Part shown: positions 1-64,000 of the stretch, piece after piece
Numbering within the stretch: position 1 is the stretch's first letter
Layout of the letters: every line of letters begins with the position of its first letter
Source of the DNA: Deltaproteobacteria bacterium
Lineage (GTDB): Bacteria; Desulfobacterota; Desulfuromonadia; Desulfuromonadales; Geopsychrobacteraceae
Length of the DNA stretch: 64,000 nucleotides
Assembly (NCBI GenBank): GCA_018399135.1
Contig: JAGYPB010000006.1
Coordinates: forward strand, 1-64,000
Direction of reading: 5' to 3'
Translations under genes and position numbers: made by a program
The notes under the pieces: generated by a model
What the model was told of the DNA's origin: nothing
What the model saw: only the letters and a program-made list of their open reading frames with translations
The model's database searches: none

Positions 1-824
1 ACTATGGTGCGACGATAACAGCACCGATACTTCAGGAACAGCTGGAAAAAAACTACGGTCTTTCAGAACAACAGACCTACCGCCTGTTTGATGAAGCAGT
101 GACTCAGACCAATGAAATTATAGAGTTTTTTGAGATTAAATCAGAACAGATGTTGCCTTATTCGGTTCTTTTACAACAGGCTAATGCCGAACTTTCACGC
201 CTAAACTTGAGTAAGGAACAGATGGTTCTGGAACTTAATGTTGCCAGAATAAAATCAGAACGGATGACACGTCAACTGCAGGAAAGCAACACGCGCCTTC
301 GGGAGCTGGTCTACCGAGACGGCCTCACTGGTCTATACAACCACCGTTACTTTCATGAAACACTGGATAAGGAATTGTTGCGCTCAAAGCGCTACCATTC
401 ATCCCTCTCCCTGATTCTCTTTGATATTGATCATTTCAAAAAAACCAATGATCGCTATGGCCATCCAGCCGGCGACGTTACCCTGATGAATATTGCCAAG
501 GCTGTCTGTTCTGCTGTCCGTCCTTGTGACATAGTCGCGCGCTATGGAGGAGATGAATTTGCTATCATTCTCCCAGAGACAGGTGCCGAAGGGGCACGAG
601 TCTTTGCTTCTCGATTACGCCGCTGTGTTGAAGGGATAGCTACCAACCATCTGGATCAGGTGATATACGTCACCATGAGTGCAGGCCTGACCACGACCTC
701 TCCGGAAACTCATAATATTACCAAGGACGAATTAATTCTGGCAACCGATCAAGCCCTTATGTTGTCCAAAAGCAATGGCAGAAACCAGATATCTACTTTG
801 GATATGCGTCATATTGAAAGCTAA
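1..824 (+). CDS. GGDEF diguanylate cyclase, 3' part of a longer gene
   Basis: The reading frame is open from the first bases of the window (frame beginning at base 3), so the true start lies upstream; the GTG at 99 is only an internal codon. The visible part has a helical, coiled-coil-like linker followed by a full GGDEF domain. The active-site motif GGDEF is intact, and an RxxD inhibitory site (RPCD) lies five residues before it, so the protein should make cyclic di-GMP from two GTP and be product-inhibited. The text before the linker resembles the end of an HDOD domain, and HDOD-GGDEF fusions occur in Desulfuromonadales; the HDOD part is inference because it is outside the window. Cytosolic, as no membrane segment is visible. 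It is followed by about 190 bases without a gene. Confidence 0.85.
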   Translation, partial: YGATITAPILQEQLEKNYGLSEQQTYRLFDEAVTQTNEIIEFFEIKSEQMLPYSVLLQQANAELSRLNLSKEQMVLELNVARIKSERMTRQLQESNTRLRELVYRDGLTGLYNHRYFHETLDKELLRSKRYHSSLSLILFDIDHFKKTNDRYGHPAGDVTLMNIAKAVCSAVRPCDIVARYGGDEFAIILPETGAEGARVFASRLRRCVEGIATNHLDQVIYVTMSAGLTTTSPETHNITKDELILATDQALMLSKSNGRNQISTLDMRHIES

Positions 825-855
825 TGATTTTTCATCCTTTCAATCTCTCCCTTCT

Positions 856-919
856 GTATTTATTCAGCACTGGCCATCGGATCCCATGGCCCCGCACAAG
901 GAAAGGGCTGAATCGTTAC
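856..919. repeat. Short MITE-like element (64 bp) with 13-bp terminal inverted repeats
   Basis: The left end GTATTTATTCAGC (856-868) and right end GCTGAATCGTTAC (907-919) match the terminal repeats of the longer elements elsewhere in the window (11/13 and 12/13 to GTAACTATTCAGC). The interior contains GGCCAT and ATGGCC as an internal palindrome around GGATCC. The flanking eight bases (TCCCTTCT and TTCATTTT) agree at only 5 of 8, so any target duplication has decayed. The remaining bases between the GGDEF gene and the Mla operon (825-1018) show no convincing gene. Confidence 0.55.
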
Positions 920-1018
920 TTCATTTTCACCCTTTAGCCATAACCCGCTGGATACACAACCACTAACATGGTAACTTCTTTATAATTGTGATCGAACATC
1001 CACAATATCAGGACTGCC

Positions 1019-2152
1019 ATGGCTGAGTCAGTACCCGCAAAATACACGTTTGATCCCGCTGAGAACCAGGTGTTGCTTCATCTTGTTGGCGATTGGTCTT
1101 ACTCTACCGGCATCCCTCCCATCTCTGCTCTTTTAAATGACATCAATAGCGCCAAAGTAACTGCTGTGACTTTCAACACAGAAAAGCTTCAGACCTGGGA
1201 CTCTGGTTTGATGATTTTTTTAATCGAGCTGATCGATAACTGTAAACAAAACAATATCCAGGTTGACAAAACAAACCTTCCTCAGGGAGTCAGCCGCCTG
1301 CTGAATCTGGCCTATGCTGTTCCTGAACGTAAAGGGGCACGTCGAACTGTTCTGGGGCAACCGGTTCTGACAAAAATCGGCAATGTAACTATTGAGATGC
1401 ACCGTTCATGGAACGACATGCTGAACTTTGTTGGGGATCTGTGTAAAGGGACATACAACCTGATACGTGGACGCGCACGTTTGCGCATTGCGGATCTGTT
1501 CTACCAAATCGAGGCAGCGGGACCTTCCGCGCTGATGATTATTACTCTGATCAGCACCCTGGTCGGCATGATTCTGGCCTTTGTTGGTGCTGTGCAGTTG
1601 CGCCTTTTTGGTGCAGAAATTTTTATCGCAAATCTGGTCGGATTGGGCATGGCGCGCGAAATGGGAGCGATCATGACGGCGATCATCATGGCAGGCCGCA
1701 GCGGCTCGGCTTATGCCGCGCAAATAGGTACCATGCAGGTTAATGAAGAGATCGATGCCCTCAATACCATGGGCATATCCCCCATTGAATTTCTCGTTTT
1801 ACCACGTCTGTTGGCGCTGTGTATCACCATGCCGTTGTTATGTATTTATTCTATTTTTATGGGCATATTTGGTGGTGCTGTCGTTAGTGCAGGCCTTTTT
1901 GATATCTCATTTTATCAATATTATCTGCAGATACAGGATTTCGTCGAATTGAAGCATTTTATTATCGGAATTTTAAAGGCAGCAGTTTTTGGTGTACTTG
2001 TTGCCACCGCCGGCTGTTTTCGAGGCTTGCAATGCGGACGTAGTGCCTCGGCGGTCGGTTTTGCAGCTACCAGCGCCGTGGTTACCTCCCTGGTGCTGAT
2101 TATTGTTGCTGACGCCGTGATTACTGTGATCTGTCAAGTTTTGGGGGTGTGA
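1019..2152 (+). CDS. mlaE: MlaE-type permease of an MCE lipid ABC transporter, with N-terminal STAS-like domain
   Basis: Inner-membrane permease subunit of an MCE-family ABC system that moves phospholipids between the membranes. The first ~110 residues look like a STAS-type domain (hydrophobic strands, then DSGLMIFL), fused to the usual ~260-residue MlaE/YrbE permease. The permease has about five or six hydrophobic segments and the conserved stretches GLGMAREMGA and RSGSAYAAQIGTM, followed by VNEEIDALNTMGI. In E. coli the STAS partner MlaB is a separate protein; here it appears fused to the permease, a known arrangement in other proteobacteria. It is the first gene of a four-gene operon, and its TGA overlaps the ATG of the ATPase gene. 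Confidence 0.92.
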   Translation: MAESVPAKYTFDPAENQVLLHLVGDWSYSTGIPPISALLNDINSAKVTAVTFNTEKLQTWDSGLMIFLIELIDNCKQNNIQVDKTNLPQGVSRLLNLAYAVPERKGARRTVLGQPVLTKIGNVTIEMHRSWNDMLNFVGDLCKGTYNLIRGRARLRIADLFYQIEAAGPSALMIITLISTLVGMILAFVGAVQLRLFGAEIFIANLVGLGMAREMGAIMTAIIMAGRSGSAYAAQIGTMQVNEEIDALNTMGISPIEFLVLPRLLALCITMPLLCIYSIFMGIFGGAVVSAGLFDISFYQYYLQIQDFVELKHFIIGILKAAVFGVLVATAGCFRGLQCGRSASAVGFAATSAVVTSLVLIIVADAVITVICQVLGV

Positions 2153-2901
2153 TGTCACAAGCGTTACATCTTCAGGTAAAAAACATGACCATGGCCTATG
2201 CTGATACGATTATTCAACAAAACCTTGAATTCAGCGTGAAACGGAGTGAAATCTTCATTATTATGGGAGGGAGTGGTTGCGGTAAAAGCACTCTGTTACG
2301 TCACCTGATTGGACTGATGCAACCAGCAAGCGGTGAGGTCGTGATTGATGACATTAATATCTGGGACAGCAGCGTTGAAGAACGGACACGCACGATCAGT
2401 CGCAGCGGTGTCCTTTACCAAAGCGGTGCCCTGTTCAGCTCTATGACTCTGGGAGAAAATATTGCGCTACCGCTTTCGGAATACACATCTCTGGCTTCAG
2501 CCCTGATTGAAAAAATAGTTTCCTACAAACTGTCACTCGTTGGTCTTGCCGGTTTCGAGGATTATTATCCTTCTGAAATCAGTGGTGGAATGCGCAAGCG
2601 AGCCGGACTTGCCAGAGCCATGGCCCTTGATCCGGACATTCTGTTTATTGATGAACCATCTGCCGGCCTTGACCCGATCAGTGCAAAACTTCTCGACCGT
2701 CTGATTCTGGAACTTCGGGATAGCCAGGGAACCACAATTGTGATGGTCACCCATGAGCTGGAAAGTATTTTTTCGGTCGGTGATTCATCAATTTTTCTTG
2801 ATACCGATGAAAAGACGATGATTGCATCTGGCCCGCCAAAACAACTATTAAAAGAATCTTCAGACCCTAGAGTTCTTAACTTTCTGACCCGTAGTGTCTG
2901 A
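2152..2901 (+). CDS. mlaF: MlaF-type ATPase of the MCE lipid transporter
   Basis: Cytosolic ATP-binding subunit that powers the MlaE permease. It has a complete nucleotide-binding domain: Walker A GGSGCGKST, Q-loop region LYQSGALF, signature ISGGMRKRAGLARA, Walker B ILFIDEPSAGLDP and H-loop VTHE. I chose the ATG at 2152, which overlaps the preceding TGA (TGATG) and implies translational coupling; a GTG one codon earlier is in frame. About 249 residues, normal for the family. The substrate-binding MCE gene follows after 32 bases. Confidence 0.93.
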   Translation: MSQALHLQVKNMTMAYADTIIQQNLEFSVKRSEIFIIMGGSGCGKSTLLRHLIGLMQPASGEVVIDDINIWDSSVEERTRTISRSGVLYQSGALFSSMTLGENIALPLSEYTSLASALIEKIVSYKLSLVGLAGFEDYYPSEISGGMRKRAGLARAMALDPDILFIDEPSAGLDPISAKLLDRLILELRDSQGTTIVMVTHELESIFSVGDSSIFLDTDEKTMIASGPPKQLLKESSDPRVLNFLTRSV

Positions 2902-2933
2902 TGTTATTAGTGATCCGGGTTTAGGGGAACACC

Positions 2934-4016
2934 ATGCATACAAGAAAAAAAGTTGATCCGCGCACGATTGGTATTTTTGTTATCGGGGCTATTGTCCTGA
3001 TTCTAGGGGGCTTGATTTTTTTTGGTCCCGGCGGTTTATTTACCGAAACCAAGCGTTATGTCATTTACTTTGAAGGCTCAGTTAAGGGTCTGAACGTTGG
3101 ATCACCAGTTCGTTTTCGCGGGGTAAGAATCGGTCAGGTTAAAGAGATCAGTATCAGTGTTCGACCTAGCGATCTCCAATTTCATATCCCTGTAGTCATC
3201 GAACTTGATCCCAAAAAAATCCGGGCGCAAGGGTCAGAACAGGGGCTTTTTGAAACATTAAAAACCAGTGTTCAAGCGGAAGACCCTATTTTGCCTCTGA
3301 TCACTGAGGGGTTACGGGCTCAGCTGCAACTGGACAGCCTGGTGACTGGTCAACTCTTTGTGAATCTTGACATGGTGCCTGCGTCACCGGCATCAAGGGT
3401 AGACCTGCCCAGCGAATACCCGCAGATACCGGCTATCAGTTCCGGCTTGGCAGAGCTGGCTAAAACCTTTGAAGAACTGCCCTTGCAACAACTGGTTGAT
3501 CAACTCATGAAATCTGCTGATGGTGTACAGAAGCTTTTCAACTCGTCCCACCTTCATCATGCAGTTGAACAATTTGACACAACCACCACCCTGCTCAATG
3601 AATTACTGGTCAAAATCAACACAAGTATGCCATCGCTCATGGTTAATGCTGAAGCAACATTGTCCCGTTCACAGCGAACTTTAGCTGGTATCGATTCCAA
3701 TATAGAAGCAGCGTTCCAGGACATTCAGCTGACCCTTGAATCAGCCAGATTATCACTAGCCACCATAGAACAACGGGTTGACCCCATGGCTGAAACCTTT
3801 GATCGTGGCATGGATGCCTTTACCAAGGCATCTGACAGAGTCACATCGTCCATGGTTCAGATCGAATCGTTGACCGCTGAAGACTCCCCCCTGTTGCAGC
3901 AGTTCAGCATCACTATGGAGGAGCTCAATCATACCTTACGAAGTCTGCGCACCCTCGCTGATGAAATTGAACGTAATCCGCAAATACTTTTGCGGGGCAG
4001 AACTGCGGAGAACTAA
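2934..4016 (+). CDS. mlaD: MlaD-type MCE domain protein
   Basis: Membrane-anchored periplasmic lipid-binding subunit. An N-terminal transmembrane helix (about residues 11-30) precedes one MCE domain, recognisable by GLNVGSPVRFRGVRIGQV at about residues 50-70. A long C-terminal region (about residues 170-360) is rich in helical, heptad-like sequence and probably forms the coiled-coil extension seen in longer MCE proteins. At 360 residues it is about twice the length of E. coli MlaD and closer to tunnel-forming MCE proteins. Its stop codon directly abuts the ATG of the lipoprotein gene. Confidence 0.92.
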   Translation: MHTRKKVDPRTIGIFVIGAIVLILGGLIFFGPGGLFTETKRYVIYFEGSVKGLNVGSPVRFRGVRIGQVKEISISVRPSDLQFHIPVVIELDPKKIRAQGSEQGLFETLKTSVQAEDPILPLITEGLRAQLQLDSLVTGQLFVNLDMVPASPASRVDLPSEYPQIPAISSGLAELAKTFEELPLQQLVDQLMKSADGVQKLFNSSHLHHAVEQFDTTTTLLNELLVKINTSMPSLMVNAEATLSRSQRTLAGIDSNIEAAFQDIQLTLESARLSLATIEQRVDPMAETFDRGMDAFTKASDRVTSSMVQIESLTAEDSPLLQQFSITMEELNHTLRSLRTLADEIERNPQILLRGRTAEN

Positions 4017-4598
4017 ATGAAGACATATCGCTACATGATCTTGATACTGCTGATGGTATCAACCTCGGCCTGTATTCAATTGGGAGAATCTGTTGTCCCG
4101 AGTCAGTATTTTGTGTTCAAGTCCATGTCTTATAACACTGATATTTATTCAGATAAAAGATTATCTATTGATATCGAACTTGTTGACTTTCCAGATTATT
4201 TAAAACGACCACAGGTAGTTCTACATCAGGACAACATTATTTCATTTACCGATACAAAACGCTGGGCAACACCACTGGAAGGTCAGGTTCTGTCGCTGAT
4301 CACCAGCAATCTCGAACTATTATTGCCGGAAACATCCATCAAGGTCCGCCCCTGGCAGAGCAACCAGCATGTTGATCTCAACCTGCAGATAGCGGTTAAA
4401 AAGCTTTCAGGGGTACTGGGGAAACAGAGTGACATTGATATACGCTGGAAGATTGCCGATAAACACGGTAAACAATTCCGTGGACATTTCGTCGATCGAC
4501 GATCTATCGATGAAAGTTATGAAGGACTGGTGTTGGCCTTGAATCGCGGCCTGGATGAATTGAGTAAAAAGCTGGCAAGTGCTTTTACATATGAATAG
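4017..4598 (+). CDS. ABC-type transport auxiliary lipoprotein (PqiC/DUF330-like)
   Basis: Predicted outer-membrane lipoprotein partner of the MCE system. The N-terminus is a lipoprotein signal peptide (MKTYRYMILILLMVSTSAC) with the lipobox S-A-C at about residues 17-19. The mature part, about 175 residues, has the pattern of the ABC-type transport auxiliary family: a start near YF.F, an IDIELVDFPDYLKRPQVV segment and a W-containing PLE motif (RWATPLE). It begins directly after the MCE stop codon, so it is the last gene of the operon. Probably takes part in lipid handling at the outer membrane; the exact role is inferred from context. Confidence 0.85.
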   Translation: MKTYRYMILILLMVSTSACIQLGESVVPSQYFVFKSMSYNTDIYSDKRLSIDIELVDFPDYLKRPQVVLHQDNIISFTDTKRWATPLEGQVLSLITSNLELLLPETSIKVRPWQSNQHVDLNLQIAVKKLSGVLGKQSDIDIRWKIADKHGKQFRGHFVDRRSIDESYEGLVLALNRGLDELSKKLASAFTYE

Positions 4599-4607
4599 AT
4601 TACAAAG

Positions 4608-4642
4608 CCAGCACGGTCGAACAAACATGCCGACCGCGCTGG
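4608..4642. terminator. Hairpin between convergent genes
   Basis: CCAGCACGGTCG (4608-4619) pairs with CGACCGCGCTGG (4631-4642) with one mismatch and an 11-base loop, ten bases after the end of the Mla operon. No T-run follows on either strand, so it may act as an mRNA-end stabiliser or a weak terminator rather than a classic intrinsic terminator. Confidence 0.45.
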
Positions 4643-4654
4643 TATTGACAACCA

Positions 4655-4734
4655 TGATGCTTTCGCAAGAAAGCCATTCCAGGTATGGCTAAGCAAAAAT
4701 CGACAAAAGCAAGGCGCGCGATTGTTGAGCAATG
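4655..4734 (+). repeat. Truncated copy of a second interspersed element (TGATG...TCGCAAAAA type)
   Basis: This stretch shares TGATGCTTTCGCAA, ATGGCTAAGCAAAAA and AAGGCGCG-GATTGTTGA-CAATG, in the same order and close spacing, with the reverse complement of the complete copy at 59451-59605. Homology stops just before the end of the phosphohexomutase gene (4744), so the second half has been lost. Confidence 0.7.
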
Positions 4735-4743
4735 TATCGTTGA

Positions 4744-6162
4744 TCAACGGAGAATAAATTCTTCTCCTGCGGCAATTAATTGCTGCAGCGCCTCGTCACT
4801 TGACGCTTCGGCATATAACCTGACTACCGGCTCGGTTCCTGATTTACGAAACAACATCCACGAGCCATCAGCAAACAAAAACTTATTGCCATCGATGCGA
4901 ATCACTTCGGTGATGCTTTTGCCCCCGATTTCAGCGGGTGGATTTTCCATTTTAGCCGGCAGATTGGCTTCTAATTCAGCCGACAAACGGATATTGATGC
5001 GGCGCGTATAAAAGGATCCTACCCGGGCGTAAAGATCAGCAAGTAATTCTTTGAGAGATTTTTGTTCGACCGCGACCATCTCAGCAACCAGCAGACAAGC
5101 CAGGATGCCATCTTTTTCCGGAACATGGCCACGAACCGTAAGCCCTGCGCTCTCCTCACCGCCAATCAGAATCTTTCCCGCACTGATATACTCTCCAATA
5201 AATTTAAACCCTACCGGAGTTTCCAACACTTTAACCTGATGATAAGTCGCAACCGCGTCGATCAAGTGGGACGTAGCCACGCTGCGGGCGGCGTCTCCGG
5301 TCAGGCCCTTGCGGCGAATCATATAATCAAAGAGTAACGCCAGAATATAGTTCGGCTCAATATAGGTTCCATCGCAATCAACAATACCAAAACGATCAGC
5401 ATCACCGTCGGTTGCCAGACCAAGGGTGATCTGTTTGTTATTTTTAATCAGCTCAATAAAGTCAGCTATATGTGCTTCAGCGGGTTCGGGCGGCTCACCA
5501 CCAAAATATGGGTCTAAATGGGCATTCATGGTAACTACCGACACACCTGCCTGCTCAAGAATGCTATCGAGATAACCGCGCCCGGCACCATAAAGGGGAT
5601 TAACTGCAATGCACAGACCTGAGCCGGCAATGGCATTAAAATCAATCAACTGCTTTAATGTGCCAAAGTAGGCTGGTAGTGGATCAATCTCAGTATATAG
5701 TTTCTTCTTTTGGGCCTCGTCAAGATCCATGACCGGGACAGTGTTGTTCTGAAGAGCATTTGCACGTTGTTCAATATCGCTAGTCGTTTCCGGTAGGGCC
5801 GGGCCGCCCCAGGCTGGTGAAAATTTGATGCCATTGTAGGTATAGGGATTATGACTGGCAGTAAAATTGATGGCACCTGCGGCTTTACGGCGCAGCAACT
5901 CATGGGCGATAACCGGTGTCGGGGTATCGCGCTCACACAGATACGACGGGATGCCGGTTGAGGCCATAACGCGAACTGTCTCACGGGCAAAATCTTTACC
6001 CATAAAGCGGGCGTCATAGCCGATGACGACACCCTGGTCAGCGATCCCTTCGTTATTCAAGTAGTCTGCTACTGCCCGACTGACCGCCCGCACATTGTTC
6101 ATGGTAAAGTCGTCGCACAAAATTGCCCGCCAGCCGGAAGTACCAAATTTAATCTGTGTCAT
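4744..6162 (-). CDS. Phosphoglucomutase/phosphomannomutase family protein
   Basis: Alpha-D-phosphohexomutase that interconverts hexose 1- and 6-phosphates through a phosphoserine intermediate. All four active-site loops are visible: the phosphoserine loop TASHNP (Ser about residue 103), the magnesium loop DGDADRFG, the sugar-binding loop GGEESAG and the phosphate-binding loop FRKSGTEPVVR. Length 472 is normal. Whether glucose, mannose or glucosamine phosphate is preferred cannot be read safely from the sequence; it probably supplies sugar 1-phosphates for LPS or exopolysaccharide and glycogen metabolism. A candidate sigma-70 promoter lies just upstream, so it may be transcribed separately from the cysteine-cluster gene above it. 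Confidence 0.92.
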   Translation of the reverse strand: MTQIKFGTSGWRAILCDDFTMNNVRAVSRAVADYLNNEGIADQGVVIGYDARFMGKDFARETVRVMASTGIPSYLCERDTPTPVIAHELLRRKAAGAINFTASHNPYTYNGIKFSPAWGGPALPETTSDIEQRANALQNNTVPVMDLDEAQKKKLYTEIDPLPAYFGTLKQLIDFNAIAGSGLCIAVNPLYGAGRGYLDSILEQAGVSVVTMNAHLDPYFGGEPPEPAEAHIADFIELIKNNKQITLGLATDGDADRFGIVDCDGTYIEPNYILALLFDYMIRRKGLTGDAARSVATSHLIDAVATYHQVKVLETPVGFKFIGEYISAGKILIGGEESAGLTVRGHVPEKDGILACLLVAEMVAVEQKSLKELLADLYARVGSFYTRRINIRLSAELEANLPAKMENPPAEIGGKSITEVIRIDGNKFLFADGSWMLFRKSGTEPVVRLYAEASSDEALQQLIAAGEEFILR

Positions 6163-6197
6163 TGTTGTTTATCTCCCTGGAATTTTTTTTGGATTGT

Positions 6198-6225
6198 ACT
6201 ATAACATGCCCATTTCAGATATCAA
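6198..6225 (-). promoter_or_regulatory. Candidate sigma-70 promoter of the phosphohexomutase gene
   Basis: Read on the minus strand: TTGATA, a 16-base spacer, then TATAGT, about 35 bases before the ATG at 6162. Five of six bases match the consensus in each box. An ATTGATATCTGAAAT dyad overlaps the -35 region. Confidence 0.5.
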
Positions 6226-6263
6226 TGGGATGATAAAATTGTGGTGAATTTGTCAATGAGACT

Positions 6264-6530
6264 CTAATCACCCGGATCCATCTTAAGGCGCATCACATAA
6301 GGACAATCTGCAGGCAATACCCCCGAACGAACCAGTTCGGGGGTAAGGCAGCTGCAATCAGGTTGCTTTTCCTGTCTTTGATGATACACGCGACAAAGAT
6401 GATTTTGCAGATCGAGATATTCGCATGGTGTTGTGGTATAAAAAAACTGACCCTGATATTCATATTTTTCGTAACAACAGCGGCCGCAGCATGCGCACAG
6501 TGATTCCCATGCGGCAGGAGATAGTTTCAT
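6264..6530 (-). CDS. YcgN/UPF0260-like cysteine-cluster protein
   Basis: A small protein (88 residues) with eight cysteines in the pattern CxxCGRCC...C...C...CxC...C, as in the YkgJ/YcgN zinc- or iron-binding cysteine-cluster families. The stretches WESLCACCGRCC, TPCEYLDL and QPDCSCLTPELV, and the ending LPADCPYVMRL, align with the UPF0260 (YcgN) pattern, but this version is shorter than the E. coli protein of about 150 residues. Function unknown; metal binding is inferred from the cysteines. It is divergent from the transporter at 6657. Confidence 0.75.
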   Translation of the reverse strand: MKLSPAAWESLCACCGRCCYEKYEYQGQFFYTTTPCEYLDLQNHLCRVYHQRQEKQPDCSCLTPELVRSGVLPADCPYVMRLKMDPGD

Positions 6531-6656
6531 TCCGAGATTGCCCCATCATCATTGTTAATTGACAAAATAAAAAACGCTGTTTACTGTCACGAACTAAGAA
6601 AACAAAAAGCTCGTATCATACTTTTTCAATACTCAATAACAATCCAGGAACAATGC

Positions 6657-7811
6657 ATGCGGATTATGGTTATTATTTCAGCATTGCTGATGCAGCTTTG
6701 TCTAGGGGCAACCTACTCCTGGTCTGTTTATGTTATGCATCTTCGTGAGATTCTCAGTATCAGCCAGGCACACGCACAGATCCCTTTTACCCTGTTCTAT
6801 TTTATTTTTCCGGCGACATTGATCTTTTCCGGCACCCTGCTGGAGCGCTTTGGACCACGTTTTTCAACGATTTGTGGCGGCATCCTGTTTGGTAGCGGTT
6901 GGATTATTTCATCCTTTGGGGCAAACCACTTCCTTTATACGATTATCGGCAACGGAATTATTGCTGGCATTGGTGCCGGAATAGCCTATATCGTTCCCAT
7001 TTCCACCTGTATGAAATGGTACCCCAACAATAAAGGTCTGGTTACCGGTATTGCTGTAGCCGGCTTTGGCGGTGGCGCAGCACTGGTCAGTTCAGTCGCT
7101 GGATTATTACTTGACACAGGATTCACTCCATTTAATTTATTTGGATATTTAGGTCTGGCTTTTAGTGTATTGATCCTCTTTGCTGCTATCTTTATGGTGA
7201 ATCCCCCTGACTTCGGGTACAGGGTACCAGCATCCTCACAAAAGCCCGGCTGGATATTTCGTGATCAACGATTTTTGATTCTCTATTTCTGTATGTTTGC
7301 TGGATTAGCAGCGGGATTTGCAGTCAATGCCAACATTAAAGAGTTATACCAGTCTGCGACACTGATAACCGGTGTCAGTGCCGTTTCCTTTTTTGCCCTG
7401 GCTAATGCAGCTGGTCGTGTCGTCTGGGGTGGCCTGTTTGATCGTATGGGCACAGTCCAGACAATCATCCTCAACCTGATGGCCCAGGCCGCCATCCTGT
7501 TTCTTACGCCGATCATTTTAACTTCCGGTGCCGGACTGCAGTTGTTCGCTGTCCTGACAGGTTTCAATTATGGTGGCGTCCTGGTCATCTATGCAGGATC
7601 GGTAGCAAAAATCTGGGGTGCTCAACGGGTGGCCTCCATCTATGGCTGGCTGTTTTCCGCCAATATTCCCGGCGCCGTAGCTCCGTTGGTGGCCGGTTAC
7701 TATTATGATCAAACCGGCAGCTTTACCCTGCCCCTGATTAGCATAGGTGTCCTGATCACAATTGCTGCAACCATGGTTTATTCGCTGCGACAGTTGATAA
7801 ATGGAACGTAA
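6657..7811 (+). CDS. MFS transporter of the oxalate/formate antiporter (OFA) type
   Basis: Integral membrane permease with about twelve hydrophobic segments. The start MRIMVIISALLMQLCLGATY and the following SWSVYV are typical of the OFA family, as are GIGAGIAYIVPISTCMKWYP and the NAAGRVVWGGLFDRMG loop. I chose the ATG at 6657 because AGGAA stands six bases before it and the family normally starts here; the open frame extends back to 6552 without a good ribosome-binding site. Probably exchanges small carboxylates; the substrate is unknown. The last codon and stop fall in the left tip of a MITE-like element. Confidence 0.85.
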   Translation: MRIMVIISALLMQLCLGATYSWSVYVMHLREILSISQAHAQIPFTLFYFIFPATLIFSGTLLERFGPRFSTICGGILFGSGWIISSFGANHFLYTIIGNGIIAGIGAGIAYIVPISTCMKWYPNNKGLVTGIAVAGFGGGAALVSSVAGLLLDTGFTPFNLFGYLGLAFSVLILFAAIFMVNPPDFGYRVPASSQKPGWIFRDQRFLILYFCMFAGLAAGFAVNANIKELYQSATLITGVSAVSFFALANAAGRVVWGGLFDRMGTVQTIILNLMAQAAILFLTPIILTSGAGLQLFAVLTGFNYGGVLVIYAGSVAKIWGAQRVASIYGWLFSANIPGAVAPLVAGYYYDQTGSFTLPLISIGVLITIAATMVYSLRQLINGT

Positions 7812-7955
7812 ATACCTCTGTTTTGCGCAGCATAGGGGGTCCTGTGATGAGGGTGTCTGTCGTCATGGACGGCGTCAGCAAGCACTCAGGGATGACCCAA
7901 CGGGAAACAATCGCGTCCGTTACCATAGGATCCCCTATCCGATGCTAACAGATAC
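7808..7955 (+). repeat. Long MITE-like element, diverged copy
   Basis: The interior matches the other long copies closely (GTCATGGACGGCG, GGATGACCCAACGGGAAAC, ATAGGATCCCCTATCC). The right end GATGCTAACAGATAC is recognisable but the left end (GTAAATACCTC) has drifted and no direct repeat flanks it, so this is probably an old insertion. The TAA stop of the upstream transporter (7809-7811) lies inside its first four bases. Confidence 0.75.
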
Positions 7956-8001
7956 AAAACATCGATTCTGCCAGTACTCGGTAATTTAACGATAAAAATC
8001 A

Positions 8002-8030
8002 TTGACTCAAAAAGACAAATTCGATATTAG
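8002..8030 (+). promoter_or_regulatory. Promoter of the PxxKW gene with a downstream dyad
   Basis: TTGACT (8002-8007), a 17-base spacer and TATTAG (8025-8030). A short dyad, CGTTCT-TG-AGAACG at 8035-8048, overlaps the expected transcription start and could be an operator. A strong ribosome-binding site, TAGGAGGA, precedes the gene. Confidence 0.55.
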
Positions 8031-8079
8031 TTAGCGTTCTTGAGAACGTACCAAAGAAATCTTTAGGAGGAAATACAAG

Positions 8080-8370
8080 ATGCAGTGTCAAACAGTTCTT
8101 CCCGGCACAGAGTGCAGTTTCTGGAAAAAAGCCGGTTGCACCGCAGATGGTGGTAGTTGCAAAGTGATCACTGAGCAGTGTCAAGGCTGTAACAGGGTCG
8201 TCACCGGCAGTATCGGTGAGGTCTGTTCATCCTATCCTGAGCCAGAAGCCAAGTGGGCTTCAGGATTATGCAACTTCGCTACCCATAAAAAGATTGACAT
8301 CAAATCTGCAGATGTACGTGTCAATCCGCTTAAAGCCGCCAAGCGGGCAGCAGCAGGCAAGAAAAAGTAA
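8080..8370 (+). CDS. PxxKW family cysteine-rich protein
   Basis: Small soluble protein of 96 residues. It has eight cysteines, mostly in the first 65 residues (MQCQ, ECSFW, GCTADGGSC, QCQGC, VCSSY, LCNF), and the diagnostic PEAKW (PxxKW) motif at about residues 53-57. The family is found mainly in anaerobic delta-proteobacteria and relatives; its function is not established, although metal or cluster binding is likely from the cysteines. The C-terminus is lysine/alanine rich. It has its own promoter, a strong AGGAGG site and a strong intrinsic terminator, so it is a single-gene unit probably expressed well. Confidence 0.85.
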   Translation: MQCQTVLPGTECSFWKKAGCTADGGSCKVITEQCQGCNRVVTGSIGEVCSSYPEPEAKWASGLCNFATHKKIDIKSADVRVNPLKAAKRAAAGKKK

Positions 8371-8395
8371 TTTTTTCTGGAAATATTACTATTGC

Positions 8396-8436
8396 AAAAG
8401 CACAGGCTGGGAGTTAACCAACCTGTGCTTTTTTTA
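8396..8436. terminator. Bidirectional intrinsic terminator
   Basis: The arms AAAAGCACAGG and CCTGTGCTTTT enclose a loop with a further TGG/CCA pairing, followed by a run of seven T on the plus strand and four T on the minus strand. It separates the PxxKW gene from the convergent TPR gene. Confidence 0.88.
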
Positions 8437-8450
8437 TTGGACAGCCAAAA

Positions 8451-9221
8451 CTACTTGAGCCCATCCAGAACGGCAGTAACTTCAGCACGCAAATCCTGAG
8501 CTGAAGAGCTTTTTTCCAGTCGCAGAAATTGTTCAAAGTGTTCTACTGCTTCGCGAGTACGTTCCTGATCAAGGCAGATTGATCCGAGCATGAAGTAACC
8601 CATAGCAGCACCGGGATCCAGTTCCAACCCTTTAAGACAGCACTTTTCAGCTTCCTCAAGCTTTCCATCTTCGTATAAAGCATCGGCCAGATTCAACAAA
8701 GGCTGGGAGTCTTCCGGATCAAGTTCAGCAGCTTGTCGGTACAGGTCGATAGCAACGTCAAACTGCCCTTGTTGAGCATGGATATCACCTAATGCATTAA
8801 GTGCAAAACTCTGATCCGGTTGAATCTTTAAGGCCGCCTGGCATAAGACAACCGCTTTTTCTATTTCATCAAGACTGAGATGAACCATTGACTTACAGAC
8901 ATAGGCCTCGACTTCCTCGGCATCGATATCGATAATCTGCTGATAAGTTTCCAGTGCCTGGCCTTGACGACTCTCCTCAAAATAATAATCGGCCATAGCA
9001 TAAAGCAGATCAATATCTAACGGATGTTTTTCAACTCCATTTTTCAGGCAATGGTAGGCTTTCTTGCGCGCTCCTGTTTCGAGGTACGCTTCGACCAGGG
9101 CCAGAATTGCCTCAGCCGTTGAATGGTCTTTTAACAGCCGCTCAAGACAGTCAATGGCTTTAAGGTAATTGCCTTGTTCAAGCGCCTGGGCGCCTGTATC
9201 AAATAAATTTTCAGCAGTCAT
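8451..9221 (-). CDS. Tetratricopeptide repeat protein
   Basis: Soluble protein of about 256 residues made almost entirely of TPR units (for example ALEQGNYLKAIDCLERLL, GDIHAQQGQFDVAIDLYRQA and the LNLADALYEDGKLEEAEKCC unit), about seven repeats. TPR arrays are protein-protein interaction scaffolds; no catalytic domain is visible and the partner is unknown. I start it at the ATG at 9221 (MTAENLFDTG), just after the stop of the upstream glyoxalase gene; a longer frame to 9293 would overlap that gene. Probably cotranscribed with the glyoxalase gene. Confidence 0.82.
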   Translation of the reverse strand: MTAENLFDTGAQALEQGNYLKAIDCLERLLKDHSTAEAILALVEAYLETGARKKAYHCLKNGVEKHPLDIDLLYAMADYYFEESRQGQALETYQQIIDIDAEEVEAYVCKSMVHLSLDEIEKAVVLCQAALKIQPDQSFALNALGDIHAQQGQFDVAIDLYRQAAELDPEDSQPLLNLADALYEDGKLEEAEKCCLKGLELDPGAAMGYFMLGSICLDQERTREAVEHFEQFLRLEKSSSAQDLRAEVTAVLDGLK

Positions 9222-9237
9222 GAAATACTCTTTTCGG

Positions 9238-9627
9238 TCAGGATGGTGTATTACGAATGACCTCAACCCGAAAACCATCGGGATCAGTAACAAAATAAAA
9301 ACGCGATTTACCGGCAGTCAGGCCCTTAAGAGGAGTAACCGTCAGCCCCATATCGCTGTGCCGTTGATGTGACCCTTCCAGATCATCGGTAGCAACGGCG
9401 AGATGTGAATAGCCATCACCTATAATATAAGGTTTTTGCGGATCATAGTTGTAGGTCAACTCAAGTTCAAAAGGTAATCCGGGACATTGCAGATAGGACA
9501 ATGTAAAGCGCCCTTCCGGATAGTCCTTTTTACGTGAAACTTTAAAACCAAAGGCCTCCTGATAAAACCTTTCTGACGCTTCAAGATCCATGACCCGGTA
9601 GCATATATGAATCATTGGGTAATGCAT
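9238..9627 (-). CDS. gloA: Glyoxalase I / lactoylglutathione lyase-like VOC protein
   Basis: A 129-residue vicinal-oxygen-chelate protein with two beta-alpha-beta-beta-beta modules. The four metal ligands of GloA are all in register: His7, Glu56, His75 and Glu122 (E. coli GloA: His5, Glu56, His74, Glu122). The expected reaction is isomerisation of the hemithioacetal of methylglyoxal and a thiol to a lactoyl thioester. The short form without the eukaryotic helix insertion suggests the nickel/cobalt class, which is inference. Clusters head to tail with the TPR gene and is divergent from the LpxH-like gene. Confidence 0.85.
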   Translation of the reverse strand: MHYPMIHICYRVMDLEASERFYQEAFGFKVSRKKDYPEGRFTLSYLQCPGLPFELELTYNYDPQKPYIIGDGYSHLAVATDDLEGSHQRHSDMGLTVTPLKGLTAGKSRFYFVTDPDGFRVEVIRNTPS

Positions 9628-9696
9628 TAATATCTCCTTTAATCAGCAAATGAACAGTCATTGACAAGGTATCAGCAGCTCTTTATAGTCGCTGCC

Positions 9697-10404
9697 ATGA
9701 AAGCAATATTTCTATCCGACGCCCATCTCCGCTCTTTTGCGGATGACAACTATCAGGATCTACTTAATCTGTTGGATCAACAGAAAGATCTCGACGCCCT
9801 GTTTTTGCTCGGTGATATCTTTGAGTTCTGGCTGGGTTATGACCATCTGGTATTTTCAGCCTATGTGCCACTTCTGGAGCAGTTACGCCGCCTTGGGCAA
9901 GGGGGAACCAAGCTGTTTTTTGTAGAGGGTAATCACGATTTTTCCATCGGGCCCTACCTTCGCGACACCCTGAAGTGCACTATTATCACCGAACAGGCAC
10001 TGATTCAATGGGACAACCGTCATATTATGATCAGCCATGGCGACCTGGTTCACCCGACCTCAGCCTATTTGCGTCTACGAAAATTGTGGCGCAGTTCATT
10101 TATCAAGTTGCTGACGCGTATAATTCATCCGGATCTGGTCTGGAAATTCGGCCTCTGGTTGAGTGACAAATCACAGCAAAAACGCTCTCAACACCAACCT
10201 TCCGACCCCACACCATGGCTACAGGAGTTTAACGCAACCTCGGTTGACGAAAGCTGCGACCTGGTTATTTGTGGTCATTTCCATCGTCCGGTTTTTTTTC
10301 GGCAGCACGGGCGCGAGATTATTGCTCTGGGTGATTGGCAGACCCGTCGCAGTTACGCACAACTCATTGACGGCCACATCACTATTTTATCTTATCCAGG
10401 TTGA
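9697..10404 (+). CDS. lpxH: UDP-2,3-diacylglucosamine hydrolase-like metallophosphoesterase
   Basis: A calcineurin-like phosphoesterase of about 236 residues. Metal-binding motifs appear in LpxH order: SDAHL (residues 7-11), GDIFEFW, GNHDF, SHGD and CGHFHRP. LpxH cleaves UDP-2,3-diacylglucosamine to lipid X and UMP in lipid A synthesis at the inner membrane face. I chose the ATG at 9697 (MKAIFLSDAHL), which matches family starts; the TTG at 9661 would add twelve atypical residues. It stands alone rather than with other lpx genes. The last base of its stop codon is part of the 8-bp duplication flanking a mini-element. Confidence 0.8.
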   Translation: MKAIFLSDAHLRSFADDNYQDLLNLLDQQKDLDALFLLGDIFEFWLGYDHLVFSAYVPLLEQLRRLGQGGTKLFFVEGNHDFSIGPYLRDTLKCTIITEQALIQWDNRHIMISHGDLVHPTSAYLRLRKLWRSSFIKLLTRIIHPDLVWKFGLWLSDKSQQKRSQHQPSDPTPWLQEFNATSVDESCDLVICGHFHRPVFFRQHGREIIALGDWQTRRSYAQLIDGHITILSYPG

Positions 10405-10411
10405 ATTATCC

Positions 10412-10448
10412 GTAACTATTCAGCTGTAATCCTGTGCTGAACAGATAC
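10412..10448. repeat. 37-bp minimal MITE-like element with perfect 8-bp target duplication
   Basis: It consists of only the two terminal repeats, GTAACTATTCAGC (10412-10424) and GCTGAACAGATAC (10436-10448), separated by 11 bases. AATTATCC occurs directly before (10404-10411) and directly after (10449-10456). It lies across the 3' end of the minus-strand BrkB-like gene and encodes its last ten residues and stop. Confidence 0.88.
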
Positions 10449-11828
10449 AATTATCCTTTCTTTATCCAGTCGCTCGGCAGAATCACTTTCGTTTAGCTGG
10501 CTGCGCATCACCAGATCCTTTAATGTCACCTTGCCAAATTCGGTTTCAACCAGGGCGGTAAGGCTGTGACAGGTTTCCAGCGCTATCTGCGTTTGCGGAT
10601 GGGGATGCAGATACAATACATCCTCGCCAACATTACGCAACATGCTGTAGATGTTGGAAACACTCACATTGTCAGCATCACGGCCAAGCTGATAACTGGG
10701 CCAACCGACATGTCCGTTTATTTCAGTCACCAGACCGAGCTGTTCAAGCTGCGTGAGGATGACCCGGCACAACCGCGGGGGCACATACAGTAATTGGGCC
10801 AGTTTGTCATGGTTGATCGCCGGATCTCCCCGATGGAAACGATGAGCCAGGGTCACCAGAAGCGCCAACGCCACCTGTTCATAACTGCGACGATTAACCT
10901 CATCCCGGCGTAGATCGCGCGCACCAGTACGCAGATTCTGTTTAGCGTAACAGACCCCAAGACCGAACAAAACAATCACCCACGATAAATACACCCACAC
11001 CATAAAAACCGGCAGTGCTGCCATCGTTCCGTAGATGGCATTATAGCGAGCAACGCCAACCTGAAAATGAACATAACCCAGTTGAGCTATCTGCCACAAT
11101 GTTCCGCCAACAACCCCACCGATAAGGGCCGCTCGCCACTGAACCTTGATATTCGACATGAAGACGTACAAGAGGGTGAAAGCCAGCCACATGAAGATAA
11201 AAGGGGTAACTTTAAGCACAAAAACAATCAAAGAGCCAATCATCTGCATTTCAAGTAAACGTTGGGTGAAGCTGTGGCTGATCAACGATGACGTCATGGA
11301 AATGGCACTGATCAACAGAACCGGACCGACCAGAATGACTGAAAGGTAATCAGAAAAACGCCGCAGCAAAGGTCTGAGCTTATAAACACCCCAGATATCA
11401 TTGAAGGCCGCTTCGATATTAGTCAATAGGGAAATCACAGCAATAAGCAGGAAAACAAGGCCGACAGCACCCATCTGGGCGACCTGGGTATTGTTGATAT
11501 AGCCGACAATGGCTTCTGCAATTTGTCCATCTCCAACATTCAGCTTGTCCAGAATCAATGGCTGCAACTGATTCTGGACTCCAAAAGCTTTAAGCAACGC
11601 AAAGGTCAACGCCAGCAAGGGCACCAGCGACAGGATGGTGTAATAGGTCAAGGCTGAAGCACGCAAGAAACTGCGATTGCTGTAAAAATCACGGATAACC
11701 AATACCACCATCTGCAATTGGCGTAACAGAGTCCGCTTAACCCAGGACATCTCCTGTAGATCCTGCTCCCAAACCAACTGCTTGAGCTGTTTTTTCCAGC
11801 TCTGATGCTGAAGGACTGTTTCTGTCAT
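10416..11828 (-). CDS. YihY/BrkB family membrane protein with C-terminal winged-helix-like region
   Basis: Inner-membrane protein of 470 residues. Residues about 30-300 carry six hydrophobic segments with the family stretches SALTYYTILSLVPLLALTFA, IWGVYKLRP, WRAALIGGVVGGTLW and YNAIYGTMAALPVFMVWVYL. The remaining ~150 residues look like a soluble winged-helix domain (HDKLAQLLYVPPRLCRVILT, LEQLGLVT), a known extension of this family in some proteobacteria. The family was once called ribonuclease BN, an annotation now rejected; the function is unclear. The last ten residues (VSVQHRITAE) and the stop are encoded by an inserted 37-bp mini-element. Confidence 0.88.
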   Translation of the reverse strand: MTETVLQHQSWKKQLKQLVWEQDLQEMSWVKRTLLRQLQMVVLVIRDFYSNRSFLRASALTYYTILSLVPLLALTFALLKAFGVQNQLQPLILDKLNVGDGQIAEAIVGYINNTQVAQMGAVGLVFLLIAVISLLTNIEAAFNDIWGVYKLRPLLRRFSDYLSVILVGPVLLISAISMTSSLISHSFTQRLLEMQMIGSLIVFVLKVTPFIFMWLAFTLLYVFMSNIKVQWRAALIGGVVGGTLWQIAQLGYVHFQVGVARYNAIYGTMAALPVFMVWVYLSWVIVLFGLGVCYAKQNLRTGARDLRRDEVNRRSYEQVALALLVTLAHRFHRGDPAINHDKLAQLLYVPPRLCRVILTQLEQLGLVTEINGHVGWPSYQLGRDADNVSVSNIYSMLRNVGEDVLYLHPHPQTQIALETCHSLTALVETEFGKVTLKDLVMRSQLNESDSAERLDKERIIVSVQHRITAE

Positions 11829-11837
11829 CTTAATACC

Positions 11838-13253
11838 TTAATCGAGTTCAACCAGCTCTACATCCATGGTTTCATCCTGCAAACCAGGTAGCAGTATACC
11901 ACTGTCTCCCACGAGAACAATGTGCATCTGGTCTGGTTGAAGATACTGGCGCACCACACGTTGGACATCATCAGCGGTTAAGGCTTTTACCTGCTCCTGA
12001 TAGGTTTCGAGATAATTGTCAGGATAGGAATAAAAATGCAGACGCATTTTCTGTGTGACCACAGCGTGAGTATTTTCAAAGGCAAAAATGAAAGAATTCA
12101 TCAAGCTGTTTTTAGCAGACTCAAGTTCAACATCAGAGACCCTGGATGATCTCAGATCATCAACTATCTTACGTACGAGATTGACAACCTGGACAGCACC
12201 ATCATTACGGGTTTCACCACTGACAATAAAGAGTTCAGGCAAGTAGCGTCCAGGTTGAAAAAGAGAATAGATCGAATAAGCCAACCCACGATTGGAACGT
12301 ATTTCACGCATTAAGCGCGAATTAAAACCTCCACCACCAAGAAGATAATTGGCCAGGCGAACAGCGTGCAAGTCGGGGTTGTCTTTGCTTATTCCCCGGT
12401 GTCCCATGAGCAGGGTGGTTTGACTGAGTTGACGATCGATAATGGTAATACGCGGGGTCGAAGATTCAGGAAGACTCGGCACCTTGCTGTCACTTACCTC
12501 AAGGTTGCCCCAGTCGCCAACATAGTCATCAAGTAGATCGAGAATTTCATCTTCATTGATCATACCCGAGATTCCCCACCAGATATTCTGTGGTTGAAAA
12601 AATCGCTGATGCACAGCAACCAGATCGGCTGTTATTAAATTATCCAGGGTCTCCAGGGTGGGTGCTGTACCGAAAGGGTGCGCAGGATTTATTGCACGCG
12701 CCAGATAGCGACTGGCAATAGCTGCCGGACGATCATTCTGGCGGTGGACACCATCAATCAAACGTTCTCTGGCAAGCGCAACCCGCTCCTGATCGAAACG
12801 TGGTCGGCGTAATAGATCCGTCAGCAACTCCAGTGCTCGTTTCAGATCTCGTTGATGTACCGATAAATCGATCTGAAAACTATATGTGCTGCTGGTTACA
12901 CTTAACTGCGCCGCCATGCGATCAAGTTCTTCTTCCCATTGTGTCGGAGTCAATAAGGCTGTACCACCGGTTTCGAGGGACTGGGCAAACCACCTGGACA
13001 AACCGGTTTTGGCTAATGGGTCGTAGATACTGCCACCACGAACCATAACGGTCAGATCAACCAGCGGCAGCTCATCATCTTCTTTGAGGTAAACCCTCAT
13101 CCCGTTAGCGGTATGCTGTTCTGAAACAATGGGGAAAACCATCTCAAGCGGCGGAAATGTCAGTTGATCCGGCCGCTGGGCTGAAGCTTCCTGTACTGTA
13201 ACCGCGAATAGCAGAAAAAACGCATAAAAACAAGTGAGTAACTGCTTCATCAC
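11838..13253 (-). CDS. M16 family peptidase, non-catalytic partner subunit
   Basis: A two-domain M16 (pitrilysin/processing-peptidase fold) protein of 471 residues with an N-terminal signal peptide (cleavage expected after VQEASA). At the position of the zinc motif HxxEH it has LSRWFAQSLETGG, so no metal can be bound there. The C-terminal half keeps the glycine-rich and substrate-binding sequence LLGGGGFNSRLMREIRSNRGLAYSIYS. This matches the non-catalytic partner of heterodimeric M16 peptidases. Its ATG overlaps the stop of the catalytic gene by four bases, consistent with an obligate periplasmic pair. Confidence 0.9.
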   Translation of the reverse strand: MMKQLLTCFYAFFLLFAVTVQEASAQRPDQLTFPPLEMVFPIVSEQHTANGMRVYLKEDDELPLVDLTVMVRGGSIYDPLAKTGLSRWFAQSLETGGTALLTPTQWEEELDRMAAQLSVTSSTYSFQIDLSVHQRDLKRALELLTDLLRRPRFDQERVALARERLIDGVHRQNDRPAAIASRYLARAINPAHPFGTAPTLETLDNLITADLVAVHQRFFQPQNIWWGISGMINEDEILDLLDDYVGDWGNLEVSDSKVPSLPESSTPRITIIDRQLSQTTLLMGHRGISKDNPDLHAVRLANYLLGGGGFNSRLMREIRSNRGLAYSIYSLFQPGRYLPELFIVSGETRNDGAVQVVNLVRKIVDDLRSSRVSDVELESAKNSLMNSFIFAFENTHAVVTQKMRLHFYSYPDNYLETYQEQVKALTADDVQRVVRQYLQPDQMHIVLVGDSGILLPGLQDETMDVELVELD

Positions 13254-14728
13254 TCACCTCCCCGACTCAGGGTTGCCACGGTACGATGAGATTTGTGCAG
13301 ATAGTTTTTGACGACCCTTTCCAGGTCATCAGCTATAACCGAATTAAGGCGGTCTTCGTATGTGACCAGATACTTCCAGTCTCCTATAACCTGGTATATG
13401 GAGAGCATCCTTGCCAGACCGCTATTGGTTCTGATACCACGCAATAATGATGTCGTGATTTGCTTGTGGGCCTTGTCAATCTCAGCAGCGCTTAAAGGAT
13501 CGCTCAGCAGCCGTTGCAATTCGACTTCAAGCGCCTTTTCAACATCAATTAAAGAAACACCGTGACGTGGCAACAAGCTGAACACCAGCAGATTATTGTA
13601 ACGCGATCCAGGTGCGGTAAACACGCCGACATCGGTGACCAACTGCTGTTCCACCACCAATGCCTGATAAAGACGCGAGGTACGCCCCTGCGATAAGGCG
13701 CTGACGAGTAGATCAAGGGCGTAGTCATCAGGATGCGGCAAGGTCGGTTTATGATAAGCAATCATCATCCGCGGCTGCGCATCAAAATTGACATGTATGC
13801 GGCGCTCGCCCTGCTGTTCAGGTTCGCGAGCAGTAACCGTCGGCACCTTGGTACCGGGCGGCAGATCGCCAAAATATTCATTGATCATCGCCAGTGTATC
13901 TTTACTGTCGAAGGCACCAACCAGGGTGATTATCATATTAACCGGTGCATAATATCTCGCGAAAAACTCACGAAGCTTCGGCAGATTAAAGTCCTGGATA
14001 TCGGAATCCCAACCAAGAATGGGGTGGCGATAAGGGTGAATCTGGAATGCTGTTGCCAGCATATTCTCATACAATGTGCCCCCGGGATTGATGTCCACAG
14101 CACGGCGCCGCTCCTCCTGGACAACATCACGTTCGGTAAAAAATTCGCGAAAAACCGCATTGCGCAAACGATCTGATTCAATAGCAGCCCACAACTCGAG
14201 CTTGTTGGCGGGCAGATTGATCAGGTAACTGGTTTGATCTTTACTGGTAAAGGCATTATAGCCAACGCCGCCTTGTTCAGCATAAATACGTGAAAATTCA
14301 TCTTTAACGACCAGTTTCCGATGTTCCAGTTGTAATTGCTGCAAGCGGGCTTGCAACCGTTCCAGCTCTTCAGCATCGACAGCGGTCTGTTTTTTGAGTC
14401 GATATATCAATGTACCGGTTTCTTCGATCTGTTGCAGCAATGGCAGTTCAGTTTCAAAATCTCGCGTTCCCAGGGTTTTGGTGCCCTTAAACAACATATG
14501 TTCAAGCATATGAGCAATACCGCGCTGCTCACTGTTTTCATTCACTGCACCAACCCTGAAACTGATGTAGGCGGCAACCGTTGGGGAGCTGTGTCGTTCT
14601 ACCAACAGTACCGTTAAACCATTTTCAAGTTGATGTTCCTGAACCCGCTCACCAAGACCTGCAGCAAAGATATGAGCCGGCAACATAGACACGCTGAGTA
14701 GAATGAAAAAGAATAGTCGTCGATACAT
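13250..14728 (-). CDS. M16 family zinc peptidase, catalytic subunit
   Basis: Periplasmic zinc metallopeptidase of 492 residues with a signal peptide (first ~23 residues, ending IFAAG). The inverted zinc motif HMLEH is at residues 73-77 (His73, Glu76, His77). Between this and the next strand sits a helical, coiled-coil-like insertion of about 60 residues (about 90-150), as in many bacterial M16B proteins. It is paired with the non-catalytic M16 gene directly downstream (four-base overlap). Likely digests peptides or misfolded envelope proteins; specific substrates are unknown. Confidence 0.92.
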   Translation of the reverse strand: MYRRLFFFILLSVSMLPAHIFAAGLGERVQEHQLENGLTVLLVERHSSPTVAAYISFRVGAVNENSEQRGIAHMLEHMLFKGTKTLGTRDFETELPLLQQIEETGTLIYRLKKQTAVDAEELERLQARLQQLQLEHRKLVVKDEFSRIYAEQGGVGYNAFTSKDQTSYLINLPANKLELWAAIESDRLRNAVFREFFTERDVVQEERRRAVDINPGGTLYENMLATAFQIHPYRHPILGWDSDIQDFNLPKLREFFARYYAPVNMIITLVGAFDSKDTLAMINEYFGDLPPGTKVPTVTAREPEQQGERRIHVNFDAQPRMMIAYHKPTLPHPDDYALDLLVSALSQGRTSRLYQALVVEQQLVTDVGVFTAPGSRYNNLLVFSLLPRHGVSLIDVEKALEVELQRLLSDPLSAAEIDKAHKQITTSLLRGIRTNSGLARMLSIYQVIGDWKYLVTYEDRLNSVIADDLERVVKNYLHKSHRTVATLSRGGE

Positions 14729-14764
14729 ATTTTATTGTTCCTCCTACATCTGCCGGAAGATGAT

Positions 14765-15667
14765 TTAAATTTCATATCCGTTGACATGACGTAATACTGT
14801 TTCGGTCTCCTGGCGACCGATTTCGATTAATTCACGCGCCCGTTCAAATTCATAAATGGTGCACACATTTTTCGGTATTTCGATGACAATATCGGGGGTG
14901 TATGCTGCCAGCTTAAGACGCGCAATGGTCGATTGCATAGCGTCGAGGCTTTTTGAAATCACATCAAAAAAACTCTCATCGCCATGGTCATTTTTATCAT
15001 TGCCTTTGCGTTGCAGTGATTCAATAAAGTCAATGATTTTTTTGTGATAACCGGTACTGGGGGAACTTTTACTGACTGATTCAGGCTGCACTGGTGAAAT
15101 GTGCCGTGATTTACCACTCAAACTGACCGCAATGGTCAGATCGTTATGGTCATGCAGGGTCGGTGCAATCGGCACCGGATTAAGTAAACCACCATCGACC
15201 AGCGTTCTGCCGTTATATGTCATTGCGGAAAAAACCGTTGGAAAGGCAATGGAAGCACGTATGGCATCAAATAAGGAGCCACTCGATAACCAGACTTCCT
15301 TGTTATCATCAAGGTCGGTAGCAACAGCCGTATATGAGATTGGTAAATCTTCAATATTGCTATCGCCAATCAACTCACGCAGGGTTGATATAATCCGCTC
15401 TCCTTTGAAAAAAGCTGATCCGCTGAACGATACATCAAGCAACTTAAGCACATCGAATCGATCAAGGGCCGTCACCCAATGGGTATATGTCGATAAATGT
15501 CCGGTAGCGTAAATTCCGCCGATCAGCGCCCCCATCGAAGAACCCGAGATAGAACGAATTTCATAGCCCTGCTCTTCCAGAACCTGAATGACCCCGATAT
15601 GGGCAAGCCCCCGTGCACCACCACTACCTAAAACCAGAGAAACTGTTTTCTTTTTTGCCGCTGCCAC
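14765..15667 (-). CDS. Patatin-like phospholipase (RssA-type)
   Basis: Patatin-family serine hydrolase of 300 residues. The oxyanion loop GSGGARGLAHIG, nucleophile elbow GSSMG and catalytic Asp motif DGGLLNP are all intact, giving a Ser-Asp dyad. It should hydrolyse acyl esters of membrane lipids; the actual lipid is unknown. No signal peptide, so cytosolic or peripherally membrane-bound. The C-terminal third is a charged helical region. It lies 36 bases upstream of the M16 pair in the same direction and may be cotranscribed with it. Confidence 0.88.
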   Translation of the reverse strand: MAAAKKKTVSLVLGSGGARGLAHIGVIQVLEEQGYEIRSISGSSMGALIGGIYATGHLSTYTHWVTALDRFDVLKLLDVSFSGSAFFKGERIISTLRELIGDSNIEDLPISYTAVATDLDDNKEVWLSSGSLFDAIRASIAFPTVFSAMTYNGRTLVDGGLLNPVPIAPTLHDHNDLTIAVSLSGKSRHISPVQPESVSKSSPSTGYHKKIIDFIESLQRKGNDKNDHGDESFFDVISKSLDAMQSTIARLKLAAYTPDIVIEIPKNVCTIYEFERARELIEIGRQETETVLRHVNGYEI

Positions 15668-15807
15668 ATGACCCCCATCATTTGAGAAATAAATAGTGCA
15701 TCACCAATTTAAGGGTAAACTGTCCGAATGTCTTTTGACAAGAGACACGCACGAATCTTCTGATGAAAAGATAAAGAAGTTGCAGCAGCCTGCATCCACC
15801 GTTATAG

Positions 15808-17205
<1,398 letters not shown>

Positions 17206-17206
17206 T

Positions 17207-17253
17207 AAAATCAAACGACCCCTCCGTCGCTGACGGAGGGGTCGTTTGATTTT
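17207..17253. terminator. Perfect 22-bp hairpin terminator, bidirectional
   Basis: Bases 17207-17228 (AAAATCAAACGACCCCTCCG...) are an exact inverted repeat of 17232-17253 with a three-base loop GCT; the ends give A and T tracts on both strands. It separates purB from the convergent cytochrome gene. Confidence 0.92.
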
Positions 17254-17269
17254 AATTACCCGCAATAAA

Positions 17270-18580
17270 TCAGGAACGCTCGATCGTCACACTGGCTGTT
17301 GCCATTTCAATGCTTTCAATTTTTTCTGATTCCGCCCCATCATGAAAGTCCAAAGTTTCCTGGGCCAAAGAGCGATACATCAAACGAACATCCGCACGAT
17401 AAGAACCAGTCGCCGGCAATTCAATCGAATAAACCTCGGTATCTCGCCCCTGAGCCGGAATCCTCCGATCATAACCGATATCTACGGCCAGCCAGCTCTT
17501 GCCGGTTAAATTGCCATCCCTGTCTTTGAACAGCAGACGATAAAAAACCGCGTCAGGATCAACGTGATTCTTTTCATCAACCAGCCCCGAGCTGTAAACA
17601 ATATCCCCCTGATCATCAACAAGCTGGACTTCCAACCACATTTTACGAATGTAGGTGACACCCGTCGGGATTTTATGACCTGCCCCAACATTGTCAACAT
17701 GAACAGTTAATGCCAGCTGGTTATCAACAACCATCGATTCGAGACTCAGCTTGGCTGCAGCTTTCAACATCTCTTCTGCAAGCTGCGCCTGGTGTTCGTT
17801 CCCCATGTTGCGCTGAGCCATCACACTGCCGCCGACAAAGGCATGAAAGGCAACATTGTCACGTTCCAAACCAATAGGGCTTGATTTACCAGGGTTACTA
17901 CCAATGCCCGGGGTTGGTGTCATGTGACAGTTCTGACAGGTGATCCCCTGTTCAGCGTAGGGACCGCTGAGCCAATCATCATAGGTATCAATGACAGCAA
18001 CATCGGTCACCGGATGTTTCACGTTATGGCAAGAACCGCAAAAAACGCCATCTGTATGTTTTTTTGAATAAACAACACCATGATAAGGTGATTCCCCATC
18101 CCCCCGATTAGCATATTTCATCGGCCCGGGCTCAGAAACGTGTCCCATGTTATATGTCCGTTCAATACCGGTTACCGTATGACAAAAATCACAGGAGATT
18201 CCGCGTTTGCTGGTAGCATCAAACTGACTGCCATCATGGGGGGGCAGCTGACCCGTGCGTGCAGCAATGGGAGCATGACAGGCGGCACAGAAAACATCGG
18301 TAGCGCCATCTGTTTCACGATGGGCCAATTGATAATCATCCTGGTACCATTTGTTTTCCCAGGCGTAAGCATGCATCGATTTGGACCATTGCTCGTAAAT
18401 GTCAAAGTGGCAAGCAATGCAGGCACCGGGATCTTCAAACGAGCCGGGTGCGAATTGCTGTTTTTCGACAACCAGCTGATTTGCCAATGGATCCTCAGCG
18501 GCAAGCAAAGTTAATGCGGTTAAGGGCATGAAAAACAAAAACGCCAACACACCAAGTGATACTAGGGACTTGCTGACCAT
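17270..18580 (-). CDS. Five-heme periplasmic c-type cytochrome
   Basis: A 436-residue protein with an N-terminal signal peptide (hydrophobic segment about residues 5-27). It has five CxxCH heme-binding motifs: CIACH (54-58), CAACH (98-102), CDFCH (130-134), CGSCH (181-185) and CQNCH (215-219). The heme region resembles the cytochrome c554/multiheme family, and the C-terminal ~170 residues have no heme motif and look like an all-beta domain. Likely role: electron transfer in the periplasm during anaerobic respiration. The natural partner is not encoded nearby, so function beyond electron carriage is open. A strong AAGGAGG site precedes the ATG. Confidence 0.9.
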   Translation of the reverse strand: MVSKSLVSLGVLAFLFFMPLTALTLLAAEDPLANQLVVEKQQFAPGSFEDPGACIACHFDIYEQWSKSMHAYAWENKWYQDDYQLAHRETDGATDVFCAACHAPIAARTGQLPPHDGSQFDATSKRGISCDFCHTVTGIERTYNMGHVSEPGPMKYANRGDGESPYHGVVYSKKHTDGVFCGSCHNVKHPVTDVAVIDTYDDWLSGPYAEQGITCQNCHMTPTPGIGSNPGKSSPIGLERDNVAFHAFVGGSVMAQRNMGNEHQAQLAEEMLKAAAKLSLESMVVDNQLALTVHVDNVGAGHKIPTGVTYIRKMWLEVQLVDDQGDIVYSSGLVDEKNHVDPDAVFYRLLFKDRDGNLTGKSWLAVDIGYDRRIPAQGRDTEVYSIELPATGSYRADVRLMYRSLAQETLDFHDGAESEKIESIEMATASVTIERS

Positions 18581-18608
18581 AGATCCTCCTTTTATTCATG
18601 AAAATACG

Positions 18609-18640
18609 GTATCTTTTCAGCACAAATGCAGAACAGATAA
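18609..18640. repeat. Very short MITE-like terminal-repeat pair (32 bp)
   Basis: GTATCTTTTCAGC (18609-18621) and GCAGAACAGATAA (18628-18640) face each other six bases apart, matching the terminal repeats of the long elements at 12/13 and 11/13. No flanking direct repeat is seen. It lies in the leader of the cytochrome gene. The rest of 18581-18819 is AT-rich and holds presumably the two divergent promoters, of which I see no clear consensus. Confidence 0.5.
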
Positions 18641-18819
18641 GCAAAAATAAACAAAACCACATAATACAAGTGAGAATCTAACAACAATTTGCCCATAAAT
18701 AAAGAAGATTAGAAAACCATTCGATCTTTGAGAAATCTTGTCCTTTTTATATTTTGATTTGCTATCATCAACGCGCTAACATCTAAACAATCCAACCCAA
18801 ACTGAACAGGGAGAAAAAA

Positions 18820-20016
18820 ATGACCCATAAAGGAACAATTGGCATTCTGACCGGTGGCGGAGATGTCCCCGGCCTTAATCCAGCTATTCGCGCGGTGACG
18901 ATTCGGGCTAAACGAGAAGGCTACCGTGTCATTGGTATTCGCCGTGGCTGGGCAGGACTGGTAGAAATTAATCGTGACGAGAATGCCGACAACAGCGGCA
19001 ATTTTATTGAATTAACAACGGATATTGTTAATCGCGCCGGACGCACAGGCGGTACTTTTCTACATACTTCACGCACCCGTCCCAGTCACCTGCCCAAGGC
19101 CAATCTGCCCGAGCATCTGCGTGACAGTTACACCGGAAGCATTAATGATGTAACACCGGAAGTCTTGAAAAATATCGATTATCTTGGCCTCGACTTTCTC
19201 ATTCCCATTGGTGGTGATGATACCTTGAGCTATGCCCAGCGCCTTCATGAAGAAGGAGTCAAGGTTGTCGCTATTCCCAAAACCATGGACAACGATGTGC
19301 CGGGCACTGATTACTGTATTGGTTTTTCAACCTGCGTGACCCGCACTATCGAACTGACCCATCGCTTACGGACATCCGCCGGTAGTCATGAGCGCTATCT
19401 GGTGATCGAGGTATTTGGTCGTTATGCCGGATTTACCGCTCTGCTCCCCACCATGGCGGGCGCTGCTGATCGCTGTCTGATACCTGAACATCCGATTGAA
19501 ATGGATTTGCTCGCTGAACTGGCAACCAGGGATCGTAATCGTAATCCGAGCAAATATTCGGTTTTACTGGTTTCTGAAGGGGCTGTTTTAAAAAATGATA
19601 CGGAGATGTCTTTTGAAAGCAGTGAAGCAGATCAGTACGGTCACCGCAAGCTGGGTGGTATTGGCGACCGGGTCGCAGCACATCTGAAAGAACTCTCGCC
19701 TACATACAACAATGGCCGCACCATCAATGTATTGAACCAGCGTCTTGGTTACCTGGTCCGTTGTGGTGAACCGGATGCCCTCGATTCTATGGTTCCTATG
19801 GCTTTTGGCAACCTGGCTCTCGATCTGGTGCTGGAAGGAACATCCGGGAGACTGGTGAGTATTCACAACGGACGCTATGATACAGTACCTATTACTACCG
19901 TCACTGGTCAGAAAAAAATTATCGATGTAGAAAAACACTATAACATTGAGCGCCTGCGACCAAAGTACGAGTCGTTCTTGCATCAACCACTTTTTATTAT
20001 GACCAGCGATCGCTAG
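18820..20016 (+). CDS. 6-phosphofructokinase with PPi-type active-site residues
   Basis: Phosphofructokinase family protein of 398 residues, converting fructose 6-phosphate to fructose 1,6-bisphosphate. Substrate loops GGGDVPGLN, PKTMDNDV and VEVFGRYAG are clear. Two positions separate ATP-using from PPi-using enzymes: the GGDG glycine and the glycine of PGTIDND. Here they are Asp134 (GGDD) and Lys154 (PKTMDND), both the PPi-type residues. I therefore predict pyrophosphate as phosphoryl donor and a reversible reaction, which could serve glycolysis and gluconeogenesis. Length fits the group II/III enzymes rather than the 320-residue bacterial ATP enzyme. GGGAG precedes the ATG. Confidence 0.9.
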   Translation: MTHKGTIGILTGGGDVPGLNPAIRAVTIRAKREGYRVIGIRRGWAGLVEINRDENADNSGNFIELTTDIVNRAGRTGGTFLHTSRTRPSHLPKANLPEHLRDSYTGSINDVTPEVLKNIDYLGLDFLIPIGGDDTLSYAQRLHEEGVKVVAIPKTMDNDVPGTDYCIGFSTCVTRTIELTHRLRTSAGSHERYLVIEVFGRYAGFTALLPTMAGAADRCLIPEHPIEMDLLAELATRDRNRNPSKYSVLLVSEGAVLKNDTEMSFESSEADQYGHRKLGGIGDRVAAHLKELSPTYNNGRTINVLNQRLGYLVRCGEPDALDSMVPMAFGNLALDLVLEGTSGRLVSIHNGRYDTVPITTVTGQKKIIDVEKHYNIERLRPKYESFLHQPLFIMTSDR

Positions 20017-20028
20017 CAGATAAAAAAC

Positions 20029-20084
20029 GTCAATGCAGCGGTTTTCATTGTCAATGATACCGCTGCATTGACAGCCCGTTTTTT
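20029..20084. terminator. Intrinsic terminator between convergent genes
   Basis: GTCAATGCAGCGGT (20029-20042) pairs perfectly with ACCGCTGCATTGAC (20059-20072). On the minus strand the stem runs directly into GTTTTTT; on the plus strand six T follow after six bases. It terminates the regulator gene best and the PFK gene less well. Confidence 0.85.
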
Positions 20085-20089
20085 CTCTA

Positions 20090-21460
20090 TTAATCACCAC
20101 CAAGTTGATATTTTTCCAGTTTATAGCGCAATGTTCCACGCGGCACATTAAGGATCCGTGCGGTTTTGGCAACATTCCCTGCGGTTATACTGAACGCCTT
20201 TTCTACCAGTTCACGTTCAAAACGATCGATCACGTCTTCGAGAAAAATACCTTCCGGAGGAATATCACAATGAACAGGCAGTTCGCTTTGCGGTGATTCT
20301 CCCCAGATTTCCCGTGGCAACTGTGCCGGCGTGATGATTTCAACATCGTTCATGATGCAGATTCGTTCAACGACATTACGCAACTCACGCACATTACCAG
20401 GCCAGTGATAGCGCAGCAGCAGTTCCAGCGCTTCACGACTGAAAGACCGCATCCGTTTCTTGAATTCAAGGCTGAAGTGCGCAAGAAAGTGTTCCAGTAA
20501 CACAGGAATATCCTCACGTCGTTCACGCAACGGCGGAATATGAATCGGAAAAACATTTAACCGGTAGTAAAGATCTTCACGAAATTCCCGCTGTTCAATA
20601 GCGCCTTTCAGGTCAGCATTGGTCGCTGCAATGATGCGAACATTAATATCAATATTACGATTACCACCCAAACGGCGGATTTTTCTGTCCTCAAGGACTC
20701 GCAGCAACTTCACCTGCAGGCCAAGATCCATCTCACCAATTTCGTCAAGGAATATCGATCCCCCGTCCGATTCTTCAAATAGCCCGATCTTGCGATTCTT
20801 AGCATCGGTGAAAGCACCCCGTTCATGACCAAAGAGTTCTGTTTCAAGCAGGTTGAACGGTAAAGAACCACAATTTATTTCAACAAACGGTTGATTGCAG
20901 CGGGGAGACAGATTATGGATCGCCTGCGCCACCAGCTCTTTACCCGTGCCACTATCGCCGGTCAGCAACACCGTAGAGGTTTCATGCTTGGCCACCTCTC
21001 GTATCTGTCGAAAAATCTGCATCAGTTGCGGGCTGTTGCCGACCATGTTGATGCCATCAGCTTCTCGTGGTGACAAGCGCTTTACTTTACGCCGCAGACT
21101 TTGTGTTTCCAGGGCAAGCCTGACAATCAGATGGATGGCATCAGCCTTAAACGGTTTTTTGATATAGTCATAGGCACCAAATTTAATGGCCTCAACAGCA
21201 CTTTCTACAGTTCCGTAACCCGTTATAATAATAACCAGCAGTTCAGGGTCGATATCACGCATCGAGCGCAACACATCGAGGCCGCTACGACTTCCCAGAT
21301 TCAGATCAAGCAGCACCAGTCCAATTTCATCTTCAGTAACAATGTTGATAGCCTCGGCAGCGCTGCCGGTCGAGCAGGTACGATAACCATCTTCAGACAA
21401 TATCCGCTCAAGATTTTCACGGATAAACTCCTCGTCATCCACTATCAGGATTTTTTCCAT
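20090..21460 (-). CDS. Sigma-54-dependent NtrC-family response regulator
   Basis: A 456-residue activator with the usual three domains. The receiver domain (1-~120) has phosphoacceptor Asp52 (LLDLNLG), switch Thr80 and Lys102 (KKPF). The AAA+ domain (~140-370) has Walker A GDSGTGKE (168-175), the sigma-54-contacting GAFTDA loop (215-220) and Walker B GGSIFLDEIGEM. The Fis-type HTH is at the C-terminus (NVAKTARILNVPRGTLRYKL). It should switch on sigma-54 promoters when phosphorylated by the sensor kinase gene 100 bases upstream in the same direction. Target genes are not evident in the window. Confidence 0.95.
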   Translation of the reverse strand: MEKILIVDDEEFIRENLERILSEDGYRTCSTGSAAEAINIVTEDEIGLVLLDLNLGSRSGLDVLRSMRDIDPELLVIIITGYGTVESAVEAIKFGAYDYIKKPFKADAIHLIVRLALETQSLRRKVKRLSPREADGINMVGNSPQLMQIFRQIREVAKHETSTVLLTGDSGTGKELVAQAIHNLSPRCNQPFVEINCGSLPFNLLETELFGHERGAFTDAKNRKIGLFEESDGGSIFLDEIGEMDLGLQVKLLRVLEDRKIRRLGGNRNIDINVRIIAATNADLKGAIEQREFREDLYYRLNVFPIHIPPLRERREDIPVLLEHFLAHFSLEFKKRMRSFSREALELLLRYHWPGNVRELRNVVERICIMNDVEIITPAQLPREIWGESPQSELPVHCDIPPEGIFLEDVIDRFERELVEKAFSITAGNVAKTARILNVPRGTLRYKLEKYQLGGD

Positions 21461-21560
21461 ACTGTTCCTCCACAGGCATAAAGTGGCGACAGAATATCCC
21501 TATTTTTTCAGTCTGTCCAAAACAAAATGGTGAATTTTCGCCAGTTGAAAAAAGGATGGG

Positions 21561-24098
21561 TCAGATTGAATCATTTACAGAGAAAGGTCGATCGAAGGAT
21601 AAAGGCAGGATGATTTGAACCCGAGTCCCAAATTGCCGTTTACTAAAGATCTGAATATCACCACCGTGTTCAGTAACAATATTATGACAAATTGACAGAC
21701 CCAACCCGGTGCCCTGCCCTTTTGTGGTAAAAAAAGGCTCAAACACCAGAGGCAGCTGATCCGTATTGATACCTTCTCCGGTATCGACAATCGTGATCAG
21801 GATATCATGTTCCACTTGCTCAGCATTGATCGTCAAATCACCACCATTCGGCATAGCATCAAGAGCGTTATTGAGCAGATTGAGAACCACCTGTTTAATG
21901 CGATCAGCATCTAAGAGTAAATCAGGCAGATCGGCAGAGATATTTTCGATAATATTGACCTGTTGACGTTGACCTTGGTTGCGTAGCAGAAAGATTGAAT
22001 CGCGCAACACCTCGTCAATCCGCCCATCACTTAATTTAGGCGCCTTCGCCGCAGAGAATCGCAGCATCTGTGTAACCAATGATTCCAGACGCTCAATTTC
22101 CTCAAGAGCCCTGCGGATCAGTAACTGGTCTGATTGCTGGCCAAGCAGACGGTCATGTAATTCATCCAGCAGCAGGCTGACGCCAGTCAATGGATTACGC
22201 ACTTCGTGGGCAATGCCAGCAGACATCCGCCCTAAAGATGCCAAACGATCCATACGTGCCATCTGATGACGCATATTTACCCGTTCAGTTAAATCCTCTA
22301 TGGTCAGCAACCAACCATCCTGCTGACGAAAGCTCAAAGGGAACAAAGCCATCCGGTAAGTTAACTTGCGCCCTTTACGTTCAATCGGCACATAAAGAGG
22401 GCGCGAGTTCATGCTCTTACGATCGCTGTTGTTAAACCAGCTTTCCAGCACATTCTTTAATTCCGGCCATTCGTTTAACAGTTGCTGCCAGGCCGGCTTG
22501 TCAGTAGGGCGCGACATGCTGAGAATACGGCAGGCCGGGCCGTTAGCTGAGGTAACTCGCCCTTGCGAATCAAAAGTAATCAGGCCGGTTTCAATGTTTT
22601 CAAACAGCGTGTTTTTGAAGTTTCGTTCAGAAATGATTTCCTTGCGGGAACGTCGCAATGCCTGCATGGTGCGCAACAGGCGCTCGCGGCGGCGGGTCAA
22701 CTCTTCTACCATCTGGTTGAAGGATTCAGCCAGGACACCGACTTCATCGTTAGAAATGACATCAACTTTGACCCGCAGTTGATGTCCACTGGTCATCTTG
22801 CGCGTTCCCTCGGTCAGCAATTGGATAGGACGTACAATACTGTTGGAAAGCAGATAGGCAACAAAAGCCACAAACAGCACAGTGACGGAAATAACCAGCC
22901 AGGATTGCATCAGATAGTTACTGATTTCATTCTGAATCAGCAGCGCCGTTGATGTGGCAGGCAAATGGAATAGATCAATCTCAGCACCGATAGTGATACC
23001 ACCAAACACCCCCGACTGCTGATAAACGCCCTCTTGGTAAGGGATAGGGGCATAGGCCATAATTTTGCTGGAGCCGCCGACATTGACGGTTGACAGAACC
23101 CCTGACTCCCCGCGACGAACCAGATTAGCAACCTGGGGGTAGTTGGGATGGACAAAACCAGCGGTTAATAAGTTAAAGGGTATTCTCCCGGCATCAATGA
23201 CTTCCTGTGACGTATCAACCGTATAGGGGGGAACCAATTTACCGCTGGTATCGAGCCCCCTGATATTCCAGAATTTAGGGTGGGTAATCATCCAGCCTTC
23301 ATTATCAAACAAGAAAGCATAGTTACCACTTTCATAGGACGGAAAAACCGCATCCTGATCATCAATAGGCGAAATGTGCTGGGTAAATGTCATCAGGTGG
23401 CGATGATCCAGAGAGAGTACTGCGACACCCTGCCATTCACCCTGGTCATAGACCGGAGTAGCAAAACGGATCACCCCGGAATATTTTTTTCCTTCAATAG
23501 CCTCAAGGGGATTAGCCGCGCCCTGAAGCTGTTCATCGCGTGAAATATGCCAACCGGTAAGGTGAGTGGTCCAGATCTCACCTGAAAGAAGCCGCGACGC
23601 CTGCAGAAAATAATCTTCTCCTGGATAAGTCGTTTGAATGGGGTCGCTAAGATCCCTTAACTGTTCAGAAGGCAATCCATTGACAATTCTAACCTGTTCC
23701 TGGCCCGTCGAATCTATAAACGCCAGTTCACTGTAAAGCGGGACAACTTGACGGATGTCGGTGGGCTGCCTGTTGGTGCCTCCGCGGTACCAGATCTGAC
23801 GCTGATGATTTTGGCTGAATTTTTGATAATTTTCCTGAGTTGGCTGGAGAAGCGTCAGGTCAAGCAAGTTACCTTCAATGTGCTGTAAAAAGGCTGAAAT
23901 CTGATCGGCAACCATCTGGGTTCTTTTTTCCAGTGCTTTTGTTGCCTGAGTATCAAGGGTTTCGGTGGTACGTTGACGCAATAAATCTTCAACCAGACGC
24001 AAGCTGTGGTGGGAATTGAACAGCAGCAATATAAGAGGAACCAGCGCTAACAACAGCAGAGCCCCGAGAACCTTAGAGTGAAGCTTTACTCGCAACAT
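21561..24098 (-). CDS. Membrane sensor histidine kinase (sensor-HAMP-PAS-HisKA-HATPase)
   Basis: Sensor kinase of about 845 residues. It has an N-terminal transmembrane helix, a large extracytoplasmic region of about 370 residues with a Cache-like sensor pattern, a second transmembrane helix (SWLVISVTVLFVAFVAYLL), a HAMP domain, a PAS-like domain (ENIETGLITFDSQGRVTSAN), the H-box AGIAHEVRNPLTGV, and an ATPase domain with N-box NLLNNALDAM, G1 DTGEGI and G2 GQGTGLGLSI. It should phosphorylate the adjacent NtrC-type regulator; the ligand is unknown. I start at ATG 24098 (MLRVKLHSK); a TTG at 24134 is in frame but has no better ribosome-binding site. Confidence 0.92.
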   Translation of the reverse strand: MLRVKLHSKVLGALLLLALVPLILLLFNSHHSLRLVEDLLRQRTTETLDTQATKALEKRTQMVADQISAFLQHIEGNLLDLTLLQPTQENYQKFSQNHQRQIWYRGGTNRQPTDIRQVVPLYSELAFIDSTGQEQVRIVNGLPSEQLRDLSDPIQTTYPGEDYFLQASRLLSGEIWTTHLTGWHISRDEQLQGAANPLEAIEGKKYSGVIRFATPVYDQGEWQGVAVLSLDHRHLMTFTQHISPIDDQDAVFPSYESGNYAFLFDNEGWMITHPKFWNIRGLDTSGKLVPPYTVDTSQEVIDAGRIPFNLLTAGFVHPNYPQVANLVRRGESGVLSTVNVGGSSKIMAYAPIPYQEGVYQQSGVFGGITIGAEIDLFHLPATSTALLIQNEISNYLMQSWLVISVTVLFVAFVAYLLSNSIVRPIQLLTEGTRKMTSGHQLRVKVDVISNDEVGVLAESFNQMVEELTRRRERLLRTMQALRRSRKEIISERNFKNTLFENIETGLITFDSQGRVTSANGPACRILSMSRPTDKPAWQQLLNEWPELKNVLESWFNNSDRKSMNSRPLYVPIERKGRKLTYRMALFPLSFRQQDGWLLTIEDLTERVNMRHQMARMDRLASLGRMSAGIAHEVRNPLTGVSLLLDELHDRLLGQQSDQLLIRRALEEIERLESLVTQMLRFSAAKAPKLSDGRIDEVLRDSIFLLRNQGQRQQVNIIENISADLPDLLLDADRIKQVVLNLLNNALDAMPNGGDLTINAEQVEHDILITIVDTGEGINTDQLPLVFEPFFTTKGQGTGLGLSICHNIVTEHGGDIQIFSKRQFGTRVQIILPLSFDRPFSVNDSI

Positions 24099-24182
24099 GT
24101 TGAAAATATAAACCAGAACCTTTGTGTTGCACAATCGGTACTGTCTGAATGAAACAAGTTGGTTTCGTGGTTATTGAGGCAG

Positions 24183-25151
24183 TTATTTGCTGCGGGAAAC
24201 AACATAATCAGCCAGTTGGAACAACGCCTGCCGGGTTTGTGAATCGGGGAATATCTTCAGTATTTTTTTAGCCCGTTCAATCCGCTCCAACGCTTTGTCC
24301 CTGGTGTAGGCAATGCCCCCTTTATCTTCGATCAGGCGACAGACATAGTCAAGGTCTTCGGCAGCCAGGTCTTCCGCTTCAACAATGCGGGAAACTTCTG
24401 TCCGATCTTGTGCTGAGGCACTATGGAAGGCATGAATCAATGGCAAGGTCATTTTACCTTCAAACAGATCATGTCCACGTTCCTTGCCGAAATCTTTCTG
24501 ATCGGCAACGTAATCCAGCGCATCATCCATCAACTGAAATGCTGTCCCTATTTCCAGGCCGAATTCACGCAAAGCGGCTTCTTTATTGTCATCTGCTCCA
24601 GCAAGTACGGCACCTACCTGACAGGCCGCCGCAATCAGAATGGCAGTTTTGTCTCGCACAACCTGAAGGTAACGTTTTTCATCAACCTCCAGATCGCAGG
24701 TATTAAGTAACTGCAGAATCTCACCTTCAGCAAGTTGGGTTGTCGTATCGGCAAGAAGTTTAAGAATTCGCAGGTTGTTGGAACCCACCATCACAGAAAA
24801 AGACTTGGCAAACAAAAAGTCACCGACAAGAACTGAAGCCTGGTTTCCCCACACAGAATTGGCCGAGCGGTTACCACGTCGTAAACTAGCGCTATCAACC
24901 ACATCGTCATGAAGCAAAGTTGCCGTGTGAATAAACTCAACCACACCAGCAAGATCAATGTGTTTATCCCCCTGATAACCGCACAAACGCGCACTTAAAA
25001 GCAGCAACATCGGGCGCAACCGTTTGCCGCCACTGGACAAAACATACTGCCCGACCTGACCGATCAGCTCAACATCTGATGACAGATGGTTTTTGATCTG
25101 CTTTTCGACGGCCTGCATCTCATTTTTAATCAGGGCAACAACTGCGTCCAT
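24183..25151 (-). CDS. Polyprenyl diphosphate synthase (IspB-like)
   Basis: Trans-prenyltransferase of 322 residues that elongates farnesyl or geranylgeranyl diphosphate with isopentenyl diphosphate, most likely giving the side chain of menaquinone. The first aspartate-rich motif is LLHDDVVD and the second LMDDALDYVAD; GGKRLRP binds IPP. Small residues before the first Asp motif (FIHTATLLHDDVVD) fit a long-chain (C35-C40+) product, though chain length cannot be fixed from the sequence. Stands alone 49 bases before the sensor kinase gene in the same direction. Confidence 0.93.
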   Translation of the reverse strand: MDAVVALIKNEMQAVEKQIKNHLSSDVELIGQVGQYVLSSGGKRLRPMLLLLSARLCGYQGDKHIDLAGVVEFIHTATLLHDDVVDSASLRRGNRSANSVWGNQASVLVGDFLFAKSFSVMVGSNNLRILKLLADTTTQLAEGEILQLLNTCDLEVDEKRYLQVVRDKTAILIAAACQVGAVLAGADDNKEAALREFGLEIGTAFQLMDDALDYVADQKDFGKERGHDLFEGKMTLPLIHAFHSASAQDRTEVSRIVEAEDLAAEDLDYVCRLIEDKGGIAYTRDKALERIERAKKILKIFPDSQTRQALFQLADYVVSRSK

Positions 25152-25248
25152 ATTTACTTTCCTGGCTTCAAATATTACTAAGCGTCACATCAATCGAAAT
25201 AACAACAAACCGATGGCATTCTAAAAAGGGCCCCTGACAAAGTCAAAT

Positions 25249-26190
25249 TCAATTGTCATCTGTTTTTGTCGGAACAAGTGATTCTGCTTCATTGGACAGA
25301 ACAAAACGATAGTTGTCTTCGTCCCAGCGATAAGAACCTGAATGCCAGATCTGCTCGACCTGATACCATTCGTGATCAAGTTCAGAGGTGTTTTCGGTCA
25401 ACTCTGAAAAGATCAGAATCTCCATGTCATCAATAACATAGTTAGCGTTGGTATCAACCCAATGAAATGGTCTGATACTGGTTCTTTGATCCGGATATAA
25501 GGGCAAGACAAATTGCTGCCCGTCAGGATTGGCAATCAACTCACCACTGACCGATATTTTGCTGTTTAAAGGAACATCCTGAGGAACGCCAAGACGGTAA
25601 TAAACCTGTGTATGAGTTTCCGGATTGCGAAAAATCCATCTGGCAACCCCGGTCGCCGTATCGACACTGGTAGCTTCAGGTTCAGAAGAAATAAATATCC
25701 ATCCGGGAGGAAACTCTTCCTTAAGGATCATCCCCTTTATCGGAGTCTCTGCTGAAATTTCCAGTTGCACCAGAAGTTCATGCCCTGGAGCGACATGGAG
25801 TGGCAGGACTCTTTGTGCCTGTAATTGTGGTTCAGAAGAAATATCCGGAAGCGCATAAAAAAACCAGAATATAAATAAAGTAATCAACACAAATGCCGCT
25901 AAAAACCAGGCCTTTATGATGAAGGATCCGGGTCGTCTGATTTCCTCTACGGCCTGAGCCTGAACATCCACTTTGAGTATTTCGTCAAGATCAACTTCAA
26001 GAGCTTCAGCCAGTTTAACGGCGTTATCGCGCCTGATAGTTGGATAACGATTATTTTCCCAACGCGAAACGGTGTCGGTAGTTACCCCAACCACCTTTGA
26101 TACATAAAATTGGGTAAGACGTTTATCTTCACGGATACGTCGTAAAGCTGTGCCGTCAACAGCAACTGATGATGAATCTAATAAGGTCAT
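25249..26190 (-). CDS. Membrane-anchored HTH protein with extracytoplasmic beta domain
   Basis: A 313-residue protein with an unusual order. Residues ~15-70 form an XRE-type helix-turn-helix (RIREDKRLTQFYVSKVVGV, VSRWENNRYPT). After a short linker comes one transmembrane helix (~94-113). The remaining ~200 residues are outside the membrane: a beta-sandwich-like region (~125-230) and a calcium-loop-like stretch DTNANYVIDDME (246-257) reminiscent of dockerin/EF-hand loops, then a Trp/Tyr-rich end. The layout recalls RodZ or one-component membrane sensors, but I do not recognise the outer domain. It could carry an envelope signal to DNA directly; its divergent neighbour is the candidate small RNA at 26341. 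Confidence 0.75.
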   Translation of the reverse strand: MTLLDSSSVAVDGTALRRIREDKRLTQFYVSKVVGVTTDTVSRWENNRYPTIRRDNAVKLAEALEVDLDEILKVDVQAQAVEEIRRPGSFIIKAWFLAAFVLITLFIFWFFYALPDISSEPQLQAQRVLPLHVAPGHELLVQLEISAETPIKGMILKEEFPPGWIFISSEPEATSVDTATGVARWIFRNPETHTQVYYRLGVPQDVPLNSKISVSGELIANPDGQQFVLPLYPDQRTSIRPFHWVDTNANYVIDDMEILIFSELTENTSELDHEWYQVEQIWHSGSYRWDEDNYRFVLSNEAESLVPTKTDDN

Positions 26191-26340
26191 GGCGTTTCTA
26201 TCTGCATCATGGTTTCACGATCAACAAAATCTACCAGAAACATAATGACGATGTAAACCACTGAAGTCATTTGTTTTATAACTGGATATCCGACATTCGT
26301 TAAAAAATATTATGATATTTAAATTATTTTTTATTTTTAG

Positions 26341-26368
26341 TTGACATTAATTGTTAGACAGCTATAAT
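26341..26368 (+). promoter_or_regulatory. Consensus sigma-70 promoter of the candidate small RNA
   Basis: TTGACA (26341-26346), a 16-base spacer and TATAAT (26363-26368); both boxes are 6/6. The preceding 40 bases are almost pure A/T and could act as an UP element. No open reading frame follows before a terminator at 26397, so the promoter has no protein-coding client. Confidence 0.85.
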
Positions 26369-26374
26369 AGAACC

Positions 26375-26433
26375 CAGGAATAAAGAAAACAGCTTAGCCT
26401 CGCGTTCTACCTCCTGGCGCGGGGCATTTTTTT
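26375..26433 (+). ncRNA. Candidate small RNA (~60 nt) with CCUCCU terminator loop
   Basis: Predicted transcript from about seven bases after the TATAAT box to the end of an intrinsic terminator. The body (about 22 nt) is unstructured and A-rich with AGGA. The 3' end is a hairpin of GCCTCGCG and CGCGGGGC (one G-U pair) with a 13-base loop containing ACCTCCTGG, followed by seven U. CCUCCU is complementary to Shine-Dalgarno sequences, a design seen in riboregulators that block translation. An Hfq gene is present in this window. No homologous RNA family is recognised; this rests on promoter, terminator and absence of an ORF. Confidence 0.6.
26397..26433 (+). terminator. Intrinsic terminator of the candidate small RNA
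   Basis: GCCTCGCG (26397-26404) pairs with CGCGGGGC (26418-26425), followed by A and seven T. A long MITE-like element begins immediately after the T-tract, and another seven T flank its far end (26589-26595). Confidence 0.8.
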
Positions 26434-26588
26434 ATAACTATTCAGCTCTATACTTGCGCAGGGCCTTCGGATCCTGTGGCAAGAGTGTCTGTCGCCATGG
26501 ACGGCGACAGCAAGCGGTCATGGATGACCCAACGGGAAACAATCACGTCCCTTGACATAGGATCCCCTATCCGTTGCTGAACAAATAC
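26434..26588 (+). repeat. Long MITE-like element (155 bp) at a terminator T-tract
   Basis: Left end ATAACTATTCAGC (26434-26446), right end GCTGAACAAATAC (26576-26588). The interior is nearly identical to the copy at 29120. It includes CTGTCGCC/GGCGACAG and GGATCCTGTG/CATAGGATCC pairings that allow a long folded structure. Runs of seven T stand on both sides, consistent with a duplicated T-rich target. Confidence 0.85.
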
Positions 26589-26601
26589 TTTTTTTCTAGC
26601 T

Positions 26602-34828: not shown

Positions 34829-36420
34829 CGGAACCTCACCTGTGGTTGTGATGCCTGTAAAATATGAATTGCAGTGTGTAGACCATCCAGAGCAGCGCTC
34901 ATAATCCCGCCGGCATAACCGGCACCTTCTCCCGCTGGATATAAACCTGGATGGCTGACAGATTCACCTGACTCATTTCGCAGGATCCGTAATGGAGCGG
35001 ACGTGCGTGTTTCCACCCCGATCAGAGTTGACTCTTCGCTGATAAAACCACGCATCTTGCGGTTAAAGTATGGTAACGCACGACGCAATGCCTTTGCAAC
35101 GTAAGGAGGTATACAATCATCAAGTGCGGCGTGAACAACACCGGGACGACAACTCGAATGCACGTGACCACCTCGGCCATAAAGAAATTCGAGAAGTGGT
35201 TGCGCCGGAGCCCGCCAGCCAGGTTCTCCAGCTTGCCAGGCCGCGCGCTCCCAACGGCGTTGGAATTCCATCCCGGCCAACGCACCCTGACCATCAAAAT
35301 CAGCAGGAGAGACAGTTACCACCAGGGCACTATTGGACATGGGAGCCGCACGACGATAATCGCTCATACCGTTAACAACAATCCCCCTCTCTTCAGAAGC
35401 TGCATTAATCACCATGCCACCAGGGCACATACAAAAAGAATAAACACCACGGCCACTATCCGGATCATTCCATGACAAACGATAATCGGCTGCCGGCAGC
35501 ACTGGATGGGCAGGCAAACCATATTGAATCTGATTTATATACTCCCGCGGATGTTCAACGCGAACGCCCACAGCAAAAGGTTTCGGTTCAAGCTTGACAC
35601 CCGCTTGAGCTAACATCTGATAGGTATCACGAGCGCTATGCCCCGGAGCCAGAACCAACCGGTCACATGACAAATGTTCATGGTGATTGATCATCACTGC
35701 AGAAACCTGTCCTTTGACCATTGACACCCCACTGAGCAAACTTGAAAAGCGGATATCAACTCCGAACTCCACCAGGGACTGTCGGAAGCGAATAAGGATC
35801 TGACGCAAACGATCACTACCAATATGCGGTTTGGCCTGGTATTGAATGTCAGCTGGTGCGCCCAATGCGACCAGGCGCGCCAGAACCCATGAAATTGCCG
35901 GGTGGTTCAGTCTGGTGGTGAGCTTGCCATCGGAAAAGGTTCCGGCACCTCCCTCACCAAATTGTACATTGCTGTTGACATCCAGGATACCAAGATCCCA
36001 GAACCGCCGCACATCCTGCAGCCGCTCTTCAACCGGCTTGCCACGCTCCAGCAAGGTGACACGACAACCACTTTCCGCCAGGGTCAGCGCACTAAACAGC
36101 CCGGCAGGTCCCATTCCCACGACAACGACATGGAGCGGTTTGGATACTTTAGCAATAATCAGCGGGGAATCTTTATAGAATTTTTCCAGCTTGGGATGAG
36201 TGCCGAATAGAGCCAGAAACACTTCTTCATCCTCTACATTAAACTCTACCGTATAGACTCTCAGTATCTTTGGTTTTTTTCTGGCATCAATACCTTTACG
36301 AAGAATATTCAGGCAAAGAATCTGTTCGGGCTGACAACCAAGAGTCTCAGCAATTTTCATACTGAGTTGTTCCTCTTGTTCATCAAGGTTAAGGGTCAGA
36401 TCCCGAATCCGTAAGGCCAT
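34825..36420 (-). CDS. FAD-dependent dehydrogenase (COG2509-type)
   Basis: A 531-residue flavoprotein with an unusual N-terminal ~90-residue segment before the Rossmann motif VVVGMGPAGLFSALTLAESG (about 100-120). Further FAD contacts are ERGKPVEERLQDVRRFWDLG, NVQFGEGGAGTFSDGKL and the C-terminal GLYPAGEGAGYAGGIMSAA. This matches the uncharacterised family often called 'FAD-dependent dehydrogenase', related to the HI0933/YhiN and electron-transfer flavoproteins. Its reaction is unknown. It is the first gene of the group that ends with coaBC. Confidence 0.88.
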   Translation of the reverse strand: MALRIRDLTLNLDEQEEQLSMKIAETLGCQPEQILCLNILRKGIDARKKPKILRVYTVEFNVEDEEVFLALFGTHPKLEKFYKDSPLIIAKVSKPLHVVVVGMGPAGLFSALTLAESGCRVTLLERGKPVEERLQDVRRFWDLGILDVNSNVQFGEGGAGTFSDGKLTTRLNHPAISWVLARLVALGAPADIQYQAKPHIGSDRLRQILIRFRQSLVEFGVDIRFSSLLSGVSMVKGQVSAVMINHHEHLSCDRLVLAPGHSARDTYQMLAQAGVKLEPKPFAVGVRVEHPREYINQIQYGLPAHPVLPAADYRLSWNDPDSGRGVYSFCMCPGGMVINAASEERGIVVNGMSDYRRAAPMSNSALVVTVSPADFDGQGALAGMEFQRRWERAAWQAGEPGWRAPAQPLLEFLYGRGGHVHSSCRPGVVHAALDDCIPPYVAKALRRALPYFNRKMRGFISEESTLIGVETRTSAPLRILRNESGESVSHPGLYPAGEGAGYAGGIMSAALDGLHTAIHILQASQPQVRFR

Positions 36421-36438
36421 GACAGTCCTGAAAAATCT

Positions 36439-36465
36439 AAAAAAAGAGCAGCCCTGCGGCTGCTC
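36439..36465 (-). terminator. Intrinsic terminator of the universal stress protein gene
   Basis: On the minus strand GAGCAGCC and GGCTGCTC form an 8-bp stem with a four-base loop, followed by seven T. It isolates the usp gene from the FAD dehydrogenase group. Confidence 0.88.
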
Positions 36466-36502
36466 GGATAAAGGTTATTTATAGAGAGGTGAGATCGATC
36501 TG

Positions 36503-36952
36503 TCAATCATTCTGCAAGCGCACGGTCAGCACCGGCAACGGAGACTTACGCACAACCTTTTCTGCGGTACTGCCAAACAATACATGATCAAGACCCGTAC
36601 GACCATGGGTACCGAGAATGACAAGATCAGCAGAAAGCTCCTGAGCCTGTTGAATTATCTGCTCATAAGGCAAGCCCGGCACAATCAGAGTCTGATAGTT
36701 TTCATAGTCACCCAGATGCTGACGGCAAAAACTCTCCATCAATTTTTGAGCGCCCTGCTCGATTTCTTCTTCCAGCTTTTCAAACGAAATATGCGGAACA
36801 TAGAAACCGCGGAGGTCAACTGGCTCATTAATGACATGAAGCATAATCAGCTTCGCTGAATATTTATGGGCCATATTCAGTGCCAGATGAAATGCATTGT
36901 TTGAGCTTTCAGAAAAGTCGATGGCAACCAGAATGGTAGAAAAATTTTTCAT
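36503..36952 (-). CDS. Universal stress protein (UspA family, ATP-binding type)
   Basis: A 149-residue cytosolic Usp domain. It has ILVAIDFSESS at the start and the nucleotide-binding motif G-x2-G-x9-G-S/T (GTHGRTGLDHVLFGST) near residues 115-131, so it belongs to the ATP-binding subgroup. Usp proteins accumulate under starvation and energy stress; a molecular target is not evident. It has its own near-consensus promoter (37001-37028), a GGAGG ribosome-binding site and its own terminator. Confidence 0.94.
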   Translation of the reverse strand: MKNFSTILVAIDFSESSNNAFHLALNMAHKYSAKLIMLHVINEPVDLRGFYVPHISFEKLEEEIEQGAQKLMESFCRQHLGDYENYQTLIVPGLPYEQIIQQAQELSADLVILGTHGRTGLDHVLFGSTAEKVVRKSPLPVLTVRLQND

Positions 36953-37000
36953 GCTGACCTCCTTATTAAATAATTAGGTAGATACAAACCCTGCATAAAA

Positions 37001-37028
37001 ATTGTACCATTTTCACCTTGTCTGTCAA
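37001..37028 (-). promoter_or_regulatory. Sigma-70 promoter of the usp gene
   Basis: On the minus strand TTGACA (37028-37023), a 16-base spacer and TACAAT (37006-37001), about 50 bases before the usp start. Confidence 0.75.
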
Positions 37029-37088
37029 GGAACGACTAACTGTTTCAAGAATGAAACGCGGTTGAAATTACAGGTATTTTTTAACTCA

Positions 37089-37214
37089 TTAATGCCACGA
37101 ATTGACAATGCCGGCAAGTCCGGATTCAAACTCATCCGCAATCTCAGGGCGAAAGGTCGTTAAGCATGCTTGTCGTTGATCGGCGGCGGGCCGGATATTG
37201 TCCATAACAATCAT
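37089..37214 (-). CDS. Short ORF (41 codons) coupled to the receiver protein gene
   Basis: Starts with an ATG that overlaps the TGA of the receiver gene (ATGA) and ends with TAA before the usp promoter. The encoded peptide (MIVMDNIRPAADQRQACL...) has a plausible composition, with an FRPEIADEFESGLAG stretch and a Cys. I know no matching family; it could be a real small protein or the remnant of a longer gene. The rest of 36953-37210 holds the usp promoter. Confidence 0.35.
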   Translation of the reverse strand: MIVMDNIRPAADQRQACLTTFRPEIADEFESGLAGIVNSWH

Positions 37215-37714
37215 TTAGCCAACAATTTATTAATACGTTCAGTCAAATCCTCAGGGTGGAACGACTTGGTCATAAAGTCATTGGCCCCCGCCATAAAAGC
37301 TTGCCGGGCATCATCATCCTGACGATAAACGCCACTGATACAGAGAATCGGCAAACGCGCACACCGGCGATCACCGCGCACCCTTTTGATTAAATCCAGG
37401 CCACTGAAATCAGGCAGGTTGATATCAGCAATCAACAGGTCAAATGTGTTGGATTGCAGCAACGTCCAGGCTTCTTCGCCACAGTTTGCCGTTGTCAGTT
37501 CGACCTCTCGACCAGCCAGCAGATCCAGAATCAGTTCACGAAAAAAATGAGCATCATCAACAATTAATATTTTCTTCGGTGGTTTTTCCTCTTCATCCCA
37601 TGTCACAGTAAAACGATGGCGACACTTGGGACAGTTGACAACCAGGGGAATTGACGCATCAACCGTTGATTGTGCGCGATATTTAGCTTCACATTTGGGG
37701 CATTGGATTTTCAT
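37211..37714 (-). CDS. Zinc-ribbon receiver (REC) protein
   Basis: A 167-residue response regulator without output domain. The first ~40 residues form an MJ0042-type zinc ribbon (CPKCEAKYR...CPKCRHRF). Residues ~48-165 are a receiver domain with acidic pocket VDD, phosphoacceptor Asp in LLIADINLPDFSG and Lys in MTKSFHP. The zinc-ribbon/receiver pairing occurs in Geobacter relatives and myxobacteria. Output is probably by protein-protein contact; the partner kinase is not in the window. Confidence 0.87.
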   Translation of the reverse strand: MKIQCPKCEAKYRAQSTVDASIPLVVNCPKCRHRFTVTWDEEEKPPKKILIVDDAHFFRELILDLLAGREVELTTANCGEEAWTLLQSNTFDLLIADINLPDFSGLDLIKRVRGDRRCARLPILCISGVYRQDDDARQAFMAGANDFMTKSFHPEDLTERINKLLAK

Positions 37715-37772
37715 AGCACCTCATCACAACAAGCCCAACAGACCACGCAAAAACAAGTAAAAACCATCGTAA

Positions 37773-38537
37773 CTATTCCTCAGGCAACGTCTTGATTAAT
37801 TCTGTGGCCATCCGGCCTTCATCTGAGTCGGGAACAAAATTGATGATAATTTCAAGTTGTTGGCGTGCACCCTGATAGTTGCCATCACGCAGAAGCAGAA
37901 CGGCTAAACGGTAACGAGCCGAGACAAGCTCAGGTGCCAATTCGATGGTTCTGCGCAAAGCAACCTTTTCCAACACTGTTTCCTCGGTCAGGCGGTAAAC
38001 TTCAGCCTGATAAAAGTGTGCCGGAGCAAAATTTGACAGCATCGAGACCGCATCGCGAAAAGCCTGCAGGGCAGCTGCATAGTCACCTTTTTGCATAAAA
38101 GCATAGCCCTTACCAGTCATGGCTATATGAGTACTGTCAAAAAGAAGATTTTTAGCCGCACGATCAAAATACAATATCGCGCGATCCCAATCTTCCAGTG
38201 ACAGATAAAGATTCGCCAGATTATTCACATAGCGCGGGTCATTGTCTGAGAGTTTAATCGCTTCCAGATATTGAGTTTCAGCCTCCTGATAAGCTCGGCG
38301 TTCCTGATAAGCCTGAGCCAGTGATGCACGAATAGCAGCGTTTGTCGAATCAAGCTCAACCGCTTTAAGAAGCTCCCGCAGAGCCGCACTAGGGTTATTC
38401 CCTTGTAAATGGGCTTCTGCCATCTTGTGATGTACATCGGCCTGATGACTGTTATCCTCTATGCGACTTGCTGTCCCGGCGCAACCGGCAAGAACGAGCA
38501 AACCAGCCAGCAGAAAAGTTACCAGACATTTAGACAT
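37773..38537 (-). CDS. TPR lipoprotein (PilW/PilF-like)
   Basis: About 254 residues. A lipoprotein signal peptide (MSKCLVTFLLAGLLVLAGC, lipobox LAGC) is followed by about six TPR units (AEAHLQGNNPSAALRELLKA, AQAYQERRAYQEAETQYLEA, LANLYLSLEDWDRAILYFDR). The design is that of PilW/PilF pilotins of type IV pili, but TPR lipoproteins have other roles and no pilus gene is nearby. I chose ATG 38537, which has GGAGA seven bases upstream. The stop lies in GTAACTATTC, a 10-base match to the MITE end that is probably chance. Confidence 0.82.
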   Translation of the reverse strand: MSKCLVTFLLAGLLVLAGCAGTASRIEDNSHQADVHHKMAEAHLQGNNPSAALRELLKAVELDSTNAAIRASLAQAYQERRAYQEAETQYLEAIKLSDNDPRYVNNLANLYLSLEDWDRAILYFDRAAKNLLFDSTHIAMTGKGYAFMQKGDYAAALQAFRDAVSMLSNFAPAHFYQAEVYRLTEETVLEKVALRRTIELAPELVSARYRLAVLLLRDGNYQGARQQLEIIINFVPDSDEGRMATELIKTLPEE

Positions 38538-38557
38538 AAATAGATTCTCCAATCAGG

Positions 38558-39043
38558 TTACATTGAGGCCAGATAACGACCAAGGCTGGCCAGGCCCTGA
38601 TCACGCAGTTGCTGCAGATCTTCTTCATCAAGAAGTGTGTTTTCTTTGTTCGCAACTGTCACATCGGGCGGGTGAGTTATTGGCACCTTGCCCCAGTAAT
38701 GTTGCTTTTCTGCAGGTGATAACAAATGAAAATCTGCTTGGGTCAGGATAAAACCCATTGATTCAACAAAATCATTGCCTTGATCATAAACTAAAGCAGC
38801 CTGGGCCAGGGGCACCTCCCCTTTTTCCGGCACAAAAAAAACGGTTCTGCGCGACTCAAGCAAATAAAAAGCAACGATCACCAGGGCTTTGCCACCGCCA
38901 CCCAATTGCAATAGATAGGCACGACAAGGCTGTGGTTGATAACCACTGAAAGCCAGCTGAATCGCAGATGGCGATGATTGTAGATGGGTCACCTTCGAGG
39001 CAGGAGCAGAGAGAAATTTCAACTGTTTATGTTGTATGAACAT
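38558..39043 (-). CDS. Hypothetical protein
   Basis: A protein of about 161 residues from the ATG at 39043 (MFIQHKQLKFL); frames to 39100 are open but run through a dyad (GGTGATC...GATCACC). No signal peptide or membrane helix. The middle has beta-strand-rich sequence (PCRAYLLQLGGGGKALVIVAFYLLESRRTVFFVPEKG), the end is acidic (ENTLLDEEDLQQLRDQGL). I do not recognise a family. Between the PfkB kinase and the TPR lipoprotein genes, all in one direction with short spacings, so probably cotranscribed. Confidence 0.65.
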   Translation of the reverse strand: MFIQHKQLKFLSAPASKVTHLQSSPSAIQLAFSGYQPQPCRAYLLQLGGGGKALVIVAFYLLESRRTVFFVPEKGEVPLAQAALVYDQGNDFVESMGFILTQADFHLLSPAEKQHYWGKVPITHPPDVTVANKENTLLDEEDLQQLRDQGLASLGRYLASM

Positions 39044-39110
39044 CGGCGCCCCGGACATAATGGCGGTGATCAGGATCACCGGGAAAAAATCAACTCTCAA
39101 TCAGCAGGAG

Positions 39111-40022
39111 TTATTCCAGATCAGCAAAGTCAGTCAACAATTTAATTTTTTTGAAACGATCAGAGATGTCTCCATGACTTATCTCTTTGAGGCGTTCCAG
39201 ACTGAATTTTTCAACGGTGAAGGATGCCATGACGGTACCAAAGATAATGGCCTTACGCATGTTTGCTTCGCTAAGGTTGCGCGTTGCCGCCAAATAACCA
39301 AAAAATCCACCAGCGAAAGTGTCTCCCGCGCCAGTCGGATCAAACACTTCCTCCAATGGATAAGCCGGAGCGGAAAAGATCGATCCTTCACCAAACATCA
39401 GCACACCATATTCACCACGTTTAACAACCAGGGTTTTAGGACCATAACCGCGAACAATCGTTGCGGCCTTGACCAGGTTCGGCTCCTGTGCCAATTGCCG
39501 CACCTCAGCTTCGTTGATCACGAGGATATCTACCAATGCCAGGGTGCGTAACAACGCATCTCTTTTTCCATCAATCCAGAAATTCATCGTATCACAGGCA
39601 ACCAGCCCGGGGGCTGTAACCTGACTTAACGCCTCACGCTGAATATCGGGATCAATGTTCGCCAGAAAAACATATTCAGCCTGACGGTAATGCTCCGGTA
39701 GCTGAGGCTTGAAGGTTTCAAAGACATTCAGCTGGGTATCAAGGGTATGGGCTTCGTTGAGGTCATATTCATAACGACCGCACCAGCGAAATGTTTTTCC
39801 CGGCACCCGCATCAAACCGTCCAGATTAATATTCCGCGAGCTTAAAAAATCGACATGTTCGTGGGGAAAATCTTCACCAATAACGGCCAACAGGTTAACA
39901 TCAGTAAAAAAACTGGCAGAGGTTGAGAAATACGAAGCAGAACCACCGAGGATCTCTTCAACCTGACCAAAGGGGGTGGAAATGGAATCAAGGGCAACGC
40001 TGCCAACAACAAGAATACTCAC
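39111..40022 (-). CDS. PfkB family carbohydrate/nucleoside kinase
   Basis: A ribokinase-fold kinase of 303 residues. The N-terminal glycine pair (GGSASYFSTSASFF) and the C-terminal ATP/catalytic motif DPTGAGDTFAGGFFGYLA with the base Asp are clear. The substrate is not fixed; candidates are ribose, adenosine or a related nucleoside. Position next to the methylthioadenosine phosphorylase gene (26 bases) and in the same direction suggests a role in nucleoside or 5'-thio-sugar salvage, but this is inference only. Confidence 0.88.
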   Translation of the reverse strand: MSILVVGSVALDSISTPFGQVEEILGGSASYFSTSASFFTDVNLLAVIGEDFPHEHVDFLSSRNINLDGLMRVPGKTFRWCGRYEYDLNEAHTLDTQLNVFETFKPQLPEHYRQAEYVFLANIDPDIQREALSQVTAPGLVACDTMNFWIDGKRDALLRTLALVDILVINEAEVRQLAQEPNLVKAATIVRGYGPKTLVVKRGEYGVLMFGEGSIFSAPAYPLEEVFDPTGAGDTFAGGFFGYLAATRNLSEANMRKAIIFGTVMASFTVEKFSLERLKEISHGDISDRFKKIKLLTDFADLE

Positions 40023-40048
40023 GTGATCAATCCTTTTTGCATGGGATA

Positions 40049-40930
40049 TTAAACATCCTGCTGAACATATTTTCCGATAATGGGGGCCAACGCCTCAAGC
40101 GTATGATCCGGAATCAGACTTTTATCGGTCATGATGGCGAACTCAAGGGCCTGGTCACAGTGACATTTTAGCTGTTGCCGACGAATCTGTCCAACAGCTG
40201 TCTTGATGATGGCGCGCGCAGTTGCAACATTTTGCCGAATAATCACCAGAACAGCTTCAACTGACACATCATCATGTCCATCGTGCCAACAATCATAATC
40301 GGTTGCCAGCGCGACGGTGGCATAGCAGATTTCTGCTTCGCGCGCCAGTCGGGCCTCGGGAATATTGGTCATGCCGATGATATCGACACCCCAACTACGA
40401 TAGATCTGAGATTCAGCGCGGGTAGAAAAATTGGGGCCCTCAATGCAGATATAGGTTCCACCGCTATGCACAGTAGCACCAACGTCACGAGCAGCATGTG
40501 CCAGAATCGCTGCAAGATCGGGGCAGATCGGATCGGCGAACTGAACATGCCCGGCAACCCCCTGACCGAAAAAGGTAGATGCGCGCTTACCCTGGGTACG
40601 GTCAAAAAACTGATCAGGAATGACAATATGTCCCGGAACGATGTGCTCTTTCATGCTGCCCACCGCTGACACGGAAATAATCTGCGTCACTCCAAGTTTT
40701 TTCATCCCAAAAATATTAGCGCGGTAGTTAACCTCAGAAGGCAGGAAGCGATGTCCACGTCCATGACGTGGCAGAAAAACCATTTTGACCCCGTCCAGTG
40801 TGCCGGTGATAAAAGCATCTGAAGGGGAACCAAAGGGGGTATCAATCACTATCTCTTCAACGTCCTGAAGTCCTTCAATCTCGTAAAGACCACTGCCACC
40901 AATCACCCCAACCACTGGTGTTTTCATCAT
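40049..40930 (-). CDS. mtnP: S-methyl-5'-thioadenosine phosphorylase family protein
   Basis: Nucleoside phosphorylase of about 293 residues, cleaving 5'-methylthioadenosine (a by-product of SAM use) to adenine and methylthioribose 1-phosphate. Motifs: VIGGSGLYEIEGL near the start, PRHGRGHRFLPSEVNYRANI with phosphate-binding residues, VGSMKEHIVPG, the substrate-loop EGPNFSTRAESQIYR and NIPEARLAREAEICY with the base-binding Asp in ATDYDCW. I chose ATG 40930 because AAGGAG stands six bases upstream; longer ATGs overlap rlmN. An inosine/guanosine preference is possible in this family. Confidence 0.9.
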   Translation of the reverse strand: MMKTPVVGVIGGSGLYEIEGLQDVEEIVIDTPFGSPSDAFITGTLDGVKMVFLPRHGRGHRFLPSEVNYRANIFGMKKLGVTQIISVSAVGSMKEHIVPGHIVIPDQFFDRTQGKRASTFFGQGVAGHVQFADPICPDLAAILAHAARDVGATVHSGGTYICIEGPNFSTRAESQIYRSWGVDIIGMTNIPEARLAREAEICYATVALATDYDCWHDGHDDVSVEAVLVIIRQNVATARAIIKTAVGQIRRQQLKCHCDQALEFAIMTDKSLIPDHTLEALAPIIGKYVQQDV

Positions 40931-40953
40931 TTCTATCTCCTTGTTTGTCATTT

Positions 40954-42003
40954 TCAACCTTCAATAGCACACTCGGTTCGCTCGTCCATTCTTCCTTTTA
41001 ATTGCCCACAGGCGGCATCGATGTCACGCCCTTTTCCAGCCCGCAGGGTTGCAACCATACCGCGATCCAGCAGATAGCTTTGAAACGCCCTGACAGTATC
41101 GTCATCGGGCGCCGCAAAGTCAGTACCCTGGTGTTCGTTAAAAGCGATCAGATTCACCTTGCAGCGCACCGGATGGAGTAGTTTTACCAGTTTTTTGGCC
41201 ATCGATAAAGAATCGTTGACCCCCTTGATGAGAATATATTCAAAGGTTATCCGTTGTTTTGTTTCACGGCTGTATTCTACACAGGCCGGTATCAATTCTG
41301 CCAATGGATAGCGCTTATTAATCGGCATCAGGCGAGAACGTACCTGATCATCAGCAGCATTAAGAGAAACCGCCAAATTCACCTTGATGCGTTTTTTGAG
41401 TTCAAGCATTTCAGGCACCAGACCACAGGTTGACAGGGTCACACGCCGCGCGCCATAACCCAGACCATCATCAAGATACAGGATATTCAAGGCAGCAACA
41501 ACATTGGCGAGGTTATGCAGTGGCTCGCCCATTCCCATCATGACAATATTACCTATCGGCCCGTCATCCAGGACGGCGCAAACCTGATTAACTATCTCAG
41601 CAGCGCTTAAATTGCGCCACAAACCGGAAGTTGCCGTCATACAAAAAGCACAGCCCATGGCACAACCCGTCTGGGTTGAAATACACAGAGTCGCCTTGTC
41701 CGTTTCCATCGGGATGCGTACCGCTTCGATAGTAGCACCGTCTTCAAGCTGAAACAGATACTTACTTGTACCGTCCTGGCTGTACTGCACGGTCAACGGA
41801 GTCAATGTTGATATCCGGCAGCGTATAGACAACTCCTCCCGCAATGTTTTGCTGACATTGGTCATGGCAGCGAAATCAGTAACATGCTGCTGATAGATCC
41901 ATTTAAGCAGTTGTCGCGCGCGAAAGGCCGGCTGCCCCAACGTGGCAAGATAAGCGACCAGATCCGCGTGGGTCATGTTTTTCAGATCAATTTTTTCTTC
42001 CAC
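40954..42003 (-). CDS. rlmN: 23S rRNA/tRNA adenine-C2 methyltransferase RlmN
   Basis: Radical SAM methyltransferase of 349 residues that methylates C2 of A2503 in 23S rRNA and A37 of some tRNAs. The 4Fe-4S motif is CxxxCxxC at Cys114, Cys118, Cys121 (TGCAMGCAFC), the glycine motif is MGMGEPLHN, and a C-terminal methyl-carrier Cys is present in DIDAACGQL. The length and N-terminal accessory domain (HADLVAYLATLGQPAFRARQ) are typical. Overlapping or touching the mtnP gene, so the two are probably cotranscribed. Confidence 0.96.
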   Translation of the reverse strand: MEEKIDLKNMTHADLVAYLATLGQPAFRARQLLKWIYQQHVTDFAAMTNVSKTLREELSIRCRISTLTPLTVQYSQDGTSKYLFQLEDGATIEAVRIPMETDKATLCISTQTGCAMGCAFCMTATSGLWRNLSAAEIVNQVCAVLDDGPIGNIVMMGMGEPLHNLANVVAALNILYLDDGLGYGARRVTLSTCGLVPEMLELKKRIKVNLAVSLNAADDQVRSRLMPINKRYPLAELIPACVEYSRETKQRITFEYILIKGVNDSLSMAKKLVKLLHPVRCKVNLIAFNEHQGTDFAAPDDDTVRAFQSYLLDRGMVATLRAGKGRDIDAACGQLKGRMDERTECAIEG

Positions 42004-42094
42004 AAGGCTTCCATTTAAAAGAACAATTGCTCAGTGCGACTACCCTGCCCCAAGCAACGGGTAGTGGCGTCTTAAATTTTAATCCAGAGTCCAT

Positions 42095-42133
42095 AAAATT
42101 CAAGCCCTTCGGCAGTGTACCGAAGGGCTTGAA
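42095..42133 (-). terminator. Intrinsic terminator of ndk
   Basis: On the minus strand a perfect 14-bp stem (TTCAAGCCCTTCGG/CCGAAGGGCTTGAA, 42099-42133) with a seven-base loop, followed by TTTTAT. It lies 30 bases after the ndk stop. Confidence 0.85.
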
Positions 42134-42162
42134 GATAAACAAGCAGTTATGCCGGCGAACTG

Positions 42163-42576
42163 TTAAAGCAACTCGAGACCGTTAAAGAAATACCCCAACT
42201 CAAAGGCTGCTGTTTCAGGAGCATCGGATCCGTGGGTAGCATTTTCTCCAATGGAGGAACCAAACTCTTTGCGCAGCGTGCCTTCAGCGGCATCGGCCGG
42301 ATTGGTTGCGCCCATCAGATCGCGCCACTTCGAAATAGCATGATCCGCCTCTAACGCCATGACAACACAGGGGCCACTGCTCATGAAATCGGTCAATTCA
42401 CCAAAGAAAGGGCGTTCATTGTGGACAGCGTAAAAACCTTCTGCCTCGACCTTGCTCATGTACAGTTTTTTCAGACCAACAACCTTGAACCCTTCGGCGT
42501 AAATACGGGCAAGGATCTGCCCGGCATAGCCGGCAGCAAAGGCATCGGGTTTGATAATAGCAAATGTTCTTTCCAT
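42163..42576 (-). CDS. ndk: Nucleoside diphosphate kinase
   Basis: Cytosolic NDP kinase of 137 residues, transferring the gamma-phosphate of ATP to NDPs through a phospho-histidine. The start [13 protein letters not shown], substrate loop and active-site [12 protein letters not shown] (His about residue 117) are canonical. It has a GGAGG site and its own terminator, so it appears to be a single-gene unit between rlmN and rdgB. Confidence 0.97.
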
Positions 42577-42647
42577 TCGTCTTTCCTCCTGGATAGTGGC
42601 ACAATCTCATGCTGTGCCGGTTTAAATAAATTCAATCGGCTTGGATG

Positions 42648-43238
42648 TTAAACGATCTGGTCAATCAGCGGCAATAATTGCTGCAAAGCCCGCCCTCGAT
42701 GACTGATGCGGTTTTTTATCTCGGCTGGGAGTTCAGCCATGGTCTTGCCGTACTCCGGCACCAGAAACAGCGGATCATAGCCAAAGCCATGAGTGCCGCG
42801 CTGTTGATCTACAATCAATCCGTCAACCTGCCCCTCGACGGTTGAGCAACGACCATCCGGCCAGGCCAGGGCAATACAACAATAGAAATGGGCCTTGCGC
42901 TGATTCAGGGGGATATGTTGCAACGCCTTCACCAGCTTGACGTTATTGGCCTTATCGTCGCCCTGCTCACCGGCATAACGTGCAGAAAATACTCCTGGCG
43001 CTCCATCCAGCATGTCAACACACAGACCACTATCATCTGCCAGGGTCAGCTGGCCACTAAAACGCGCCAGAGTCAGGGCTTTTTTTATGGCGTTATCTTT
43101 AAATGTTTCGCCATCCTCCTCAACCTCAGGCGGGGAATCAAGTTGATCGAGCCCCACCACATCGACATCAACGGAAGCCAGCAGTTGCCTTAATTCAACC
43201 AGCTTGCCTTGATTTGATGTCGCCACCAACAGCTTCAT
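42648..43238 (-). CDS. rdgB: XTP/dITP diphosphatase (RdgB/HAM1)
   Basis: House-cleaning nucleotide diphosphatase of 196 residues that hydrolyses dITP, ITP and XTP to monophosphate and PPi. The motifs [46 protein letters not shown] and a final [10 protein letters not shown] are all present. Its start overlaps the end of rph by four bases, a pairing of rph and rdgB that is common in proteobacteria. Confidence 0.95.
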
Positions 43239-43975
43239 TCTTCACCGCCCAGAGCAGCTTGTTGTAATTGTTTCAACTCATCACAACCAGCCAGGGCAAG
43301 ATCACGCATGGCATCCAATGCCGCCGCGCTAAAGGGGGTTTCCTCAGCGGTTCCCTGCACTTCTACAAACTTACCGGATCCGGTAATGACAAAATTCATG
43401 TCAACATCAGCACTGGAATCCTCTTCGTAGTTCAAGTCGAGAATCGGGATCCCTTTGACAATACCGACACTGATTGCGGAAACACTATCGAGCAGGGGCA
43501 TTTTTTTCAGCTGCCCCTGATTGATCAGACCCGTCAAGGCATCATGCAGGGCCACATAGGCACCGGTGATAGACGCTGTGCGGGTACCACCATCAGCCTG
43601 CAGCACATCACAATCAATTTGCACGGTAATTTCTCCCAGCGCTCCAAGATCGGTAATCGCGCGCAAGGAGCGGCCAATCAAGCGCTGGATTTCCTGGGTA
43701 CGCCCGGAGACTTTACCTTTGCTCGCCTCACGCATGGATCGGGTGTGGGTGGCGCGCGGCAACATGCTGTATTCAGCCGTTACCCAGCCACGCCCTTGAC
43801 CACGCATAAACGGTGGAACACGTTGTTCAACAGAAGCATTACACAACACTCTGGTTTCACCAAAACTAACCAGCACAGACCCTTCTGCATAGCGGGTAAA
43901 TCTGCGTTGAAAACTGACTGAACGTAGTTGCTCGGGTTTGCGGCCATCAAAACGAGGTTTATCAGTATGGGTCAT
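43235..43975 (-). CDS. rph: Ribonuclease PH
   Basis: Phosphorolytic 3'-5' exoribonuclease of 246 residues that trims tRNA 3' ends. Family sequence is clear throughout: [82 protein letters not shown]. Residues for phosphate binding ([16 protein letters not shown]) are intact. Between the amidase gene (single-base overlap region) and rdgB. Confidence 0.96.
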
Positions 43976-45030
43976 TAGCGTGTTTCCCGGGAAAGAGATA
44001 TATAGTTCTGGATGCCTTCAAAAACAGACTGCACCAGATGAATTTGATATTCTTTTTGTCTTAACTGGCGTAACTCATCAGGGTTACTGAAATAACCGAT
44101 TTCAAGCTGCACCGTTGGCAGGTTTCCTCGTCCCAATGATAAGCGTGAGGAGGGATAGATTCCTCGCACGGTAAAATCACCCTGCATCATCGCGTCTGAT
44201 AGTTGCCGGGCCAGCACAAGACTGCCAAGAGAAGGATTAAGGGGTTCCTCTTCTTCACGTACAAACAGATCGATACCCTTGATTTCCGGTGAAAAGGCTG
44301 ACTGGGCATGAAGGAGTATCCAGAGGTCAACATCCTCCCGCAATGCTGATTCGATACGTTGATCCAGAGTCACATCGTAGTCACCACTGCGACTGATATA
44401 CACGGGGATACCCAGACGCATACGCAGGAGCCTGGCTAGCTGATCAGCAACCTCAAAAGTCAGCAGTTTTTCGTTGTAACCATCAGGCGCTATCACCCCC
44501 GTGTCCAGGCCACCATGTCCCGGATCAATGGCAATGGCCCGAATAGCCGGGCCGGGACGGCGTTCAGTCCGGCGCAACAATCGTTCAAACAGTTCGTCGA
44601 TTCCAGTATTTTGGGTTTCAACAACAGCTGGAAGTTGTGGCTGAAGTTGACGGAAAAAAACCGGGCGGCCAGTTAACTGTGGCAATTGCGACTGGATAAA
44701 GCTCTCGGAAACCCGTAACCGCCCATCGATAAAAACCGGTTTGTCATGCATGGGATAAAAGGCATCACCAATCCGCATATAACTGCTTGCCGGGCTCAGA
44801 ACCACCCAACCGCGACTGGTTCGGATACGATAGGTATGGGCTACAGCATCCCACTGGCCGGAGAGATCCACAACGTCAAGAATATCTTCAAGAGCGACGT
44901 AAGAGACACCTTGCTGCTGATAAACATTCTCAATCACCACCGGTTCTTGACCACGTAAAGTCAATTCTACTGCAGCAAAGACAGGGGCACCAAGGGCCAT
45001 AAAACAACAAAAAATCAGAAGGGAACGCAT
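43975..45030 (-). CDS. N-acetylmuramoyl-L-alanine amidase (Amidase_3)
   Basis: Exported peptidoglycan amidase of 351 residues with a signal peptide ([20 protein letters not shown]). Residues ~22-120 resemble the copper-amine-oxidase N-terminal-like stalk domain; ~165-345 are the zinc amidase with [11 protein letters not shown] (His), a downstream Glu in YNEKLLTFE, the third ligand in LHAQSA, and the catalytic Glu in QLEIGYFSN. It splits stem peptides from glycan strands, as in daughter-cell separation. No inhibitory helix insertion is obvious. First gene of the amidase-rph-rdgB run. Confidence 0.92.
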
Positions 45031-45078
45031 AACAACTCCATCAAAGCGCCTTTATATAGCCCAAGAGCCTGATCACTG

Positions 45079-46161
45079 TCAATCGCACGGCGGCAACAGG
45101 GGTTTGCCTGGTTGAGCTTGTATGTTCAGAGCTGTTTGCATGCGGCTGGTCAATTTTATTTCCAGGTCCTGTTGTGCATCTTCACTCGTATCCATCAGAC
45201 GTATCTGGCCACCGGCTACCATACCATGACCACCGGCAGTGCCAAGACCCTTCACCATTTCCTGAATAACCAGACCAAGCTTGGCATCGGGATCAAGAGA
45301 ACGCATCGACAGAATCTGGGTACCGTCAAACCAACCCATACCAAGAACATAATCGATTCCCTTGTGTCTGAGCAGAAAGTCTGCCAACTCAGCAACGAGA
45401 TCCGGATTTTCTATCTCATTCAAATTAAAAACCAGAGCTTTGTCGTAAATACGAGCACTATCTATGGCTTTGCGAAAAGAAGAAAAATAGGCGGTCGAAA
45501 CCTGAGGATGGACAATTTTAAAAAGAATCCTATTGTTAGCCAAAGGCAATAGTTTTAAATAGGCATCACGATCAGCCTTTGACCATTCACGTCCGAGATC
45601 CTGAGTTTCAGATTTAATAGCGTAGTAAAGGCAGGTGGCCAGACGCGTATTAACAACAACCCCTTGCGAGGTCAGATATTCGTAGAGAATAGTGGCCGAC
45701 GCACCATAGTTTTCGCGGATATCAACCCAGCAGACAGTGGATAAATCTGATTTTGGGCGATGATGATCGACAATAAAATGCACAGGAAGATCAGCAGGCC
45801 ATGAATTGTTGCCGGTATTGGGTTGGGTATCGACCATACAGACAACCTGAAACTGCTTAAGGTCGAGTTCGCTGATGGGAATCATTGGAATTTCAAGCTG
45901 TTCAACCATATTACGATTTTCGCTACGACCGATCACGCCTCCGTAAGTGAGTACGGCATTCTGACCGGTCTTCACGATAAACAGATGCCGTAAAGCAACC
46001 GCAGCAGCAATAGAATCAGGGTCAGGGTTATCATGAGTGACAATAACGACCTTCCCACGCCCTCGTACCCACTCTATGACCTGACCAATCAGATCAACGT
46101 CTCCAAGGGGTAAAGGGCAATCATTCCGGCATGGTTGATTTGATTTACCGTTGGATGTCAT
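45079..46161 (-). CDS. DHH-family phosphoesterase (NrnA/exopolyphosphatase-like)
   Basis: A 360-residue DHH protein. The four DHH motifs are visible: THDNPDPDSIAAAVAL, VDTQPNTG, VDHHRPK and, further down, SETQDLGR. The C-terminal part has GHGMVAGGQI, as in DHHA1 domains (GGGH-type). These enzymes degrade short RNA (nanoRNA) or cyclic-dinucleotide products, or dephosphorylate pAp. Which applies here cannot be said. A GGDEF protein in the window means that pGpG clearance would be a sensible role. Overlaps the LOG-like gene by four bases. Confidence 0.88.
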   Translation of the reverse strand: MTSNGKSNQPCRNDCPLPLGDVDLIGQVIEWVRGRGKVVIVTHDNPDPDSIAAAVALRHLFIVKTGQNAVLTYGGVIGRSENRNMVEQLEIPMIPISELDLKQFQVVCMVDTQPNTGNNSWPADLPVHFIVDHHRPKSDLSTVCWVDIRENYGASATILYEYLTSQGVVVNTRLATCLYYAIKSETQDLGREWSKADRDAYLKLLPLANNRILFKIVHPQVSTAYFSSFRKAIDSARIYDKALVFNLNEIENPDLVAELADFLLRHKGIDYVLGMGWFDGTQILSMRSLDPDAKLGLVIQEMVKGLGTAGGHGMVAGGQIRLMDTSEDAQQDLEIKLTSRMQTALNIQAQPGKPLLPPCD

Positions 46162-46646
46162 TGATGGTGATCCCTGCCAAGAAGAGAAAAAACCGAATCA
46201 ACTGCCTGTTGAGGTGAGTCAACCGCTAAAGTTTCATCAATAATCTGCCAACTGTCAAGCAGAACCAGGGGCTTGCCAAGTTTACGGGCAATGGCAATTT
46301 CCGAGAGTGTTCCATGTCCGCCCTCGATAGCGATAAGCGCAGCTGCAGTCTGTACCAGGATGACATTGCGCGCGTGCCCCATAGCGGTCACAACTGGATG
46401 AGTCACATACCGGTTGGCCGATAACGCATTGTCGCCTGGTAAAATCCCGATCACTTCGCCACCGGCTTCATAGCAACCACGAGAAGCCGCCTCCATGATA
46501 CCACCCAGGCCACCACAGGCAAGAACAGCGCCCCCCCGGGCTATCAACTGACCAACCTGATACGCTTTTTTGAGACCACTGGTACTTGCATCAGCAGCGC
46601 CAATCACGCCGATAATCAAACGTTGTGCGCTTGATCCCATCATCAA
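46158..46646 (-). CDS. LOG-family-like protein (TIGR00725)
   Basis: A 162-residue Rossmann-like protein of the SLOG superfamily. It shows GVIGAADAS at the start, ACGGLGGIMEAASRGCYEAGGEVIGILPG and GHARNVILVQTAAALIAIEGGHGTLSEI, the TIGR00725 pattern related to nucleotide 5'-monophosphate phosphoribohydrolases (lysine decarboxylase-like). The reaction is not proven for this subgroup. Overlaps the copA stop, so translation is coupled; which of the first three Met codons is used is uncertain. Confidence 0.88.
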   Translation of the reverse strand: MMMGSSAQRLIIGVIGAADASTSGLKKAYQVGQLIARGGAVLACGGLGGIMEAASRGCYEAGGEVIGILPGDNALSANRYVTHPVVTAMGHARNVILVQTAAALIAIEGGHGTLSEIAIARKLGKPLVLLDSWQIIDETLAVDSPQQAVDSVFSLLGRDHHQ

Positions 46647-48862
46647 CCGATCTCCTCTAATCGTCGAGCCATGCCTTTAAGGGTCAAGCTATTTAATACC
46701 ACACAGACACTGGAAAGTGCCATGGCCAGACCAGCATATTCAGGTTTGAGATAGAGCCCGTAGTGAGTATAAAAAAGACCGGCAGCCAGCGGAATAAAAG
46801 CCAGATTATAGAAAAATGCCCAGAACAGGTTCTGTTTGATTTTTTTCAGTGTTTCCCGTCCCAACTCTACCGCTCGCACCAGATCGAACAGATCTGACCC
46901 GATCAACACCAGATCACCGGTTTCCCGAGCGACATCAGTTCCGCTGCCGATAGCAATGCCGACATCGGCCTGAGCAAGTGCCGGAGCATCGTTAATTCCG
47001 TCACCAACCATCCCGACCCGATGCCCTTGTTGCTGAAATTCTTTGACCAGTTCCAGTTTCTGATCAGGGGTGACTTCAGCAAGGGCTTGTTTTATCCCCA
47101 ACTGTGCCGCAACCCCGTCGACGACACCACGGCGATCGCCACTGACCACCGCTGTTGTGATACCAAGATGGTGTAACCGCGTAATAACCGCCGCTGCGGC
47201 TGGACGAATCTGATCGGAAAGGGCGATAACCCCCTGCAGTTGTTCTTCTACCGCGACAAAAATCAGTGATTTATCCAGCAGGTCGGCTTCTTCAAGTTGG
47301 CTCAGGGCGGTTGCGATAGAAATCTCGCTAAACTCCATCAGCGCGCGGTTACCACAAACAACTAAATGGCTATTGACACGGCCACGAACCCCCTGCCCGC
47401 CAATTTCCTCCAGCTGTTTCAAGTCTGCAGGTATGGATAAGCCCTTGCTTTGCGCCCTGGCAACTACCGCCTGCGCGAGGGGATGATTACTCCCCTGCTC
47501 GACCGCAGCGGCTATAGCAATCACCTCATCTGCCGTCAACTTGCCACAGCTGATCACCTGGTCGACCGCAAAACCACCACTGGTGAGAGTTCCGGTTTTG
47601 TCAAGAAGCATAACATCGAGCCTGGAGATCGTCTCAAGTGCCGACGCTTTTTTATAAAGGATACCGCGTTCCAGGCCGACCGCACTACCAACCATGATGG
47701 CTGTCGGTGTTGCAAGCCCGAGAGCACAAGGACAGGCAATAACAATAACAGCGATGGCCATCTGAAAACCGGTCAGAAAAGGAGCACCGGCTATCAGGTA
47801 CCAACCGACAAAGGTTAACAACGATAAAGCCACAACCACCGGGACAAAGAAACCCGATACACGATCAGCAAAACGTTGAATCGGTGCCTTGTCAGCCTGG
47901 GCATCTTCGACCAGGCGGACAATTTTCGCCAGGACAGCGTCCTCACCTACATGAGTCGCACGAACCTGCAACAACCCACTACGATTAATGGTTGCTCCGA
48001 TGACGGTTGCCCCCTTCGCCTTGTGAACCGGAACCGACTCACCGGTAAGCATCGACTCATCAACGGCCGCTGATCCATCGACTACTTCCCCATCCACCGG
48101 AATTGTATCCCCCGGACGCACCAACAGAAGATCACCCGGTCTGACATGCTCAACCGGTATGTTCTTTTCTTTACCATCTACCAAGAGAATGGCGTTTTTA
48201 GCCTGCAGTTGTAAAAGCTTTTTCAGCGCATCGCCGGCACGTCCTTTAGCGCGTGATTCCAGCCACTTGCCAAAACGGATAAAAAGAATCAGCATGACAC
48301 TGGTTTCAAAAAAAATGGCTACTTCGTCGCCCAGCAGACCAAACAGCGCCAGCATCGAATAGCCATAGGCAGCGCTGATCCCCAATGAAACCAGCACATC
48401 CATATTAGCGGCGCGATCTTTCAAAGCTCCCCAGGCGCTGCGATAAAAACCCAGGCCGGCGGTAAACTGAACGATGGTGGCAAGGATAGCGCTGATCAGC
48501 AACTCAACCCGATAAGGAACAGGTGCAAACATCATCAACATAATAGGAATGCCACCGGCAGCGGCAATCATCACCATCAGTAGTTCCTTGCGTGATGCGT
48601 CACCCCTGGACTCTTCAGTTTGCGCCAGGGTTCTAAAACCGATCTGTTCAACAGCGGCATAGATTTCTTGCGGAGAAAGCACCTGCGAATCGAAGCTGAC
48701 TTGAGCAAAGTTGCCGATCAGGTTCACACTGACCTTATCAACCCCTGACAAAGACGCCAGTTTCTTCTCAACCCTGGCGACACAAGAGGCACAACTCATT
48801 CCACCAATAGAAAAACGTACTCGCTGCAAATCAAGAATCCGGGAATCAGGGGGGGTTACCAT
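46643..48862 (-). CDS. copA: Copper-translocating P1B-type ATPase
   Basis: Membrane copper exporter of 739 residues. One N-terminal heavy-metal domain has GMSCASC (residues 18-24). The membrane metal site is ACPCALGLATPTA (CPC), and the last two helices carry YN and MALSSVCVVLN, the Cu(I) signature. Catalytic motifs are LTGES (actuator), DKTGT (phosphorylation), SNHPLA (ATP contact HP) and GDGINDAPAL. It pumps Cu(I) out of the cytosol and should protect iron-sulfur enzymes in an anaerobe. No copper regulator or chaperone is visible next to it. Confidence 0.95.
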   Translation of the reverse strand: MVTPPDSRILDLQRVRFSIGGMSCASCVARVEKKLASLSGVDKVSVNLIGNFAQVSFDSQVLSPQEIYAAVEQIGFRTLAQTEESRGDASRKELLMVMIAAAGGIPIMLMMFAPVPYRVELLISAILATIVQFTAGLGFYRSAWGALKDRAANMDVLVSLGISAAYGYSMLALFGLLGDEVAIFFETSVMLILFIRFGKWLESRAKGRAGDALKKLLQLQAKNAILLVDGKEKNIPVEHVRPGDLLLVRPGDTIPVDGEVVDGSAAVDESMLTGESVPVHKAKGATVIGATINRSGLLQVRATHVGEDAVLAKIVRLVEDAQADKAPIQRFADRVSGFFVPVVVALSLLTFVGWYLIAGAPFLTGFQMAIAVIVIACPCALGLATPTAIMVGSAVGLERGILYKKASALETISRLDVMLLDKTGTLTSGGFAVDQVISCGKLTADEVIAIAAAVEQGSNHPLAQAVVARAQSKGLSIPADLKQLEEIGGQGVRGRVNSHLVVCGNRALMEFSEISIATALSQLEEADLLDKSLIFVAVEEQLQGVIALSDQIRPAAAAVITRLHHLGITTAVVSGDRRGVVDGVAAQLGIKQALAEVTPDQKLELVKEFQQQGHRVGMVGDGINDAPALAQADVGIAIGSGTDVARETGDLVLIGSDLFDLVRAVELGRETLKKIKQNLFWAFFYNLAFIPLAAGLFYTHYGLYLKPEYAGLAMALSSVCVVLNSLTLKGMARRLEEIG

Positions 48863-48880
48863 TGAAAAACCTCCAGCAAT

Positions 48881-50191
48881 TTAACAGCGGATGACATCAG
48901 TCGACCCGTCCGCCAACATTTCCAGTCCTTCCAACAGCCCCCAGGCCGAAGCATCGACAACGACAACCTTTACCCCGAGGGCAGAGCGCACCTCGTTAAT
49001 ATGCATGTTATCGAGAAATCGCTCATCGTCTGATTTTAGCATAACATCAGGTACCAGTAACGGCCTGCACTTGATTATATCACCTAGCTGGTTGACAAGA
49101 TCCGTACCGGTAACCAACCCGGCGACGGTCACACCGGCACCAAAAAAATCGTTATTGATAGCAACCACATCAATATCCACCCCGGTGCGCAAACCCAGAC
49201 GTTCGGTCATGTCCTGCATAGCGGAGAAAAATGACACTCCGGTGACTACCACAACAGCCTTTAAATCAAGGGGTTCTGCTTCTAACAGCACCTCTTCAGC
49301 CTCGACCCTAAACTGTGCCATCAACCCCACCCCATTTTCCAACTGCGGAAGATCTTCGTATTCATCAAGATCCGGCAGAGCGAGGTTGGCCAATTGATAC
49401 ATCTCGTCAGCGGCAAACAGTAGTCGCGTTCCCAACGCGTTAAGAAATTGCCCTTGAAAATCATTTATCAGAGTAAGGCAACGAACCGCTTCAGCCTGAT
49501 CTGGCACCCGTAGAACCGGTAAACGTTGACGAAAACGGGTCAAACCAACGGGGACAACTGCAATAGAAGCGACCTGCGGATACAATGACGCCAACGCTTC
49601 GATGGTCTGCTGCAGCACCGCTTCATCGTTGATACCCGGGCACAGAACGATCTGGCAGTGCATGGTGATCTGTGCCTTGGCAAGTCGTTCAAGCAAAGGA
49701 ACAATAGCCGGCACCTGACATCCCAGGAGCTGATTGCGTACCTGAGGATCGGTAGCATGGACTGAAATATAGAGGGGAGAGAGCTTTTCGCTGGTAATGC
49801 GATGCAGATCGCTTTCGCTGACGTTAGTTAAAGTAATAAATGAACCGTACAGATAAGAAAAACGGTAATCCTCATCCTTGATATAAAGGCTGCGCCGCAT
49901 CCCTTTCGGTAACTGATGGACAAAACAGAACAGACACTGGTTTTCACATTGTTGTGGCTCGGGATGAGCTACAACAATGCCGATTTCTTCATCCTCAAAT
50001 TTCTCACACTCAACAACAAGAATTTCTCCAGCGCGAAACACTTCAATCACCAGGCGTTCTGCTTGCAGCGCACGATAGTAGTCAAGAATATCATTTACCG
50101 ATTTTCCATTGATAGTGACAAGCTGATCCTCCGTGCAGAGTCCGGCCTCAGCGGCAAAGCTGCCGGATTCAATTCGTTCTATTGCAATCAT
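48881..50191 (-). CDS. DUF512 radical-SAM-like protein with PDZ domain (TIGR03279-type)
   Basis: A 436-residue protein with an N-terminal PDZ-like domain (AIERIESGSFAAEAGL, LVTINGKSVNDILDYY), a cysteine-cluster sequence CENQCLFCFVHQLP (CxxxCxxC, radical SAM type) and a C-terminal DUF512 domain. The family is found in many anaerobes and in cyanobacteria/clostridia as a single gene; its substrate is unknown. It is separated from hfq by a hairpin, so may be expressed partly on its own. Confidence 0.9.
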   Translation of the reverse strand: MIAIERIESGSFAAEAGLCTEDQLVTINGKSVNDILDYYRALQAERLVIEVFRAGEILVVECEKFEDEEIGIVVAHPEPQQCENQCLFCFVHQLPKGMRRSLYIKDEDYRFSYLYGSFITLTNVSESDLHRITSEKLSPLYISVHATDPQVRNQLLGCQVPAIVPLLERLAKAQITMHCQIVLCPGINDEAVLQQTIEALASLYPQVASIAVVPVGLTRFRQRLPVLRVPDQAEAVRCLTLINDFQGQFLNALGTRLLFAADEMYQLANLALPDLDEYEDLPQLENGVGLMAQFRVEAEEVLLEAEPLDLKAVVVVTGVSFFSAMQDMTERLGLRTGVDIDVVAINNDFFGAGVTVAGLVTGTDLVNQLGDIIKCRPLLVPDVMLKSDDERFLDNMHINEVRSALGVKVVVVDASAWGLLEGLEMLADGSTDVIRC

Positions 50192-50209
50192 CTAATCACC
50201 ATCCTGCAA

Positions 50210-50244
50210 CAACAAGGGCGGTACTTTACGCACCGCCCTTGTTG
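50210..50244 (-). terminator. Hairpin between hfq and the DUF512 gene
   Basis: CAACAAGGGCGGT (50210-50222) pairs perfectly with ACCGCCCTTGTTG (50232-50244), a 13-bp stem and nine-base loop. No U-tract follows on the minus strand, so it is more likely an mRNA-end stabiliser or an attenuating terminator. Confidence 0.5.
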
Positions 50245-50281
50245 AAAAATAAAAAAATTCATGTTGTATTTGAGCTGCCTG

Positions 50282-50515
50282 TCAGTCACGCCCACCATGC
50301 AAACAAAATGTGCCGTCAGTTGAAGTGATGGTACTGACGGAGTGCTTATAGATCAGAATATCCCCTTCGCTTTCCACCAGAATACAGAAACTGTCGAAGG
50401 ATTTGATGTAACCGGTCAAACGCTCTCCTGACATCAATATAATGACAATTTTAACGCGTTCCTTGCGAGCCTGATTGAGATACTGATCCTGAATATTAAA
50501 TGGTGATTTGGCCAT
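50282..50515 (-). CDS. hfq: RNA chaperone Hfq
   Basis: Hexameric Sm-like RNA-binding protein of 77 residues. The Sm1 region (FNIQDQYLNQARKERVKIVI with the Gln8-type contact, GYIKSFDSFCILV) and Sm2 motif YKHSVSTI are intact; the E. coli form is YKHAIST. There is only a short C-terminal tail, typical outside gamma-proteobacteria. It shares 20 bases with the end of miaA, a conserved gene order mutL-miaA-hfq. It is the likely helper for small-RNA action in this organism. Confidence 0.96.
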   Translation of the reverse strand: MAKSPFNIQDQYLNQARKERVKIVIILMSGERLTGYIKSFDSFCILVESEGDILIYKHSVSTITSTDGTFCLHGGRD

Positions 50516-51461
50516 GTCCGCTCCTTTGATTACAAATCAGATGATCAATGTATTTCTTCACTCTATCAGAGTTGCTGATGGAATCAACCCAAATCATATC
50601 AGGTTCTTTACGGAACCAGGTCAACTGCCTTTTGGCATATTGACGCGTGCGTAACTGAATCTCAGTACACAGTTGCTCTACATCATATTCTCCTGCCAGA
50701 AACGGCAGAACTTCGCGGTAGCCCAGGGTCTGTAAGGCCTTCAGATCGCGGCCATAACGCTGAACCAACAGCTTCACCTCAGCAACCAACCCGGAATCAA
50801 GCATCTGCCGGGTGCGCAGATCAATACGCTGATAAAGAACAGGTCGGGGATGGTCAGGTGCCAGGGTCAATACCTGATAATTGTTTTCAACAAAATTATG
50901 TTCAAATTTGATCGTTGAAAACTTCCGCCCGGTTAACAGACAAACTTCTAACGCCCTGACAGTACGAATCAGGTTGTTCGGGTGAATTGTCGCTGCAGAC
51001 TCTGGATCCAGCTGCTGTAACTGATGGTGAAGAGTACCACTGCCCTGCTCGTGCTCACGTTGATGCAACGATTGTCGCAATACCGGGTCACCCGTAGGAA
51101 GCTGCGCTAACCCTCCGAGCAATGCTTTGATATAAAGGCCGGTACCTCCAACAACACAGGGAAGTTTTCCCCGTTGGTGAATCTGTTGAATCAACGGTCG
51201 TGCCAGATCGACAAAAGCCGCTACCGAAAACTCCTCATCGGGATCAATCAGATCGATCAAGTGATGTGGCACCAGATCCTGCTCAGCTTTTGTTGCCTTG
51301 GCGGTACCGATATCCATCGTCCGGTAAACCTGACGGGAATCAGCAGAAATGATTTCCATGGGAACATATTGAGCTAACTCCAGGGCCATGGAGCTTTTGC
51401 CGGAACCGGTCGGGCCACAGATAACAAGTACCGGCATCTTATCCAGGGCATCAGTACTCAT
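50496..51461 (-). CDS. miaA: tRNA dimethylallyltransferase MiaA
   Basis: Prenylates A37 of UNN-codon tRNAs with dimethylallyl diphosphate; 321 residues. P-loop GPTGSGKSSMALEL, DSRQVYRTMDIGTAK, GGTGLYIKALL and the tRNA-binding region RQYAKRQLTWFR are all present. Its ATG overlaps the mutL stop by four bases and its 3' end overlaps hfq, so mutL, miaA and hfq are translationally linked. Confidence 0.97.
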   Translation of the reverse strand: MSTDALDKMPVLVICGPTGSGKSSMALELAQYVPMEIISADSRQVYRTMDIGTAKATKAEQDLVPHHLIDLIDPDEEFSVAAFVDLARPLIQQIHQRGKLPCVVGGTGLYIKALLGGLAQLPTGDPVLRQSLHQREHEQGSGTLHHQLQQLDPESAATIHPNNLIRTVRALEVCLLTGRKFSTIKFEHNFVENNYQVLTLAPDHPRPVLYQRIDLRTRQMLDSGLVAEVKLLVQRYGRDLKALQTLGYREVLPFLAGEYDVEQLCTEIQLRTRQYAKRQLTWFRKEPDMIWVDSISNSDRVKKYIDHLICNQRSGHGQITI

Positions 51462-53326
51462 CCGTGGCGGCGAAATAAGCGTTCAATTTCGTACAGGCTC
51501 ATACGCGCCATCACCGGACGACCGTGAGGACAGTGACCTTTGAAGTCAATTGTATCAAGATCGGCCAGCAAAGCTCTGATTTCCTGATGACTCAATGCCT
51601 GATTGGCACGAATAACCCGATGACAGGCCAGCATAATAAGAACATCATCTATCGACTCTGCCAGCTGCCCGTCGCGGCCGATACGGTCGAGCTCGAGGGC
51701 AACATCGGTGACCAGTTTTTCTACCGGAGCCCTGGCAAGCAAAGCAGGAAGCGCTTTTACAGCAAAGGACTTGCCTCCGAACGGCTCAACCTCAAAACCC
51801 AGACGCTCCAATTCGGCCAGGTGATCGTCAAGAGCCACTGCACTTTTGTAGTCCAGTTCAAACACCTCAGGAAACAGAAGCTGCTGTCGCTGGATTCCGC
51901 CCTGCAAATACGCTTTTTTTAATCGTTCAAAACCGATACGCTCATGAGCCGCATGTTGATCAATCAGCACAAGATCATTCTGATCCTGACAGAGGATATA
52001 GGTCTGATGATACTGCCCCAGAATATGCAGGTTAGAAAAGAAACCATGACGTATGTTTGAAGGCAGATCCTCCTGGTACATGTTTTCAGCTGATTCAGCC
52101 TGCAGTTGTTCGGAAGAAGTTGCTGTTGTTATGTCATCAGAAGGGCTTGAAGGTGCAGGGTTAAGGACAAAAGATCGCACCTCTTCCCTCACCGACGATT
52201 CGGCACTATCTGAACCATATCTCAAAGGCCTACTGGATAGTTCATGATATTGAGCGGATTGGGCAGTGAGCGGCGCTGCTACTGAACTATCCTCCAATGA
52301 TTGAGAAACCCAGCTGGAAGATTTGAGGGTTTGCCGAAGTGTGGCGACGATAAAATCGTGGGCGACGCCCTGGTCACGGAAGCGGACTTCATGTTTAGTC
52401 GGATGAACATTGACATCAACATGGGCCGGATCAATTGATAAAAACAGCGCTACCACAGGATAACGCCCTTTCATCAAAAGATGGCGGTACCCTTCCATAA
52501 TCGCATGTTGAACAACCCGGTCACGAATATATCTACCATTGATAAACGTATAGATATGACTGGTAGACGACCGATTCAGATCAGGACGGGAGATCAACCC
52601 TGACAACCCCAGAGTCTCATTGACAACTTCTTCAACAGGTAACATATCGCGCAATAAGGAGCGCCCGAGTAAAGCGGCTAAACGCTCAGGCAGGGCCTTT
52701 TCCTGACGCAGATCGAGCATCAAGCGATCCTGATGAAACAGGCGGAAGCTGACATCAGGTCTTGCCAGTGCCAATTTAGACACGACATCAGCAGCATGCC
52801 CCAATTCGGTCTGATCTTTGCGTAGGAATTTTTTCCTGGCAGGTAAATTAAAAAACAGATTTTTGACTTCTACGATGGTTCCGACCGGCAACCCCAGCTG
52901 TTCAACCTTCTTGATTTTCCCCCCTTCGATCTGGATATGCTGCCCCAAGCCGTCGTTATTATCGCAGGTTTTCAGACTCATGCGCGCGACCGAGGCGATA
53001 GAGGCCATAGCCTCACCACGAAACCCCAGGGTTGTTAACGCAAAAAGATCATCATCTGTGCTGATTTTACTCGTGGCATGGCGCTCAAAGCACAATAGTG
53101 CATCCTGACGATTCATGCCGCAACCGTTATCGGTAATCCGGATAAGGGTTTTCCCCCCACCACCAAGCTCGATCAATACCTCCGTAGCACCGGCATCCAG
53201 AGCATTTTCCAGAAGTTCTTTAACCACCGATGAAGGTCGTTCGACGACCTCTCCGGCGGCAATCTTATTGCATAATTCTTCGGGCAATATCTGGATAGTG
53301 GGTTTATTGCTCATCAGCTTCGTCAT
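51458..53326 (-). CDS. mutL: DNA mismatch repair protein MutL, endonuclease type
   Basis: A 622-residue GHKL ATPase (residues 1-330) with a C-terminal dimerisation/nuclease domain. ATPase motifs: ELLENALDAGAT, DNGCGMN, TLGFRGEAMASI. The C-terminal endonuclease motif DQHAAHERIGFE fits DQHA(x)2E(x)4E, and ACHRVIRA and CPHGRP match the other metal/zinc motifs, so this MutL should nick DNA itself, as in MutH-less bacteria. A low-complexity Ser/Gln linker lies between (about 340-430). Start MTKLMSNKPTIQ; the Met four codons later is also possible. Confidence 0.95.
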   Translation of the reverse strand: MTKLMSNKPTIQILPEELCNKIAAGEVVERPSSVVKELLENALDAGATEVLIELGGGGKTLIRITDNGCGMNRQDALLCFERHATSKISTDDDLFALTTLGFRGEAMASIASVARMSLKTCDNNDGLGQHIQIEGGKIKKVEQLGLPVGTIVEVKNLFFNLPARKKFLRKDQTELGHAADVVSKLALARPDVSFRLFHQDRLMLDLRQEKALPERLAALLGRSLLRDMLPVEEVVNETLGLSGLISRPDLNRSSTSHIYTFINGRYIRDRVVQHAIMEGYRHLLMKGRYPVVALFLSIDPAHVDVNVHPTKHEVRFRDQGVAHDFIVATLRQTLKSSSWVSQSLEDSSVAAPLTAQSAQYHELSSRPLRYGSDSAESSVREEVRSFVLNPAPSSPSDDITTATSSEQLQAESAENMYQEDLPSNIRHGFFSNLHILGQYHQTYILCQDQNDLVLIDQHAAHERIGFERLKKAYLQGGIQRQQLLFPEVFELDYKSAVALDDHLAELERLGFEVEPFGGKSFAVKALPALLARAPVEKLVTDVALELDRIGRDGQLAESIDDVLIMLACHRVIRANQALSHQEIRALLADLDTIDFKGHCPHGRPVMARMSLYEIERLFRRHG

Positions 53327-53351
53327 CTAATCCACATCAGGCAAAATAACA

Positions 53352-53373
53352 ACGGCCGGTAATTGCCGGCCGT
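53352..53373 (-). terminator. Intrinsic terminator of the ExeA-like gene
   Basis: On the minus strand ACGGCCGG and CCGGCCGT (8-bp perfect stem, six-base loop), followed by TGTTATTTT, 38 bases after the gene end. Confidence 0.7.
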
Positions 53374-53410
53374 CTACAGCTTGTCTGTTGTTTAAACACG
53401 ACCAAAATCC

Positions 53411-54313
53411 CTATTTGAGCTCCAGGTCATCGAACACAATCTCAAGATCTTCATCATCAGGAGACTGCTCAAAAAAGGCGGTCGTATTAAGAGCTGTCTG
53501 GATTTTCAGCCCCAGATCCTGAACAACGCTGGTGACAATTCCTTCTGTCACTTCTTTGCCGTGACGCAAGTAAGTCTCAAACAACGCGTTGTCACAAATC
53601 GTATTAATCAGCCGTGGAACTCCACCGGAATAGCTCTGAATCAACGGCAGGGTTTCAGGCAAAAAGGGCGATTGATCACATCCTGAAACCTGCAGACGGA
53701 AGGCGATATAGGCAGCGGTTTCACGCGGCTCAAAAGGAGTAAGGGTATATTTAAAAGCTACACGCTGAGCCAGGGGTTCATCAAGTTTCATTATCTCATC
53801 GAGAGCCGGCAGACCAAAAAAAACAATATTAAGAAGTTTTTTTTCCGGAATCTCCAGATTCAACAGCCCACGGAACTCTTCCATCAACTCTCGCGTTTGC
53901 AACATCTGGGCTTCGTCAATAAGAACAACGGCTTTTCGTCCCTCTTCTTCAATCTGAATCAGACGCTCAAAGAGCTGTTTCAGCATGGTAAGCTGACCGG
54001 CGGCGGGATCCACAACCCCCAGCTGAACACAAATTCGCGAGAGTAACCATTCGGGAGTAATATCAGAGTGGATCATGACCAACAGGGAGGACTCATAACG
54101 TTCGACCGGCAGATTATCGAGCATCCGCCGAGCCAGAGTTGTTTTGCCGGTTCCAATGCCACCGACCAGAACAGCCAACCCCTTATCCGTGTCAACCGAA
54201 TATTTCAGTCGTTGCAACGCCCGACGATGTTGCTCACTGTCGAAATAATATTTTTCATTAGGTGCGTTGGAAAATGGTTCACGTTCAAAATGAAAATAGT
54301 CAGAATAACCCAT
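53411..54313 (-). CDS. ExeA/GspA-like AAA ATPase
   Basis: A 300-residue ATPase. It starts with YSDYFHFEREPFSNAPNEKYYF, typical of ExeA/MSHA-type ATPases, has Walker A GGIGTGKT, Walker B VVLIDEAQML, sensor 1 NIVFFGLPAL and SGGVPRLINTICDNAL near the end. Members energise assembly of secretion or cell-wall-crossing systems. No exeB or secretion genes are near; it lies in one direction with a TPR gene upstream, which is its likely partner. The last ~50 residues are acidic. Confidence 0.9.
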   Translation of the reverse strand: MGYSDYFHFEREPFSNAPNEKYYFDSEQHRRALQRLKYSVDTDKGLAVLVGGIGTGKTTLARRMLDNLPVERYESSLLVMIHSDITPEWLLSRICVQLGVVDPAAGQLTMLKQLFERLIQIEEEGRKAVVLIDEAQMLQTRELMEEFRGLLNLEIPEKKLLNIVFFGLPALDEIMKLDEPLAQRVAFKYTLTPFEPRETAAYIAFRLQVSGCDQSPFLPETLPLIQSYSGGVPRLINTICDNALFETYLRHGKEVTEGIVTSVVQDLGLKIQTALNTTAFFEQSPDDEDLEIVFDDLELK

Positions 54314-54350
54314 GGAACCCCCATCAATTTTTCATTCAACAAACATCGAT

Positions 54351-56537
54351 CTACAAAAATGAAACGCGCCTTTTTGGCGCCTCAGGTTCACCTGGCGATT
54401 CGCTTTTAACCTTAGGGGCTGAACCAGAGCCCGAGGGAAGAAGATCATCCGGTACACCCAAAGTGCGCTGCAAGGTGGACACCTTGTCAGCGACATCGCG
54501 ATAATTGTCGTCCTGAGTCAACACATTGTTGTAACTGATCAAAGCATCATTATGACGCTCTGCGCGCTCATATAACAAGCCCAACTCATAACCAAGGTTC
54601 AGCCGTTGAAGTTCCTCAAGGTGGGGTGAATCAAGAGCTTGCTGAAACGTCTTTTCAGCGCTGTGATAGTCACCCTGATCAGAGTAGGTCAAACCTTTAA
54701 GCATCTGACAATCGACGAAGCGAGCCGGATCCTTCTGCGCTTTATCCAGTTCACTGATAGCGTCATCAAGCAGGCCCATTTCACGATATGCTATTCCGAG
54801 GTTGTAGTGAGACTCCAGGTCGTCTGCGGCAATCTGTTCATCAACATCGGTTTTAAATATTCTTTTGCGCTCTGCATCAACAGACTGAAGTTGATCAAGT
54901 TCCGAATCAAAATCAAAAGATCCAAAACCAAAACCATCACCCTCTTCTGCAACGGTATCGCTTTTGGCTTCAGCTTTCGCTTCTTCAAGACGTCTTTGGA
55001 CTTCAATTTCCTGAAGTTTGCGCTGACATTCTTGAGAATCAGGAGCATAGGAAAGGATATCGTTACACAATCTTTCGGCATCGACAAAAAGACCCTGTTG
55101 CAGATAAAACTCAGCCTCCTCAAGATCTGCTTGAAGATTATCAGAACGACGGACAACTTCTTTTGAATCGTCATGTTCGAGATCCAGGTTGAACAGGGCA
55201 TCGTTCTCAAAACCATCTGCGACCTTGTCATCGTCAACCAGATCTATACTGTCCGGTACATCAAGCTCAATGAAAGTATCGGTAGAGTCCTGCTGAATGC
55301 TTTCTGTTGTCTCTTCATCTTCAGATTCGAGAAGCAGATCGATATGATCATCCTCGAGGATGCCATAAGTGAAATGGCTATCCGAATCGTTTTCTTCATC
55401 GTCCTCAAAATCAAGATCAACGGAGCCAAGCAGAGAGTCAGATAACATATCACCGGTATCTATTTCCGCGTCGTCTTGACGATCAGAAATGATATCGAGA
55501 AGCTTGTCCCCTTCGCCGGTGTGCTCATAGATAGAATCAAGGGTTTGAATGATCGCGGTCGTGTGAGGCATCTCGGAATTCAGAAACTCATAATATTCCT
55601 TGAGCTTTTCCAGCCGCCCCCCCTTGAAGAAAGCATCCTTCCACTCTTCCAGCTCGTTAAGGGCTAACTCGTAATGCTTATTGTCAATTTCACACTGAAT
55701 AAGTGCTTCACGAATGTGTAAATCGCTAGGGTCCATCTGCAGCAATTGACGGTAGGTCTCAATGGCTCGCAGGTAATTGCCTGATTGAGCATAACCCTTA
55801 CTGATCCGGCGCAACAGATCGGGATCGTTGGGTTTATCTTTGAGCAATGTCTCAAGAATCGTTGTTCCACGTGGGTAATCACCTTTTTCAAAAAAGGTAT
55901 GAGCCAACCCGGTCTGTAATTGCCGGCTACCGGGAAAATGGGGAAGAAACATGGTGTAAAGCTTGAGGCATTTATCAAAATCGCCCTTATCGCTCAAAAT
56001 ATTGATAATAGAGACTATCTCTTCAAAACCTTCATCCTTGCGCTCATTATTGGTCAGAACTTCAGCCAGCTTGACCCGAACATTAAGGTTAACGGGGTCA
56101 AGATCACGCATTTTTTCGAGGGTTTTGATCTCATCGGCAATTAACTGGTTACGTCCATAATAATCAACCAGGCTACGATACTCCGCCATGGCATTACCAA
56201 TCAGACCCTGTTTCTGATTCAGTTCAGCTAATCGATTATAGATGGAAACCTGACTGGGATCGAGACGCTGCATTTGCTTGTAAATAGCAATCGCTTTGAG
56301 ATAAAAACCATTGCTGGAATAATACCTGGCAATCGCCTCATATTGTTCATAGGCTTCCGTGGTTTTATTGGAGCGCACATACAACTCAGCCAGTTTCTGC
56401 CGCGAACGGATATCCCCCGGTTCCATCTCGACGATCTTGGAAAAATCCTTAATCGCCTTGGCATATTGCTTTTTGCTCAGATTTTTCTGTGCTGATTCCA
56501 GCAACTTTTCTTTAATTGTCGCCAAACAAACCCCCAT
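54351..56537 (-). CDS. Large TPR protein
   Basis: A 728-residue protein with TPR arrays at both ends: about eight repeats in the N-terminal ~370 residues (QYAKAIKDFSKIVEMEPGD, LAELYVRSNKTTEAYEQYEA), an acidic, serine-rich linker (~370-500, e.g. DLDFEDDEENDSD), and about four more repeats (~500-700). It ends with a basic proline-rich tail APKRRVSFL. Partner and function unknown; the same-direction neighbour is the ExeA-like ATPase, 37 bases downstream. The start is uncertain, as the ATG has no clear ribosome-binding site and a TTG four codons later has GGGGG in front. The following 56538-56683 gap holds nothing I can support. Confidence 0.85.
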   Translation of the reverse strand: MGVCLATIKEKLLESAQKNLSKKQYAKAIKDFSKIVEMEPGDIRSRQKLAELYVRSNKTTEAYEQYEAIARYYSSNGFYLKAIAIYKQMQRLDPSQVSIYNRLAELNQKQGLIGNAMAEYRSLVDYYGRNQLIADEIKTLEKMRDLDPVNLNVRVKLAEVLTNNERKDEGFEEIVSIINILSDKGDFDKCLKLYTMFLPHFPGSRQLQTGLAHTFFEKGDYPRGTTILETLLKDKPNDPDLLRRISKGYAQSGNYLRAIETYRQLLQMDPSDLHIREALIQCEIDNKHYELALNELEEWKDAFFKGGRLEKLKEYYEFLNSEMPHTTAIIQTLDSIYEHTGEGDKLLDIISDRQDDAEIDTGDMLSDSLLGSVDLDFEDDEENDSDSHFTYGILEDDHIDLLLESEDEETTESIQQDSTDTFIELDVPDSIDLVDDDKVADGFENDALFNLDLEHDDSKEVVRRSDNLQADLEEAEFYLQQGLFVDAERLCNDILSYAPDSQECQRKLQEIEVQRRLEEAKAEAKSDTVAEEGDGFGFGSFDFDSELDQLQSVDAERKRIFKTDVDEQIAADDLESHYNLGIAYREMGLLDDAISELDKAQKDPARFVDCQMLKGLTYSDQGDYHSAEKTFQQALDSPHLEELQRLNLGYELGLLYERAERHNDALISYNNVLTQDDNYRDVADKVSTLQRTLGVPDDLLPSGSGSAPKVKSESPGEPEAPKRRVSFL

Positions 56538-56683
56538 ACCATGCGCATAGACACAGTTAACTCAGGTAGCTTCAGTCATCATCCATCACTTCAAAAATCA
56601 CCAGTAATTTCCTGATGATTTCAAAACATCACTCTTGTTATCATGTATATGATTAAAAGTAAACACTAATGAACAAACAGAGA

Positions 56684-57397
56684 TCAACCCTGTCTTTTGA
56701 GTCTGGTAATTTCAGCAGACTGTAAAAGACGCCAGGTTCCAGAGCGCACGCCATCCAGGGTAAGAAAACCGACCTTGATTCTTTTTAATCGTACCACAAC
56801 CAAACCAAAGGATTCACACATGCGCCGTACTTGACGGTTTCGACCCTCTTTCAAGGTGACCTCAAACCAGCAATTGCTGCCGGAAGAGCGGACATGGGAA
56901 ACCTTGGCCGGCAGAGTCAACCCATCTTCAAGGGTGATGCCGCTGCGCATCTGTTCCGCCATCGTGACCGTAAGCTGACCACGCACCTTGACCAGATAGG
57001 TTTTTTCAATTTCCTTACCGGGATGACTCAAGGCATGGGACAGATCACCATCATTGGTCAGCAGCAGCAATCCTTCACTATTATAATCCAGACGCCCCAC
57101 CGGAAACAATCTCTCCGGAATATCCTTTACCAACGCAGTTACCAGCGTACGCCCTTGTGGATCATTGAGTGAACAGACATACCCTCTGGGCTTATTGAGC
57201 AGCACCGTCACTTTCTGTTCCTGTTTTTTAAGGGGAACACCATCCAGGCGGATCTGATCGTTTCGTGCATCAGCACTTTCACCAATCCGGGAAACTCTGT
57301 TGTTAACCGTGACACGTCCCTGTCTGATCCACTCCTCTGCCTGACGGCGTGAGGCTAATCCGGCGCGGGCAATCAATTTCTGCAAACGTTCCTGCAT
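56684..57397 (-). CDS. rluB: 23S rRNA pseudouridine synthase (RluB-type)
   Basis: A pseudouridine synthase of about 237 residues. An S4 RNA-binding domain (ERLQKLIARAGLASRRQAEEWI) is followed by the catalytic domain with RLDYNSEGLLLLTND carrying the active-site Asp and KEGRNRQVRRMCE near the end. RsuA/RluB/E/F subfamily; target U2605-like site is inferred. I chose ATG 57397, 72 bases inside a longer open frame that overlaps scpB. Together with scpB and scpA it forms a conserved order. Confidence 0.93.
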   Translation of the reverse strand: MQERLQKLIARAGLASRRQAEEWIRQGRVTVNNRVSRIGESADARNDQIRLDGVPLKKQEQKVTVLLNKPRGYVCSLNDPQGRTLVTALVKDIPERLFPVGRLDYNSEGLLLLTNDGDLSHALSHPGKEIEKTYLVKVRGQLTVTMAEQMRSGITLEDGLTLPAKVSHVRSSGSNCWFEVTLKEGRNRQVRRMCESFGLVVVRLKRIKVGFLTLDGVRSGTWRLLQSAEITRLKRQG

Positions 57398-57410
57398 AGG
57401 TATTCCATTC

Positions 57411-57968
57411 CTACCGATCTGATGGTTCAAGGGGCAAAGCTTCAGCCAACTCCGGTTCAAGAGCGGCAAATTCCTTCAATGTTGGCAGATCATTAAGATC
57501 TTTGAGTCCGAACAATTCGAGAAAATAACGACTGGTGCCATATAACAGGGGACGACCGGGCACATCTTTTTTTCCAAGAATTCTTATCAAATTACGCTCA
57601 AGCAGGGTTTTCATGACCCCGCCGGAATCAACCCCACGCAGATATTCAATTTCAGGCCGGGTGACCGGTTGCCGATAAGCAATAATGGCCAGGGTTTCCA
57701 ACCCCGCTGCCGATAGACGCTGAACACGTTCTTTCTGTAAGCGCCGGAGCCGGGGCGCCAGTGTCGGGTCACTTCGAAACTGGTAACCACCGGCAATTTC
57801 CAGTAAACGAATGCCGCTGTGCGGACGGCTATAATCATTCATCAACCCGACAATAGCTTCTTTTACGTCAGTCTTGTCGGCCTCAGTCAGATCAACGAGT
57901 TTTTCCAACGACAAAGGAAACCCCGCAACAAAGAGAAAAGCCTCAATGGCAGCTCTCAGCTCAGTCAT
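57411..57968 (-). CDS. scpB: SMC-Scp complex subunit ScpB
   Basis: Kleisin-interacting winged-helix protein of about 185 residues that works with ScpA and SMC in chromosome condensation. Family text: MTELRAAIEAFLFVAGFPLS, GYQFRSDP, LSAAGLETLAIIAYRQPVTRPEIEYLRGVDS, GRPLLYGTSRYFLELFGL. I chose ATG 57968, overlapping the scpA stop by eight bases; the longer frame to 58022 lies within scpA. Confidence 0.95.
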   Translation of the reverse strand: MTELRAAIEAFLFVAGFPLSLEKLVDLTEADKTDVKEAIVGLMNDYSRPHSGIRLLEIAGGYQFRSDPTLAPRLRRLQKERVQRLSAAGLETLAIIAYRQPVTRPEIEYLRGVDSGGVMKTLLERNLIRILGKKDVPGRPLLYGTSRYFLELFGLKDLNDLPTLKEFAALEPELAEALPLEPSDR

Positions 57969-58731
57969 AATCGAGAGCCTCCTCGGCCAGAGGTAAATGC
58001 TGGAGCTGATCTTCTGAGGCAACCCGCGTTAACCAGAGATCACTGAAGGTCGCAACCTGTTCGATGTTGATCATCCGCAAGCGAGCCAATTCCAGTAAGG
58101 CCAGAAAAGTCACTACCAGCTCGCCGCGCTGAGCTCCCGGCTGAAAGAAATCACGAAAAGAGATGCGAGAGTGCTCAATCAACCGACGGCTGATCCTGGC
58201 AATATAGTCCGTCACCGACAGATTTTCACGCACCACTTCGTGAAAGACCTCTGGCTGGACATGACTCATTAACTGATGAAAGGCATTGGCGAGTTGGTAA
58301 ACGCTGATGGTCAGTTCAACATCCTGGGGAGAATTATCAAATAAAAGATCAGTAAAGTCACCCTGCGGCAAAAATACATCACGTTCAAGTTGTGGTAATT
58401 GCTCAAATACAGCGGCTACCTGCTTGTAACGCTGATACTCAAGTAAACGCTTGACCAGCTCCGCGCGCGGATCCTCACCCTCTTCTTCAGCCAGATCCTC
58501 ACTGCTCGGCAATAACATGCGCGACTTGATGTGAATCAACTGAGCGGCCATGACCAGAAATTCCCCGGCGACATCAAGATCCAGCTGCTTCATCTGATCA
58601 ATAATCGTCAAATATTGTTCGGTAATCTCAACAATGCGGATATCGTAGATATCCATCTCCTGACTTTTGATCAGGTGCAGCAGCAGATCAAGGGGGCCGG
58701 AAAATTTTTCTAATCTGATATCAACCGTCAT
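57961..58731 (-). CDS. scpA: Segregation and condensation protein ScpA
   Basis: Kleisin subunit (256 residues) of the SMC-ScpAB condensin. The N-terminus FSGPLDLLLHLIKSQEMDIYDI and VAGEFLVMAAQLIHIKSRMLLP are diagnostic; the C-terminal winged helix has FLALLELARLRMINIEQ. It starts ten bases after the site-2 protease gene and overlaps scpB, so all four genes in this run are probably cotranscribed. Confidence 0.95.
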   Translation of the reverse strand: MTVDIRLEKFSGPLDLLLHLIKSQEMDIYDIRIVEITEQYLTIIDQMKQLDLDVAGEFLVMAAQLIHIKSRMLLPSSEDLAEEEGEDPRAELVKRLLEYQRYKQVAAVFEQLPQLERDVFLPQGDFTDLLFDNSPQDVELTISVYQLANAFHQLMSHVQPEVFHEVVRENLSVTDYIARISRRLIEHSRISFRDFFQPGAQRGELVVTFLALLELARLRMINIEQVATFSDLWLTRVASEDQLQHLPLAEEALDYD

Positions 58732-58740
58732 CGAACCCCT

Positions 58741-59427
58741 TTAATGTCCAAATAAAAAACGCATTGCCTGCTCCACCAGTACCATCTGCTGACCAGCCAT
58801 CAACAGAACCAGAAAATTGATGATCGGAGCCAGAACCAACGACCACAGGCTGGTAAAGAACACCAGCAGAACAATAAGAATCAGCCCAAAAGGCTCCAGT
58901 CGTGACAACATCGCCGCATAAACATCAGGCACAAAACCCATCAGTATCCGTCCACCATCGAGAGGGGGAACCGGTAGCAGATTGAAAACCGCAAGAAGGA
59001 CATTAATATACAGGCTGAAGGCGACCATCATCTTCAGCGGTGTCAGCATCTGGGTAAAAATCCCGGCATCAGCAGAAGAGACAGGATCAAACCATCCAAG
59101 CAAACGCAACAGCAGCGCTGAAAGTAAAGCCAGAATCAGATTGGTCAGTGGCCCGGCAAGGGCCACCCAGACCATATCCTTGCGCGGACGACGGAAATTA
59201 GATGGGTTGACCGGAACCGGTTTAGCCCAACCGAAACCGAAAATAAAAATCGCGATACTGCCGATGGGATCAAGATGTTTAAAAGGGTTCAGGTTTAAAC
59301 GGCCAAGCAGACGCGCGGTCGGATCGCCAAAGCGCTCAGCCACATAACCATGCGACACTTCGTGCATCATAATGGCCAGCAAGGCTGGAACCAGCATGAC
59401 GGCTAATTTTGAAAGAACGGCTTCCAT
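58741..59427 (-). CDS. Site-2 protease family (M50) membrane metallopeptidase
   Basis: An intramembrane-type metalloprotease of about 228 residues. It has zinc motif HEVSH (in IMMHEVSHGYVAERFGDP) and the third-ligand motif NLLPVPPLDGGRIL, with about five hydrophobic segments. This is the compact S2P class next to scpAB in many bacteria; a substrate is not known. I chose ATG 59427, which has AAGG five bases before it; the open frame to 59529 is inside an interspersed element and unlikely to be used. Confidence 0.9.
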   Translation of the reverse strand: MEAVLSKLAVMLVPALLAIMMHEVSHGYVAERFGDPTARLLGRLNLNPFKHLDPIGSIAIFIFGFGWAKPVPVNPSNFRRPRKDMVWVALAGPLTNLILALLSALLLRLLGWFDPVSSADAGIFTQMLTPLKMMVAFSLYINVLLAVFNLLPVPPLDGGRILMGFVPDVYAAMLSRLEPFGLILIVLLVFFTSLWSLVLAPIINFLVLLMAGQQMVLVEQAMRFLFGH

Positions 59428-59450
59428 GGACACCTTTGTAGTGTAAAAAG

Positions 59451-59605
59451 TGATGGCGTCGCAAAAACTCACCAACTGCAGCGTTGCCGTGATTGTTTCA
59501 CTGCTTCGACGTACGTAAGTTCGCCTCATTGTTCAACAATCACGCGCCTTACATGTGGCGCTTTTTGCTTAGCCATCTAATCTGAGGCTTTTTGCGAAAG
59601 CATCA
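59451..59605 (-). repeat. Complete copy of the second interspersed element (~155 bp)
   Basis: Ends TGATGGCGTCGCAAAAA (59451) and TTTTTGCGAAAGCATCA (to 59605) are inverted repeats at 14/17. AAAAGTGA occurs at both edges (59446-59453 and 59605-59612). Inside are the palindromic pair GTGATTGTT/AACAATCAC and ACGTACGT. Homologous to 4655-4734 in inverse orientation. Sits between the site-2 protease and the tRNA nucleotidyltransferase fusion. Confidence 0.78.
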
Positions 59606-59632
59606 AAAGTGACTTTAATTCTGTCGCACACT

Positions 59633-62332
59633 CTAGTTGACTTGTGATGTCGGGTCAACAGAACTGTTGTTGGCAGGCTGCTGACCGGCACCCTGCATAT
59701 ACTGTCGTACCCAGTCAAGCTCGTCGACGCGGGTTTTAATATCCCCATCCAGACGACGATCAAGAAGGTGGCCGAAGACAGTCTGAAACAGCGGCCCCGG
59801 AGTAAGTCCCAGAGACACCAGATCATGACCATCGATTATCACTTTTTCACGGCGCAGATCAGTGACATAGCGGGAAATCCACTGGCGTCCGCAATCCTGT
59901 TCAGTGCACGCCATCAGGTACAGCAGAGATTCTATCCTGTAGGAGGAAAACCAGTGGTACAATGAGCTGTTAGATGGTTGATGATGCTGACGTACCAGGC
60001 GTGAAATTTTTCGCTGCAGACGAATGACCTGTGGCAGTTCATCAACAACAACTGATTTTTCATCCGGCCGCATAGCAAACCAGCGTCCCAGCTTACGCAA
60101 ACCGCCAACCGGCAGTCCATCTAACAGGCACATTAAAAAGACCAGCCAGCGCTGACATGGTATGCCGGTGTAAAGCAATTCATACCAGCTGATTGCCTGT
60201 TCCGCAGCTTTAAACACATTTTTGCTATCACTATCAACATGGATCCGTGCATCAATGACTTGCAGGAGACCAAAGTGGTTCAAACGCTCCAATGCCGAAA
60301 GGATTTGGGGTTCTTTAAGTATATGCTTTAACTCGTTAAAAATCCGCACGCCGCCGACTTTGCGCACCATCTTTAATTCCACGGCGCTATGCATCAGGCG
60401 TTCGGTCTGACGACCTATGGTGAAATTCAGTCGCTGCTCAAACCGCACAGCACGATAGAGGCGCGTCGGATCTTCAATAAAGCTTAAGTTGTGCAGAACC
60501 CGAATCGATTTGTCACGCAGATCGCGCTGCCCACCGTAAAAGTCAAGGACCACCCCGAAATGATCAGGATTCAACGCTACGGTAAGGGTGTTGATGGTAA
60601 AATCGCGGCGATAAAGATCATGACGAATCGACGCATCCTCAACCTGTGGCAAGGTTGCCGGACGATCATAATATTCGATCCGCGCACTGGAGACATCGAC
60701 CTTGAATCCATCCGGAAAAATAATCACTGCGGTTCCGAATTTGTCATGTTCACGCACCCGGCAAGACGCCCTGGCGGCAAAAGCCCTGGCAAAGGTGATG
60801 CCATCACCTTCGACCACAACATCGATATCCAGGTTTTTCCGGCGCAATATCAGATCCCGAACAAAACCACCAACAAGATAAACGCGAACCCCTGATTCAT
60901 CGGCTACGGTTCCTAATTGCTGCAGCAATTGGCGCACCCTGGGCGGCAACTGAGTGGCAATATAACGATCCAGTTTTTTGCGTCGCGTTTGCAAACCGCG
61001 CCGTTCCAGACTTTGCCGCTCACCTTCCTCAGTAACACCGGTATTGCCGAGCATATATCTTAAGAGATCGGTACGAGTAACCAGGCCGACAAGACTTCCC
61101 TGCTCAACCACCGGCACACTACGCTGCTGGTGCTCGACAATCACCCGCTGCAATTCCTGCAAGGAGGCCGTGGGAGCCACCTGCTCAAAATCACTGTTCA
61201 TGACTTCGGCAACAGGTATTTTATGCAAGCGATGATGAGCAGCTTTTTCAACCACCTGTCGGGTCAGAATACCTGCTACCTTGCCATCCTTGTGAAGGAT
61301 GGGCACAGCATTAAAGTTATAGCGCGTCATCAGATCCCGCGCTTGTTGAATCGTCGCCTTCAACGACAGACTCTTCACCGAGCGTGACATTAAATGCTGT
61401 GCATCACAGTGAGACTGGACAAAGCGCGGCAAACATTGCTCGATCTCTTTGAGCACCTGAGCCAAGGGTTTATCGCGCACCGTCGCCGAAGCGGCAAAGG
61501 CGTGGCCACCGCCACCGAATTCCCGCAGCAGCTCACCAACATGTAATTGCGGTATGCGCGAACGGGCGATGATAAAAACGCGATCCTCCATACGTACCAC
61601 AGCAATAAGGATATCGAGGTTCTCGATATCCTTGAGTTTATGAACCAGGGTTGAAATGTCGCCACTGTAGCTGTCGGTTGAGGCGCTTGCTACTGCAACC
61701 TGAACCCCTTTTAGCGTTATTATCTCCGTTGACTTGAGCAGGTCATTAAGCAACTCAACCTGTTCCGAAGTCATTTCACGCACAAGAAAGTCAGCAACCA
61801 TGTTGAGGTTGGCACCATGTTCAAGCAGAAAAGCTGCTGCGCGAAAGTCATCAGGCGTGGAACTGGAAAAGAGGAGATGGCCGGTATCCTCAAATAGACC
61901 GAGCATCATCATGGTCGCTTCATCGGCACTCGGCACAATGTCACGCTCAATAAATAACTGAGTGAAAATCGTCGTGGTAGCCCCAACATCACGGATATCT
62001 TCGAAGGAAGCTTTCAGGCTGTTTTCATCAGCGGGATGGTGATCGTAGATATGCAACTCGACATCATGTCGCCGGGCAACCTCAGCCAGAGGGCCAATCC
62101 GCTGGGCGCTGCGCACATCCACAAGAATCAGCCGCTTAATAGCTTTGAGGTCGATATCTTTGGGGCGCTTGATGTCATAGGCATAGAGGGAGCTTTCCAA
62201 TAAAAAGTGGCGCAGCCCCCGCTCCTGGCCACCGGGGAAAACCAGCACCGCATCCGGATATAAACGCTTCGCCGCGATCATCGAGCCAAGGCAGTCAAAA
62301 TCAGCGTTGATGTGGGTTGCTATGACCTCCAT
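59633..62332 (-). CDS. DHH-CBS-poly(A) polymerase/tRNA nucleotidyltransferase fusion
   Basis: An 899-residue protein with four parts. N-terminal DHH phosphoesterase (~1-310: THINADFDCLGSMIAA, DVRSAQ, YDHHPADEN, GGGGHAFAASATV of DHHA1). Two CBS domains (~315-435). A class II nucleotidyltransferase head (~470-620: LVGGFVRDLILRRKNLDIDVVVEGDG with catalytic DxD, RRDFTINTLTVAL). Then a poly(A)-polymerase-like helical tail. Such fusions in Geobacter relatives act as A-adding or poly(A) enzymes with a separate CC-adding enzyme; which applies here is not shown. The ribosome-binding site AAGG overlaps the duplication next to a MITE-like element. Confidence 0.92.
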   Translation of the reverse strand: MEVIATHINADFDCLGSMIAAKRLYPDAVLVFPGGQERGLRHFLLESSLYAYDIKRPKDIDLKAIKRLILVDVRSAQRIGPLAEVARRHDVELHIYDHHPADENSLKASFEDIRDVGATTTIFTQLFIERDIVPSADEATMMMLGLFEDTGHLLFSSSTPDDFRAAAFLLEHGANLNMVADFLVREMTSEQVELLNDLLKSTEIITLKGVQVAVASASTDSYSGDISTLVHKLKDIENLDILIAVVRMEDRVFIIARSRIPQLHVGELLREFGGGGHAFAASATVRDKPLAQVLKEIEQCLPRFVQSHCDAQHLMSRSVKSLSLKATIQQARDLMTRYNFNAVPILHKDGKVAGILTRQVVEKAAHHRLHKIPVAEVMNSDFEQVAPTASLQELQRVIVEHQQRSVPVVEQGSLVGLVTRTDLLRYMLGNTGVTEEGERQSLERRGLQTRRKKLDRYIATQLPPRVRQLLQQLGTVADESGVRVYLVGGFVRDLILRRKNLDIDVVVEGDGITFARAFAARASCRVREHDKFGTAVIIFPDGFKVDVSSARIEYYDRPATLPQVEDASIRHDLYRRDFTINTLTVALNPDHFGVVLDFYGGQRDLRDKSIRVLHNLSFIEDPTRLYRAVRFEQRLNFTIGRQTERLMHSAVELKMVRKVGGVRIFNELKHILKEPQILSALERLNHFGLLQVIDARIHVDSDSKNVFKAAEQAISWYELLYTGIPCQRWLVFLMCLLDGLPVGGLRKLGRWFAMRPDEKSVVVDELPQVIRLQRKISRLVRQHHQPSNSSLYHWFSSYRIESLLYLMACTEQDCGRQWISRYVTDLRREKVIIDGHDLVSLGLTPGPLFQTVFGHLLDRRLDGDIKTRVDELDWVRQYMQGAGQQPANNSSVDPTSQVN

Positions 62333-62348
62333 TGAAGGATCCTTATTC

Positions 62349-62491
62349 GTAACTATTCAGCACTGTCCTGGCGCAGGGTCGGGGGTCCTGTGACAAGAGT
62401 GTTTGTCGCCATGGAAGGCAACAACAAGCGGTCATGGATGACGAAAAGCGTCCCTTGACACAGGATTCCCGATCCGGTGCTGAACAGATAC
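62349..62491 (+). repeat. Long MITE-like element (143 bp) with perfect 8-bp target duplication
   Basis: Left end GTAACTATTCAGC (62349-62361), right end GCTGAACAGATAC (62479-62491). CCTTATTC stands directly before (62341-62348) and after (62492-62499). Compared with other copies it lacks about ten bases in the GGGAAACAATC region. It lies exactly between the pyrD stop and the ribosome-binding site of the fusion gene. Confidence 0.92.
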
Positions 62492-62497
62492 CCTTAT

Positions 62498-63436
62498 TCA
62501 AACTTTCAGTGACCCGATCAGCTCATTAATATCATCGACCCCCTCCGCCAGACAGAAGGTTTCCAGGTCTGCAATAATCGTTGCCATGGCATTCGGGTCA
62601 ACAAAGTTGGCGGTACCAACCTGCACCGCTGTTGCCCCGACAATCAGAAATTCCAGGGCGTCCATAGCGCGAGAAATACCACCGATACCAATCACCGGAA
62701 CCTTCACCGCCTGCACCACCTGATGCACCAGACGCACAGCAATGGGGCGGATAGCCGGGCCCGACAGGCCACCAATGGTGTTAGCCAGGCGCGGCCGCCG
62801 GGTTTTTACATCCACTGCCATTCCGGTAAGGGTGTTGATCAGACTGATGGCATCGGCGCCAGCTTCCTCAACAGCACGGGCGGTCACCTGAATATCGGTG
62901 ACATTAGGTGTTAATTTGACAATCAGCGGTTTGCTGGTTTTTTTACGCACCGCAGCAACAGTAGCAAAAGCGGCTTTGGGATCCGTCCCGAAAACAATGC
63001 CACCATGCTTGACATTGGGGCAGGAAATATTCATCTCCAGACCGGCAACGCCAGGCAGCTCATCAAGACGGGCAGCAACCTCGCCGTATTCTTCCTGGGT
63101 GTTACCGAAAAAATTCACAATGACCGGGGTATCAAACTGTTTCAGAAATGGCATTTTCTGATAGATAAAATGCTCAATGCCAACATTCTGCAGACCAATC
63201 GCGTTAAGCATGCCTCCAACGGTTTCACAAACCCGCGGCGTATTGTTGCCGGCCTTGGGATGAAGGGAAAGCCCTTTAGTAACAATAGCTCCGAGAGAAT
63301 TTAAATCCAGATAAGGCGCATATTCTTCCCCGTACCCGAAAGTACCGGATGCCGGCATAATCGGATTTTTCAACCTGATGCCGGCAATATCAACCTGCAG
63401 ATGAACAGTTTTATCGATCTTCTCTCTTCTTTTCAT
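62498..63436 (-). CDS. pyrD: Dihydroorotate dehydrogenase B, catalytic subunit
   Basis: FMN enzyme of 312 residues that oxidises dihydroorotate to orotate in pyrimidine synthesis. The class 1B pattern is clear: KNPIMPASGTFGYGEEY, NAIGLQNVG, NISCPNVKHGG with the active-site Cys, KLTPNV, NTLTGM and IGIGGISRAMDALEFLIVGA. Class 1B enzymes pass electrons to NAD via PyrK, whose gene lies directly upstream with an ATGA overlap. The element at 62349 follows the stop directly. Confidence 0.96.
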   Translation of the reverse strand: MKRREKIDKTVHLQVDIAGIRLKNPIMPASGTFGYGEEYAPYLDLNSLGAIVTKGLSLHPKAGNNTPRVCETVGGMLNAIGLQNVGIEHFIYQKMPFLKQFDTPVIVNFFGNTQEEYGEVAARLDELPGVAGLEMNISCPNVKHGGIVFGTDPKAAFATVAAVRKKTSKPLIVKLTPNVTDIQVTARAVEEAGADAISLINTLTGMAVDVKTRRPRLANTIGGLSGPAIRPIAVRLVHQVVQAVKVPVIGIGGISRAMDALEFLIVGATAVQVGTANFVDPNAMATIIADLETFCLAEGVDDINELIGSLKV

Positions 63437-64000
63437 TGTTTATCTCCACAGCCACAGCCATCACCGTCGCTCACGTCACCACCGCTATCACAATCATTCC
63501 AGGCAAGATCACTGGCGTTGAAGACCGGCCCAACCTTGCAGGTGCACAGAAAATTAGGTTTTTCAGACGTATGTCCTTCCCCCTTGATCACGCAACCAAG
63601 GCATGCGCCAACGCCACAGGCCATTAACTCCTCCATGGAAACCTGCAACTGAACGCCTTTACTGCGACAAATTTTTTCTACGGCCCGGATCATCGGCATC
63701 GGGCCACAGGCAAAAACCCTGGCTTTTGGCTTTTGTTCCAGACGCTGTTCCAGAACATGGGTTACCAGACCCACATCACCAAGACTGCCATCTTCTGTCG
63801 AAACAAAGGTTTTTACGCCCAGACGCTCGAACTCTGTCACCATGATGATATCATCACGGCTGCGCCCTCCGATCAGCACCTCCGCCCGTGACGGATCAGC
63901 GATGCTCTCGGCCAGCATATATAAAGGCACCAGGCCGATACCGCCGCCAACCAACATACTGTCACCAGAAGTCAGGTTCAGGTCGAACCCGGCACCCAGG
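63433..64000 (-). CDS. pyrK: Dihydroorotate dehydrogenase electron transfer subunit, 3' part
   Basis: Incomplete gene that runs off the window's right edge; the frame is open to base 64000 (LGAGFDLNLTSGDSM precedes the in-frame Met at 63957). Visible are the end of the FAD domain, the NAD-binding domain (LVGGGIGLVPLYMLAE, ARVFACGPMPMIRAVE) and the 2Fe-2S-binding C-terminus with CGVGACLGC and a further Cys in FLCTCKVGP. It carries electrons from PyrD to NAD. Ends in a Gly/Asp/Cys-rich tail (DGDGCGCGDKQ), an unusual extension. Confidence 0.93.
   Translation of the reverse strand, partial: LGAGFDLNLTSGDSMLVGGGIGLVPLYMLAESIADPSRAEVLIGGRSRDDIIMVTEFERLGVKTFVSTEDGSLGDVGLVTHVLEQRLEQKPKARVFACGPMPMIRAVEKICRSKGVQLQVSMEELMACGVGACLGCVIKGEGHTSEKPNFLCTCKVGPVFNASDLAWNDCDSGGDVSDGDGCGCGDKQ

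Follow-up and report, generated by a model that had tools for sequence, protein, structure and literature searches.

A 37-bp unit beside lpxH in a Pelovirga genome, probably derived by internal deletion from an abundant type II MITE with ISBst12-like ends

In this work, we examined a 37-bp unit located between an LpxH-like gene and a convergent BrkB/YihY-like gene. It probably derives from a copy of an abundant type II MITE family that was inserted in trans and then, most likely, lost its interior in place. The window, i.e., the whole 64-kb stretch of DNA analyzed, belongs to a draft assembly (2.86 Mb in 153 contigs, 84.9% complete; hereafter G000). Read directly, positions 10404-10456 of the window contain, in order, AATTATCC, GTAACTATTCAGC, TGTAATCCTGT, GCTGAACAGATAC, and AATTATCC; the unit proper spans 37 bp (10412-10448) inside a perfect 8-bp repeat of AATTATCC (8/8). 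A sequence-only reading of this DNA had described two 13-bp repeats standing 11 bases apart within a perfect 8-bp duplication and had noted that the same ends bound elements of 143-155 bp in the window. Our results agree, with three such longer elements confirmed, except that the inverted ends GTAACTATTCAGC and GTATCTGTTCAGC share 11 of 13 bases and are thus imperfect. The features concerned are as follows.

9661-10404, plus strand: intact LpxH-like metallophosphoesterase gene (PF00149), the upstream neighbor
10404-10411, no strand: 8-bp target duplication AATTATCC, left copy; the lpxH stop codon ends on its first A
10412-10424, plus strand: left 13-bp end GTAACTATTCAGC
10425-10435, no strand: 11-bp interior TGTAATCCTGT; of a direct repeat at the putative deletion joint, one copy is left (ATCCT, 10429-10433)
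10436-10448, minus strand: right 13-bp end GTATCTGTTCAGC, read on the top strand as GCTGAACAGATAC
10449-10456, no strand: 8-bp target duplication AATTATCC, right copy
10416-11828, minus strand: convergent BrkB/YihY-like gene (PF03631); its stop codon (10416-10418) lies within the unit
856-919, minus strand: degenerate 64-bp unit (ends 11/13 and 12/13; repeat 5/8)
26434-26588, plus strand: 155-bp MITE member in a T run, with an ambiguous target duplication
29120-29273, plus strand: 154-bp MITE member (target duplication 8/8)
62349-62491, plus strand: 143-bp MITE member (target duplication 8/8)

A scan of the 64-kb window for 11/13 inverted pairs of 26-61 bp within an exact 8-bp repeat returned one match, which is the 37-bp unit. 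Resampling the window 50 times with a first-order Markov model gave no match in the same scan, indicating that the unit is beyond chance expectation. The YihY-like reading frame enters the unit and takes its last 10 codons from the element, and some units of this MITE family may add codons to proteins in the same way. An open frame at another locus (L061, 460-1431) reads through a 57-bp unit at 577-633 (peptide VSVQHRIENL...). The BrkB/YihY-like protein also has an Rrf2-like winged-helix match at its C-terminal residues 318-440. The window contains no tRNA gene and the 53 bases at 10404-10456 had no match among phage records, so a tRNA or phage context for the unit was dropped.

The history of the site was examined in 21 relatives, among which the YihY protein was present in 20, at 21 places. 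Two of these loci (L090 and L095) have no lpxH, and the junction was read at the other 19, one of which (L093) is partly masked. The 37-bp unit was absent from all 18 readable lpxH/yihY junctions and from the partly masked one. The nearest junction (L078) is that of G002, the sister species Pelovirga terrestris M08fum as judged from units with matching coordinates, where lpxH and yihY overlap by 13 bases. Its alignment to the window has a single gap of 45 columns (37 + 8) immediately past the lpxH stop. The exact empty site therefore comes from one species, the farther junctions being too diverged for base-by-base alignment. Since relatives have this junction without the unit and P. terrestris lacks precisely 45 bp, the unit, as judged from these alignments, is a true insertion. 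The sequence-only reading had proposed looking for an unoccupied site between the LpxH-like and BrkB-like genes of close genomes, and such a site exists.

The ends of the unit are abundant in the source genome. The exact end pattern has 100 + 102 occurrences in G000, compared with zero for a reversed control pattern. Among exact-end units, 22 are short (31-61 bp), with lengths of 37 (two), 55 (one), 56 (five), 57 (eleven), 58 (two), and 59 bp (one), and 29 are long (gap of 100-130 bp, one end form on each side). Most units of both classes are flanked by 8-bp repeats, which are perfect in 10/22 short units and 16/29 long units (p = 0.58); this similar preservation favors neither order of insertion and last deletion. 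A wider catalog comprises 63 units from a subset of the approximately 100, after six of 69 pairs with both poor ends and poor repeats were dropped. MITEs are recognized by terminal inverted repeats, by a target duplication together with an empty site, and by many copies at unrelated sites. The 37-bp unit has 13-bp ends (11/13), an 8/8 duplication that matches a 45-bp gap in the sister species, and the numerous copies of its ends counted above. It is a small copy within an already known class, the type II MITEs.

The second 37-bp unit of G000 (C95:19819-19855; L066 320-356) has two right ends that form a near-perfect palindrome, a different interior, and no surrounding target repeat. The 57-bp units in this genome have the loop of their inner hairpin either way round (GGGG or CCCC), which could reflect small inversions of the loop or an exchange between the arms. 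Many G000 contigs break within elements of this family (e.g., C1:41, C12:23, C16:58, C24:34, and C46:33). Assembly is thus interrupted by this family, and the gaps could conceal a complete IS copy. Four contigs of a further genome (G006: C28, C30, C37, and C64; starts of L068-L071) were considered as long copies; this was ruled out because they are usual MITE copies joined to other sequence. Some of the joined sequence resembles what we take to be group II intron ends, and these loci perhaps represent an intron targeting the MITE.

Comparisons among units provide the evidence for origin by internal deletion. Prefix/suffix tests of the 37-bp unit against every longer unit in the collection showed that it equals, base for base, a 57-bp unit of the same genome (L042; C35:5931-5987) minus 20 bp. 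A prefix of 22 and a suffix of 20 bases from this sibling span all 37 bases, with a 5-bp overlap that is the direct repeat ATCCT. In seven comparisons with long units, the 37-bp unit is also contained as a prefix plus a suffix with no overlap, such that a long unit could also have given rise to it in one step. The 144-bp MITE has two arms, each with the block AGGATC-NNN-GATCCTGTG (by eye), and a 57-bp unit remains when one 87-bp period is removed. Exact 144-bp parents were found for three distinct 57-bp sequences representing five units (L018/L045, L044, and L046/L164; best overlaps of 9, 6, and 1 bases, respectively). The other 55-65-bp units had no exact parent among the copies in the collection, which is expected if mutations followed or if the parents lie outside the collection. 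Judged by these sequences, the 55-59-bp units look like recombination products between repeats inside the 143-155-bp MITE. The deletion joints lie at three or more places, namely the left-arm loop, the right-arm loop, and the TTGACATAGG arm (by eye), and these different positions suggest repeated independent deletions. Short units were nearest to other short units in 11.8 of 22 cases versus 8.3 expected (p = 0.07). This result leans towards clustering without reaching significance, and an argument from it for the amplification of one short lineage was dropped.

No second copy of the 37-bp sequence was found in its own genome, in the matches from the order, or in the species collection, where a search with the exact ends of the unit yielded only 56-58-bp units from other species. 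The sequence-only reading had offered two origins for the unit. A remnant left by loss of an interior fits best, given the derivation from a 57-bp copy by loss of 20 bp, and trans insertion of an ends-only unit fits less well. The check that it proposed for other 30-40-bp copies gave units of that size (a second 37-bp unit in G000, one of 35 bp in G022, and units of 33 and 37 bp in G067) and no recurrence of this particular 37-bp sequence in the collections above. Its further suggestion that the unit defines the least DNA that the transposase needs was not supported, as no second copy was found and nothing shows movement at 37 bp.

For the enzyme, the evidence points to an ISBst12-like, single-ORF group of the IS66 family. 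Profile matches to the IS66 DDE domain (PF03050) were absent from the 84.9% complete G000 and present in seven of 20 relatives (eight hits). Only one of these hits, L121 in G008, is bounded by the 13-bp ends; of the others, three have GTAAGCG ends and four have no pair of the 13-bp ends. Classical IS66 elements were ruled out as the source, since L114, L115, and L118 have GTAAGCG ends. The L121 IS is 1723 bp long, with ends GTAACTATTCAGT/GTAACTATTCAGC and a 6/8 repeat. It carries a single 483-aa ORF on the transposase strand that is identified as an IS66 transposase by both NCBIfam (NF033517) and Pfam (PF03050). A single ORF with an IS66 DDE domain and no tnpA/tnpB is the criterion of the ISBst12 group, and these traits are found in this IS copy, not in the 37-bp unit.

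Homologues of the L121 protein were found in nine of 136 genomes of the order, six of them full-length (G008, G129 twice, G097, G111, and G091). All six, from five genomes, are bounded by GTAACTATTC-type 13-bp ends lying 1702-1728 bp apart (1-3 mismatches allowed). A homologue was also present in 181 plasmid records. The four examined, including the annotated ISGka4 (ends GTAACTATTCAGC and GTATCTATTCAGC, repeat 8/8), all have such ends; mismatches to the end form of the window number 1-3 in both ends in two of them and in one end in another. The 8-bp target duplication was perfect in two of the six copies from the order (8/8, 8/8, 6/8, 4/8, 3/8, and 2/8) and in three of the four plasmid copies, the rest being 6/8 or worse. 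Past 13 bp the two ends of the IS differ, with a promoter-like block near one end that begins at varying distances, which marks the 13 bp as the shared core. Based on these sequence matches, the ends of the 37-bp unit are very probably those of ISBst12-like, single-gene elements within the IS66 family. This would tie an orphan MITE family, found in Pelovirga and related bacteria, to a little-studied branch of IS66, with only 13 bp common to both IS ends and the MITEs.

No homologue of the L121 transposase was detected in G000 or its three Pelovirga congeners. A full-length autonomous copy in G000 was also sought and rejected, as end pairs 0.9-3 kb apart proved to be separate small units where resolved, and no transposase was recognized between them (by eye). 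A source in trans or a past source is assumed because no transposase was detected in G000, and with none of this type seen in the genus, there is no visible driver for recent movement of the short form.

Very small units with these ends also occur elsewhere, as units of 29-50 bp were found in six of 136 genomes of the order. G022, which belongs to another genus of the same family, has 16 short exact-end units of 35, 42 (eight), 43, 47, 49, 53, 54 (two), and 57 bp. Its eight 42-bp units (L104, L111, L113, L157-L160, and L162) have 16-bp interiors, lie at different sites, and all have 8/8 repeats; two pairs among them are identical in sequence. The 35-bp unit has a 7/8 repeat. Among the 29 long exact-end units of G022, 14 have perfect repeats, eight have 7/8, and seven have 3-5/8. 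The excess of perfect repeats in the 42-bp class (eight of eight units vs. 14 of 29; one-sided Fisher test picked after the data were seen, p = 0.008) is the opposite of what is expected for aged remnants. The seven long copies with repeats under 6/8 may be recombined or misassembled, and excluding them raises p to about 0.055 (hand calculation). For five of the eight units of 42 bp, an exact long parent was found (overlaps of 2-3 bases), and their left and right variants are paired as in these parents, which fits repeated deletion. In G067, from another family of the order, there are units of 37 bp (L202 1501-1537, 11-bp interior, 5/8) and 33 bp (L206 1501-1533, 7-bp interior, 6/8). The repeat is 8/8 at a 48-bp unit in G049 and 6/8 at one of 47 bp in G097.

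Taken in sequence, the proposed history begins with a MITE with 13-bp ends that appears to have been inserted beside the lpxH stop codon once this lineage had separated from the other Pelovirga genomes, duplicating 8 bp of target; the comparison with relatives supports this step well. The enzyme would very probably have been a trans-acting DDE transposase from the ISBst12-like, single-ORF elements of IS66, because such 13-bp ends bound such IS elements. The middle would then have been lost by deletion between short direct repeats flanking hairpin-forming sequence, as is strongly suggested, whether in a single event or by way of a 57-bp intermediate (143-155 to 57 to 37 bp). For this single copy, the last deletion may have occurred in place after insertion, with the perfect duplication made by a longer parent, and we favor trimming after rather than before insertion. 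Such wear of a MITE removes the middle through internal repeats and leaves the ends and the target duplication, so a perfect duplication around a tiny unit is no proof of its movement.

The main rival is that the unit was already 37 bp long at insertion, a transposase in trans having used 13-bp ends separated by 11 bp and generated the AATTATCC duplication. The perfect 8/8 repeat at the unit is compatible with this, as are the tiny units with good repeats elsewhere (eight 42-bp units with 8/8 and a 35-bp unit with 7/8 in G022, and a 33-bp unit with 6/8 in G067). The recognized end may also be as short as 13 bp, the only stretch common to both IS ends and across species. However, the exact derivation from the 57-bp sibling by deletion at a 5-bp repeat needs no movement, and both the lack of a second copy and the lack of an ISBst12-like transposase in the genus count against this rival. 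Duplex DNA is also stiff, which makes it hard for ends 11 bp apart to pair, and we consider this order of events unlikely, at perhaps one chance in a few. The broader notion that the transposase needs little beyond two 13-bp ends, with units of about 35-57 bp mobile as such, is likewise doubtful. The 42-bp class of G022 is a better candidate for a minimal mobile unit than the 37-bp unit of the window, and it makes the question of the least DNA for the transposase approachable by a simple assay. If these units do move, few natural transposable elements would be shorter than these eight, and bringing such close ends into synapsis would call for pairing in trans, for a hairpin, or for a single-stranded intermediate.

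Two further explanations have far lower probability than insertion at 37 bp. A longer MITE could be present at the real site, its hairpin skipped by a short-read assembler. Collapse of a hairpin is conceivable in such an incomplete draft, and many of its contigs end inside these elements (ends within about 120 bases of several contig starts). Nevertheless, the unit is well away from the ends of its 80.7-kb contig, short units are also found in the named strain P. terrestris M08fum (five), and the breakpoints have direct repeats like biological deletions, making such an artifact very improbable. Least credible of all is that the sequence is no transposable element and instead a conserved hairpin, e.g., a terminator, with a chance 8-bp repeat. 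The position between convergent genes would suit a terminator, and the strand folds weakly into an imperfect hairpin (-8.9 kcal/mol), but the same junction exists in relatives without the unit, and these empty sites refute a conserved structure. These ends moreover occur about 200 times at unrelated sites, and most short and long units are flanked by 8-bp repeats, both of which also speak against it. Internal deletion of a trans-inserted MITE is the reading that we carry forward.

In the searchable text of one open-access library, we found no record of this MITE family and none of its end sequence save in one unrelated chicken paper, and nothing relevant among descriptions of the shortest or smallest MITEs. 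The ISBst12 group is characterized by a single transposase ORF with an IS66 DDE domain and no tnpA/tnpB (PMC12898284). ISDge4, placed in this group by its authors, has ends GTGACTACTCAGCA/GTAACTGCTCAGCA and an 8-bp repeat (PMC12898284). The ISBst12-like elements (ISGka4 and ISDge4) and the 37-bp unit share 13-bp ends and an 8-bp target duplication; in contrast to them, the unit has no transposase, and only its ends are common with the IS copies in the order. Type II MITEs resemble an IS in the terminal repeats only, and MITEs in general measure 50-500 bp, according to a 2024 review (PMC10969869). The same review cites QMITE1 of Coxiella, whose copies measure 39-400 bp and are better conserved at the ends, and Chunjie, a Geobacter MITE of 178-235 bp (PMC10969869); direct repeats of 2-3 nt are given for QMITE1 in another paper (PMC5896051). 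The present family differs from QMITE1 in the length of its target repeat (8 bp vs. 2-3 nt), and it has discrete small classes of 55-59 and 42 bp, unlike the size gradients of type II MITEs such as QMITE1 and Chunjie.

Follow-up and report, generated by a model that had tools for sequence, protein, structure and literature searches.

The alpha-r14/cuckoo RNAs, among them NfeR1 and SmelA075, are trans-acting and are thought to bind the Shine-Dalgarno (SD) sites of many mRNAs (PMC10746234, PMC3927594). For LhrC1-5 of Listeria, mutational analysis demonstrated binding of target mRNA by the terminator loop (PMC4132741). The Betaproteobacteria toxic small RNA (RF02278) measures 57-92 nt in B. cenocepacia (PMC4603805), and the atoC RNA (RF01733), described from delta-Proteobacteria by Weinberg et al. 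(2010), is listed as probable cis-regulatory (PMC2864571). Here we describe a predicted small RNA (sRNA) of about 59 nt, at positions 26375-26433 on the plus strand of a 64-kb window (the whole stretch of DNA analysed), which forms a new family within a known type, the anti-SD loop sRNAs.

The window RNA shares with the alpha-r14/cuckoo RNAs a constant anti-SD loop on freely varying stems (PMC10746234, PMC3927594). However, those RNAs have CCUCCUCCC in each of their three or four hairpins and come from a different class of bacteria, whereas the window RNA has a single hairpin, with CCUCCUG, placed in the terminator; RF02344, with its three hairpins and CCUCCUCCC loops, was absent among the window matches up to E 10. 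In LhrC1-5, a CU-rich anti-SD motif occupies both the terminator loop and a single-stranded stretch, an arrangement similar to the CUCUCUC stretch and CCUCC loop carried by relatives of the window RNA, but their UCCC motif, further 5' hairpin and Firmicute host set them apart, with no sequence relation shown. The RF02278 RNA is likewise short, multicopy within a genome and GC-rich at its terminator end, but its model holds CCUCC in the 5' hairpin and not in the terminator loop. A search of the window up to E 10 returned no match to it (gathering score, 50 bits), and L031, one of the sibling hairpins described below, matched only weakly (25.2 bits).

The atoC RNA occurs in the same order as the window RNA, and its 3' hairpin consensus has a CCCUCCU loop and a U-tract. 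Unlike the window RNA, it spans 93 positions, includes a second, upstream hairpin and occupies other loci. The window RNA scored 13.2 bits (E 3.4) against RF01733, below the gathering cut-off of 50 bits, and the atoC RNA had no match in the window's genus (genomes G000-G003). The original prediction, made from the letters of this DNA, recognised no known RNA family, and indeed no Rfam family covers the sRNA: the window had no match at the gathering threshold and chance-level matches only under relaxed settings (up to E 10).

The Geobacter/Desulfuromonas line is important for metal reduction and microbial electricity, and its small RNAs seem, to our knowledge, to be little known. Our literature search found no such sRNA family for this line, in which an sRNA that is conserved and has an evident seed offers a direct entry to post-transcriptional control.

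Promoter, terminator hairpin and loop

The sigma-70 promoter (26324-26368, plus strand) comprises an A/T-rich upstream stretch, a TTTAGTTGACATTAAT block that contains the -35 box, a 16-nt spacer and the -10 box. TTGACA (26341-26346) and TATAAT (26363-26368) match the consensus at 12 of 12 positions, and this pair of boxes with a 16-18 nt spacer occurs only once on the two strands of the window, against 0.01 occurrences expected from shuffles. The perfect boxes and A/T-rich flank that had been predicted are present, and the pair of boxes is unique in the window. Such a strong housekeeping-type promoter would drive the sRNA gene, and we infer that the predicted sRNA is transcribed from it, with its start placed from the -10 box and its end from the U-tract.

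No start codon (ATG, GTG or TTG) lies within 26375-26433, which rules out a hidden small ORF and bears out the earlier statement that no reading frame fits between promoter and terminator. The terminator hairpin (26397-26425, plus strand), supported by covariation and by folding, begins 22 bases after the predicted start with an 8-bp G/C stem, GCCUCGCG (26397-26404) pairing with CGCGGGGC (26418-26425). A single A separates this stem from seven T, in agreement with the G/C hairpin and seven U of the prediction. The resulting U7 tract (26427-26433, plus strand), matched by a T-tract in all orthologs, forms the tail of an intrinsic terminator and a potential Hfq-binding 3' end. Between the stem arms, the 13-nt loop UUCUACCUCCUGG (26405-26417, plus strand) carries the anti-SD core CCUCCU at 26410-26415, and its ACCUCCU stretch has an unpaired probability of about 0.9 or more. 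The RNA folds with an energy of -16.8 kcal/mol; the hairpin is short and by itself has no exceptional stability relative to shuffles (z = -1.5), so the case rests on conservation.

Conservation of the locus within its family

A nucleotide search of 60 relatives recovered the region in all three further genomes of Pelovirga, the window's genus (assigned to Geobacterales by NCBI), and in many genomes of the family. The ortholog-bearing taxa are Pelovirga (Pelovirga terrestris), Malonomonas rubra, Desulfuromusa kysingii and related metagenome assemblies. Within this family, about 30 genomes carry the combination of promoter, hairpin and loop. The hairpin was present at each of the 20 loci retrieved, and the promoter layout was the same at almost every one. 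A covariance model matches the window at 26370-26432 with 60.4 bits (E 2e-8). It scored strongly (E of about 1e-6 or lower) across most of the family, at about 31 places; elsewhere in the order it found only weaker kin, and in other orders of the class hardly any matches (two genomes). A phage or plasmid origin was rejected, as neither the phage nor the plasmid collection contained similar DNA.

Three blocks are constrained in the alignments: the promoter, a CUCUCUC stretch carried by many relatives and lost in the window's genus, and the hairpin. The conserved promoter block is TTTAGTTGACNTTAAT, with TATAAT 16 nt downstream. Across the 23 orthologs of the promoter alignment, TTTAGTTGAC and TTAAT are conserved, and the spacer measures 16 nt in 21 and 17 nt in two. 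The 5' part of the RNA is free to vary while the loop core CCUCCUG stays invariant, in 27 of 27 aligned hairpins. In the genus g5, the promoter block/flank and the 5' half have been replaced, yet the gene keeps its place at ppaC and CCCUCCUG in its loop.

All stem cells (100%) are paired. The 22-sequence alignment of the first-found orthologs holds one-sided stem changes only; the two-sided changes derive from L086, from the g5 orthologs and from the sibling hairpins. Once g5 and the sibling hairpins are included, four of the eight stem pairs have compensatory changes, and the stem covariation score lies above all 500 shuffles. Within the family, one ortholog has A-U in place of a stem G-C, and two have an exchanged closing pair; the clearest compensatory case is L086, with GCCCCACG/CGUGGGGC against GCCCCGYG/CGCGGGGC. 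The original prediction had named conservation of the promoter and loop, together with a covarying stem, as what would support the RNA, and this is the pattern found.

The locus thus has its own promoter, no ORF, a terminator and interspecies conservation as a unit, the features of an independently transcribed, intrinsically terminated sRNA. These comparisons show a stand-alone gene for a predicted small RNA, complete with promoter, hairpin, terminator and invariant loop. On this comparative evidence, it is a real, previously unlisted sRNA gene.

Proposed mechanism and competing explanations

Given the invariant loop, its accessibility, the duplex energies and the precedents of LhrC and the alpha-r14/cuckoo RNAs, we judge SD pairing to be the most likely mechanism: the window RNA probably acts in trans and represses translation through pairing of its terminator loop with AGGAGG ribosome-binding sites, with the likely help of Hfq. 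The intrinsic terminator would end a trans-acting RNA of about 60 nt, whose 13-nt apical loop would expose (A/C)CCUCCUG. This stretch would pair with AGGAGG-type ribosome-binding sites of mRNAs, and the pairing would block 30S binding and so lower translation of the target mRNAs. A conserved CCUCC in an unpaired loop is what characterizes anti-SD loop sRNAs, and the predicted capacity of the loop to pair with GGAGG-type sites is upheld by its open structure and by computed duplex energies, which are -10.8 kcal/mol for a plain AAGGAGGAA site and -27 for a full complement. From these features we infer SD pairing, repression and Hfq dependence, translation blocking being deduced from the invariance of the anti-SD loop. 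The locus also suggests that a terminator loop itself can act as a seed.

The U7 tail and an A-rich 5' stretch would be suited to Hfq. As noted in the original prediction, hfq lies within the window (50315-50494, minus strand; PF17209, E 2.5e-24); it is the sole match in the genome and the candidate chaperone gene. An hfq gene in the genome and a U-tract of at least seven at the 3' end are the sequence features of an Hfq-associated sRNA. Candidate targets were searched for in nine genomes with the 9-nt complement in the pattern CAGGAGGGA-N-ATG. Each genome has two to four sites with CAGGAGGGA followed by ATG, and no convincing target was shared across the nine. Recurrent genes were ilvE (three of nine genomes), ihfA (two of nine) and a gene for an alpha-E-type protein (two of nine), which we regard as leads and no more.

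The strong conservation of the loop would be equally compatible with an RNA that acts mainly via protein, titrating or scaffolding an RNA-binding protein for which the loop is the recognition site, and a CsrA-like motif, CAGGA, is present at the Pelovirga 5' end in two species. Yet CAGGA is unconserved beyond these two species, the loop lacks GGA, and different RNAs preserve the letters CCUCC(U) in loops of varying length and stem context, the pattern that base pairing would produce; we therefore consider a protein-directed role unlikely. The same anti-SD design would also suit a sponge, in which the CCUCC loop captures a GGAGG-rich RNA (an sRNA or an mRNA fragment) instead of repressing mRNAs. 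However, hairpins with CCTCC loops lie on the sRNA strand at many unrelated loci, GGAGG loops are rare in the equivalent position and no partner RNA was identified, so that a sponge appears less probable still.

It could also be argued that the locus holds no regulatory RNA and consists of a leftover or generic terminator and a strong promoter-like sequence, given that intrinsic terminators are common and the stability of this hairpin is unexceptional. Ordinary terminators in 400 kb from each of two relatives, however, have CCTCC loops in only 3 of 36 and 4 of 44 cases, nearly all on GCCCC-type stems, and about 30 species have conserved promoter and hairpin together in one fixed genomic position. 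A generic terminator was rejected on the rarity of such loops, and we hold this to be the least likely of the readings considered here. Lastly, the main biology of the same RNA gene might lie in promoter control, with TTTAGTTGACNTTAAT as the operator of a dedicated regulator. TTAAT, downstream of the -35 box, varies less than the final base of that box, which makes a bound regulator possible, and the motif TTAGTTGACNTTAAT has exactly one occurrence per genome, at the sRNA locus. Nevertheless, no matching regulator was found, and the neighbouring HTH gene is present also in genomes without the motif. As an account of the main biology this is very unlikely, and it would complement, not contradict, translational repression through the terminator loop, which we continue to prefer. 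A regulon operator was rejected for this motif because each genome has a single site.

Sibling RNAs and genomic neighbourhood

The main added interest of the window RNA is as a pointer to an order-wide RNA group with a common anti-SD terminator loop. Secondary matches were other RNAs, with a GCCCC-type stem, a CCUCC(U) loop and a U-tract behind unrelated 5' parts. Several intrinsic terminators with CCUCC loops occur per genome across the order, and their 5' parts and promoters differ. In ten genomes, the pattern CCTCC...GGGG-TTTTTT gave 71 match lines, compared with 17 for CCACC and 7 for GGAGG, an enrichment that is approximate because overlapping matches were counted repeatedly and CCTCC is able to pair with the 3' arm. 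We tentatively propose, at somewhat less than even confidence, that the order may possess a modular repertoire of sibling sRNAs, with several in each genome, that combine a shared anti-SD terminator-loop seed with differing promoters (sigma-70 and apparently sigma-54) and 5' domains, which would feed many signals into one translation-repressing module. The window RNA would be the single-locus member with the highest conservation in its family, and the atoC RNA an earlier-described member. The window RNA also suggests that the atoC motif of Rfam may be part of a larger set of stand-alone anti-SD RNAs.

Several further observations concern these siblings. Sigma-54-like -24/-12 elements, for example TGGCACCGGTGTTGCT, lie upstream of L024, L030, L031, L032, L038 and L039; TGGCAC-N5-TTGCT and its variants precede L024, L030, L031, L032 and L039 and read as sigma-54 promoters, which suggests activator-controlled sibling sRNAs. 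Tandem arrays of two or three hairpin RNAs with CCUCC or CUCCC loops within about 500 bp were seen at L027, L094, L108 and L111. A second RNA type, present in the window's own genome (L021:1490-1600) and at L022, L023, L029, L099, L116, L117, L103 and L127, consists of a 5' hairpin with the constant loop GYUGUGGCAGGC, a CU-rich linker and a CCUCC-loop terminator. Its 5' stem has compensatory variants (CAAATAC/GUAUUU, AUCAAC/GUUGAU and CAUCGACG/CGUCGAUG), and Rfam gave no match for L021, L028 or L029 up to E 1. About 60 nt upstream of GYUGUGGCAGGC, L103, L112, L115, L127 and L176 share TTACGNNNNNCACGTNTATTT, perhaps a regulator site for part of this second type.

The sRNA usually adjoins a convergent ppaC-like gene, with an HTH gene on the opposite side. 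In the window, the ppaC-like inorganic pyrophosphatase gene (26602-28287, minus strand; DHH/DHHA2/CBS/DRTGG domains by Pfam), a syntenic anchor across genera, is the next gene after the terminator; being convergent and ending at 26602, it agrees with the earlier remark that no gene follows. At L118, beside ppaC in the complete genome G007, the loop UUCUCCCUCCUGAC is retained and the stem and U-tract are broken, apparently a decaying copy of the sRNA. The divergent, syntenic neighbour (25249-26190, minus strand; HTH_3 by Pfam) encodes the predicted protein with an N-terminal HTH and a hydrophobic stretch. The suggestion that it could control the RNA found no support: throughout the order the gene occurs in a single copy, even in genomes devoid of the promoter motif, and it was rejected as a dedicated regulator on these grounds. 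It is an ancestral single-copy gene of the order, not tied to the sRNA and unlikely to be its dedicated regulator. In Malonomonas, the HTH gene and the sRNA are separated by a ppcA-like gene for a small multihaem cytochrome (L016, about 1010-1400), which is absent at the corresponding place in the window and its genus.

Rather than neutral spacer, the 170 bp separating the terminator from ppaC consist mostly of a high-copy repeat element. Copies of this repeat of about 150-160 bp lie at about 26435-26594, directly behind the sRNA terminator, and at 29121-29268, 7837-7955 and 62350-62499. Three of the four Pelovirga genomes have at least about 40 copies each, and the fourth has 11 matches. The element, a MITE-like or structured repeat, is bounded by inverted repeats that match imperfectly (GTAACTATTCAGC ... 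GCTGAACAGATAC) and contains the hairpin CTGTCGCCATGGACGGCGACAG.
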